Positions 1 to 37,888 of a DNA stretch of 37,888 nucleotides are shown piece after piece. Numbering within the stretch: the first letter of the stretch is position 1; the number at the start of each line of letters is the position of its first letter. The stretch is taken from the NCBI GenBank assembly GCA_017435865.1, contig JAFSEF010000036.1, positions 1 to 37,888 on the forward strand, in the 5' to 3' direction. Source of the DNA: Clostridia bacterium. Its GTDB lineage: Bacteria > Bacillota > Clostridia > Oscillospirales > Acutalibacteraceae. A program made the position numbers and the translations under genes. The notes under the pieces are model-generated. The model was not told where the DNA came from, made no database searches, and worked only from the letters and a program-made list of their open reading frames with translations.

Positions 1-1
1 A

Positions 2-526
2 AGAAAACTCGGATTAAAGGTGAATGCAACAAAAACAAAGATAACCCCACCGAGCAAACTCAAATATCTTGGTTTTGGTTTTTGGAAAGACAAAACCGAA
101 TGGAAAGCAAGACCGCACGAAAGCTCTGTTGAGAAATTTAAAAGGAAACTCAAACAACTGTGCAAAAGAAGTTGGAGTATAGACCTCACATATCGCATTA
201 AGAAGATAAATGAGGTAACGAGAGGTTGGATAAACTATTTCAGAATAGGCTCAATGAAGCAAAAACTTAAAAGCATAGACGAACATTTGAGAACAATGAT
301 AAGGGTGATAATTTGGAAACAGTGGAAGGTAGCCACAAAAAGGGAATGGGGACTTTTAAAGCTCGGAGTTCCAAAATGGATTGCACATAAGGTTGCAAAC
401 TGGGGAGACCATTACCAATTTGTAGCACAAAAGTCCGTTCTTAAAAGAGCAATTTCAAAAGAAACACTGACCAAACGAGGCTTAGTCAGTGTTTACGACT
501 ACTACCTGAAGGTAGCACATATTTAA
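2..526 (+). CDS. ltrA: Group II intron reverse transcriptase/maturase, C-terminal part
   Basis: This is the C-terminal ~174 residues of an intron-encoded protein; the open frame continues off the left edge. It begins at the last reverse transcriptase block (SKLKYLGFGF) and continues through the maturase (GIIM) domain with the typical INEVTRGWINYFRIG segment. It ends without an HNH endonuclease domain. Maturases bind their own intron RNA to aid splicing and prime reverse transcription during retrohoming. The stop codon lies ten bases before domain V, the usual layout for an ORF in domain IV. The visible part has no frameshift, but the catalytic YADD region lies outside the window, so activity cannot be judged. 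Confidence 0.9.
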   Translation, partial: RKLGLKVNATKTKITPPSKLKYLGFGFWKDKTEWKARPHESSVEKFKRKLKQLCKRSWSIDLTYRIKKINEVTRGWINYFRIGSMKQKLKSIDEHLRTMIRVIIWKQWKVATKREWGLLKLGVPKWIAHKVANWGDHYQFVAQKSVLKRAISKETLTKRGLVSVYDYYLKVAHI

Positions 527-535
527 TTTTGAATT

Positions 536-601
536 GAACCGCCCTGTGCCGAACGGCATGCAGGGTGGTGTGAGAGGGCGATTAATTTCGCCCTACTCGA
601 T
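536..601 (+). ncRNA. Group II intron domains V and VI
   Basis: Domain V is a hairpin at about 536-571: CCCTG and TGCC on the 5' side pair with GGCA and CAGGG on the 3' side across a GAAC-type tetraloop, with a two-base TG bulge. The triad near its base reads CGC, a variant found in several bacterial intron classes. Domain VI pairs 572-580 (GAGAGGGCG) with 589-598 and leaves A595 bulged as the lariat branch point. These are the catalytic core and the branch-site helix of the ribozyme, and both look intact. Confidence 0.8.
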
Positions 602-639
602 CTTTCAGTATGATTAAAGTATAAATATGGATAATATGC

Positions 640-668
640 TTGAAAATATAATAAGAAAATAATATAAT
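640..668 (+). promoter_or_regulatory. Promoter for the two-component system
   Basis: A TTGAAA box at 640-645 and a perfect TATAAT at 663-668 are 17 bases apart in a very AT-rich leader. Transcription should start near 675, about 50 bases before the response regulator start. The promoter lies just downstream of the group II intron, so the intron did not separate it from its gene. Confidence 0.6.
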
Positions 669-725
669 AATTTTATCTATGACAGTCATTGTTTTTTGTG
701 CAATGACGGAAAGGATCGCAAAATT

Positions 726-1409
726 ATGCAGATACTTGTTATTGAAGATGAGCCTCGTCTTGCGGAGGCTGTTGCACAGATTCTCAGAGAAAAAAAGTAT
801 ATGGTCGATATTGCAAATGACGGCAGAGACGGTTTTGACCTTGCTGTCAGCGGTGTGTATGACTGCATTATTCTGGATGTGATGCTGCCGTTCAAGGACG
901 GCTATCAGGTTGCAAGTGAATTGCGTAAAGAACGCATTGCAACCCCCATTTTGATGCTGACTGCAAAAGATACGGTTGCCGATAAGGTCAAAGGTCTTGA
1001 TTCGGGTGCTGATGACTATATGACAAAACCGTTTGCACCCGATGAGCTGCTGGCCCGTGTGCGTGCAATGACACGCAGACAGGGGGAAGTGGTACTGGAT
1101 GAAATTGTGTTTGAAGATCTGACACTGAATTTGTCGGCTTACAATCTTTCCTGCAATGAAAAAAGTGTACACCTGAATTTCAAAGAGTTTGAAATCATCC
1201 GTATTCTTATGTCCAATCCTGCTGCCGTTGTTACAAAGGAAGATCTGATTGTCAAGGTCTGGGGCTATGATTCCAATGCCGTGGACAACAACGTGGAAGT
1301 GTATATTTCATTTTTGCGTAAAAAACTGGAATTCATCGGTTCCTCTGTTGAAATCACGGCACTTCGCAAAATCGGCTACCGTCTTGAGGTGAAGCAAAGT
1401 GCTCAATAA
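726..1409 (+). CDS. OmpR/PhoB-family response regulator
   Basis: A DNA-binding response regulator of 227 residues. The receiver domain (about 1-115) has the acidic pair E7/D8, phosphoacceptor D51 in IILDVMLP, T79 and K101 in the TKPF motif. The winged-helix domain (about 130-225) has the ...KEDLIVKVWGYD... and VEVYISFLRKKL segments of the OmpR/PhoB class. The ATG at 726 is chosen because GGAAAGGA lies 10 bases upstream and the protein then starts directly with the first receiver strand. An in-frame ATG at 696 would add ten uncharged-looking residues with no ribosome binding site. The end overlaps the sensor kinase by 11 bases, so the two are translated together. The signal sensed is unknown. 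Confidence 0.93.
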   Translation: MQILVIEDEPRLAEAVAQILREKKYMVDIANDGRDGFDLAVSGVYDCIILDVMLPFKDGYQVASELRKERIATPILMLTAKDTVADKVKGLDSGADDYMTKPFAPDELLARVRAMTRRQGEVVLDEIVFEDLTLNLSAYNLSCNEKSVHLNFKEFEIIRILMSNPAAVVTKEDLIVKVWGYDSNAVDNNVEVYISFLRKKLEFIGSSVEITALRKIGYRLEVKQSAQ

Positions 1410-2673
1410 ACTCAGGAACAGGTTTATTTTTATCAATATGCTTCTTGTAAGCGTTATTGCACTTGTTTTGTTTCTTTGCATTTTTGCCATTACCGTAGGA
1501 TCGCAGTATTCTGATCTGAAGAATGCAATGGATGAAATGCTCGAAATAGACATTGATGTTCCTTTGCTTTATCCGTTTATCGGCGACGACGAACACGTCG
1601 GAATCCGGTCAGACAATCGCACAAGGGGAATTTATGTAGTCAGTGTGACGCATTACGGATCGCCCGGTGGCGGATACGTTGTTGAAAAATCCGTGAACAA
1701 TCTGGTTTCCATGGATGAGGATTTACTGACAACAGCCATTACCTGGATTCTTGAAAACGAAAAGGAAGACGGCTGGCTGAATGATGAAGGTCTTTATTTT
1801 CGCACGCAGCAGCATTTCGACGCACTGCACATTGCTTTTGCCGACGCATCGCATATACTCGATTCATTAGCAAGCGGTTTTATAAACATCATAAGTATGT
1901 ATATAATCGTTTTTGTTGTGTTCTATTTCATTTCCAATTTTTTGGCATCAATGGCTTTCAAACCTGCCGAAAAGGCATGGGAACAGCAGCAACACTTTCT
2001 TGCAGATGCATCCCATGAGCTGAAAACACCGCTTACGGTTATTCTTGCAAATAACAATATTCTGCTCTCACAAAAGAACAAAACCATTGACGAGCAGTTG
2101 CAATGGGTGGAAAGTACGCAGACGGAAGCGGAACATATGAAAAAACTTGTGGATGAATTGTTGTTTCTTGCAAAATCGGATGCTGCAAAACATGAAATCC
2201 CCAAAGAACCTGTTGATCTCAGCGAACTTGCATGGAGCAATATGCTGCAGTTTGAACCTGTTGCGTTTGAACGCGGTGTGCAGTTCGACGGCGAAATACA
2301 GAATGATCTTGTTACGATCGGCGATCGCACGCAGCTGAACCAGCTGATCCATATTTTGTTGGATAATGCCATCAAATATGCAGGCAACAACGGACAGGTT
2401 GATTGGAAGTTGGAAAAATATACAACAGGGAAGACTAAATTGCAAAATTATGCACGCTTGAGTGTGCACAACACCGGCAATCCGATTCCGCAGGAAGATC
2501 TGCCTCATATTTATGAACGTTTTTACCGTTCTGACCGTGCACGCAGTCCCGGCAGCGGATACGGACTCGGACTTGCAATCGCAAAGTCCATTTGTGAGGT
2601 GCACGGTGCTGATATTCTTGTTGAAAGCAGTGCCGAAAACGGAACGACATTTACAGTGAAATTCAAGCTCTAA
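1399..2673 (+). CDS. Sensor histidine kinase
   Basis: A membrane histidine kinase of 424 residues, partner of the response regulator it overlaps. TM1 spans about residues 9-33 and TM2 about 160-182, bracketing an extracytoplasmic sensor of ~125 residues that I do not recognise. The dimerisation/phosphoacceptor helix has SHELKTPLT with H206. The ATPase part has the N box with N323, the F box near FYRSD, and the G2 box GYGLGLAIAK beginning at G387. All catalytic boxes are present. The start is a GTG with GAGGTGAAG upstream, inside the end of the regulator gene. No terminator is visible before the argG promoter, so some read-through into argG is possible. Confidence 0.93.
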   Translation: MLNKLRNRFIFINMLLVSVIALVLFLCIFAITVGSQYSDLKNAMDEMLEIDIDVPLLYPFIGDDEHVGIRSDNRTRGIYVVSVTHYGSPGGGYVVEKSVNNLVSMDEDLLTTAITWILENEKEDGWLNDEGLYFRTQQHFDALHIAFADASHILDSLASGFINIISMYIIVFVVFYFISNFLASMAFKPAEKAWEQQQHFLADASHELKTPLTVILANNNILLSQKNKTIDEQLQWVESTQTEAEHMKKLVDELLFLAKSDAAKHEIPKEPVDLSELAWSNMLQFEPVAFERGVQFDGEIQNDLVTIGDRTQLNQLIHILLDNAIKYAGNNGQVDWKLEKYTTGKTKLQNYARLSVHNTGNPIPQEDLPHIYERFYRSDRARSPGSGYGLGLAIAKSICEVHGADILVESSAENGTTFTVKFKL

Positions 2674-2705
2674 AAAAATAAATTGTATTTCACTGTATAT
2701 TGGTG

Positions 2706-2733
2706 TTGACAAATACAGAAAAGTATGTATAAT
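2706..2733 (+). promoter_or_regulatory. argG promoter
   Basis: A consensus TTGACA at 2706-2711 and a consensus TATAAT at 2728-2733 are 16 bases apart. Transcription would start near 2740, giving a ~30-base leader before the argG start. The -10 box is embedded in a palindrome that could be an arginine repressor site. Confidence 0.75.
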
Positions 2734-2738
2734 TATAC
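2727..2738. promoter_or_regulatory. Candidate ArgR/AhrC operator
   Basis: GTATAATTATAC is a perfect 12-base palindrome covering the argG -10 box. Arginine repressor boxes in Gram-positive bacteria have similar AT-rich half sites (TGNATAATTATNCA-like). The position would allow direct repression. Because any TATAAT followed by TATAC gives part of this symmetry, the call is tentative. Confidence 0.35.
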
Positions 2739-2770
2739 TGAAATATGAAAACCTAAGGAGATAATCTGCA

Positions 2771-4000
2771 ATGGCAAAAGAAATCAAAAAAATCGTTCTT
2801 GCATATTCAGGTGGTCTTGACACCTCCATCATCATCCCGTGGCTGAAGGAAAACTATCCCGGATGCTCCATCATCGCTGTTTCCGGTGACGTCGGTCAGG
2901 GTACAGAACTCGACGGTCTTGAAGAAAAAGCCAAGAAGACCGGCGCCGATAAGCTGTATGTTCTTGATCTTAAGAAAGAATTTGTTGAAGATTACGTATT
3001 CCCGACCCTCAAGGCAGGCGCTGTTTACGAAGGCGACTATCTGCTCGGTACTTCCTTCGCTCGTCCCGTCATCGCAAAGGGCATTGCTGAAATCGCAATG
3101 AAGGAAGGTGCAGATGCAATCTGCCACGGCTGCACAGGTAAGGGTAATGACCAGGTTCGTTTTGAACTGACCATCAAGGCTTTCTGCCCCGATATGGCCA
3201 TCATCGCTCCCTGGCGTGTATGGGATATCAAGTCCCGTGACGAAGAAATCGACTATGCTGAGGCTCACAATGTTCCGCTGAAGATCAGCCGTGAAACCAA
3301 CTACTCCAAAGATAAGAACATCTGGCATCTTTCCCACGAAGGTCTTGACCTTGAAGATCCTGCAAACGAACCGCAGTACAACAAGGAAGGCTTCCTTGAA
3401 ATGGGCGTTTCTCCCGAGCAGGCTCCCGATGTTCCCACCTATGTCACCATTTCTTTTGAAAAGGGTGTTCCCGTTGCAATCGACGGCAAAAAGATGGGCG
3501 GCGTTGAAATCGTTGAAACCCTCAATAAGCTCGGCGGCGACAACGGCATCGGTCTTGCAGACCTTGTCGAAAACCGTCTTGTCGGTATGAAGAGCCGCGG
3601 CGTTTATGAAACTCCCGGCGGCACCATCCTTTACAGAGCTCATCAGGTTCTTGAAACCATCACCCTTGACCGTGACACCCAGCACTACAAAGAGATCATT
3701 GCAAACCGTTTTGCAGAACTCGTTTACTTCGGTCAGTGGTTCACTCCGCTTCGCGAAGCGCTTTCCGCTTTTGTTGACAAGACCCAGGAAACCGTTACGG
3801 GTGACGTCAAGCTCAAGCTCTACAAGGGCAACATCATCAACGCAGGTGTTACCTCTCCCTACACCCTGTACGATCCCGAAGTTGCTACCTTCGATGCTGA
3901 CGAAGTTTACAACCAGGCTGATTCCGCAGGCTTCATCAATCTGTTCGGACTTCCCATTTCCGTCCGTGCAAAGCTCGAAGCAAAGCGTAACAACAAATAA
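2771..4000 (+). CDS. argG: Argininosuccinate synthase
   Basis: Joins citrulline and aspartate with ATP to give argininosuccinate, the penultimate step of arginine synthesis in the cytoplasm. The 409-residue protein matches the usual ~400. It opens with the N-type ATP pyrophosphatase loop AYSGGLDTS (residues 11-19), followed by the GQ.EL-type segment. The characteristic [15 protein letters not shown] motif and [12 protein letters not shown] near residue 280 are present. The start has AAGGAG ten bases upstream. The codons are rich in C-ending synonyms, consistent with good expression. argH follows after a 66-base gap that contains a strong hairpin terminator, so the level of argH may be set by read-through. 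Confidence 0.98.
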
Positions 4001-4015
4001 AATACATACACAAGC

Positions 4016-4046
4016 AAGACGGCGATTTGCTTCGCCGTCTTTTTTG
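4016..4046 (+). terminator. Terminator between argG and argH
   Basis: Ten-base-pair stem AAGACGGCGA / TCGCCGTCTT (4016-4025 with 4032-4041), a six-base loop and a run of T to 4045. It ends only 21 bases before argH, so it can act as an attenuating, read-through terminator; no separate argH promoter is apparent. Confidence 0.8.
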
Positions 4047-4066
4047 AGAAAAAAGGAGACTTTTTT

Positions 4067-5443
4067 ATGGATAAACTCTGGGCAGGCCGTTTTGCCAAGG
4101 AACTCGACAGCCGTGCAAACGATTTCAATTCTTCCATCCGTGTGGACAGCCGCATGGTCCGTCAGGACATCAAAGGCTCCATTGCCCATGCCACCATGCT
4201 CGGTGCAACCGGCATTCTTCCGCAGACAGAGGTCGATATGATCGTTGAAGGCTTACAGGGCATTCTTGCCGACATCGACAACGGCTCGCTTCCCATCGAC
4301 ATGACCGCAGAAGATGTGCACATGTTTGTTGAAAACGAACTGACAAGAAGACTCGGTGATACCGGCAAAAGACTGCACACCGCAAGAAGCCGTAATGACC
4401 AGGTTGCAGTGGACGTGCGTTTGTATCTGCGTGACGAAGCGGAAGAAATCAAGGAATTGCTCAAGAATCTCATCCTTGTTCTTGCCGACCTTGCCGACGA
4501 AAACAAGACCGTCATTGCACCCGGCTACACCCATCTGCAGAGAGCACAGCCCATTGCGTTCGGCCATCATCTTGCTGCCTATGCGATGATGTTCGTGCGT
4601 GACTATGAACGCGTTGTGGATGCCGTCCGCAGAATGAATGTTTCACCCCTCGGTTCGTGTGCACTGGCAGGTACGGGCTATCCGACAAACCGCCGCATGG
4701 AAGCAGAACTTCTCGGCTTTGACGGCATTACCCTCAACAGCATGGACGGTGTTTCCGACCGTGACTTCTGCGTGGAGCTTGCCAACGCCTGTGCACTCAT
4801 TATGACCCATCTGTCCCGCTTCTCCGAAGAAGTGATTCTGTGGGCATCGTGGGAGTTCAAGTTCATCGAGCTTGATGATGCTTTCTCCACAGGTTCAAGC
4901 ATCATGCCGCAGAAAAAGAACCCCGACATTGCTGAACTCGTAAGAGGTAAATCGGGTCGTGTTTACGGCAATCTCATGGCACTTCTTACCATGCTCAAAG
5001 GTCTTCCGCTTGCCTACAACAAGGATATGCAGGAAGACAAGGAGCTGATTTTCGACTCCATCGACACCGTCAAGGATTGTCTTGCCGTGTTCGCTCCCAT
5101 GCTTGCCACCATGCGTGTGCTGCCCGACAATATGCGTAAAGCTGCTGCAAACGGTTTTATCAATGCCACCGAATGTGCCGATTACCTCACAAGAAAGGGT
5201 CTGCCGTTCCGCACTGCTTACAAAATCACGGGGCAGATCGTTGCTTACTGCATTGCCAACGGCAAAACGCTCGAAACCCTCGGGATGGCTGAATACAAGG
5301 ATTTCTGTGAACAGTTTGAAGACGATATTTACGCAAGCGTTGATATGCAGCACTGCATCGATATCCGCGTGTCCGAGGGCTGCGCAGGCACACAGTCTGT
5401 TGAACAACAGGTCCAATACTTGAAAGACTATTTCGCAGAATAA
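4067..5443 (+). CDS. argH: Argininosuccinate lyase
   Basis: Splits argininosuccinate into arginine and fumarate, the last step of arginine synthesis. At 458 residues it has the normal length for the fumarase/aspartase superfamily. The signature GSSIMPQKKNPD starts at G276 and carries the catalytic serine loop. Other blocks seen are LWAGRF at the N-terminus, TARSRNDQVA near residue 105 and GYTHLQRAQP near 150. The ATG at 4067 has AAGGAG eight bases upstream. It pairs functionally with the upstream argG, and a strong hairpin follows the gene. Confidence 0.98.
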   Translation: MDKLWAGRFAKELDSRANDFNSSIRVDSRMVRQDIKGSIAHATMLGATGILPQTEVDMIVEGLQGILADIDNGSLPIDMTAEDVHMFVENELTRRLGDTGKRLHTARSRNDQVAVDVRLYLRDEAEEIKELLKNLILVLADLADENKTVIAPGYTHLQRAQPIAFGHHLAAYAMMFVRDYERVVDAVRRMNVSPLGSCALAGTGYPTNRRMEAELLGFDGITLNSMDGVSDRDFCVELANACALIMTHLSRFSEEVILWASWEFKFIELDDAFSTGSSIMPQKKNPDIAELVRGKSGRVYGNLMALLTMLKGLPLAYNKDMQEDKELIFDSIDTVKDCLAVFAPMLATMRVLPDNMRKAAANGFINATECADYLTRKGLPFRTAYKITGQIVAYCIANGKTLETLGMAEYKDFCEQFEDDIYASVDMQHCIDIRVSEGCAGTQSVEQQVQYLKDYFAE

Positions 5444-5457
5444 AACCAACATAATCA

Positions 5458-5490
5458 CAGCCGCACCTTTTTCGGGTGCGGCTGATTTTA
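5458..5490. terminator. Terminator after argH, possibly bidirectional
   Basis: Ten-base-pair stem CAGCCGCACC / GGTGCGGCTG (5458-5467 with 5475-5484) with a TTTTTCG loop, followed by ATTTTA. It lies between argH and the convergent small membrane protein gene, so it can serve both, although the T-run is better on the plus strand. Confidence 0.75.
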
Positions 5491-5510
5491 ACGGGCAGAT
5501 AAAATGGAAC

Positions 5511-5819
5511 TCAGTGATTTGTCAGTGGTTTTTCCATGTTATATCCGTCACTTTCGGAGTAAGACATGCCCACATTTCCAAAAGGGAAATAGTGGATCGT
5601 GTAATACACTCGATCGGAAGTGAAATTCTCGACTGACACATAAACAGGCACTAACGGAAGAATATCGGAGTATAAACCGTCGGATTGATCTGCTATTGCA
5701 TCTAAATAATTCGCAGGTGCGTTGGCGTTATTTGAAATGATCGGATTCTCATTCAATAAACCAAGACTTACAAGCAAGAGAACAACAGTAATAACTAAAA
5801 TGATTGCCTTTTTTTTCAT
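5511..5819 (-). CDS. Small membrane-anchored protein of unknown function
   Basis: A 102-residue protein that I do not recognise. It starts with MKKKAIIL, followed by a hydrophobic stretch to about residue 22 (VVLLLVSLGLL), which can be a signal anchor. There is no lipobox cysteine. The rest is polar and acidic, with two YY/FP-containing segments near the C-terminus, so it is probably exposed outside the membrane. The ATG at 5819 is chosen because the membrane segment follows at once and GGGTG is just upstream; an open frame continues 35 codons further but overlaps the promoter. It is divergently transcribed from the AAA ATPase gene, with a 44-base inverted repeat between the two promoters. 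Confidence 0.6.
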   Translation of the reverse strand: MKKKAIILVITVVLLLVSLGLLNENPIISNNANAPANYLDAIADQSDGLYSDILPLVPVYVSVENFTSDRVYYTIHYFPFGNVGMSYSESDGYNMEKPLTNH

Positions 5820-5856
5820 GTCAACACCCACTTTGAAATCATGTTTGCCTGTCTGT

Positions 5857-5885
5857 ATTATACTACATGGAATTATGAAAATCAA
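5857..5885 (-). promoter_or_regulatory. Promoter of the small membrane protein gene
   Basis: On the minus strand TTGATT (5885-5880) and TATAAT (5862-5857) are 17 bases apart. The -35 box lies ten bases from the left arm of the inverted repeat that separates this promoter from the divergent ATPase promoter. Confidence 0.55.
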
Positions 5886-5894
5886 CCAATGCTG

Positions 5895-5938
5895 TCTATT
5901 GAAAATTTTTGCGTCAATATGCAAAAATTTTCAATAGA
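5895..5938. repeat. Perfect 18-bp inverted repeat between divergent promoters
   Basis: The left arm at 5895-5912 (TCTATTGAAAATTTTTGC) is the exact reverse complement of the right arm at 5921-5938; the loop is 8 bases. It fills the space between the -35 boxes of the leftward small-protein promoter and the rightward ATPase promoter, as an operator would. The right arm and its flank recur as a direct repeat at 5995-6016. Confidence 0.85.
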
Positions 5939-6016
5939 GGTTGACATATTTTGTGTCTGACGGTATAATACTATTGAAAAAACAATGTAAAGGTTGCAAA
6001 AATTTTCAATAGAGGT
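5920..6016 (+). repeat. 22-bp direct repeat flanking the AAA ATPase promoter
   Basis: The same 22 bases (TGCAAAAATTTTCAATAGAGGT) occur at 5920-5941 and 5995-6016, exactly 75 bases apart. The first copy ends at the -35 box and the second ends in the ribosome binding site of the ATPase. In addition, 5971-5980 (CTATTGAAAA) is the reverse complement of 6003-6012, so the mRNA leader can fold into a hairpin that ends beside the ribosome binding site. Confidence 0.85.
5941..5969 (+). promoter_or_regulatory. Promoter of the first AAA ATPase gene
   Basis: Perfect TTGACA (5941-5946) and TATAAT (5964-5969) boxes at the optimal 17-base spacing. The promoter lies exactly between repeat copies, so binding to them could repress it, or recombination between the outer inverted copies could turn it round. 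Confidence 0.8.
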
Positions 6017-6023
6017 GAGCAGA

Positions 6024-7277
6024 TTGGAGATTAAACGAGATTACTATTTGAATAAATTGATAGCAAAAAAGCGCAACGGACTGATAAAAGTTATCACCGG
6101 TATGCGCCGCTGTGGAAAATCTTATCTTCTTTTCATGCTGTTTAAAAAGCATCTGCTGGAATCCGGTGTTCCGGAAGACCATATTATAGAAATTGCATTT
6201 GATTCTTTTGAAAATATAAAGCTCCGCGATCCCGAAGTGCTTTATCCCTATGTAAAAGAAAAGTTGCTTGATGATCAGATGTATTATATTTTGCTGGACG
6301 AAGTGCAGCTTTTGGGCGAATTTGAAGCGGTTTTGAACGGTTTTATCCGCATTCCGAATGCAGATGTATATGTGACGGGCAGCAATGCAAAATTTCTTTC
6401 CAAAGATATTATTACCGAGTTCAGAGGCAGAGGGGATGAACTGCACATGAACCCATTATCTTTTGCAGAGTTTATGTCGGTTTATGACGGGAATAAATAT
6501 GATGGTTGGAAAGAATATGTGCTGTATGGCGGACTGCCTTCCGTGGTGTTACTTTCCGAAGCGGAACGGAAAATCGAATTTCTGAAACGTCTGTTTGACG
6601 AAACTTATGTGAATGACATTGTCGGCAGGCATAAGATCAGAAATAAAGATGAATTTGAAGAGTTGATCGATATCCTGTCCTCCGGCATCGGGTCATTGAC
6701 AAATCCGAAAAAGCTGTCGGACACATTCAGATCAAAAAAGAATAAAACAATCAGTGTCAATACGGTAAAAAGTTATCTGGATTATTTATGTGATGCTTTT
6801 ATTGTCAGCGGTGCAATACGATATGATATAAAAGGAAAAAAATATATTGACACGCCACGAAAATACTATTTTACGGATGTGGGACTTCGCAATGCCCGAA
6901 TCAATTTCAGGCAAATTGAAGAGAATCACACAATGGAAAATATTATATTCAATGAATTGATCGCAAGAGATTTCAATGTGGATGTAGGTGTGATTTGCGT
7001 TGCTGAAAAAGCAAAGGATGGAAAAATCATCCGCATGCAAAGAGAAGTGGATTTTGTTTGCAACAAAGGAACCAAACGGTATTATGTTCAATCTGCTTTT
7101 GCAATTCCGGACGAAGCAAAAATGCGTCAGGAAGCAGGGTCCTTGTTGAATATTGATGATTCTTTTAAAAAAATTATAGTCGTAAAAGACACACCTGCCC
7201 CTTGGTATACAGACGACGGCATTCTGGTTATCAGTGTGTATGATTTTTTGTTGCACAAAGACAGCCTTGATATGTAA
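6024..7277 (+). CDS. AAA-family ATPase with DUF4143 C-terminal domain
   Basis: A 417-residue ATPase of the AAA_14/DUF4143 type, a family very common in gut Clostridia and Bacteroidetes and still without a settled function. Walker A is GMRRCGKS (residues 26-33) and Walker B is YYILLDEVQ with D92/E93. A TGSNAKFLS sensor-like strand follows near 120. The C-terminal half (about 200-417) has the nuclease-like DUF4143 fold pattern: YYFTDVGLRNA, an NIIFNEL helix, then EVDFVCNKG and YVQSAF. The start is a TTG with AGAGGTGA six bases upstream, giving MEIKRDYYLNKL; no ATG fits the family N-terminus. A tyrosine phosphatase gene follows after 16 bases. A paralogue lies at 18393-19583. Confidence 0.85.
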   Translation: MEIKRDYYLNKLIAKKRNGLIKVITGMRRCGKSYLLFMLFKKHLLESGVPEDHIIEIAFDSFENIKLRDPEVLYPYVKEKLLDDQMYYILLDEVQLLGEFEAVLNGFIRIPNADVYVTGSNAKFLSKDIITEFRGRGDELHMNPLSFAEFMSVYDGNKYDGWKEYVLYGGLPSVVLLSEAERKIEFLKRLFDETYVNDIVGRHKIRNKDEFEELIDILSSGIGSLTNPKKLSDTFRSKKNKTISVNTVKSYLDYLCDAFIVSGAIRYDIKGKKYIDTPRKYYFTDVGLRNARINFRQIEENHTMENIIFNELIARDFNVDVGVICVAEKAKDGKIIRMQREVDFVCNKGTKRYYVQSAFAIPDEAKMRQEAGSLLNIDDSFKKIIVVKDTPAPWYTDDGILVISVYDFLLHKDSLDM

Positions 7278-7293
7278 AAACGGAGAAAACGGT

Positions 7294-7764
7294 ATGAAAA
7301 GAATCATGTTCATCTGCCACGGCAACATCTGCCGTTCACCCATGGCGGAGTTTGTTTTAAAAAAAATGCTCAATGAAAACGGTCTTTCTGATCGTGTGTT
7401 TGTGTCATCGAGTGCCACAAGCACCGAAACGATATGGCACGGACAAGGCGAGCCTGTGTATCCTCCTGCCGCAAAAGAGCTTGCAAAACACGGTGTTTCC
7501 TGTGACGGGAAACGCAGTGTGCAGCTGACAAAAGCGGATTACGGCAAATATGATCTGCTCATCTGCATGGACAGTAACAATATCCGCAACGCACTGCGTA
7601 TTATAGGTTCCGATCCGCAGAAAAAGCTCTGCAAGCTGATGGATTTTACATCCCGACCCAGGGATGTTGCCGACCCGTGGTTTACGGGGGATTTTGCAAC
7701 CACTTACCGCGACATTTCTGAAGGTTGTACGGCATTGCTTGCAAAACTGAAAAAAGAAATATAA
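7294..7764 (+). CDS. Low-molecular-weight protein tyrosine phosphatase
   Basis: A cytoplasmic phosphatase of 156 residues, the standard size. The P-loop CHGNICRS places the nucleophile at C8 and the phosphate-binding arginine at R14. The general acid is D127 in ADPWF. The ATG at 7294 is preceded by CGGAGA and leads directly into the first strand of the fold. It lies 16 bases after the AAA ATPase and probably shares its transcript; a hairpin terminator follows at once. Such enzymes dephosphorylate tyrosine kinases of capsule systems or protein arginine phosphates, but no kinase gene is in the window. Confidence 0.92.
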   Translation: MKRIMFICHGNICRSPMAEFVLKKMLNENGLSDRVFVSSSATSTETIWHGQGEPVYPPAAKELAKHGVSCDGKRSVQLTKADYGKYDLLICMDSNNIRNALRIIGSDPQKKLCKLMDFTSRPRDVADPWFTGDFATTYRDISEGCTALLAKLKKEI

Positions 7765-7769
7765 GACTC

Positions 7770-7806
7770 AAAAAGTGTTTTTGTCAGACGGCAGAAACAC
7801 TTTTTT
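7770..7806 (+). terminator. Terminator after the tyrosine phosphatase gene
   Basis: Eleven-base-pair stem AAAAAGTGTTT / AAACACTTTTT (7770-7780 with 7795-7805) with a T-run. It separates the ATPase-phosphatase unit from the methyltransferase operon. Confidence 0.75.
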
Positions 7807-7807
7807 C

Positions 7808-7836
7808 TTGCATACGGGTAATTGATATGATATAGT
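7808..7836 (+). promoter_or_regulatory. Promoter of the corrinoid methyltransferase operon
   Basis: TTGCAT (7808-7813) and TATAGT (7831-7836) with a 17-base spacer, directly after the preceding terminator. No cobalamin riboswitch fits in the ~30-base leader that follows. Confidence 0.6.
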
Positions 7837-7868
7837 GAAAAAAGAAAGAAAACAAGAAGGTGTTTTGT

Positions 7869-8987
7869 GTGACCAACCGCGAACGTGCCATGAACATTCT
7901 GCATTACAAAGATGCAGACCGTATGCCTGCCGTGCACTTTGGCTATTGGGGTGAATTGCTCACCGAATGGGCAGAACAGGGCAAAATTCCTGCCCACCTT
8001 GCCGAACACAATTATGACGGCAATGAAAAAGACCGTGAACTTGACAAACTGATCGGTTGGGATTTTAACTGGTCATGTACCGCAGGGGCACACATGGGAC
8101 TCAAACCCGGTTTTGAACACAAGGAAATCGAAGTGCTTCCCGACGGCAGCCGCCGTGTGCAAAACGGGGATGGTCTCATTGAACGCATCAAGCCTGGTGC
8201 AACCTCCATTCCGTCCGAAGATGATTATCTGCTCAAGGACCGCGAAGCATTTGAAACATTGTACCGTCCGAAAATGCAGTTCAGTCCTGACCGTGTGAAT
8301 GTTGAATATTTCAAAACTTTCAACGAAACGCGGGATGTGAGCCGTCCCATCGGACTGAATCTCGGCAGTGTGCTTGGCAGCATCCGTAATATGACCAGTG
8401 TTGTGGGCATGAGTTACCTGCTGTATGACGAAGACGAAGATCTGTTTGCCGATATTGTTGATACCTTTGCCGAAATGCAATACAAATGCGTTGAAACGAT
8501 CCTTGAAACGGGTGCAAAATTTGATTTTGCCCATTACTGGGAGGATATCTGCTTCAAAAACGGTCCCTTGCTGTCGCCCGGAGTTTTCGATGAACTGTGT
8601 GCAAAGCATTATAAAAAGAGAAACGATTTGTGTCACAAATACGGCATTGATGTCATTTCCCTTGACTGCGACGGTGTGACAGAAAAGCTGCTGCCGACGT
8701 GGTTCGAAAACGGAGTCAACACCATGTTTCCCATTGAAATCGGTGTGTGGGGCGATCAGTTTGAGCCTGCCCGTCAGAAATACGGCAAAGGAATGCTCGG
8801 TGTCGGCGGTATGGACAAAACGGCACTGCGTAAAGACAAAGCTGCTGTCGATAAAGAAATTGAACGGCTGAAAAGACTTGCATCTATGGGCGGTTTTATT
8901 CCGTGTCCCGATCACCGTCTGATGCCCGGCACAAAGTTTGAGCTTGTGCAATATTATGCGGACGAAATTAAAAAAATCAAGATCTGA
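7869..8987 (+). CDS. UroD/MtaA-superfamily methyltransferase (corrinoid-linked)
   Basis: A 372-residue protein of the uroporphyrinogen decarboxylase superfamily in the branch of corrinoid methyltransferases rather than haem enzymes. It opens with MTNRERAMNILHYKDADRMP, the usual UroD-like start. It has HYWEDICFKNGPLLSP near residue 218 and a GVGGMDKTALRK segment near 316. The GTG at 7869 has AAGAAGG eight bases upstream. The next gene encodes a corrinoid protein, so the likely job is methyl transfer between a methylated substrate (for example a methyl ether) and the cobamide. The substrate cannot be read from the sequence. It is the first gene of the operon. Confidence 0.82.
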   Translation: MTNRERAMNILHYKDADRMPAVHFGYWGELLTEWAEQGKIPAHLAEHNYDGNEKDRELDKLIGWDFNWSCTAGAHMGLKPGFEHKEIEVLPDGSRRVQNGDGLIERIKPGATSIPSEDDYLLKDREAFETLYRPKMQFSPDRVNVEYFKTFNETRDVSRPIGLNLGSVLGSIRNMTSVVGMSYLLYDEDEDLFADIVDTFAEMQYKCVETILETGAKFDFAHYWEDICFKNGPLLSPGVFDELCAKHYKKRNDLCHKYGIDVISLDCDGVTEKLLPTWFENGVNTMFPIEIGVWGDQFEPARQKYGKGMLGVGGMDKTALRKDKAAVDKEIERLKRLASMGGFIPCPDHRLMPGTKFELVQYYADEIKKIKI

Positions 8988-9001
8988 CAGGAGAGAAAAA
9001 T

Positions 9002-9634
9002 ATGAGTATTCTGATTGAAATTTCCGAAAATGTACAGAACGGAAAAATGAAAGCCGTCAAGGAGCTTGTGAATACGGCCCTCGAACAGGGCATTTCCGCT
9101 AACGAAATCCTCAACACCGGTCTGTCCGCCGGCATGACGCTCATCGGTGAAAGGTTCAAAACGGGCGACGTGTATGTTCCCGAAGTGTTGGTTGCCGCCC
9201 GTGCCATGAACGCAGGTGTGCAGATCTTAAAACCGCTGCTGACCGAAGAAGGTGCTGCAGCAAAAGGCAAGGTCTGCATCGGTACGGTGCAGGGGGATAT
9301 GCATGATATCGGCAAGAATCTTGTCAAAATGATGATGGAAGGAAAAGGTCTCGAAGTCGTTGATCTCGGCACAGACGTTGCCCCCGAAACCTTTGTGAAG
9401 ACGGCAATCGAACAGAATTGTCAGGTCATCTGCTGTTCGGCACTGTTGACAACCACCAGGGAAGTGATGGCAGAAGTTGTCAAAGAAGCCGAAAAGCAGG
9501 GCGTTCGCGATACAATCAGAATCATGGTCGGCGGTGCACCGTTGAGCGATGAATACTGCAAACAGATCGGTGCGGACTGCTACTGTGCCGATGCCGCATC
9601 TGCTGCAGATGCAGCTGTGGACCTGTGCAAATAA
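9002..9634 (+). CDS. Corrinoid (B12-binding) methyl-carrier protein
   Basis: A 210-residue cognate corrinoid protein of the MtaC/MtbC/MttC type. The N-terminal four-helix cap (about 1-85) has the GMTLIGERFKTGDVYVPEVL segment. The Rossmann B12 domain (about 90-210) has DMHDIGKNLV with the lower-ligand histidine H101 (DxHxxG type), then a CSALLTTT strand and VGGAPLSDEY near the end. It carries the methyl group on cobalt between the UroD-like methyltransferases encoded on either side. It starts 14 bases after the first methyltransferase, with AGGAGAG upstream. It is the only corrinoid protein in the window. Confidence 0.93.
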   Translation: MSILIEISENVQNGKMKAVKELVNTALEQGISANEILNTGLSAGMTLIGERFKTGDVYVPEVLVAARAMNAGVQILKPLLTEEGAAAKGKVCIGTVQGDMHDIGKNLVKMMMEGKGLEVVDLGTDVAPETFVKTAIEQNCQVICCSALLTTTREVMAEVVKEAEKQGVRDTIRIMVGGAPLSDEYCKQIGADCYCADAASAADAAVDLCK

Positions 9635-9635
9635 G

Positions 9636-10163
9636 ATGGATATTAAAAAATATCTGACATCTCCCGATATTTTTGAAACAGCTGAATTGCTTACTTCTGC
9701 GATTCCTTTTTCGGAAGCGGTTGTGCAGGCTTGCCGCGAGAATCGCTGCGGTCAGTACGGCACCTGCTGGACTTGTCCGCCGGGTGTCGGTACGCTTGAA
9801 AGCTTAAAGAACAAGGCTCTGTCTTTTGAAAAAGCCGTCCTGTTTACCTGTAAATATGATTTGGAAGACTGTTTCGATTTTGAAGGGATGCAGGATGCTG
9901 CAAAAAAATCAAGAGAGCTGCTGTTTTCAATAGCCGACAAACTTCGTGCAGACGGTGTGCGTTTTCAGGCAATGGGTTGCGGAAGTTGTGACCTGTGCGA
10001 CAAATGCACCTATCCCGATGCACCCTGCCGTTTTCCCGAACGTGCACTCATTTCTATGGAGGCTTGCGGCATCAATGTCATTGAACTTGCCAAAAATGTC
10101 GGGGTTCGCTACAACAACGGTTCTGAAACAGTGACTTATTTCAGTATCATTCTCTATGATTGA
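9636..10163 (+). CDS. DUF2284 cysteine-rich metal-binding protein
   Basis: A 175-residue cytoplasmic protein with two cysteine clusters: CGQYGTCWTCPPG near residue 32 and GCGSCDLCDKC followed by PDAPC near 110-130. This is the pattern of the DUF2284 family, which often accompanies corrinoid methyltransferase genes and probably holds a metal or Fe-S centre. The ATG at 9636 starts one base after the stop of the corrinoid protein gene, so it is probably translated by coupling; no good ribosome binding site is seen. A role in reduction or handling of the corrinoid protein is an inference from position. Confidence 0.82.
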   Translation: MDIKKYLTSPDIFETAELLTSAIPFSEAVVQACRENRCGQYGTCWTCPPGVGTLESLKNKALSFEKAVLFTCKYDLEDCFDFEGMQDAAKKSRELLFSIADKLRADGVRFQAMGCGSCDLCDKCTYPDAPCRFPERALISMEACGINVIELAKNVGVRYNNGSETVTYFSIILYD

Positions 10164-10173
10164 GGAAAATGAA

Positions 10174-11163
10174 ATGAAACCAACAGTAAAAAGAATTCTT
10201 GAGAATAAATCAAAAACGATTCCGATTCTGTCTTTCCCATCCGTGCAGTTGCTCGGTATCAGCGTAAAAGAGCTGATCGGTGATGCACAAAAACAGGTGC
10301 AAGGAATGCAGGCGATTTTGCAGCGTTGTCCTATGGGTGCAAGCCTGAATATGATGGACTTGTCGGTGGAAGCAGAAGCCTTCGGTGCAACAATCCGCAC
10401 ATCCGACGATGAAGTGCCGGTTGTCATACAGGGCATAATAACGGATATTGAACAGGCTGCGGATGTTGTTGTGCCGTCACTCGAAAAGGGAAGATGTTCT
10501 TTGTATATTGATGCGGTACGCAGTGCCAAACAGGTGATTTGCGATGTTCCCGTGTTTTGCGGTTGTATCGGCCCGTATTCGCTTGCAAGCCGTTTGTTTG
10601 ATATGACGGAGCTGATGTATGCCTGCTTTGACGACGAAGAAAATACGGAATTGCTGCTCGAAAAAACAACGCAATTCATTATCACCTACATTGAAGCCAT
10701 GAAAGCAGCAGGTGCCGACGGGGTTATACTGGCAGAGCCGGTTGCAGGAATGCTGTCGCCCGACCTTGCTGCCCGTTTTTCGACTCCTTTTGTTGAAAAG
10801 ATTTTCAATGCCGTCAATGACGACGATTTTGTAACGGTCTATCACAACTGCGGCAATGCGGTCGGAGCCATGACACAACAGCTTTCGGCATTGTCTGCCG
10901 ATATTTTCCATTTCGGCAATGCTGTCGAATTGCAGAATATGATTCCTGCATTTGCGGAAGAAAAAATTGTGATGGGCAATGTGGATCCCGTTTTGTTTAA
11001 AAACGGCACACCGCAGGATATTGAAAGGGAAGTCGAACGTGTTTTCAATGCCTGTAAACAATATAATAACTTCATGCTGTCAACAGGATGTGACATTCCC
11101 GCCAATGCAAAGTGGGAAAACTTGGATGCCTATTTTCGTAAAGTGAATGAATTGTATGCATAA
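10174..11163 (+). CDS. MtaA/MtbA-like methylcobamide methyltransferase
   Basis: A 329-residue UroD-fold protein closer to MtaA/MtbA, the enzymes that move a methyl group from a corrinoid protein to a thiol acceptor. The zinc ligands expected for that class are present: H224-x-C226 in YHNCGN and C306 in STGCDIP. The MDLSVEAEAFGA block near residue 67 also matches. The ATG at 10174 has GAGGA seven bases upstream and the gene overlaps no neighbour, while its end overlaps the RACE gene. In Clostridia the acceptor is unlikely to be coenzyme M; homocysteine or tetrahydrofolate are possible, but the sequence does not decide. Confidence 0.82.
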   Translation: MKPTVKRILENKSKTIPILSFPSVQLLGISVKELIGDAQKQVQGMQAILQRCPMGASLNMMDLSVEAEAFGATIRTSDDEVPVVIQGIITDIEQAADVVVPSLEKGRCSLYIDAVRSAKQVICDVPVFCGCIGPYSLASRLFDMTELMYACFDDEENTELLLEKTTQFIITYIEAMKAAGADGVILAEPVAGMLSPDLAARFSTPFVEKIFNAVNDDDFVTVYHNCGNAVGAMTQQLSALSADIFHFGNAVELQNMIPAFAEEKIVMGNVDPVLFKNGTPQDIEREVERVFNACKQYNNFMLSTGCDIPANAKWENLDAYFRKVNELYA

Positions 11164-12556
11164 TGTCAGAATTGACAACAGAATATATACAGCTTCTGAC
11201 GGTGAAACGCTGTCGGAACTGTTTTTGCGTGTCGGATTGACGATCGCCCATCCGTGTGCAGGCAGAGGAATCTGCAAAAAATGCACGGTGAAAGTCAACG
11301 GACAACAGGTGCTTTCATGTCAGTACCGTATCCATTCGGACATCGAAGTCATTCTTCCCGCACAGGGTGAAATTGAATCCGTTGCGGGCGGTGATACGGC
11401 ACAGATGCAGACGGAAAATGTCTGTTTTGCACTGGATATCGGCACAACCACCTTGGCACTTGCCCTTGTTTCGTTGGATGAAAAGAAGATGATAAAAGTC
11501 ATCACCCGAACCAATCCGCAGGTCGCATTCGGTGCTGATGTGATTTCGCGTATTGACTATTGCCGCAAAAACACGGCACAACCGCTTTGCAGTGCACTCA
11601 TAGCTGCTGTCAACGAAATGGTGTCTGCATTTGCCCTTGATTCTCCGAAAGATCTTTATGTGGCAGGCAATACCACGATGCTGCATTTGTTTTTGAATGT
11701 CGATTGTTCGTCGATCGGTGTTGCACCCTACACACCTGCATTTCTTGAAAGCAAGACGGCAACAGGAGAACAACTGGGATTGCAGGGGATCGGTACTGTT
11801 GTTTCTTTGCCGAATATTGCTGCCTTTGTCGGTTCGGATCTTGTGGCAGGACTCAATTGCGTTGCAATGCCTGCGGACGAAAAATACAGCCTGCTTGTTG
11901 ACCTCGGCACCAATGCGGAAGTGCTTCTGTTTTCGACTCGTGATATCCTTTGCACTGCTGCCGCGGCAGGCCCGTGTTTTGAAGGTGCCAATATTTCGCA
12001 AGGGATGCCTGCGACCGACGGTGCCATTACTTCTTTTTCGTTTGACGGCGGTGTGCCGAAGATAAAAACCGTCGGCAATGTACCTGCAAAGGGCATTTGC
12101 GGAACCGGACTCATTGACATCATTGCCGCATTGCTAAAATATGAAATTATTGACGAGTCGGGTTACATGGAAGACGAAAGCTTTGAAGTAGCCCCCGGTG
12201 TCTTTTTAGAACAGGCCGATGTGCGGCAGTTTCAGCTTGCAAAGTCGGCGGTGTATTCGGCGATCACTGCACTGTTAAAACAAAAAAACATCCGTCCCGC
12301 GGATGTCCAAAAGCTTTATATTTCAGGTGGCTTTTCGGCAAAAATTAATATCGACAATGCCGTATTCTGTGGTCTTTTGCCCAAGGAGCTTGCTGACCGC
12401 TGTGTTGTGCTTAACAACAGCAGCCTTCTGGGCACGGTGCGGTTTGCCTGCGAGCAGAATGATCTTGAAAAAATCATACAAAAAGCAACCTACATCGACC
12501 TTGCAACCGACCCGACATTTTCGCAAAGCTTTATTGAAAATATGATGTTTACATAA
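11147..12556 (+). CDS. RACE-type corrinoid reactivation ATPase (DUF4445)
   Basis: Reactivator of corrinoid enzymes, 469 residues. The N-terminal 2Fe-2S ferredoxin domain has C37, C43, C46 and C58. An ASKHA-type ATPase domain begins at about residue 91 with FALDIGTTTLALAL, continues with VDLGTNAEVLLF and AAAGPCFEGANIS, and ends with a YISGGFSAKI block near 405. These proteins reduce inactive Co(II) to Co(I) at the expense of ATP. It overlaps the preceding methyltransferase by 17 bases (8 if the ATG at 11156 is used; both lack a strong ribosome binding site). Its presence shows that the operon runs methyl-transfer cycles that need redox repair. Confidence 0.92.
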   Translation: MNCMHNVRIDNRIYTASDGETLSELFLRVGLTIAHPCAGRGICKKCTVKVNGQQVLSCQYRIHSDIEVILPAQGEIESVAGGDTAQMQTENVCFALDIGTTTLALALVSLDEKKMIKVITRTNPQVAFGADVISRIDYCRKNTAQPLCSALIAAVNEMVSAFALDSPKDLYVAGNTTMLHLFLNVDCSSIGVAPYTPAFLESKTATGEQLGLQGIGTVVSLPNIAAFVGSDLVAGLNCVAMPADEKYSLLVDLGTNAEVLLFSTRDILCTAAAAGPCFEGANISQGMPATDGAITSFSFDGGVPKIKTVGNVPAKGICGTGLIDIIAALLKYEIIDESGYMEDESFEVAPGVFLEQADVRQFQLAKSAVYSAITALLKQKNIRPADVQKLYISGGFSAKINIDNAVFCGLLPKELADRCVVLNNSSLLGTVRFACEQNDLEKIIQKATYIDLATDPTFSQSFIENMMFT

Positions 12557-12577
12557 CCGATTCATCAGGAGGAAAAA

Positions 12578-13264
12578 ATGGCAGATATTATTGATTTCAA
12601 TCATGATTTTGAAAACATTATAGCAATTATTGAGCAAGCAAAGATGCGAGCCATCAAAGCTGTGAACACAGAAATGATTGAAATGTATTGGCAGATTGGC
12701 AGGTATATCAGCGAGAAGGCAGAACAGGAGGGTTGGGGAAAAGGTGTTGTGCAGGATTTTGCACAGTTCCTTAAACAGACTTATCCGTCTGCAAGCGGTT
12801 TTTCGGCGCAGAATATATGGCGGATGAAACAGTTTTATGAAACTTACAAGTGCAATGAAAAACTCTCACCACTGGTGAGAGAAATTACATGGTCAAATAA
12901 TCTTCTGATTATGGCAGGATGCAAAACGGATGAGGCAAAAGAATTTTATCTGAAGCTGTGTATTGCCAATCATTACGGAAAACGAGAACTTGAAAGACAG
13001 ATAGACAGCATGCTGTTTGAAAGAACCATGCTTTCGACTGCCAAAAACAAGGATTTAATTGAACGCAACCCTGTTGTCAGTGCCTTGCGGGATTCCTATG
13101 TGCTTGAATTTCTATCAATGCCGGAAGAATACAAAGAAAAAGATCTGCGCCAATCCATTATTGCAAATCTGAAAAATTTTATTCTGGAGTTTGGCAAAGA
13201 CTTTACTTTTATGGGTGAAGAATACCGTGTTCAGGTCGGTAATACCGATTTTTTTACTTTATAG
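12578..13264 (+). pseudogene. YhcG/DUF1016 nuclease, N-terminal fragment
   Basis: The first 228 codons of a YhcG-like protein: the DUF1016 N-terminal domain with MYWQIGRYISEK, the WSNNLLIMAG segment and YVLEFLSMPE. It ends ...VQVGNTDFF, after which an intact homologue would read straight into VDLLFYNR. Instead an insertion begins and supplies a TAG stop. The C-terminal nuclease half continues in the same frame at 13381. The start at 12578 has CAGGAGGA upstream, 21 bases after the RACE gene, so it sits on the methyltransferase transcript. YhcG proteins are PDDEXK-like DNases linked to genome defence and R-M loci; this copy has probably lost function unless the fragments reassemble. Confidence 0.85.
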
Positions 13265-13380
13265 GAAACTGCGTTTTCTATAAAGTAAAAAATATTGTAT
13301 GTCCCTCCGAACGCACGCTTCGCGTGCTCGGAGATGGACGAATCGAAAACGGTCGCCGCGTTACGGCGAAGCCGTTTTCT
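13250..13380. mobile_element. ~130-bp palindromic insertion within the YhcG gene
   Basis: Non-coding DNA interrupts the YhcG frame between DFF and VDLLFYNR. It holds three hairpins in a row: a 15-bp inverted repeat (TTTTTTACTTTATAG at 13250-13264 with 13278-13292), a stem at 13305-13333 (CTCCGA ... TCGGAG with GCACG/CGTGC inside) and a stem at 13345-13379 (GAAAACGG ... CCGTTTTC with CGCCG/CGGCG inside). The coding frame is the same on both sides, so the insert is close to a multiple of three, but it brings stops at 13262 and 13286. Exact ends are uncertain because both junctions are T-rich. It looks like a MITE- or REP-like repeat; it encodes no transposase. Confidence 0.7.
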
Positions 13381-13708
13381 TGTTGATCTCTTGTTTTATA
13401 ACCGTGCACTTGCTTGTCTTGTGGCTGTTGAACTGAAGGTCGGAAAATTTAAACCTGAACATCTCGGACAGCTTAATTTTTACCTGGAAGCACTCAACAG
13501 AGATGTCAAAAAGCCGAATGAAAATCCGAGTGTCGGACTTATTCTTTGTGCAAGCAAAGATGATACGGTCGCAGAGTACGCATTGAGCAGTAGTCTTTCA
13601 CCTGCCATGATTGCAGATTATACCTTGCAATTACCGGACAAGAGAATCCTGGAAGAAAAATTGCGTGAGATTACAATGCTTACGGATGAAGATGAAAACA
13701 GAGTATAA
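13295..13708 (+). pseudogene. YhcG/DUF1016 nuclease, C-terminal fragment
   Basis: The C-terminal half of the split YhcG gene. The genuine part starts at about 13381 with VDLLFYNR and carries the PDDEXK-like catalytic core: the aspartate of VDLLFYN, then AVELKVGKFKPEH with the E-x-K pair, QLNFYLEAL and LILCASKDD. The first ~28 codons of the open frame (from a TTG at 13295) are translation of the insertion, not of the nuclease. No ribosome binding site suggests independent translation. The next gene starts 21 bases downstream. Confidence 0.8.
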
Positions 13709-13729
13709 CATTATCGCGGAGGTGTGAGC

Positions 13730-14686
13730 ATGACAGAACGAGAACGATTTATAAAAGCACTCAAAAGAGAACCTATCGACGGACATTGCCCGACGTTTGA
13801 ACTTGTTTTTTATCTGACACTCGAAGCCATCGGCAAAATTCATCCCTCGCAGCAACGCTTTGACCAGTGGAAACAGATGAGCAAAGCCGAACAGCGGCTG
13901 CACATGGAGTACATGGCGGACAGCTACATTGAGGTTGCCGAAAAATACCACCACAGTGCCATTTTTGTGCATCCGAATCCGGGCGATTTTGAAAACACGC
14001 TGTGGCTGCTTGACTGTATCCGTGAAAAAACAGGAGATACATTTTTCCTGATGATGCACGGTGACTGCACGTTTGAAATCCCCAACGGCAACACGATGCT
14101 GGCGTTCAGCGAACGGATGTATGAGGATGAAGAAGGCTTAAAAAAAGAAGCACAGAATCGTCTTGAAAACAGCCTGCGTTATGCCGAAAAAATGGCAATG
14201 CACAAAGGACTGCTCGACGGCTTTGCCCTGTGCTCGGATTATTGCTTCAATGTAAATCCCTTTTTCTCTCCGTCCATGTTTGAAACTTTCATAACGCCTT
14301 ATCTTGCATCCCTTTGCAAGGGGTATCGTGATATGGGATTTTACTCCATCAAGCACACCGACGGCAACATCATGCCCATTCTTGACCAGATGGTGCAGTG
14401 TAAACCCGATGCTTTGCATTCCCTTGACCCGCAGGGTGGTGTTGACCTTGGCACTGTTAAAAAAATGTACGGTGACAAAGTGGCCCTTTGCGGCAATGTC
14501 AACTGCGGACTGCTGCAGACAGGCACCGAAGAAGAAGTCATTGCCGATGTGCGCCGCTGTCTTCGTGACGGCATGGACGGTTGGGGCTTTGTCTTCTGCA
14601 CATCCAACTGTGCCTACACAGGCTTACCCCTTGAACGCTATGAGCTGATGAATAAAATATGGCGGGATGAGGGAATTTACCGATAA
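13730..14686 (+). CDS. UroD/MtaA-superfamily protein
   Basis: The third uroporphyrinogen-decarboxylase-like protein of the operon, 318 residues. It has the family start (MTERERFIKALKREPIDGHCP), DYCFNVNPFFSPSMF near residue 165, KHTDGNIMPILDQM near 210 and an ALCGNVNCGLLQTG block near 255, all typical of corrinoid-linked UroD-like proteins. The ATG at 13730 has GGAGGTG five bases upstream. The gene is shorter than the first paralogue and may have a different substrate. Placement downstream of the split YhcG gene suggests it still belongs to the methyl-transfer operon. Confidence 0.78.
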   Translation: MTERERFIKALKREPIDGHCPTFELVFYLTLEAIGKIHPSQQRFDQWKQMSKAEQRLHMEYMADSYIEVAEKYHHSAIFVHPNPGDFENTLWLLDCIREKTGDTFFLMMHGDCTFEIPNGNTMLAFSERMYEDEEGLKKEAQNRLENSLRYAEKMAMHKGLLDGFALCSDYCFNVNPFFSPSMFETFITPYLASLCKGYRDMGFYSIKHTDGNIMPILDQMVQCKPDALHSLDPQGGVDLGTVKKMYGDKVALCGNVNCGLLQTGTEEEVIADVRRCLRDGMDGWGFVFCTSNCAYTGLPLERYELMNKIWRDEGIYR

Positions 14687-14724
14687 AAAAAACAGCACAC
14701 CGTCCGAAAGGATGATGTGCTGTT
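14685..14724. terminator. Bidirectional terminator between the methyltransferase and tlpA genes
   Basis: Arms AACAGCACA and TGTGCTGTT (14691-14699 with 14716-14724) with an inner GTCC-GAAA-GGAT hairpin. The eight A at 14685-14692 give an excellent T-run for the leftward tlpA transcript; the rightward T-run (TTGTTTGTTGT) is poorer. Confidence 0.75.
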
Positions 14725-14772
14725 GTTTGTTGTATATTCAACAAGTTTCTGTGCACAAAGTGCGAATTGCTC

Positions 14773-15324
14773 TTATTTAAGCACCTGTTGAATATATTGC
14801 TCAAGTGTTGCCTGCGGCATGGCACCTTTTATGCTGTTGACAAGGTTGCCGTCGGCATCCACAAAGATCGTTGTGGGAATAGAGTAAATGGAGTAAGTGT
14901 AAGCAGCACTTTGTTCGGTGTCAAAATAAACAGGGAAGGTGTAGTCGGTGGTGGCAAGGAAATCCTGTGCGGATTTTACGGTTTCGGAAGCGTTGTCAAC
15001 AAGATTGACCATCAGGAATTCCACTTCATCACCGTACTGTTCCCACATCGCCTGGAACGCAGGCATTTCCGATTTGCACGGACCGCACCAGCTTGCCCAG
15101 AAATTGACAACGACGGGTTTGCCTTTGTAGTCAGACAGCTTGTGTGCTTTGCCGTCGGCATCGAACACTGTGAAATCGGCAGCCGTGGCGGCGGTTTGTG
15201 TACTGTCTGCGGCATTGAGATCCTGTGCAACTTTGTCAGAGAATTGGTTGTAAAGCAAACCGGCACCTGCAAGCAGCACAACAATGGCAACGACAAGAAT
15301 GATGGTCATTTTTTGGTTTTTCAA
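14773..15324 (-). CDS. TlpA/ResA-like membrane-anchored thiol-disulfide oxidoreductase
   Basis: A thioredoxin-fold protein of 183 residues held by an N-terminal membrane helix (about residues 7-25), so the catalytic domain faces outside. The active site is WCGPC with C80 and C83, and the cis-proline loop is SIPTT. It probably keeps exported thiols reduced, receiving electrons from the CcdA-like protein encoded just upstream. The TTG at 15324 is preferred because AAAGGA lies ten bases upstream; the GTG at 15333 is too close to that site and the ATG at 15309 would start inside the membrane segment. It is the last gene of the trxA-ccdA-tlpA unit. Confidence 0.88.
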   Translation of the reverse strand: MKNQKMTIILVVAIVVLLAGAGLLYNQFSDKVAQDLNAADSTQTAATAADFTVFDADGKAHKLSDYKGKPVVVNFWASWCGPCKSEMPAFQAMWEQYGDEVEFLMVNLVDNASETVKSAQDFLATTDYTFPVYFDTEQSAAYTYSIYSIPTTIFVDADGNLVNSIKGAMPQATLEQYIQQVLK

Positions 15325-15338
15325 AGCAGTCACATCCT

Positions 15339-16001
15339 TTAATTGAAGATGGCAATGAGTTTGCCGATCATGCCCGTTGCAAGCAGAATGCCGATGAGAA
15401 TCAGCAGTATGCCGCTGACGGTGTTGATGATCTTGTAGTGTTTTTTGATAAAGTCAAAGGTCGATTTGAAACGGTCGATGAGTACGGCACTGAGCACGAA
15501 CGGAACACCGAGCCCCAACGAATACAGCAGCAGCATGATCACGCCTGTCAGCACCTTGCCTTGCTGCGATGCCATCATCAGTGCGGAACCGAGGAAGGTA
15601 CCGACACAAGGTGTCCAGCCGATCGAAAAGACCACGCCGAATGCAAGGGATGAAAAGAAACCGAGATTATCTGTTTTGAATGCTTTTTTCGATCCTTTGA
15701 AAATGTTGAATTTGAAAACGCCTAAATAGTGCAGGCCGAAGAAAATAACGATCAGACCCGACACGATGTTCACGGCGGTCTGGTATTTGCTTAAAAATGA
15801 ACCGAGTGTACCTGCCAGTGCACCCATTGCACTGAACACAAGGGTGAAGCCGAGTACAAAGCCGAGTGCATTTTTGAAGGTGGTTTTGGTGTTGCGTTCA
15901 CCGCCGCCTGCAAAATAAGAAATGTAAACGGGCAGCATCGGCAGAAGACAAGGGGAAACAAAGGTGATGATGCCCTCTAAAAAGGAGATAGCATATTGCA
16001 T
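15339..16001 (-). CDS. ccdA: CcdA-type membrane thiol electron carrier
   Basis: A six-helix membrane protein of 220 residues that moves reducing power from cytoplasmic thioredoxin across the membrane. The two redox cysteines are C18 in FVSPCLLP and C132 in GWTPCVG, both with the flanking prolines of the CcdA/DsbD-beta family. It starts 12 bases after trxA and ends 14 bases before tlpA, so donor, carrier and acceptor are encoded together. In many bacteria CcdA serves cytochrome c maturation, but no c-type cytochrome gene is here, and a general exported-protein reduction role is as likely. Confidence 0.93.
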   Translation of the reverse strand: MQYAISFLEGIITFVSPCLLPMLPVYISYFAGGGERNTKTTFKNALGFVLGFTLVFSAMGALAGTLGSFLSKYQTAVNIVSGLIVIFFGLHYLGVFKFNIFKGSKKAFKTDNLGFFSSLAFGVVFSIGWTPCVGTFLGSALMMASQQGKVLTGVIMLLLYSLGLGVPFVLSAVLIDRFKSTFDFIKKHYKIINTVSGILLILIGILLATGMIGKLIAIFN

Positions 16002-16013
16002 GGTATTTTTCCT

Positions 16014-16316
16014 TTACAGCAGCTGCAGGATTTTTTCTTTGGGCATGGCACCGACTGCCTGATTGATAACTTTTCCGTCTTTCATAACAAGCAGCGTCGG
16101 AATACTCATAACCTGATATTTGACGGCAAGGTCGGGTTCTTCATCGATGTTGATTTTGCAGACCTTGATGTCGCTTCTTTCATTTGCGATTTCATCGATG
16201 AACGGAGCGATCATTCTGCACGGACCGCACCAGGATGCCCAGAAATCAAGCAAAACGGGCTTGTCGCTGTGTAATACTTCTTGTTCGAAATTGTTTTTGT
16301 TGATATTGAGAGCCAT
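16014..16316 (-). CDS. trxA: Thioredoxin
   Basis: A cytoplasmic thioredoxin of 100 residues, slightly shorter than the usual 104-108. The active site is WASWCGPC with C30 and C33, the buried aspartate is D24 and the cis-proline is in MSIPTLLVMKDG. The ATG at 16316 is chosen over upstream codons because GGAGG lies seven to twelve bases before it and MALNINKNNFEQEV is a normal thioredoxin start. It is the first gene of a three-gene unit with ccdA and tlpA. I saw no convincing promoter upstream. Confidence 0.93.
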   Translation of the reverse strand: MALNINKNNFEQEVLHSDKPVLLDFWASWCGPCRMIAPFIDEIANERSDIKVCKINIDEEPDLAVKYQVMSIPTLLVMKDGKVINQAVGAMPKEKILQLL

Positions 16317-16538
16317 TTTTTTATACCTCCGTACATTTTTCTTTGTTGACTCTATTATGCACAATTTTCATCTGCATTTCCGTGATAAAGTCACATTCAA
16401 CAGAAGAATACCACATTTTTTTGATTTTGTCACGCAAAAAATGCAGATGCAACCGCCGGTTGCGAAGGATTAAAGCTGTATAGGTGGATTTTTTTGATTG
16501 TTTTTGTTATACTCAAAGCAGAAAAGGGGGGCTTTCGT

Positions 16539-17444
16539 ATGAATTTAGGAGAAACAATTTATAAGCTCAGAACAACACACAATCTCTCGCAGGAAGAACT
16601 TGCGGAAAAACTGGGTGTTTCAAGACAGTCTGTTTCAAAATGGGAAAACAACATGGCGGTTCCCGAGCTTGATAAAATCATCCGTATGAGTGAATTGTTC
16701 GGCGTGACAGTGGACGAGATGGTAAAAGAAAACGTGCAGCCGCAGCAAGAAAAAACACAGCAGGAAGCTGTGCAACCTGTGGTGCAGGTCGTTGAGAAAA
16801 ACCGTTTCGAAAAACGCGAAATCGCAGGCATTATTCTTTTGAGTCTCGGCGGACTTGCATTTTTGTTGTTGCTGCTGTTGACGGGATTGGGGTGCATATA
16901 TGCACTGCCTGTGCTTTTGTGCGGTGTGGTGTGCTTTGTCTGCAAAAAAGATGCAGGGTTTTATTGTGCATGGCTTGTATATCTGCTTGTGACGGGATTT
17001 TTATCTTTTGCAACGGCAGTATCAAGTTGGCGAGTGATCCGTCACACTCTGCAAGGTCCTTACAACGGCAATCCTGCGATTATCATAATAGCGTGGGTGT
17101 GGTTTGCTGCCATGATCGGTATTCTGGTGTGGAGTGTCATTAAATTTGCAAAACGACCTGTTGTAAGTCTTAAAAAGCCGATTGCTTTGACCGTTGTCGG
17201 GGCGGTGTATCTGCTTGCTGATGTGGTGATCGACAGAATGATCGGTGCTTATTATATGCAGCTTGCGGAAACTGATTCACTTTCGTCCTCCTTTGTTTAC
17301 GGTGTCGGCTCTGTCAACTCTGTGCTGACCATCCTTGAACCTGTGTTTGCTGCTCTGTTTCTTGTGCAGGGAATCAGACTTGTTCTGCATTTTTGCAAAG
17401 AGAAAGGAATTGTTTTTGCTAAAATGAATAAAAAAGACATATGA
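16539..17444 (+). CDS. Membrane-anchored HTH (XRE-family) regulator
   Basis: A 301-residue protein with an N-terminal Cro/C1-type helix-turn-helix (about residues 1-60: LSQEELAEKLGVSRQSVSKWE) and a membrane part of five to six hydrophobic segments between about 95 and 285. A glutamine-rich linker (residues 68-86) joins them. Such proteins are common in Firmicutes and are thought to sense envelope or ligand signals, but their targets are mostly unknown. The ATG at 16539 has AAAAGGGGGG seven bases upstream. It stands alone between the divergent trxA unit and purC. Confidence 0.85.
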   Translation: MNLGETIYKLRTTHNLSQEELAEKLGVSRQSVSKWENNMAVPELDKIIRMSELFGVTVDEMVKENVQPQQEKTQQEAVQPVVQVVEKNRFEKREIAGIILLSLGGLAFLLLLLLTGLGCIYALPVLLCGVVCFVCKKDAGFYCAWLVYLLVTGFLSFATAVSSWRVIRHTLQGPYNGNPAIIIIAWVWFAAMIGILVWSVIKFAKRPVVSLKKPIALTVVGAVYLLADVVIDRMIGAYYMQLAETDSLSSSFVYGVGSVNSVLTILEPVFAALFLVQGIRLVLHFCKEKGIVFAKMNKKDI

Positions 17445-17563
17445 TTTTATGATTCGGAACAAGACATTATACAAAAGTTAAAAAAAATAAAAAAAACACT
17501 GTACAAACGGTCAAAAAAGTGGTAAAAAAGAAGGGTAAAAAAAGAATAAGGAGTGCAGAGAAA

Positions 17564-18247
17564 ATGAAAAAGATTTACGAAGGCAAAACCAAAGATGTTT
17601 ACGAGCTTGACAACGGCAATGTAATGCTCAAGTTCAAGGACGATTGCACAGGCAAAGACGGCGTTTTTGATCCCGGTGAAAACACAGTCGGTCTGACGAT
17701 CGAAGGCATCGGCAAGGCAAACCTGCAGACCTCCATCCACTATTTTGAACTGCTCAAGGCAGCAGGCATCAAGACTCACTATGTATCTGCTGACATCGAC
17801 AATGCTACCATGGAAGTACTTCCCGCTAAGGTATTCGGTCACGGTCTGGAAGTTATCTGCCGTCTGGTTGCAACCGGCAGCTTCATCCGCAGATACGGCG
17901 AATACATCGCTGACGGCACCGTCCTTGAAGGCGGCTATGTGGAATGCACCTTCAAGAATGACGCAAAGGGCGATCCGCTTGTTACCATGGAAGGCCTTGC
18001 AGCACTCGGCGTTATGACTCCCGAAATGTTCGCATCCATGAAAGAACAGACTCTCAAGATCACCAAGATCGTTGCGGACGACCTCAAGAGCATCGGCCTC
18101 GACCTGTGGGATATCAAGTTCGAATTCGGCTACAACAACGACGAAGTCATCCTCATCGACGAAATTGCTTCCGGCAATATGCGCGTTTACAAGGACGGCA
18201 GCATCGTGGATCCCGTTGAACTGACCAAGCTCATCCTCAACAGATAA
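17564..18247 (+). CDS. purC: Phosphoribosylaminoimidazole-succinocarboxamide synthase
   Basis: SAICAR synthetase, which joins aspartate to CAIR with ATP in purine synthesis. It has 227 residues, close to the ~235-240 of bacterial PurC. It starts [15 protein letters not shown] and has [16 protein letters not shown] near 96-111, WDIKFEFG near 183 and [11 protein letters not shown] near 198, all family blocks. The ATG at 17564 has AAGGAG ten bases upstream. It stands apart from other purine genes. Its last five codons and terminator are partly duplicated 1.37 kb downstream, on the other side of the AAA ATPase gene. Confidence 0.96.
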
Positions 18248-18359
18248 TGATTTGAAAATAATACAACCGTCACTTCACAACGAAGCGGCGGTTGTTTTTT
18301 TGCTTTCTTACAGAATTCTATTTACCACTTTTGAAAAAATCTTGATTTTGGTAAACAGA
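18233..18359 (+). repeat. Direct repeat, copy 1 (purC tail, terminator, dyad)
   Basis: This copy covers the last codons of purC (ATCCTCAACAGATAA, 18233-18247), a variable ~15-base spacer, the terminator (from 18263) and an AT-rich dyad. The 97 bases from 18263 differ from copy 2 (19629-19724) at about four positions, one being a T-run length change. The two copies bracket the AAA ATPase gene. Confidence 0.88.
18263..18301 (+). terminator. purC terminator
   Basis: Nine-base-pair stem ACAACCGTC / GGCGGTTGT with an inner CTTC/GAAG stem, followed by a run of seven T. It ends the purC transcript before the ATPase gene. Confidence 0.8.
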
Positions 18360-18360
18360 T
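18314..18360. repeat. Dyad upstream of the second AAA ATPase
   Basis: The left arm AATTCTATTTACCA (18314-18327) faces TGGTAAACAGA (18349-18359), one mismatch from perfect over 11 bases. The inner AAAATC-TT-GATTTT is a second palindrome. The ATPase -35 box lies inside it. The same dyad is perfect over 14 bases at 19679-19727. Confidence 0.75.
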
Positions 18361-18370
18361 GAGATATAAT
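18342..18370 (+). promoter_or_regulatory. Promoter of the second AAA ATPase gene
   Basis: TTGATT (18342-18347) and a perfect TATAAT (18365-18370), 17 bases apart. The -35 box belongs to the repeated dyad, whereas the -10 box lies just outside the repeat, so only this copy makes a promoter. Confidence 0.6.
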
Positions 18371-18392
18371 AATACATGAGAGGTGAAGTGCT

Positions 18393-19583
18393 GTGAAGCT
18401 TATAAACCGAAAGCAATATTTAGATAAACTGCTCAATGTAATCGGAACGCCGGATATCAAAGTTATTACAGGTGTTCGCCGCAGCGGAAAATCCAAGCTG
18501 CTTGAAGCATTCAGGGATTATGTTGAACAGAATGTCCCCGACCACAACATCATTCAGATCAACTTCAATTTACCGGAGTATGACCATTTGGCTGCATACA
18601 GACCTTTGTATGATTATATCAACTCGCAGTATATTGCAGGCAAAGAGAATTTTGTTTTGATTGATGAAGTCCAGATGTGTGCCGACTTTGAAAAAGCAAT
18701 CAATGGTCTGCACGCATCCGAAAAGTATGATATTTATATTACCGGCTCAAACGCTTTTCTTTTGAGTTCCGATCTCGCTACGCTGTTTACCGGAAGAACG
18801 TTTGAAATCAAGGTGTTTCCTTTTTCATTCAGTGAATATATGCAATACTTCGGCTACAGTGACAAATATGCCGCCGTTGATAAGTATATGATCGAGGGTG
18901 GTATGGCAGGGTCGTATCTCTACAAAGATCAGGAATCAAAGTATGATTATATCGCAGATGTTTTTAATACACTGATAGTACGTGATATTCGCAAAAAATA
19001 TAAAATCCGCAATATGCAGTTAATGGACAGACTTGTGGATTTCCTGATGGATAACATATCCAATCTGACCTCTGCAAGAAGTATCACAAACACATTCAGC
19101 AGTACAAAAGAAAAGGTGAATCATATTACCGTCAGCACCTATATGCAGTATCTGTGCAATGCATTTGCTTTTTACAAAATCCGCAGATATGACATTAAGG
19201 GTAAAAAGTATCTTACAACCAATGACAAGTATTATCTGAGTGACCATACATTCCGTTATGCCAAACTCGGCACAAAAAACATGGACTACGGCAGAATTCT
19301 TGAAAATGTGGTTGCAATTGAGCTGCTTCGCCGTGGCTATGAGGTCTATGTCGGTGTGCTTTACAAGAAAGAAATTGACTTTGTTGCCATCAAGCGAAAT
19401 GAAAAGATTTATATACAGGTTTCGGATAATATCAGCGATGACAAGACTTTTGAGCGTGAGGTTTCACCCTTGCTTCAGATCAAGGATGCATATCCCAAGA
19501 TGATCATTGCCCGTACCCGACACGATGCGTATCAGTATGAGGGTGTCAGAATTGTCGATATTGCGGATTGGTTGCTCGGGTAA
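18393..19583 (+). CDS. AAA-family ATPase with DUF4143 domain (second copy)
   Basis: A 396-residue paralogue of the ATPase at 6024-7277. Walker A is GVRRSGKS (residues 27-34), Walker B is NFVLIDEVQ with D91/E92, and YITGSNAFLLSS follows. The C-terminal DUF4143 part has YYLSDHTFRYA, ILENVVAIELLRRGY and EIDFVAIKRNEKIYIQ, a nuclease-like E-x-D arrangement that seems intact here. The GTG at 18393 has GAGAGGTGA six bases upstream. The gene is alone on its transcript and lies between two copies of the purC tail and terminator. Function is not established for the family; Cdc6/Orc-like or toxin-type roles are speculation. Confidence 0.85.
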   Translation: MKLINRKQYLDKLLNVIGTPDIKVITGVRRSGKSKLLEAFRDYVEQNVPDHNIIQINFNLPEYDHLAAYRPLYDYINSQYIAGKENFVLIDEVQMCADFEKAINGLHASEKYDIYITGSNAFLLSSDLATLFTGRTFEIKVFPFSFSEYMQYFGYSDKYAAVDKYMIEGGMAGSYLYKDQESKYDYIADVFNTLIVRDIRKKYKIRNMQLMDRLVDFLMDNISNLTSARSITNTFSSTKEKVNHITVSTYMQYLCNAFAFYKIRRYDIKGKKYLTTNDKYYLSDHTFRYAKLGTKNMDYGRILENVVAIELLRRGYEVYVGVLYKKEIDFVAIKRNEKIYIQVSDNISDDKTFEREVSPLLQIKDAYPKMIIARTRHDAYQYEGVRIVDIADWLLG

Positions 19584-19604
19584 TTGCTGAAATTGTCAAT
19601 GTCC

Positions 19605-19724
19605 ATCCTCAACAGATAAAGAAACACAACAACCGTCACTTCACAGCGAAGCGGCGGTTGTTTTTTGCTTTCTCACAGAATTCTATTTACCACTTTTGAA
19701 AAAATCTTGATTTTGGTAAATAGA
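19605..19724 (+). repeat. Direct repeat, copy 2 (purC tail, terminator, dyad)
   Basis: Second copy of the segment at 18233-18359. It repeats the last 15 bases of purC (19605-19619), now without any upstream coding sequence, then the terminator (19629-19666) and the dyad. This shows that purC-end DNA was copied, rather than two terminators having arisen independently. Confidence 0.88.
19629..19666. terminator. Terminator after the second AAA ATPase
   Basis: Same hairpin as the purC terminator (ACAACCGTC / GGCGGTTGT) with a six-T run. It ends the ATPase transcript and, in reverse orientation, may also help end the leftward ABC exporter transcript. Confidence 0.75.
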
Positions 19725-19727
19725 ATT
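19679..19727. repeat. Perfect 14-bp dyad, second copy
   Basis: AATTCTATTTACCA (19679-19692) is the exact reverse complement of 19714-19727, with a 21-base centre. It directly abuts the stop codon of the leftward ABC exporter gene. Confidence 0.85.
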
Positions 19728-19728
19728 T

Positions 19729-21531
19729 TTAAGTTTGCTCTTTGTATTTGTCTGCCTGCAGGTTGAACATATAGGCATATTTGCCGTTCTGTTGCATGAG
19801 CTCCTCGTGCGAGCCGCTTTCGACGATCTCACCGTTTTCAAGCATATAAATGCAGTCTGCCATAACGGTGGTGGAAAGGCGGTGGGAAATGAAGATAACG
19901 GTTTTGTTTTCGGCGGCCTTGGTCATTGCCTGATTGAGCGTGTATTCGGCAACAGGGTCTAAGTTTGCACTCGGCTCGTCAAGCACCGCAAACGGACAGT
20001 CCTTGTAAAATGCACGGGCAATGGCAACTTTTTGTGCTTCACCGCCCGACAGTGACATTCCGTTTTCGTCAAACTCACGAAGCAGAATCGTGTCGGTGTC
20101 GTCGGGGAGCTCTTTGCGGAAATTGCCGCTTTCAAGTGCTTTTTTCACCTTTTCGGAATCGGGGTGGTCGTTCATGGAAACATTTTCACCCACCGTTGCA
20201 CCGAATAAGGAGAAATCCTGGAATACTGCGGCAAAGTTTTTGTGATAAGAGGGAATATCCCATTCGCGGATATCCACACCGTCAATCGTGATTCTGCCTT
20301 CGCTTACATCATACAAACGTAACAGCAGGTTTGTGAGGGTTGTTTTGCCTGCACCGTTGTAGCCGACGAGTGCAATTTTCTGATAGGGCTTGATTTCAAG
20401 ATTAATATTTTTCAGGGTCGGCGTATCGTTGCCGGGATAGGTGAACGATACATTTTCAAAACGGATGGTGACGGGCTTTTTATGCACGGTTTTGTTGTCG
20501 CCGCCAATGATTTTTTCCTTGGCATTCATAAACCGCTTGAATTTTTCAACATACAGCCCGTTTTCACGAAGACTGAGTGCAAACCAGCTTGTGATTGCAA
20601 ACACACTGTTGCTGATGGCGGTAGCCCCGTTGAAGGTTGCGGCAAAGTCGCCCATGGTAACCTCCTTGGTCACGATGGCCTTGTAGCCCATGTACAGGGT
20701 GATGCCGAGATAAATGAGCAGCGTCAGCGGCATGGATTCCTGACAGAAATACAGTTTCCACTGTTTTGCAAGGTAGGGTGAAACGGTTGCAAGGCGGTCG
20801 TGGATATTTTTCTGATATCTGCGTTCAATCATCTGGCCTGCACGGCTCAGACGCAGTTCTTTTGCGTAGTCCTGCAAATAGAACACACGGCTGAAATACA
20901 AATTCTTGCGGTCAAGCGGAGTCATGACTTCCGTGCGCTGCACGTTGACTTTTGCAATGAGTCTGCCGACGGGCACCATGAAACCGACGCACAAAAAGAC
21001 AAACAGCAGGCACATCGGGTCAATGGTTACGATGATTGTTCCGATTGTCAGCACGGACACGATATTGGTCAGAATATCCTGCGTATTGGACAGTACCTGT
21101 TGTGCACGGTCGCTCATGGAAGTCATGGCAAGCACAAGGTCGTTGTAATAGGCAGGATTGTCATAGGCCTCGTAATCCATCTTCGCCGCTTTTTCGTAGA
21201 TGATGGAATACATTTTAAAGTAGAGTTTTTCGCGTTCTTTCGGCAGAAAAACCTCATAGAAAACCGTATTCAGCAGATTGCCGATGACAATGAACACAGC
21301 AAACGCAACACAGGCAACGGCAGCACGGTACATGTCAACACCTGAGGAAACAACGTCTATGATGTATTTCAGCAGCACAACATTCGTCAGAATCCACGGG
21401 ATGTTTGCAACAACGTCAAAAATGAGATATCCGAAGAGGTATAACGGCGTGTGTTTGCAGATGAATCCGAGCATGAACAGGTAATTGCGCAGGCTGTTTG
21501 ATTTTTCTTTTTGTTTTTTCTGCTTACTCAT
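19729..21531 (-). CDS. ABC exporter half-transporter (second of pair)
   Basis: A 600-residue fused membrane-ATPase half-transporter. The N-terminal ~330 residues hold about six membrane helices. The ATPase domain has Walker A GYNGAGKTT (from G390), signature LSGGEAQK, Walker B AVLDEPSANLD and the switch histidine in FISHRLS. All catalytic residues are present. The ATG at 21531 overlaps the last 8 bases of the preceding exporter gene and GGAGG lies nearby, so the two are coupled and probably form a heterodimer. Cargo is unknown; peptides, lipids or drugs are possible. Confidence 0.9.
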   Translation of the reverse strand: MSKQKKQKEKSNSLRNYLFMLGFICKHTPLYLFGYLIFDVVANIPWILTNVVLLKYIIDVVSSGVDMYRAAVACVAFAVFIVIGNLLNTVFYEVFLPKEREKLYFKMYSIIYEKAAKMDYEAYDNPAYYNDLVLAMTSMSDRAQQVLSNTQDILTNIVSVLTIGTIIVTIDPMCLLFVFLCVGFMVPVGRLIAKVNVQRTEVMTPLDRKNLYFSRVFYLQDYAKELRLSRAGQMIERRYQKNIHDRLATVSPYLAKQWKLYFCQESMPLTLLIYLGITLYMGYKAIVTKEVTMGDFAATFNGATAISNSVFAITSWFALSLRENGLYVEKFKRFMNAKEKIIGGDNKTVHKKPVTIRFENVSFTYPGNDTPTLKNINLEIKPYQKIALVGYNGAGKTTLTNLLLRLYDVSEGRITIDGVDIREWDIPSYHKNFAAVFQDFSLFGATVGENVSMNDHPDSEKVKKALESGNFRKELPDDTDTILLREFDENGMSLSGGEAQKVAIARAFYKDCPFAVLDEPSANLDPVAEYTLNQAMTKAAENKTVIFISHRLSTTVMADCIYMLENGEIVESGSHEELMQQNGKYAYMFNLQADKYKEQT

Positions 21532-23347
21532 AAACAGCCTCCTCCTTATATCCTGATGCCTGCGGGGTGAACATTTCGCAATACTCGCCGCCTTGGTGCA
21601 TGAGTTCTTCGTGTGTGCCGGATTCAATCAGCCTGCCGCCTGCAAAAACAAGGATTTTGTCCGAGCGGGTGGCACTCGAAAGACGGTGCGAAATATACAA
21701 AACGGTTTTGCCCTTTGTGCCTTCCATCAGGCTGTCATACATTTTGCTTTCCGCAACGGGGTCAAGTGCCGAGGACGGCTCGTCAAGAATCGCAATTTCA
21801 AAGTCACGGGCAAACAGACGGGAGATAGAAACTTTTTGTGCCTGACCGCCCGAAAGCATGGCACCTTCATCGTCAAACTCACGGGTGAGAATGGTGTTTT
21901 CCTTTTGCGGCAGAGTTTCAATTTTGTCATAGACACCGCCCATTTCGAGGGCTTTTTTTGCAAGGGGTGCGTTTTCGTCGGTCACTTCTTCCACGAGCAC
22001 ATTTTCAGCCACCGTCATGGCAAAAATGCGGTAATCCTGGAAAACGCTTGCAAATTTTTCGCGGTATTGCAGCAGGTCATACTCTTTGATGTTGATGCCG
22101 TTGTAAAGAATTTCACCTTCGGTCACATCGTAAAGCCGCATGATGAGCTTTGAAAGAGTGGTTTTGCCTGCACCGTTGTGGCCGACCACCGCCACGGTTT
22201 CACCTTTTCTGACAGTGAAGGAAATATTCTGCAGTGTATAATCCTTGTCCTCCGTATAGCGGAAAGAGACATTTCTGAATTCGAGACTTTCAAACTCTTC
22301 GGGGATGCGGTCCCCGCCCTTGATTTGCGGTTCATATTCCAGGAACTCACGCATATTCTGTACCCACAGGCAGTGCTTTTGCTGCATTGCAAAATAGTGT
22401 GCAAGCTGGTTTAATTTGTTTCTTGCTGTGGTGATGGCGGAAATGAGAACGGAAAACTCGGCAATGGGAAGATTCTGCAACACGATCAGACGGTAGCACC
22501 CGTAACCGAACCCGCCTGCAATGGGAAGAATTTCTCCGAAAAAGTCGCAGACGATTTCAAGAATGGCAATTTTCCAACCGTATTCCTTGATGACACCGAT
22601 GTTGTTGTCTATGGCAGTCTGAAATCTGCGTTTTACAACGGTGAAAATATCGGTGGTTTTGATTTCTTTTGCAAAATCTTTCAGCAAAATGGTGCGGCGG
22701 ATATAGTCTTTCTGCCGTTCAAACGGAACCATATCCTTTTCTTTCTGCAATTCCACTTCGTTTTTCTTTGTACGAAGGGCAATGACGATAACGGGACAAA
22801 GAATGAAAACAAGCAAAAACGGATCCACCGAGATAAGATAGCTGACAAGGAAGACGAAACTTACAAGCGAACCGATGGTCCACGCGGAGCCTTCGATAAT
22901 GCGTTTGAAACCGCCTTTGTCCACGACCCAGGTTGCACGGTTGTATTTGTCGAAGAAATCGGGATTTTCGTAACAACCGAGTTCCACCTGCTGTGCTTTT
23001 TTGAAGATGAGGTTGTTAAGATAACTTTCGCATTTGATTTCGAATTTGATTCTGACCGTGTAAACGTCAATATAAGCCAGCAGGTCAATCAGCAGTTTGC
23101 CGACCACGATCAGGCACATTCTTATTGCAAAGTCACGGAAGGTACCGTTGCCCTCAATGATAGACAGGGCTGTTTCAAGAAACATGACGTTGATAACCAC
23201 CGAATAATAGACATTTTCGGCGATATATGAGATATAAATGATCAGCAGTGACAGCGGTGCACATTTGAAAGCACAGCCGAGCATAAAAGCAGTGTTTTTC
23301 AGGATATGTGCTTTTTGCTTTTCCTTTTTTATTTTTTTTGTTTTCAT
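21524..23347 (-). CDS. ABC exporter half-transporter (first of pair)
   Basis: A 607-residue half-transporter, partner of the gene it overlaps downstream. The N-terminal ~330 residues are the membrane domain. The ATPase has Walker A GHNGAGKTT (from G389), signature LSGGQAQK, Walker B AILDEPSSALD and YISHRLS. Unlike many heterodimeric exporters, neither partner has an obviously degenerate catalytic glutamate, so both ATP sites may be active. The ATG at 23347 has GGAG ten bases upstream. Its promoter is divergent from that of a radical SAM/SPASM gene. Confidence 0.9.
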   Translation of the reverse strand: MKTKKIKKEKQKAHILKNTAFMLGCAFKCAPLSLLIIYISYIAENVYYSVVINVMFLETALSIIEGNGTFRDFAIRMCLIVVGKLLIDLLAYIDVYTVRIKFEIKCESYLNNLIFKKAQQVELGCYENPDFFDKYNRATWVVDKGGFKRIIEGSAWTIGSLVSFVFLVSYLISVDPFLLVFILCPVIVIALRTKKNEVELQKEKDMVPFERQKDYIRRTILLKDFAKEIKTTDIFTVVKRRFQTAIDNNIGVIKEYGWKIAILEIVCDFFGEILPIAGGFGYGCYRLIVLQNLPIAEFSVLISAITTARNKLNQLAHYFAMQQKHCLWVQNMREFLEYEPQIKGGDRIPEEFESLEFRNVSFRYTEDKDYTLQNISFTVRKGETVAVVGHNGAGKTTLSKLIMRLYDVTEGEILYNGINIKEYDLLQYREKFASVFQDYRIFAMTVAENVLVEEVTDENAPLAKKALEMGGVYDKIETLPQKENTILTREFDDEGAMLSGGQAQKVSISRLFARDFEIAILDEPSSALDPVAESKMYDSLMEGTKGKTVLYISHRLSSATRSDKILVFAGGRLIESGTHEELMHQGGEYCEMFTPQASGYKEEAVYE

Positions 23348-23382
23348 ATATATTTAACTCCATATTATTTTTTCGGATAAAA

Positions 23383-23411
23383 ATTATACAGCAAAAGAAG
23401 CGTACTTGCAA
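23383..23411 (-). promoter_or_regulatory. Promoter of the ABC exporter pair
   Basis: On the minus strand TTGCAA (23411-23406) and a perfect TATAAT (23388-23383), 17 bases apart, ~36 bases before the first exporter gene. Confidence 0.6.
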
Positions 23412-23446
23412 GCCTTGATTTTGCATAAAATCAAAGCGGTTTTGCG

Positions 23447-23475
23447 TTTACTTTTTGGCCGTGCTGTGTTACAAT
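23447..23475 (+). promoter_or_regulatory. Promoter of the radical SAM gene
   Basis: TTTACT (23447-23452) and TACAAT (23470-23475) with a 17-base spacer, back to back with the leftward exporter promoter. Confidence 0.5.
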
Positions 23476-23508
23476 GAAAGCATCAAACGAAAAGGTGTCT
23501 GTTTTTGT

Positions 23509-24345
23509 ATGCCGAACAAAGCTTTTCTTGAAATTACCAATGTCTGCAATCTGTCCTGCTCTTTTTGTCACGGTACAAAAAGGGAAGGTCGCTTTATGAC
23601 GACCGATGAATTTACGCTTGCGGCGACAAGACTTCGTCCGTTTGCAGATTATCTTTATTATCATCTGCTCGGAGAGCCGCTGCTGCATCCGCAACTGGGT
23701 TGCTTTCTCGATATTGCCGCTGACCTTGGTTTTCAGTCCATTCTGACAACCAACGGAACACTGCTCCATGAAAAAAAGCACACCTTGCTGCAGGCACGAT
23801 CGCTTCGCAAGGTGAGTATTTCTCTGCATTGTTATGAAGCCAACAGCCTCGGAATTGCTTTGGACGATTATCTTTCGGAGTGTTTTGCATTCTGTAAGGA
23901 CTTGTCGGAACAGGGGAGCATTGCTGTTATGCGTTTGTGGAACAACGGCGGTGCAGACAGCCTGAATGAAAAAATTCTCGAAAAAATGCACCGTGCATTT
24001 CCCGGTGAATGGAAACAACTGCATTCGGGGTTTATGCTCAAAGAAAAGGCATTTCTCGAATGGGGTGATCTGTTCGAATGGCCCGATATGGATGCTCCCG
24101 ATTTCGGAGCAAAACACTCTTGTTACGGCTTGCGTGATCAGGTCGGTGTGTTGTGTGACGGCACGGTTGTGCCGTGCTGCCTGGATGCGGAAGGTGATAT
24201 TAACCTCGGTAGTATTTTTGAAACGGATATACAGGCCATTCTGCACGCACCGCGGGCAGTTGCAATCAGACGGGCATTTGAACAACGCAATGTGAGCGAA
24301 CCTCTTTGTCGTCGTTGCGGCTATGCAAGTGTCAAAAGAAAATAA
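23509..24345 (+). CDS. Radical SAM/SPASM-domain protein
   Basis: A compact radical SAM enzyme of 278 residues. The SAM-binding cluster is C13-x3-C17-x2-C20 in CNLSCSFC. The LLGEPLLHP and TTNGTLL segments match the SAM-binding strands. A C-terminal SPASM-like part has GVLCDGTVVPCC, DINLGSI and CRRCGYA, giving cysteines for at least one auxiliary cluster. Known relatives mature enzymes or peptides, but no precursor peptide gene is visible beside it. The ATG at 23509 has AAAGGTG 11 bases upstream. A hydrolase gene follows after 15 bases and an ABC exporter pair is divergent. Confidence 0.88.
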   Translation: MPNKAFLEITNVCNLSCSFCHGTKREGRFMTTDEFTLAATRLRPFADYLYYHLLGEPLLHPQLGCFLDIAADLGFQSILTTNGTLLHEKKHTLLQARSLRKVSISLHCYEANSLGIALDDYLSECFAFCKDLSEQGSIAVMRLWNNGGADSLNEKILEKMHRAFPGEWKQLHSGFMLKEKAFLEWGDLFEWPDMDAPDFGAKHSCYGLRDQVGVLCDGTVVPCCLDAEGDINLGSIFETDIQAILHAPRAVAIRRAFEQRNVSEPLCRRCGYASVKRK

Positions 24346-24360
24346 AACGGAGGAACGGCA

Positions 24361-25326
24361 ATGATTTTTGAAAAACAAGTTGTCAATATTTTTAAACGGA
24401 TGATGCATTCCCGTTGTGATGATACGCAGACTGTTTTTTATTTTTCTGCTTCTGATTTTCCGGGATTGCAGCAGGAATCCTATGCGTTCACCGCAGCCGC
24501 AGGACACACATTGCAGGGATATTTGTATCAGTATGAAAATGCCATGACGGATCGTCTGCTGGTGTTTGATCACGGATTCGGCGGCGGTCACCGTGCTTAT
24601 ATGAAAGAGATTGAAATGCTCTGCCGTCAGGGCTATTGCGTTTTTGCATATGATCACACAGGTTGCATGGAATCCGGCGGTGATTCGCCGAACGGATTTT
24701 CTCAGTCACTTTGTGATTTGAATGACTGCATTTGTGCCATAAAAGCGGATGTCCGTTTTGCAGGCTGCCGTTTGTCGGTTATGGGGCACAGTTGGGGTGC
24801 TTTTTCAGCAATGAACATCACTGCCCTGCACCCTGAAATCACCCACATTGTGGCGATGTGCGGATTCATTTCGGCAGAAGAAATCATTGCAACATTTCTT
24901 ACAGGTCCTCTCAAAGGGTACAGAAAGGCTGTTGCGGAACTCGAAAAACAAAGCAATCCGTATTTTTCACAGTTCAATGCGATTGCATCCTTGTCTGCAA
25001 CAAGTGCAAATGCGTTGCTGATTTATTCCGACAACGATCAGTTGTGCCGTCGGGTGCATTATGACAAACTCAAAGCTGCCCTTGAAAAGAAAGCAAATAT
25101 CCGTTTTTTGTTTGTGCAGAACAAAGGGCACAATCCGAACTACACGGAAGAAGCGGTGCAATATCTTACTGTTTTCAGCAAGCAGCGGAATACAATCACG
25201 CGAAACAAGAAAGCAACGGCAACAGATAAAGAAAAGTTTGTTGCCTCTTTTGACTGGAACAAAATGACCGAACAGGATCCTGCGGTCTGGGATGTTATCA
25301 TCAGGCATCTTGCTGATAAATTATAA
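24361..25326 (+). CDS. Alpha/beta hydrolase
   Basis: A 321-residue serine hydrolase of the alpha/beta fold, probably cytoplasmic since it lacks a signal peptide. The oxyanion region is FDHGFGGG (about residues 69-76), the nucleophile elbow is GHSWG with S144, an acid candidate lies in IYSDNDQ, and the histidine in NKGHNPNY. There is a cap-like segment between about 165 and 215. The last ~40 residues are a basic then acidic tail beyond the hydrolase fold. It has GGAGG upstream and is the second gene after the radical SAM gene. The substrate is unknown. Confidence 0.88.
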   Translation: MIFEKQVVNIFKRMMHSRCDDTQTVFYFSASDFPGLQQESYAFTAAAGHTLQGYLYQYENAMTDRLLVFDHGFGGGHRAYMKEIEMLCRQGYCVFAYDHTGCMESGGDSPNGFSQSLCDLNDCICAIKADVRFAGCRLSVMGHSWGAFSAMNITALHPEITHIVAMCGFISAEEIIATFLTGPLKGYRKAVAELEKQSNPYFSQFNAIASLSATSANALLIYSDNDQLCRRVHYDKLKAALEKKANIRFLFVQNKGHNPNYTEEAVQYLTVFSKQRNTITRNKKATATDKEKFVASFDWNKMTEQDPAVWDVIIRHLADKL

Positions 25327-25340
25327 TCTTTGACAGAAAA

Positions 25341-25386
25341 AAGCTGTATCATACACTTTTTACGGTGCGTGATACAGCTTTCTTTT
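25341..25386. terminator. Bidirectional terminator between hydrolase and oxidoreductase genes
   Basis: Eleven-base-pair stem AAGCTGTATCA / TGATACAGCTT (25341-25351 with 25370-25380) with T-runs on both sides. It ends the two convergent genes. Confidence 0.8.
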
Positions 25387-25392
25387 GTGTCG

Positions 25393-27366
25393 TTAAATCT
25401 GATTGCCTACGGTATATCCCTCGTACACGGCAGTCGGGATGATGCCGCCACCGTTGGAGTCGCCGATGTTATAGAGCTCTGCGACTTCACCCTGCAGAGA
25501 ATCATACAAAGAGGTTTCGGGTTTGCTGCCGACAGCGGAAACGACCGTATCTGTTTTTACAGCATTGACAACACCGTTCTTCATTCTGAAAATGACTTCG
25601 GAATCCGTGATTTTTTCAACGCGGCATTCTGTGAACAGTTGCACTCCCGTTCCTTTGAGGTGACCGAGCAGAATGGTCTGATTTGTTTTGCCTGTGTTGC
25701 CTGCAAGCGTGTCGGTCATTTCGATGATCGTCACTTTTTTGCCTTTGCGGGCAAGGTATTCCGCTGTTTCGCAACCGACGGACCCGCCGCCGATGACTGC
25801 AACATTCTTGCCGCAGTCCGCACCGTTGAGAATATCCGAAGCGTTGACGGCTTTTTCGGCTCCCGGAATCGGAAGTACGGCAGGTTTAACACCCGTTGCA
25901 CAAACAACAACATCCGGTTGCAGGGCAAGAATATCTTCTTTTGTCATTGCTTTGCCGAGATGTACTTCCACACCATGCAGAGAGAGCTGCTTTTCAAGAT
26001 ACGGTTTCATCAGTCCGAGATGCTGTTTGAAAGGCGGTTTGCAGGCAAGATTCATCTGACCGCCGACTTCATTTGCTTTATCGTAAAGACGGACTTTATG
26101 ACCACGCATGGCTGCAATTCTTGCTGCTTCCACACCTGCAACCCCTGCACCGATGACGACTACATTTTTCTTGGTCGCTGCAGGGGATACGGAGTAATCA
26201 TTGTCTCCCCTTGCAAGCACGGCATTGCCCGAACAAACGGCTCTGCTGCCGTGCTGAAGCTGATGGTCAATACAATGACCGCAACCGATGCAAGGTCTGA
26301 TTTCGTCTTCTCTGTCTTCGTCGATGAGATTGACAAGATCAGGCTGTGCAAGCAGTGCGTGTCCGATGAAAATGAAATCGCACTGTCCCGATTTGAGAGC
26401 TTTCTCAGCCGCAACGGGATTCTGTGCACGACCGCCGCCGATGAGGGCAACTTTCTTTTTGCCTGTTGTGAGCATCAGACCGATTTTCATCACAAGACTC
26501 AGTGCAACCGCCATACAATCGGGATATGCGGAGTCGGGTTTCTGATTTTTTCCTGCTTCCCCTGACCAGATGCCTGCCAGCACTTCGATGGCATCCACGC
26601 CTGCTTCCTGGAATTTTTTGCAATAGTGCAGACCGTCCAACATGGAAATGCCGCCGTCTTCACCCATTTCAATGACAGAAAGCTTGATGATGATTGCAAA
26701 ATCTTCACCGCACAGTTCGCGGATTCTTTTTACAATGTTCAGATGAAAACGCATTCTGTTGTCGCAGCTGCCACCGTATTCGTCTGTGCGTAAGTTGGCG
26801 GTTTTGGACAAAAACTGCTGCCCGAGGTAGTAGCCGACCGCATGGATTTCAACACCGTCAAAGCCTGCTTTTTTTGCACGCAATGCCGCCTGTGCATATT
26901 TTTCTTCAATCGCCTTGATTTCGGAAACAGTCAGCTCACGCGGTGTTTCGTTGGCAAGGCCCATCATGTAGGAATAAGGCATGGCAACGGCACTCGGTCC
27001 TACCGGTTGATCACCGATGATGGCACGTCTTGCACCTCTGCCGGTGTGGGAAAGCTGCAAAAAAGCCTTTGCACCGCCATCATGAATAACATCTGCAAGC
27101 TGTGTCATGCCGGGGATGTATTTGTCGTCATCAATGACAAGCATTCCGTTGGTGTTCAGCCCCAACGGTGCATCCACGCAGGTGACTTCCACGATAATGG
27201 CACCGACACCGCCTTTGGCACGTTCGGAATAGTGGTTCAGTACGGCTTTGTTGACAAAGCCGCCGTCGCTCTGACTCATGCCCATGGCAGCCATAACCGT
27301 TTTGTTACGCAATTCCACATTGCCGATTTTGCCGGGAGATAACAGGGTAGGATATTTTGGATTCAT
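25393..27366 (-). CDS. NADH:flavin oxidoreductase/FAD-dependent reductase (2,4-dienoyl-CoA reductase type)
   Basis: A 657-residue multidomain flavoenzyme. An old-yellow-enzyme TIM barrel (about 1-340) has GVEIHAVGYYLGQQFLS, with SKTANLRTDEYGG following. An iron-sulfur segment follows with PCIGCGHC and a later cysteine in AVCSGN. The FAD part starts with VVVIGAGVAGVEAA near residue 400 and the NAD(P) part with VAVIGGGSVGCETAEYLA near 525. It resembles 2,4-dienoyl-CoA reductase, 2-enoate reductase and the bile-acid BaiCD/BaiH enzymes, which reduce activated C=C bonds. Substrate cannot be told. The first cysteines are spaced C-x2-C-x2-C rather than the more usual C-x2-C-x3-C. It starts at an ATG with CGGAGA upstream. 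Confidence 0.88.
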   Translation of the reverse strand: MNPKYPTLLSPGKIGNVELRNKTVMAAMGMSQSDGGFVNKAVLNHYSERAKGGVGAIIVEVTCVDAPLGLNTNGMLVIDDDKYIPGMTQLADVIHDGGAKAFLQLSHTGRGARRAIIGDQPVGPSAVAMPYSYMMGLANETPRELTVSEIKAIEEKYAQAALRAKKAGFDGVEIHAVGYYLGQQFLSKTANLRTDEYGGSCDNRMRFHLNIVKRIRELCGEDFAIIIKLSVIEMGEDGGISMLDGLHYCKKFQEAGVDAIEVLAGIWSGEAGKNQKPDSAYPDCMAVALSLVMKIGLMLTTGKKKVALIGGGRAQNPVAAEKALKSGQCDFIFIGHALLAQPDLVNLIDEDREDEIRPCIGCGHCIDHQLQHGSRAVCSGNAVLARGDNDYSVSPAATKKNVVVIGAGVAGVEAARIAAMRGHKVRLYDKANEVGGQMNLACKPPFKQHLGLMKPYLEKQLSLHGVEVHLGKAMTKEDILALQPDVVVCATGVKPAVLPIPGAEKAVNASDILNGADCGKNVAVIGGGSVGCETAEYLARKGKKVTIIEMTDTLAGNTGKTNQTILLGHLKGTGVQLFTECRVEKITDSEVIFRMKNGVVNAVKTDTVVSAVGSKPETSLYDSLQGEVAELYNIGDSNGGGIIPTAVYEGYTVGNQI

Positions 27367-27402
27367 TTTATTTTCTCCGTTCTGATATTTTCTCTAATTG
27401 AA

Positions 27403-27431
27403 ATTATAATACAACTGAATGCTTTTTGCAA
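27403..27431 (-). promoter_or_regulatory. Promoter of the flavin oxidoreductase gene
   Basis: On the minus strand TTGCAA (27431-27426) and TATAAT (27408-27403), 17 bases apart. The -35 box is about 40 bases from the -35 box of the divergent gene. Confidence 0.6.
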
Positions 27432-27471
27432 CATGAAATGATAAGATACCGTTTAATAGTACACTGACGGA

Positions 27472-27500
27472 TTGACCTTTTTTTGCAAAAACGGTATAAT
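27472..27500 (+). promoter_or_regulatory. Promoter of the zinc-PLC-like gene
   Basis: TTGACC (27472-27477) and a perfect TATAAT (27495-27500) at 17-base spacing, ~32 bases before the start codon. Confidence 0.7.
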
Positions 27501-27531
27501 AAAAGGGTACTATAAAAACCGAGGTGCTGTT

Positions 27532-28221
27532 ATGGCTTCAAGAATCATGCATTTTGCCATTGCAAATGAATTGCAAAAGCAAGTGAATATAAAAGATCCG
27601 CAGCGGTTTTGTTTGGGGATTCTCTTGCCCGATGCGTATGTGCACAGCATTCAGGCTGCAACGGACAGTCACCTGAAATATACTGTCGCTGACGGTCAAA
27701 AAAAGACTTACCGCCTGCAATGGTTCCGTGAAACCTATGCGCAGCAACTGCAGAATGATGATTTGTATCTCGGCTATTATCTGCACCTGATTCAGGATAT
27801 GGTGTTCCGTCGGTTTGTTTATGATATGCACAACTGGGATCCGTATCCGCAGGGGAATATCGAACGCCTGCACAATGATTATAAATTGCTCAATGACTAT
27901 CTTGTAAAGCAGTACACTCTTTGCAATACTTTGCGAGTGCCGGACGATGTGCATAAAGAAGCACTGTTTTCGATTTATCCTTTTGATCTGCCGCAGCTGC
28001 AAACGGATTTTGCTGCTGATTTTGAACCGTATTGCGAAGGTGAAATATTTTTCTTCACACACAAAATGGCAGATGAATATATTGCAATGGCAACGCAGCA
28101 CTGCATTGCGGAAATGCAGGCTTTGCAGGCAGGCGGATTTACTTTTGACGAAGAACAATGGGCATGGGACAAAAATCCGCCGAAAAAATTGCTGAAAGAT
28201 CTGTTGCGTAAAGGCCGATAA
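27532..28221 (+). CDS. Zinc-dependent phospholipase C-like protein
   Basis: A 229-residue protein resembling small cytoplasmic members of the zinc-dependent phospholipase C/S1-P1 nuclease fold. Candidate metal ligands are H7 in SRIMHFAIA, D34 in LLPDAY, H47 in SHLKY, and H85/D89 in YYLHLIQD, the H...D...H...HxxxD order of that family. No signal peptide is present, unlike secreted toxins. The function is not known; the family name is the best guess. The ATG at 27532 has GAGGTG five bases upstream. It is transcribed alone and ends in a hairpin. Confidence 0.6.
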   Translation: MASRIMHFAIANELQKQVNIKDPQRFCLGILLPDAYVHSIQAATDSHLKYTVADGQKKTYRLQWFRETYAQQLQNDDLYLGYYLHLIQDMVFRRFVYDMHNWDPYPQGNIERLHNDYKLLNDYLVKQYTLCNTLRVPDDVHKEALFSIYPFDLPQLQTDFAADFEPYCEGEIFFFTHKMADEYIAMATQHCIAEMQALQAGGFTFDEEQWAWDKNPPKKLLKDLLRKGR

Positions 28222-28229
28222 ACATGAAA

Positions 28230-28258
28230 AGAACCGCTGTTTGTCAGCGGTTCTTTAC
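28230..28258. terminator. Bidirectional terminator
   Basis: Ten-base-pair stem AGAACCGCTG / CAGCGGTTCT (28230-28239 with 28245-28254) with T-rich flanks on both sides, between the convergent PLC-like and DUF1295 genes. Confidence 0.75.
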
Positions 28259-28269
28259 TATATACTCTA

Positions 28270-29070
28270 TCAGCCGACCAGCCATTTGTACTTTTCTACG
28301 CTGTACAGGGGAATGAACGGCACCATGATGGGCACGCTTTTGACATATTTCTGATATTCCGGATCGCTGCCGTAATTTTTGTTCTGACGGATTTCGAGAC
28401 GACGTGCTCCGCTGAACATAACAAAAATGATGCCGATGTAACCGATTGCAACGATGATCCATTGCCAGCCTTTGACTGCACCGATTGCAGAAATCACAAC
28501 ACCTGTCCAGAAAATCATTTCACCGAGATAATTCGGGCATCGGACAAGTCTGTACAGCCCTGTATCAACAAAACGACGGGGATTGACTTTTTTTGCTTTG
28601 TTTTTCTGGATGTCTGCAACCGATTCAAGCACAAGACCGAGCAGCATGACAGCCGCACCGATAAAAACAAATGCATTGTCCTGTGCGTTGTTGTGCAAGC
28701 GGTAGAATACACCCGAAACCTGTGTCACATAAAGCAATGCACAGGTCACCCAGATGGCAATTTTAACACCGAACGGAACGGATTTACCGTCTTTGATTTC
28801 ACCTTTCATGTTCTTCTTATAGGAATTGTCGCCGAATTCACGCACCGCAAGATAACCGCCCAGGCGGCAACCGTAAAGGATGAACAGAATGCAGCAAATG
28901 ACCGTGCCGACCGTCAGTTGTTTACCATACAGCAACAGCATCAGCAGACCTTCCCCTGCGATAGAAAAACCGTAACCGAGGGAAATGAACCATACATAAT
29001 TTTTGAATCCGATGGAACTGATGACCATGGCTGCAAGAAACAGCCACAAAAGACCGAGTGTGAAAACCAT
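28270..29070 (-). CDS. DUF1295/steroid 5-alpha reductase-like membrane protein
   Basis: A 266-residue integral membrane protein with about six to seven helices. The C-terminal ~110 residues (RRFVDTGLYRLVRCPNYLGEMIFWTG, then EIRQNKNYGSDPEYQKY) match the DUF1295/isoprenylcysteine methyltransferase-like cofactor pocket, with the RxPNYLGE motif intact. Relatives reduce steroid or lipid double bonds or methylate lipids, so its own reaction is open. The ATG at 29070 has GAGAGG nine bases upstream; an open frame runs further but without a better start. It has its own promoter and lies after the glycyl radical gene. Confidence 0.8.
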   Translation of the reverse strand: MVFTLGLLWLFLAAMVISSIGFKNYVWFISLGYGFSIAGEGLLMLLLYGKQLTVGTVICCILFILYGCRLGGYLAVREFGDNSYKKNMKGEIKDGKSVPFGVKIAIWVTCALLYVTQVSGVFYRLHNNAQDNAFVFIGAAVMLLGLVLESVADIQKNKAKKVNPRRFVDTGLYRLVRCPNYLGEMIFWTGVVISAIGAVKGWQWIIVAIGYIGIIFVMFSGARRLEIRQNKNYGSDPEYQKYVKSVPIMVPFIPLYSVEKYKWLVG

Positions 29071-29120
29071 TTTCAAAAACCTCTCTCTGTCGGATGAACC
29101 GACTTGTTTATTTGATGAGT

Positions 29121-29149
29121 ATTGTATAACATTTTTTATGAATATACAA
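29121..29149 (-). promoter_or_regulatory. Promoter of the DUF1295 gene
   Basis: On the minus strand TTGTAT (29149-29144) and TACAAT (29126-29121), 17 bases apart, in the gap after the glycyl radical gene. Confidence 0.5.
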
Positions 29150-29206
29150 CCTGTTTTGCTTTTTTGTTGTATGCTTCTTGCAGGGTGCTGTCGGCATGGT
29201 GAAGAC

Positions 29207-31372
29207 TTACAGCTGTGCAAATGTTCTTTCAATCACATTGTCCTGCAGTTCGCTGCTCAGGTTCACAAAATAATCACTGTAGCCGCCGACGCGGACAATC
29301 AGATTGCGGTGATTTTCGGGATTTCTTTTTGCATCAAGAAGATCTTCGGGGGAGACGACAGTGACAGTATATTGCTGTCCGCCGCCTGCGAAAAATGCCT
29401 TTGCAAGTGCAATAAAGGAAGCTTTGCCTTTTTCGGTCAAAAACATCTTCTTTTCAAATTTGTTCTGGAATACGAAACCGCTGCAGGCATCGATATGGTT
29501 GTATCTGAGAACGGATTTGATTTGTGCGGTCGGTCCTTTTTGGTCACGTCCGGGAGTTGCGGCAATGCTGTCAGCCAGAAGCGGTTCCGCCTTTTTCTTG
29601 CCGTTTGGAAGTGCCGCTGTTTGCATTCCGTATCTTGCCGCACGTTCAAAGGTACTGCAGCCGCCTGTAAAAACACCGCCTCGGTAGGTGTTGTTGCGTT
29701 TGAGAACGGTGAAAAAACGATTCAGTATCCGTGCGGTTATGGCATCAACTTCTTCGATGTCATTGCCGAATTTTTCGCAATTCCTGAAATCATGATGCAG
29801 CTGTTCATAACCCTCAAAATCTGCTTTCAGTGCATCGATGAGTTCGGTCATGGTGTATTTCTTTTCATCGTAAACCAGCTTCTTGACGGCATAAAGGCTG
29901 TCACCTGTATCGGCAATGCCCTCGGCTAAAATCTGTCCGTGATTGTAAAGCGGACCGCCGTTTCTGTAGTCGCGTCCTTTTTCAAGACAACCTTCAATCA
30001 GACATGAGCGAAGCGGATGCGGTTCAAATACACCGCGCAGATGTTGATAGTCATTGGCACTGCTGCAGGCATTGTAGGTTACGTAGTCAAGCTGATCGAT
30101 AAATGCACGTTCAAATCTTTCGTACGTACCGAATGTTGCGGGATCACCTGTTTCGACAGATATTTTTTCTCCTGTCATGCCGTCAATGCCATTATACAGT
30201 GCAAACTCCAGGCATTTGGTAAAAAGAACTTCGCCGTCTTCAAGTCCCATGTGGCTTTTGCCGAGGATGTCAATCTGATTGCATCCGTTCATGCAATAAT
30301 CATGGCTGTCAGCAGGCGGAATGCCGATTTTTTCAAGTGCGGCACAAACCACATCGTCGTTGTACAACGAAGGCAGTCCCGTTCCGACAGCGAGTGTTTC
30401 GGCAATCGCATTCCAGAGCATATCGGGTGTGTTGCTGTGAACCCGACAGGTTAGGTTTGGAGTGTTGTACCCTTTTTTTCTCACCATCGTAAGAATATCA
30501 TATGTGAGATCGTTGCTTTCATCGTTTCCGTTTTCATCACTGCCCGCAATGCACAGGTTCCATGAACGATGATCGCGGAAATAATCCCACAGTCTGTCAA
30601 GCAGGTCGGCAATTTCTTCCTTGTGCTCTGTTTTTGCATAAGCAGGGTACATATACTGGTCAAATCTGCCGGGGGAATCGTTTCCGTCAAGGGCAAAAAT
30701 GAGCATGAAAGAACACATCGCCGACGTAAAATCAAAGGCAGGTTTTTTCGGCACTGTTTCAAATGCCTTTGCCATACGCAGTAAAAGTGCCTTGTCTTTC
30801 GTATTCTGACAAGTTTCTGCCTTTTCAAGGGCAAGCTTGCCATATCTTTCACCGATAATGTCAATGGCATCCAGGGCATAAGAGCAGGCACGGTAGAACC
30901 AGTCTTCGTCCGGGAAGTGATCGCGGTTTGCTGCAATAATGGTTCGAATGTGGTCTGTGCCGAAGTTGATGATTCTGCCGTAATCGGGGTTTGCGTGTCC
31001 GCCCCAACGGCCGCCCCATTCTGCACCGGAACGATCGAGTGTTTCCGAGGGTTCGGAAAAAAGCCTTCTGGCTTTGCCTCTGAATATGTTGATTTCACGC
31101 AAATAACCGAGCAGCGTTTCCTTGTGTTCGGGGAATGCTTCTGCAAGGTGCAGAATATTTTCATCATTGAACTGCAGTCCCTCGGATTTTGTATAGCAAG
31201 AGCTGCCGTATTTTGTTTGGAATGTCGTAGCCGGAAGCAACTGCGGTGAAAATATGATATCAATGTTTTTTGCGGCATGAAGCAGTGCAAGTCCGACTCT
31301 TTCGCCGTGTTCCAATGTTTCATCGAGAAAATAACCGTAAAGGAAAGGATCAATCTGTGCCAAAGTCATCAT
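29207..31372 (-). CDS. Glycyl radical enzyme of unknown substrate
   Basis: A 721-residue glycyl radical enzyme (pyruvate formate-lyase superfamily). The C-terminal radical loop is RVGGYSDYFVNLS with the radical glycine at G697. The active-site thiyl loop is YCMNGCNQ with C364 (a second cysteine at C360). The dehydratase and C-N lyase members normally have Gly-Cys-x-Glu here, so the glutamate base is replaced by glutamine. The protein also starts near WGGHANPDYG without the ~100-residue N-terminal region of many relatives. The substrate is therefore not assigned. The ATG at 31372 has GTGAGG seven bases upstream. Its activase gene lies 13 bases before it. Confidence 0.88.
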   Translation of the reverse strand: MMTLAQIDPFLYGYFLDETLEHGERVGLALLHAAKNIDIIFSPQLLPATTFQTKYGSSCYTKSEGLQFNDENILHLAEAFPEHKETLLGYLREINIFRGKARRLFSEPSETLDRSGAEWGGRWGGHANPDYGRIINFGTDHIRTIIAANRDHFPDEDWFYRACSYALDAIDIIGERYGKLALEKAETCQNTKDKALLLRMAKAFETVPKKPAFDFTSAMCSFMLIFALDGNDSPGRFDQYMYPAYAKTEHKEEIADLLDRLWDYFRDHRSWNLCIAGSDENGNDESNDLTYDILTMVRKKGYNTPNLTCRVHSNTPDMLWNAIAETLAVGTGLPSLYNDDVVCAALEKIGIPPADSHDYCMNGCNQIDILGKSHMGLEDGEVLFTKCLEFALYNGIDGMTGEKISVETGDPATFGTYERFERAFIDQLDYVTYNACSSANDYQHLRGVFEPHPLRSCLIEGCLEKGRDYRNGGPLYNHGQILAEGIADTGDSLYAVKKLVYDEKKYTMTELIDALKADFEGYEQLHHDFRNCEKFGNDIEEVDAITARILNRFFTVLKRNNTYRGGVFTGGCSTFERAARYGMQTAALPNGKKKAEPLLADSIAATPGRDQKGPTAQIKSVLRYNHIDACSGFVFQNKFEKKMFLTEKGKASFIALAKAFFAGGGQQYTVTVVSPEDLLDAKRNPENHRNLIVRVGGYSDYFVNLSSELQDNVIERTFAQL

Positions 31373-31385
31373 AATCAAACCTCAC

Positions 31386-32279
31386 TTATTTTGATACTCT
31401 CACATCAATGCCGTGCATTGCAAACTGTGCACACCAATGTGATATTTCATTGTCGCTTGCATTGTCATGTTTATAGGCGGTGTTTGTGCCTGTTTTTTCG
31501 GCTTTTGCGGTGCCGAGGGAGTGATAGGGCATAATCTCTGCATACCTGTACCGCCCTTTGTTTTTATGCAGAAAAGCTGCAAGATCCGCAATAGCCTCAT
31601 TGCTGTCATTGCAGCCGGGAATCATCGGCAGCCTGATAATAATGTCAGCACCTGTGTTCATAAGAAAAAGAAGATTGGACAGAATGTGAGCATTGTCAGC
31701 ACCTGTCAGCTGTCGGTGCCGTACAGGATCAAGGCATTTTATGTCGAATAAAAATGTTGTGCCGAGGTCTGCCGCTTTTTTGTAGAACTCACGTGCACCG
31801 ATGCCGCAGGTTTCAACAGCAACGGAAATGCCTGCCTCTTTTGAAAGCCTGAGCAGTTCGTACGCAAAATCAGCCTGCAGCGACGGCTCACCGCCTGTAA
31901 GGGTTATTCCGCCGCCTGACGTATCGTAAAACATTTTGTCCTGCAACACTTCTTGCATAACTTCGGCTGCAGTCATTTCTTTGCCCGTTATTGTGTTGGC
32001 ATCGTGCAGACAGACTTTCACACATTTTTCGCACATTTTGCACTTTTCGCGGTCAAGAAACAATGTATCGTTGCGGATTGTACGTGCTTCGCATACGCTG
32101 AGACATCTGCCGCATGATGAGCATTTTTGTGTATCAAAAGAAAGAATCGGTTTTTTATCAAAACTTTCGGGATTATGGCACCAGATGCATCGCAACGGAC
32201 AGCCTTTCAGAAAAACGCAGGTGCGGATTCCGTCTCCGTCATGTATGCAGAATTTTTGTATGTTGAACACGATTCCCAT
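31386..32279 (-). CDS. Glycyl radical enzyme activase
   Basis: A 297-residue radical SAM activase that abstracts hydrogen from the glycine of the partner enzyme. The SAM cluster is C27-x3-C31-x2-C34 in CPLRCIWC. An inserted two-cluster ferredoxin region has C53, C56, C59, C63 and C80, C83, C86, C90. This insert is typical of activases for dehydratase-type enzymes and absent from PFL activase. GGGITLTGGEP follows near residue 122. The ATG at 32279 has GGTGAG about ten bases upstream and gives a normal MGIVFNIQKF start. It is the first gene of the two-gene unit. Confidence 0.93.
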   Translation of the reverse strand: MGIVFNIQKFCIHDGDGIRTCVFLKGCPLRCIWCHNPESFDKKPILSFDTQKCSSCGRCLSVCEARTIRNDTLFLDREKCKMCEKCVKVCLHDANTITGKEMTAAEVMQEVLQDKMFYDTSGGGITLTGGEPSLQADFAYELLRLSKEAGISVAVETCGIGAREFYKKAADLGTTFLFDIKCLDPVRHRQLTGADNAHILSNLLFLMNTGADIIIRLPMIPGCNDSNEAIADLAAFLHKNKGRYRYAEIMPYHSLGTAKAEKTGTNTAYKHDNASDNEISHWCAQFAMHGIDVRVSK

Positions 32280-32307
32280 TTTTATGCTCACCAACTTTCC
32301 AAAATCG

Positions 32308-32337
32308 ATTATAACACTGAATCATCATAAAACGCAA
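32308..32337 (-). promoter_or_regulatory. Promoter of the glycyl radical operon
   Basis: On the minus strand TTGCGT (32337-32332) and a perfect TATAAT (32313-32308), 18 bases apart, ~29 bases before the activase start. Confidence 0.55.
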
Positions 32338-32357
32338 CAGTTTTTGTGATCATCAGG

Positions 32358-32370
32358 CTGCATAATGCAG
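32358..32370. promoter_or_regulatory. Candidate operator upstream of the glycyl radical promoter
   Basis: CTGCATAATGCAG is a perfect 13-base palindrome about 20 bases upstream of the -35 box of the activase gene, a position that suits an activator. No local regulator gene is assigned to it. Confidence 0.3.
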
Positions 32371-32420
32371 AGATTCTGCCATCAGCACAATCACACTGTT
32401 TTGATCATTTCCTCATAATG

Positions 32421-32458
32421 CAAAAACACACCGACCACAAGGGTCGATGTGCTTTTTG
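32421..32458 (-). terminator. Distal terminator downstream of atpC
   Basis: On the minus strand a hairpin of about 15 bp (AAAAAGCACATCGACC with GGTCGGTGTGTTTTT) with one G-T pair and one bulge, closing with a T-run. Confidence 0.6.
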
Positions 32459-32569
32459 GTCGTAGTGACGGGACTTGACTCTCGCACTGCGGTGCGTAGG
32501 TCTTTTCGCGACTCTGAACGTCCTCCGGACGTTCTTTCACTACCGCTCCGCTTCAAGTCCCTTACATCA

Positions 32570-32617
32570 GAAAAGAAAAAAGTCCACCAAACCACAAGGG
32601 TTGCTGAACTTTTGTGG
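32570..32617 (-). terminator. Proximal terminator downstream of atpC
   Basis: On the minus strand an imperfect hairpin (AGTTCAGCAACC with GGTTTGGTGGACT) followed by TTTTTTCTTTT. It is the likely end of the ATP synthase transcript. Confidence 0.6.
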
Positions 32618-32756
32618 TGCGGATGTTCATAACACAAGTAGTTCTCCGGCAATACATATTCTATCTTTTTTAATGTAACACATTTCCTATTCAATAATGA
32701 ACCACCGCAGAAATTATAACTAATACAACCTTGACAGAAAAATCAATGCGGTATTT

Positions 32757-33044
32757 TTATTGGTTTTCTTTTATACTATTTACTGTTAATCTGACAATAT
32801 TGTCTTCAATAATACCAAAGCCGTCAGAAGTTTCGACAGATAAAATCAGTTTATCACCCGTATATGCAGTAACTACACCTGCACTGAGAGAAAAAATAGT
32901 ATTTGCATGGCCTTTTTTTATTCCGTAGGAACCTGAAAACTTTCCCTTAATATCATCGGCAATATTCAGCCGTATACTGTCACATTCCGGAATTTCAATT
33001 TGTCGGTCAACTGTAAAAATCGTAAGCGAAAGATTATCTTTCAT
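32757..33044 (-). CDS. atpC: F-type ATP synthase epsilon subunit, short form
   Basis: The last gene of the ATP synthase operon, 95 residues. It matches the N-terminal beta-sandwich of epsilon: SLTIFTVDR at the start, and SYGIKKGHANTIFSLSAGVV aligning with the GxxGILPxHA motif. The C-terminal two-helix domain present in most bacterial epsilon (130-140 residues) is missing. That domain inhibits ATP hydrolysis and can clamp the head, so this enzyme may lack that brake. The ATG at 33044 has CAGGTG six bases upstream; a GTG at 33053 overlapping the atpD stop is possible. The call depends on synteny as well as sequence. Confidence 0.78.
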   Translation of the reverse strand: MKDNLSLTIFTVDRQIEIPECDSIRLNIADDIKGKFSGSYGIKKGHANTIFSLSAGVVTAYTGDKLILSVETSDGFGIIEDNIVRLTVNSIKENQ

Positions 33045-33049
33045 ACTGG

Positions 33050-34453
<1,404 letters not shown>

Positions 34454-35290
34454 TTATTTCTCTCCCTTCATTGAGTTTTCAGCCGAAATTTCAATAACAT
34501 CGGCTGTAACTTGACTTTGACGTATGCGGTTTATCTGCGTTTCAATCTGTGTGCTGTATTCACATGCAGTATCATAAGCAGAGCGCATAGTTGTAAGAGT
34601 TGCAGCCTGTGCGCCTAAAGCTGTTTCAAGTATTTTTTTATATATAATTGAAGTAAATGTTTTTTCTGCGGTATTATTTATGACTGTATCTTTGTCGGGA
34701 ACAAATAAGAAATTATCACCTTCATCTTTCCCTTCATCAATCGTAAACAGATCGCATAAAACCGGCTCTTGCTTAATCATATTTATATATTCGGGATATA
34801 CCATTCTGACTGATGAAACGCTACCTTCCTTCATAAGAGAGCGTATTTCCTTAAACAACTCGCTCACTTCTGAATAAGAGGGGACATCATTGAATATATA
34901 AGCCTTTTTATAGGGGATTCCGTTAGACTGAAAGTGTTCTCTGACTTTCTTGCCGCAAGTAAAGATAACAGGTGTTTTTTTCTCTTTTTCAAGTATTCCA
35001 TCAAAAAAACTGAGAAGTTCTGCATTAAAAGCACCGCACATACCCGTGTTTGCTGCCATAACTATATAGCATATAGGGGCATCTGCATTATTAAGACAAA
35101 ATACGCTATTGAACTCTTTTCGATAAGTCTCATACAGACGACTGCACTGTTTTTCGTATTTTTCATAACTGCTGTAAAGACCGCTTAAACGGGAATATTT
35201 GACAGTAGAGGCAGTTTTCATCGCCAGAGTAGTTTTACGGGTTGAACGGATAACCTGAAGTTTCTTTTTTAAGTTTTGTACTGTTGCCAT
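34454..35290 (-). CDS. atpG: F-type ATP synthase gamma subunit
   Basis: The central stalk subunit, 278 residues (usual ~285). N-terminal coiled coil KKLQVIRSTRKTTLAMKTAS and C-terminal RSAYDTACEYSTQIETQINRIRQSQVT helices are typical and pack in the head. A Rossmann-like middle domain has YIVMAANTGMCGAFN. The start at 35290 follows the stop of the fused gene by two bases, with GAGAGG upstream. It lies between the fusion and atpD in the usual order. Confidence 0.95.
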   Translation of the reverse strand: MATVQNLKKKLQVIRSTRKTTLAMKTASTVKYSRLSGLYSSYEKYEKQCSRLYETYRKEFNSVFCLNNADAPICYIVMAANTGMCGAFNAELLSFFDGILEKEKKTPVIFTCGKKVREHFQSNGIPYKKAYIFNDVPSYSEVSELFKEIRSLMKEGSVSSVRMVYPEYINMIKQEPVLCDLFTIDEGKDEGDNFLFVPDKDTVINNTAEKTFTSIIYKKILETALGAQAATLTTMRSAYDTACEYSTQIETQINRIRQSQVTADVIEISAENSMKGEK

Positions 35291-35292
35291 AA

Positions 35293-37503
35293 TCAAAACC
35301 TCTCAGCAAATTCACCGATAGCTTCACTGAGTTCATTTTTAAGCTCATTGTCAAATTTTTCTGCAGTTTTCACCTTATCGGTAAGTTCTGCTTTTTCTTC
35401 GGTAAAATATTTATAGAGTTTCTTTTCAAAATCTTCCATATTTTCCGGAATGATTTTGTCAGCATATCCGGTGCTTACGGCAAAGATAAGAATTGCCTGC
35501 AAATAATCGGGAACGGTGTTGTATCTGTTCTGTTTTAGAGCCTCTGTGAGAAGTCTGCCGGAAGCAAGAGTGGCTTTTGTAGCATCGTCAATATCAGAAC
35601 CGAACTGCATAAATTCAGCAAGTTCTCTGTACTGGGCAAGACGGGTGCGCAGAGAAGATGATATCTTTTTCATAACGGGATTCTGTGCCGCACCGCCTAC
35701 ACGAGAAACAGAAAGTCCTACGTTGACAGCAGGTCTCTGACCTTCATTGAACAGTTCAGAGTCAAGAAAAATCTGTCCGTCAGTAATTGAAATAACATTT
35801 GTGGGAATATATGCTGATATATCACCTGCAAGTGTTTCGATAATCGGAAGTGCAGTTATTGAACCGCCTCCGAGATCTTCAGAAAGATGAGCTGCTCTTT
35901 CAAGAAGTCTTGAATGGAGATAAAAAATATCACCGGGATAAGCTTCACGCCCTGACGGACGGTGAAGGAGAAGCGACAGTTCACGGTAAGCTACGGCATG
36001 TTTTGAAAGGTCATCATAAATAATCAGAACGTCCTTGCCGCTGTACATAAAATGTTCAGCTATAGCAGTAGCTGAGAAAGGCGCAATATACTGAAGAGCT
36101 GCTGAAGAAGACGCAGGCTCAGCAACGATGATTGTATAATCAAGCGCTCCGTGAGATTTAAGCTTTTCTTTGATCTCTGCAACAAGTGTTTCTTTCTGAC
36201 CTATTGCAACATATATACAGATTGTATCCTTACCCTTCTGATTGATGATTGTATCAACAGCAATAGCTGTTTTGCCTGTTTGTCGGTCACCGATAATAAG
36301 TTCTCTCTGTCCTTTACCAATCGGAACAAGAGCATCAATAGCCTTGATACCAGTATGGAGAGGTTTATTAACCGGAGCACGGTCAAGAATACTTGGTGCC
36401 TTGAATTCTATAGGTCTTACTTCATCATAAGGGAGATAACCTTCCGCATCAATAGAATTACCGAGAGCATCCACCACTCTGCCAAGAAGGGCATTACCTA
36501 CGGGAACAGATGCGATTCTGCCGACTCTTCTTACCGGAGTACCGCTTTCGATATGAGCAAAATCGCCGAAGATAACACAACCGATGCGATTCTGTTGAAT
36601 ATCGAGCACCATACCTCTTTCACCGCATTCAAATTCAACGACCTCGCCGTACATAATATCGGCAAGACCATCCATCCAGCATATACCGTCTGAAACTGTA
36701 ATAACTCTGCCAAGCTGAAATACGTGAATATGAGGTCTGTAGGACTCAGCCTTTTCTGAAAACTCCTGAATAAGATGACCTACGGTATCTGTTGTCAGGA
36801 TAGGCTCGTGGTTAAGATTCTGTGAGAATTGATAAAGCTCCTCGGCAACTGTTCCGTCATATACCGTATCGCCGATTCTCAGTTTGAGTCCGCCAATAAG
36901 AGACGGGTCCTCAAGTACCCATAATGAGGTTTTACCGCCTACCTCGTCAAGCATCGAGGTTGTAACCTCATCAACCTTTTTAACAATAGCCTTATCAAGC
37001 GGATAAGCCGACGTAAGGGTAACATAGAGAACATCGTGATGCTTTAAGTATGCCATATCACCGGGAGTCAGTTTAATCTGCGGAAGAATTGCATCTATTA
37101 TATTGGTATCAAGATTTCTTATTTCTTTTTGATATTTTTCATAAGAGAAAAGTTTTACGACATTTTCTCTCATAATTGAGAAAAGTTCTTTACGTGCATC
37201 CTCAATCATTTCACGGTGAATTTCGCGATGAATATGACCGCTAAATTCTTCTATCTGAGCAATTTTTTCATCAAAAACAGCTCTTGCAATTATAGTATCT
37301 TCTGCACTGTTTTCGTCGTATTCTTCATGCTGATACTCCTCGAAAACAGGCATAGCTATTTTTTCTGTAGCTTCCGCTTCGTCAAGTTCACGGTTGATTC
37401 TCTCAAAGCGGGAGTTAAAAATAGACCTGATCTTTTTCCTTCCGAACAAAAACAGTATAATTGCAAGAATTATAAAGTTTATAATCACATATTGTATTTC
37501 CAT
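35293..37503 (-). CDS. atpA: Fused b'/delta/alpha subunit of F-type ATP synthase
   Basis: A single uninterrupted frame of 736 residues. Residues ~4-20 form a membrane helix (IINFIILAIILFLFG), ~22-130 a charged helical stalk like subunit b, ~150-230 a delta-like domain (YVTLTSAYPLDKAIVKKV, then DPSLIGGLKLRIGDTVYDGTV, the classic delta C-terminal motif), and ~238-736 a full-length alpha subunit. Alpha has GRVITVSDGI, P-loop GDRQTGKT (405-412), LIIYDDLSKHAVAYR and the arginine-finger region SVSRVGG. In mycobacteria atpH is a b-delta fusion followed by a separate atpA; here the two are joined. A separate b subunit gene lies 4 bases upstream, as the second stalk helix. No stop, frameshift or internal ribosome binding site with start was seen at the delta/alpha junction. 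Confidence 0.93.
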   Translation of the reverse strand: MEIQYVIINFIILAIILFLFGRKKIRSIFNSRFERINRELDEAEATEKIAMPVFEEYQHEEYDENSAEDTIIARAVFDEKIAQIEEFSGHIHREIHREMIEDARKELFSIMRENVVKLFSYEKYQKEIRNLDTNIIDAILPQIKLTPGDMAYLKHHDVLYVTLTSAYPLDKAIVKKVDEVTTSMLDEVGGKTSLWVLEDPSLIGGLKLRIGDTVYDGTVAEELYQFSQNLNHEPILTTDTVGHLIQEFSEKAESYRPHIHVFQLGRVITVSDGICWMDGLADIMYGEVVEFECGERGMVLDIQQNRIGCVIFGDFAHIESGTPVRRVGRIASVPVGNALLGRVVDALGNSIDAEGYLPYDEVRPIEFKAPSILDRAPVNKPLHTGIKAIDALVPIGKGQRELIIGDRQTGKTAIAVDTIINQKGKDTICIYVAIGQKETLVAEIKEKLKSHGALDYTIIVAEPASSSAALQYIAPFSATAIAEHFMYSGKDVLIIYDDLSKHAVAYRELSLLLHRPSGREAYPGDIFYLHSRLLERAAHLSEDLGGGSITALPIIETLAGDISAYIPTNVISITDGQIFLDSELFNEGQRPAVNVGLSVSRVGGAAQNPVMKKISSSLRTRLAQYRELAEFMQFGSDIDDATKATLASGRLLTEALKQNRYNTVPDYLQAILIFAVSTGYADKIIPENMEDFEKKLYKYFTEEKAELTDKVKTAEKFDNELKNELSEAIGEFAERF

Positions 37504-37507
37504 AACG

Positions 37508-37888
37508 TCATACCCTGTGCATAATTATATTTTTGACAAATATTGCTGCTGCAGTTTCCATTTCAGGTGCTACAGATTTGACAATATCTTCATATTCATC
37601 AATAATGCTCTCTCTGTATGCCTTTATTTCATCAAGACTTTTTCTTTGAGCAGCTTCAATTTCTTTTTTTCCTTCAGACTGTATTTTTTGTGCTTGTTCT
37701 TTGGCTTCTTTTTCATGGACCTCAATATCAAACTCTCTCTGCTTCTGAATGTATTCTTCATTTTCGGCAGTAATCCTTTCGATTTCAGCCTTCTTTTCCC
37801 TTGCACCTTCAATTTTTTCTTTTCTGTTGTCAAGCATTCTTAGCACAGGTTTAAAAATAAGATTTTTCAATATCAGCATAAGAAGCAA
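37508..37888 (-). CDS. atpF: F-type ATP synthase b subunit (partial, start off window)
   Basis: The visible 126 residues are the end of the membrane helix (LMLILKNLIFKPVLRMLDNR) and a long charged coiled coil with the RKEKIEGAREKKAEIE pattern of subunit b. The start lies beyond the right edge. The next gene encodes a second b-like helix fused to delta and alpha, so the stalk is probably a b/b' heterodimer. Genes for subunits a and c are expected just upstream of the right edge but are not in view. Confidence 0.88.
   Translation of the reverse strand: MLLMLILKNLIFKPVLRMLDNRKEKIEGAREKKAEIERITAENEEYIQKQREFDIEVHEKEAKEQAQKIQSEGKKEIEAAQRKSLDEIKAYRESIIDEYEDIVKSVAPEMETAAAIFVKNIIMHRV

Follow-up and report, generated by a model that had tools for sequence, protein, structure and literature searches.

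The F1 head contains three alpha subunits, and one peripheral stalk together with one a subunit is taken as the rule for F-type ATP synthases. V-type ATPases have one a subunit as well, and in the b-delta fusions of Mycobacterium and Gordonia the delta part is full length. According to PMC5709465, these delta/b fusions have another b-type gene beside them, and transcription units devoid of delta have been described in Clostridia. The closest precedent is an engineered one: in the FoF1 of Bacillus PS3, the N-terminal domain of delta was removed and the remainder was fused to alpha, giving up to three stalks (PMC12229609, 2025). That paper reports a and b subunits at 2.2 and 1.8 times the wildtype amount, respectively, and an H+/ATP ratio of 5.8 against 3.0, in a construct that also has no epsilon C-terminal domain. 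It argues that the delta N-terminal domain, lying on the axis of the head, limits the stalks to one, ascribes the rarity of triple-stalk particles to detachment during preparation, and calls for stably bound multi-stalk enzymes. It further names natural delta-alpha fusions in Acidaminococcus fermentans and in two UniProt entries. The principle of the delta-alpha fusion is already published, natural cases included.

Here, we analysed a stretch of 37,888 nucleotides from a Clostridia bacterium (the window, meaning the whole stretch at its full length) in which one gene on the minus strand, at 35293–37503, encodes b, the C-terminal domain of delta and alpha in a single chain. We put the probability that this gene belongs to a natural, covalently locked multi-stalk F-ATP synthase, whose stalk count we infer from sequence and comparison, at roughly two in three. 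In the chain, as in the engineered deltaDeltaN-alpha of PS3 (PDB 9jc1), alpha carries the delta C-terminal domain at its N-terminus, and the delta N-terminal domain is absent; the short epsilon of the fusion operons has its counterpart in the PS3 epsilon without C-terminal domain, and a multi-stalk outcome was seen in PS3 (PMC12229609). However, the PS3 construct is man-made and its b is separate (b2), whereas here b makes up residues 1–143 of the chain and only a b'-type gene stands apart. Natural delta(C-terminal)-alpha proteins, such as that of A. fermentans, have the same junction and no delta N-terminal domain, but no b in the chain. In the mycobacterial and Gordonia b-delta proteins (PDB 7jg5 chain d), as in ours, b is joined to delta and a further b-type gene adjoins; in contrast, the window protein matches only positions 96–172 of the OSCP profile and thus has no full-length delta, and alpha is a separate chain there (7jg5 chains A and d), while the fusion operons (L007 and others) hold no separate alpha. 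N-ATPase operons and fusion operons both have no separate delta gene. Yet the fused alpha scores 599.7 bits on TIGR03324, below the cut-off of 750.5, N-ATPases have no fusion to alpha, and their gene order, beta-epsilon-...-a-c-b-alpha-gamma in PMC5709465, differs from the a-c-b'-[b-delta-alpha]-gamma-beta-epsilon of the fusion operon. V-type ATPases would be alike in working if three stalks are present, but their stalk subunits are others (E/G) and the fusion enzyme is no member of that type.

A preliminary description of this DNA had stated that no enzyme with this layout was known. The statement stands for the addition of b: in the literature searched (preprints, most subscription journals and supplements lie outside it), we found no account of a b-delta-alpha chain, of how widely it occurs in this order or of its role as the only alpha. 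It falls for delta(C-terminal)-alpha, which has been engineered, solved by cryo-EM (9jc1) and named in natural cases in PMC12229609. The delta-less clostridial units described in PMC5709465 may include such fusions.

Architecture of the fused protein

The gene is a single open frame of 736 amino acids, with many stops on the plus strand over the same positions, and its extent agrees with the Pfam and NCBIfam matches and with the lengths of its homologs. The b-type stalk part covers residues ~1–143 (37075–37503, minus strand). Pfam ATP-synt_B matches residues 4–107 (E 4e-7), residues 4–143 align weakly with residues 12–160 of Bacillus PS3 b (E 0.008), and helices are predicted at 2–47, 64–119 and 122–142, in keeping with a membrane helix followed by stalk helices. 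The C-terminal domain of delta follows at residues ~150–231 (36811–37056, minus strand): the Pfam OSCP profile is found at residues 152–230, directly before alpha, with profile positions 96–172 of 172 only (E 5e-13). The remainder, residues ~237–736 (35293–36795, minus strand), is a complete alpha with an N-terminal helix at 240–253. Here, Pfam detects ATP-synt_ab_N (265–328), ATP-synt_ab (385–600, 1e-81) and ATP-synt_ab_C (607–732), and residues 249–736 reach 711 bits on TIGR00962, the atpA model, whose cut-off is 484. The stretches GDRQTGKT and SVSRVGG, which we take to be the P-loop and the arginine finger, are invariant or nearly so among 18 aligned fusions. This part is an F-type ATP synthase alpha. 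The single chain of stalk, reduced delta and full alpha that the preliminary description had read from the letters is therefore confirmed by these profiles and motifs. So is the loss of the delta N-terminal bundle, given that the OSCP match starts at profile position 95–100 in all 19 fused frames tested and the domain is missing in each.

The helices above come from a structure model built on 66 sequences (mean pLDDT 83.7), which supersedes an earlier one from 18 sequences (pLDDT 62, with a poor alpha part). The delta region (residues 141–230) reaches block pLDDT values of 77–92, and residues 221–260 are predicted with lower confidence (57–77). By sequence, PDB 9jc1 (580 amino acids, labelled as a chain that combines delta with alpha) ranks second among the solved structures matching the fusion protein; in a structural alignment of the model, 9jc1 was absent among the 50 matches listed, which barely cover residues 1–243.

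Gene content of the fusion operons

A separate b'-type stalk gene lies upstream of the fusion at 37508–37888 (minus strand) and is truncated by the end of the contig (C14), which stops at 37888, inside the operon. Its best NCBIfam model is B' PRK07353 (E 8e-8, below the cut-off). Operon position and best NCBIfam models, all scores being below the family cut-offs, suggest that the fused stalk part looks like b and the separate gene like b', the reverse of the first assignment, in which the fused part had been called b'. A b'-type gene directly precedes the fusion in all of 11 loci (L007–L016 and L127); in the ten where this gene is uncut, its product has 138–168 amino acids when counted from the first start codon.

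Downstream, on the same strand, the gamma gene occupies 34454–35290 (Pfam ATP-synt, E 1.5e-48). Its ATG start at 35290 was picked by eye, guided by the L007 protein, the listed frame opening with a TTG at 35296; at 143 bits on TIGR01146, below the cut-off of 194, it is a divergent gamma. Beta follows at 33050–34450 (466 amino acids, TIGR01039 768 bits against a cut-off of 463), and then, after beta as in relatives, a short epsilon-like subunit of 98 amino acids at 32757–33053 that holds the beta-sandwich part only (Pfam ATP-synt_DE_N, E 3.8e-5, below the gathering score). The full gene set is seen in L007: a small gene at the position of I with no family match, then a-c-b'-[b-delta-alpha]-gamma-beta-epsilon. 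The a and c genes are present in 10 of the 11 loci (the contig of L008 begins inside b', and a is truncated in L016), with one a gene per fusion operon. Epsilon has 81–104 amino acids in the ten loci where it is uncut (10/10), and 136–171 in delta-alpha relatives without b in the chain (L017, L048, L128–L132 and L134).

The operon (32757–37888) has a GC content of 0.398, compared with 0.453 elsewhere in the window, and its tetranucleotide composition is shifted as well. Together with the scattered distribution described below, this composition could, as a weak hint, reflect horizontal transfer. Downstream of the ATP synthase genes, at 29207–32294 (minus strand), Pfam identifies a pyruvate formate-lyase-like glycyl radical enzyme, accompanied by an activating-enzyme-like protein (31386–32294, minus strand, by eye). 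The window also holds a corrinoid methyltransferase cluster at 7860–12556 (plus strand), with two URO-D-like methyltransferases, a corrinoid protein and a RACo-type activator, 7860–8987 and 11147–12556 being assigned by Pfam and the rest by eye.

Distribution, phylogeny and selection

A search for this domain order, as had been proposed, was productive. Of 120 homologs listed for the fusion protein, 119 have 736 amino acids and one has 731; near-identical proteins of the former length lie on many contigs, of up to 423 kb. When residues 1–236 (b-delta) alone served as query, 1068 out of 2834 candidates matched at E <= 1e-5; among the 120 matches listed, 118 have 736 amino acids, one 731 and one 564. 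By genome sampling, the fusion was found in 9 of 296 other genomes of the order and in 2 of 100 genomes of the family (the host and G082, the long frames of eight others having been examined), and no further intact three-part fusion appeared at E <= 1e-180 among 293 genomes sampled from the class. One further long match in the class sample, from G607, was discarded, as a stop separates a b gene from a delta-alpha gene there. In all, there are 21 carriers with distinct sequences (the host; G184, G159, G129, G128, G351, G208, G299, G316 and G186; G082; and G001–G010), many of them from animal guts and in part metagenome assemblies, with a completeness figure for 11 of them.

In a tree of alpha sequences, the 21 b-delta-alpha proteins form one clade (SH-aLRT 99) whose sister is L017 (97). 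The tree comes from a quick search with SH-aLRT as the only support and comprises 101 rows, 11 Prochlorococcus rows having been omitted; rows without the P-loop pattern (e.g. L129) and the loci of the Negativicutes class found later are outside it. The fusion sequence of locus L015 (CADACE010000007.1), whose contig bears the label Chloroflexi, is nested in the Clostridia clade. In 18 of 24 cases dS allowed an estimate (the other 6 had no usable dS), and each of these dN/dS ratios, for b, delta, linker or alpha, is below 0.4: selection keeps every part of the fusion. The window contig does end inside the operon, which might suggest that separate genes were merged by a sequencing error in assembly or binning, but the many independent 736-residue relatives, the 21 genomes with distinct sequences, their single clade and the purifying selection leave practically no room for such an artefact. 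The b-delta-alpha fusion is real and no assembly error.

Other alpha and delta genes, internal starts and cleavage

The preliminary description had rightly raised a stoichiometry puzzle, three alphas and one delta per head, and had offered three solutions: each head has three stalk domains, the protein is cut after translation, or there is a separate alpha gene. The first is the best supported. No other F-type alpha exceeds the atpA cut-off in 17 of the 21 carriers, and the fused alpha is the sole one in eight of the nine carriers that are at least 90% complete. The second atpA that it had proposed to look for does exist in the host (G000), as in three other carriers (G186, G003 and G010), so that a separate alpha gene applies to these four. 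In the host, whose genome is 84.8% complete, it is an ordinary gene within an F-type operon of its own on contig C117 (L006), where c, b, delta, alpha, gamma, beta and epsilon are seen and the contig ends before any a gene. The full-length delta of this second operon sets the host apart from the fusions of the PMC12229609 type; a separate delta over the cut-off is otherwise found only in G186, and in none of 17 of the 19 carriers tested (G003 and G010 were outside the test). G316 has one weak delta match below the cut-off, in a frame of 498 amino acids.

A look for an internal start at about codon 230–240 had also been proposed. In the window gene, the last 45 codons ahead of the start of alpha and the 39 codons past it contain no in-frame ATG, GTG or TTG; the first start codon past it is Met 277, without a Shine-Dalgarno-like stretch. 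Five of the 21 fusion genes (the window, L009, L016, L127 and L140) are free of start codons for 20 codons on both sides, and an internal start is rejected for these five only. The remaining 16 have some in-frame ATG, GTG or TTG within 20 codons, and in 7 of the 21 at least one start codon within 45 codons lies behind a Shine-Dalgarno-like stretch, at varying positions.

These seven genes, and the second alpha of four carriers, including the ordinary atpA of the host, are what would feed mixed heads, with one fused alpha and two plain ones derived from a second operon or from internal starts. Set against this are the 17 carriers with the fused alpha alone, among them eight of the nine near-complete ones, and the genes without a nearby start codon, such as that of the window and L140, whose genome (G129) is 98% complete and has no other alpha. 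Besides, the ordinary alpha of the host is 54% identical to the fused one and belongs to its own operon with a sodium-ring-like c. Mixed heads are accordingly improbable.

The other way to a conventional enzyme is a protease that cuts the whole chain, leaving one stalk in place and discarding two of the three stalk pieces. The region where such a cut would fall, the linker and alpha N-terminus (~228–262), is little conserved (47–65% identity in six pairs, compared with 80–90% in alpha and 45–81% in the b part) and has the lower model confidence given above. However, the delta N-terminal domain needed for a one-stalk cap is missing from all 19 fused frames tested and 17 of 19 genomes supply no separate delta, the length of 736 amino acids is constant in 119 of the 120 listed homologs, and the loss of two thirds of the arms would be wasteful, all of which makes this outcome hardly likely.

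As side observations, G088, of the same genus and 97% complete, has no F-type alpha at E <= 1e-120 (the genome of the window has two), and the same holds for 66 of 100 sampled members of the family.

Number of stalks and a subunits

We propose, as the preferred reading, that the gene product would be the non-catalytic alpha of a proton-type F-ATP synthase that brings its own peripheral stalk arm. From the N-terminus, the b membrane anchor and stalk helices would lead to the delta C-terminal domain, which would grip the top of alpha, and then to alpha itself. With three alphas per head and the fused alpha as the only one in the genome, each head would have three b-delta arms, unless the chain is cut or translation starts internally; as the fused alpha is the sole alpha found in most carriers, the enzyme either works in this form or is cut. 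The delta N-terminal domain, which lies on the head axis of ordinary enzymes and permits one stalk only, is absent, and its loss would make room for three arms. Each arm would pair with a separate b' subunit, and, with stalk, clamp and head in one chain, could not detach.

Some findings speak against several stalks. Near-full-length fusions in relatives (L128–L131 and L155) have retained the N-terminal domain of delta, whose loss is therefore no necessary result of fusion. Arms might be cleaved from alpha after translation, and plain alpha exists in the host and three other carriers. In addition, cryo-EM of the engineered enzyme showed few particles with three stalks (PMC12229609).

By analogy with the engineered enzyme, each arm of the multi-stalk synthase would probably recruit an a subunit of its own, with the consequence of more ions per turn and hence ATP synthesis at very low ion-motive force, or more ions pumped per ATP. 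That three covalently locked stalks and three a subunits work on one c-ring in these bacteria is a tentative proposal, with the odds somewhat against it. If true, each turn would pass three ions for every c subunit, and the H+/ATP ratio would be the same as the number of c subunits in the ring. Assuming about 14 of them, as the nearest solved rings suggest, ATP synthesis could proceed at roughly 35–40 mV (by arithmetic for ~50 kJ/mol), which would make this an extremely low-gear rotary synthase beyond the ratios quoted as known in PMC12229609.

Three stalks could also share a single a subunit in a V-type-like manner, giving a sturdier enzyme with a normal ion ratio. V-ATPases join both sectors through three stalks (PMC6131620) and each fusion operon has a single a gene; but every remaining stalk of the engineered PS3 enzyme bore an a subunit, according to PMC12229609, and each fused arm comes with its own b membrane helix, so that we consider this arrangement rather unlikely. 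A natural enzyme of the multi-stalk kind would make both the question of several stalks and the scaling of H+/ATP with the number of a subunits directly testable.

Ion type and the second enzyme of the host

The c gene of the window operon lies off the contig, and the ring comparison rests on the L007 relative. The c subunit of L007 is closest to 2wie, which we take to be a cyanobacterial ring (71.7 bits), followed by chloroplast rings (61–69) and the sodium ring 1yce (49.2), and its a subunit is closest to chloroplast a. On the other hand, the c subunit of the ordinary host operon (C117/L006) is closest to 4bem and 3zk1, presumably sodium-type rings, and to 1yce. Of the two enzymes of the host, the fused one would thus probably be of the proton type and the ordinary one of the sodium type. 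An Rnf gene in the host indicates that a primary pump able to drive synthesis exists. A specific link to Rnf was rejected: of 11 fusion carriers, 10 have RnfC (the exception being G082, 80% complete), but so do 94 of the 97 genomes sampled from the order as a whole.

Related delta-alpha architectures

Two-part delta-alpha fusions recur in the order of the host. Those without b that hold only the C-terminal domain of delta have 568–617 amino acids in Clostridia; with OSCP starts at 99–105, they include L017, L033, L045, L048 (whose score falls slightly short of the gathering cut-off), L132, L134, L149, L151, L163 and L167. In others, delta is near full length, with OSCP spans of 2–172 (L129), 26–171 (L130), 36–172 (L131), 25–171 (L155) and 26–172 (L128). 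Within the Negativicutes, the class of G395, at least 32 of 200 genomes have two-part candidates, defined as open frames of at least 600 amino acids without stops and with a match from residue 163 or earlier. L167, L170 and L171 of this class read as 616 amino acids each, L167 being confirmed by Pfam, and no intact three-part form was present among the matches listed from these 200 genomes.

The alpha tree splits fused from unfused sequences with a support of 26, so a single origin of all delta-alpha fusions is neither shown nor excluded. L134, without the delta N-terminal domain, groups among the full-length delta-alpha fusions (support 98), a placement suggesting that loss of this domain probably followed fusion on more than one occasion. 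L017 (3994–7193), the sister of the three-part clade, has a separate b', a 319-residue protein with b followed by two delta-C-like repeats, and then delta-C-alpha. The repeats are 32% identical to each other over 65 residues, and Pfam detects only the b part of this protein; in total, three delta-C-like units and no delta N-terminal domain are seen. This layout looks like an intermediate. Finally, in L132, whose operon also holds delta-C-alpha, gamma and beta share one open frame of 796 amino acids (912–3302, minus strand). The beta part begins with an ATG that is preceded by a GGGG stretch, so this frame probably yields two proteins.
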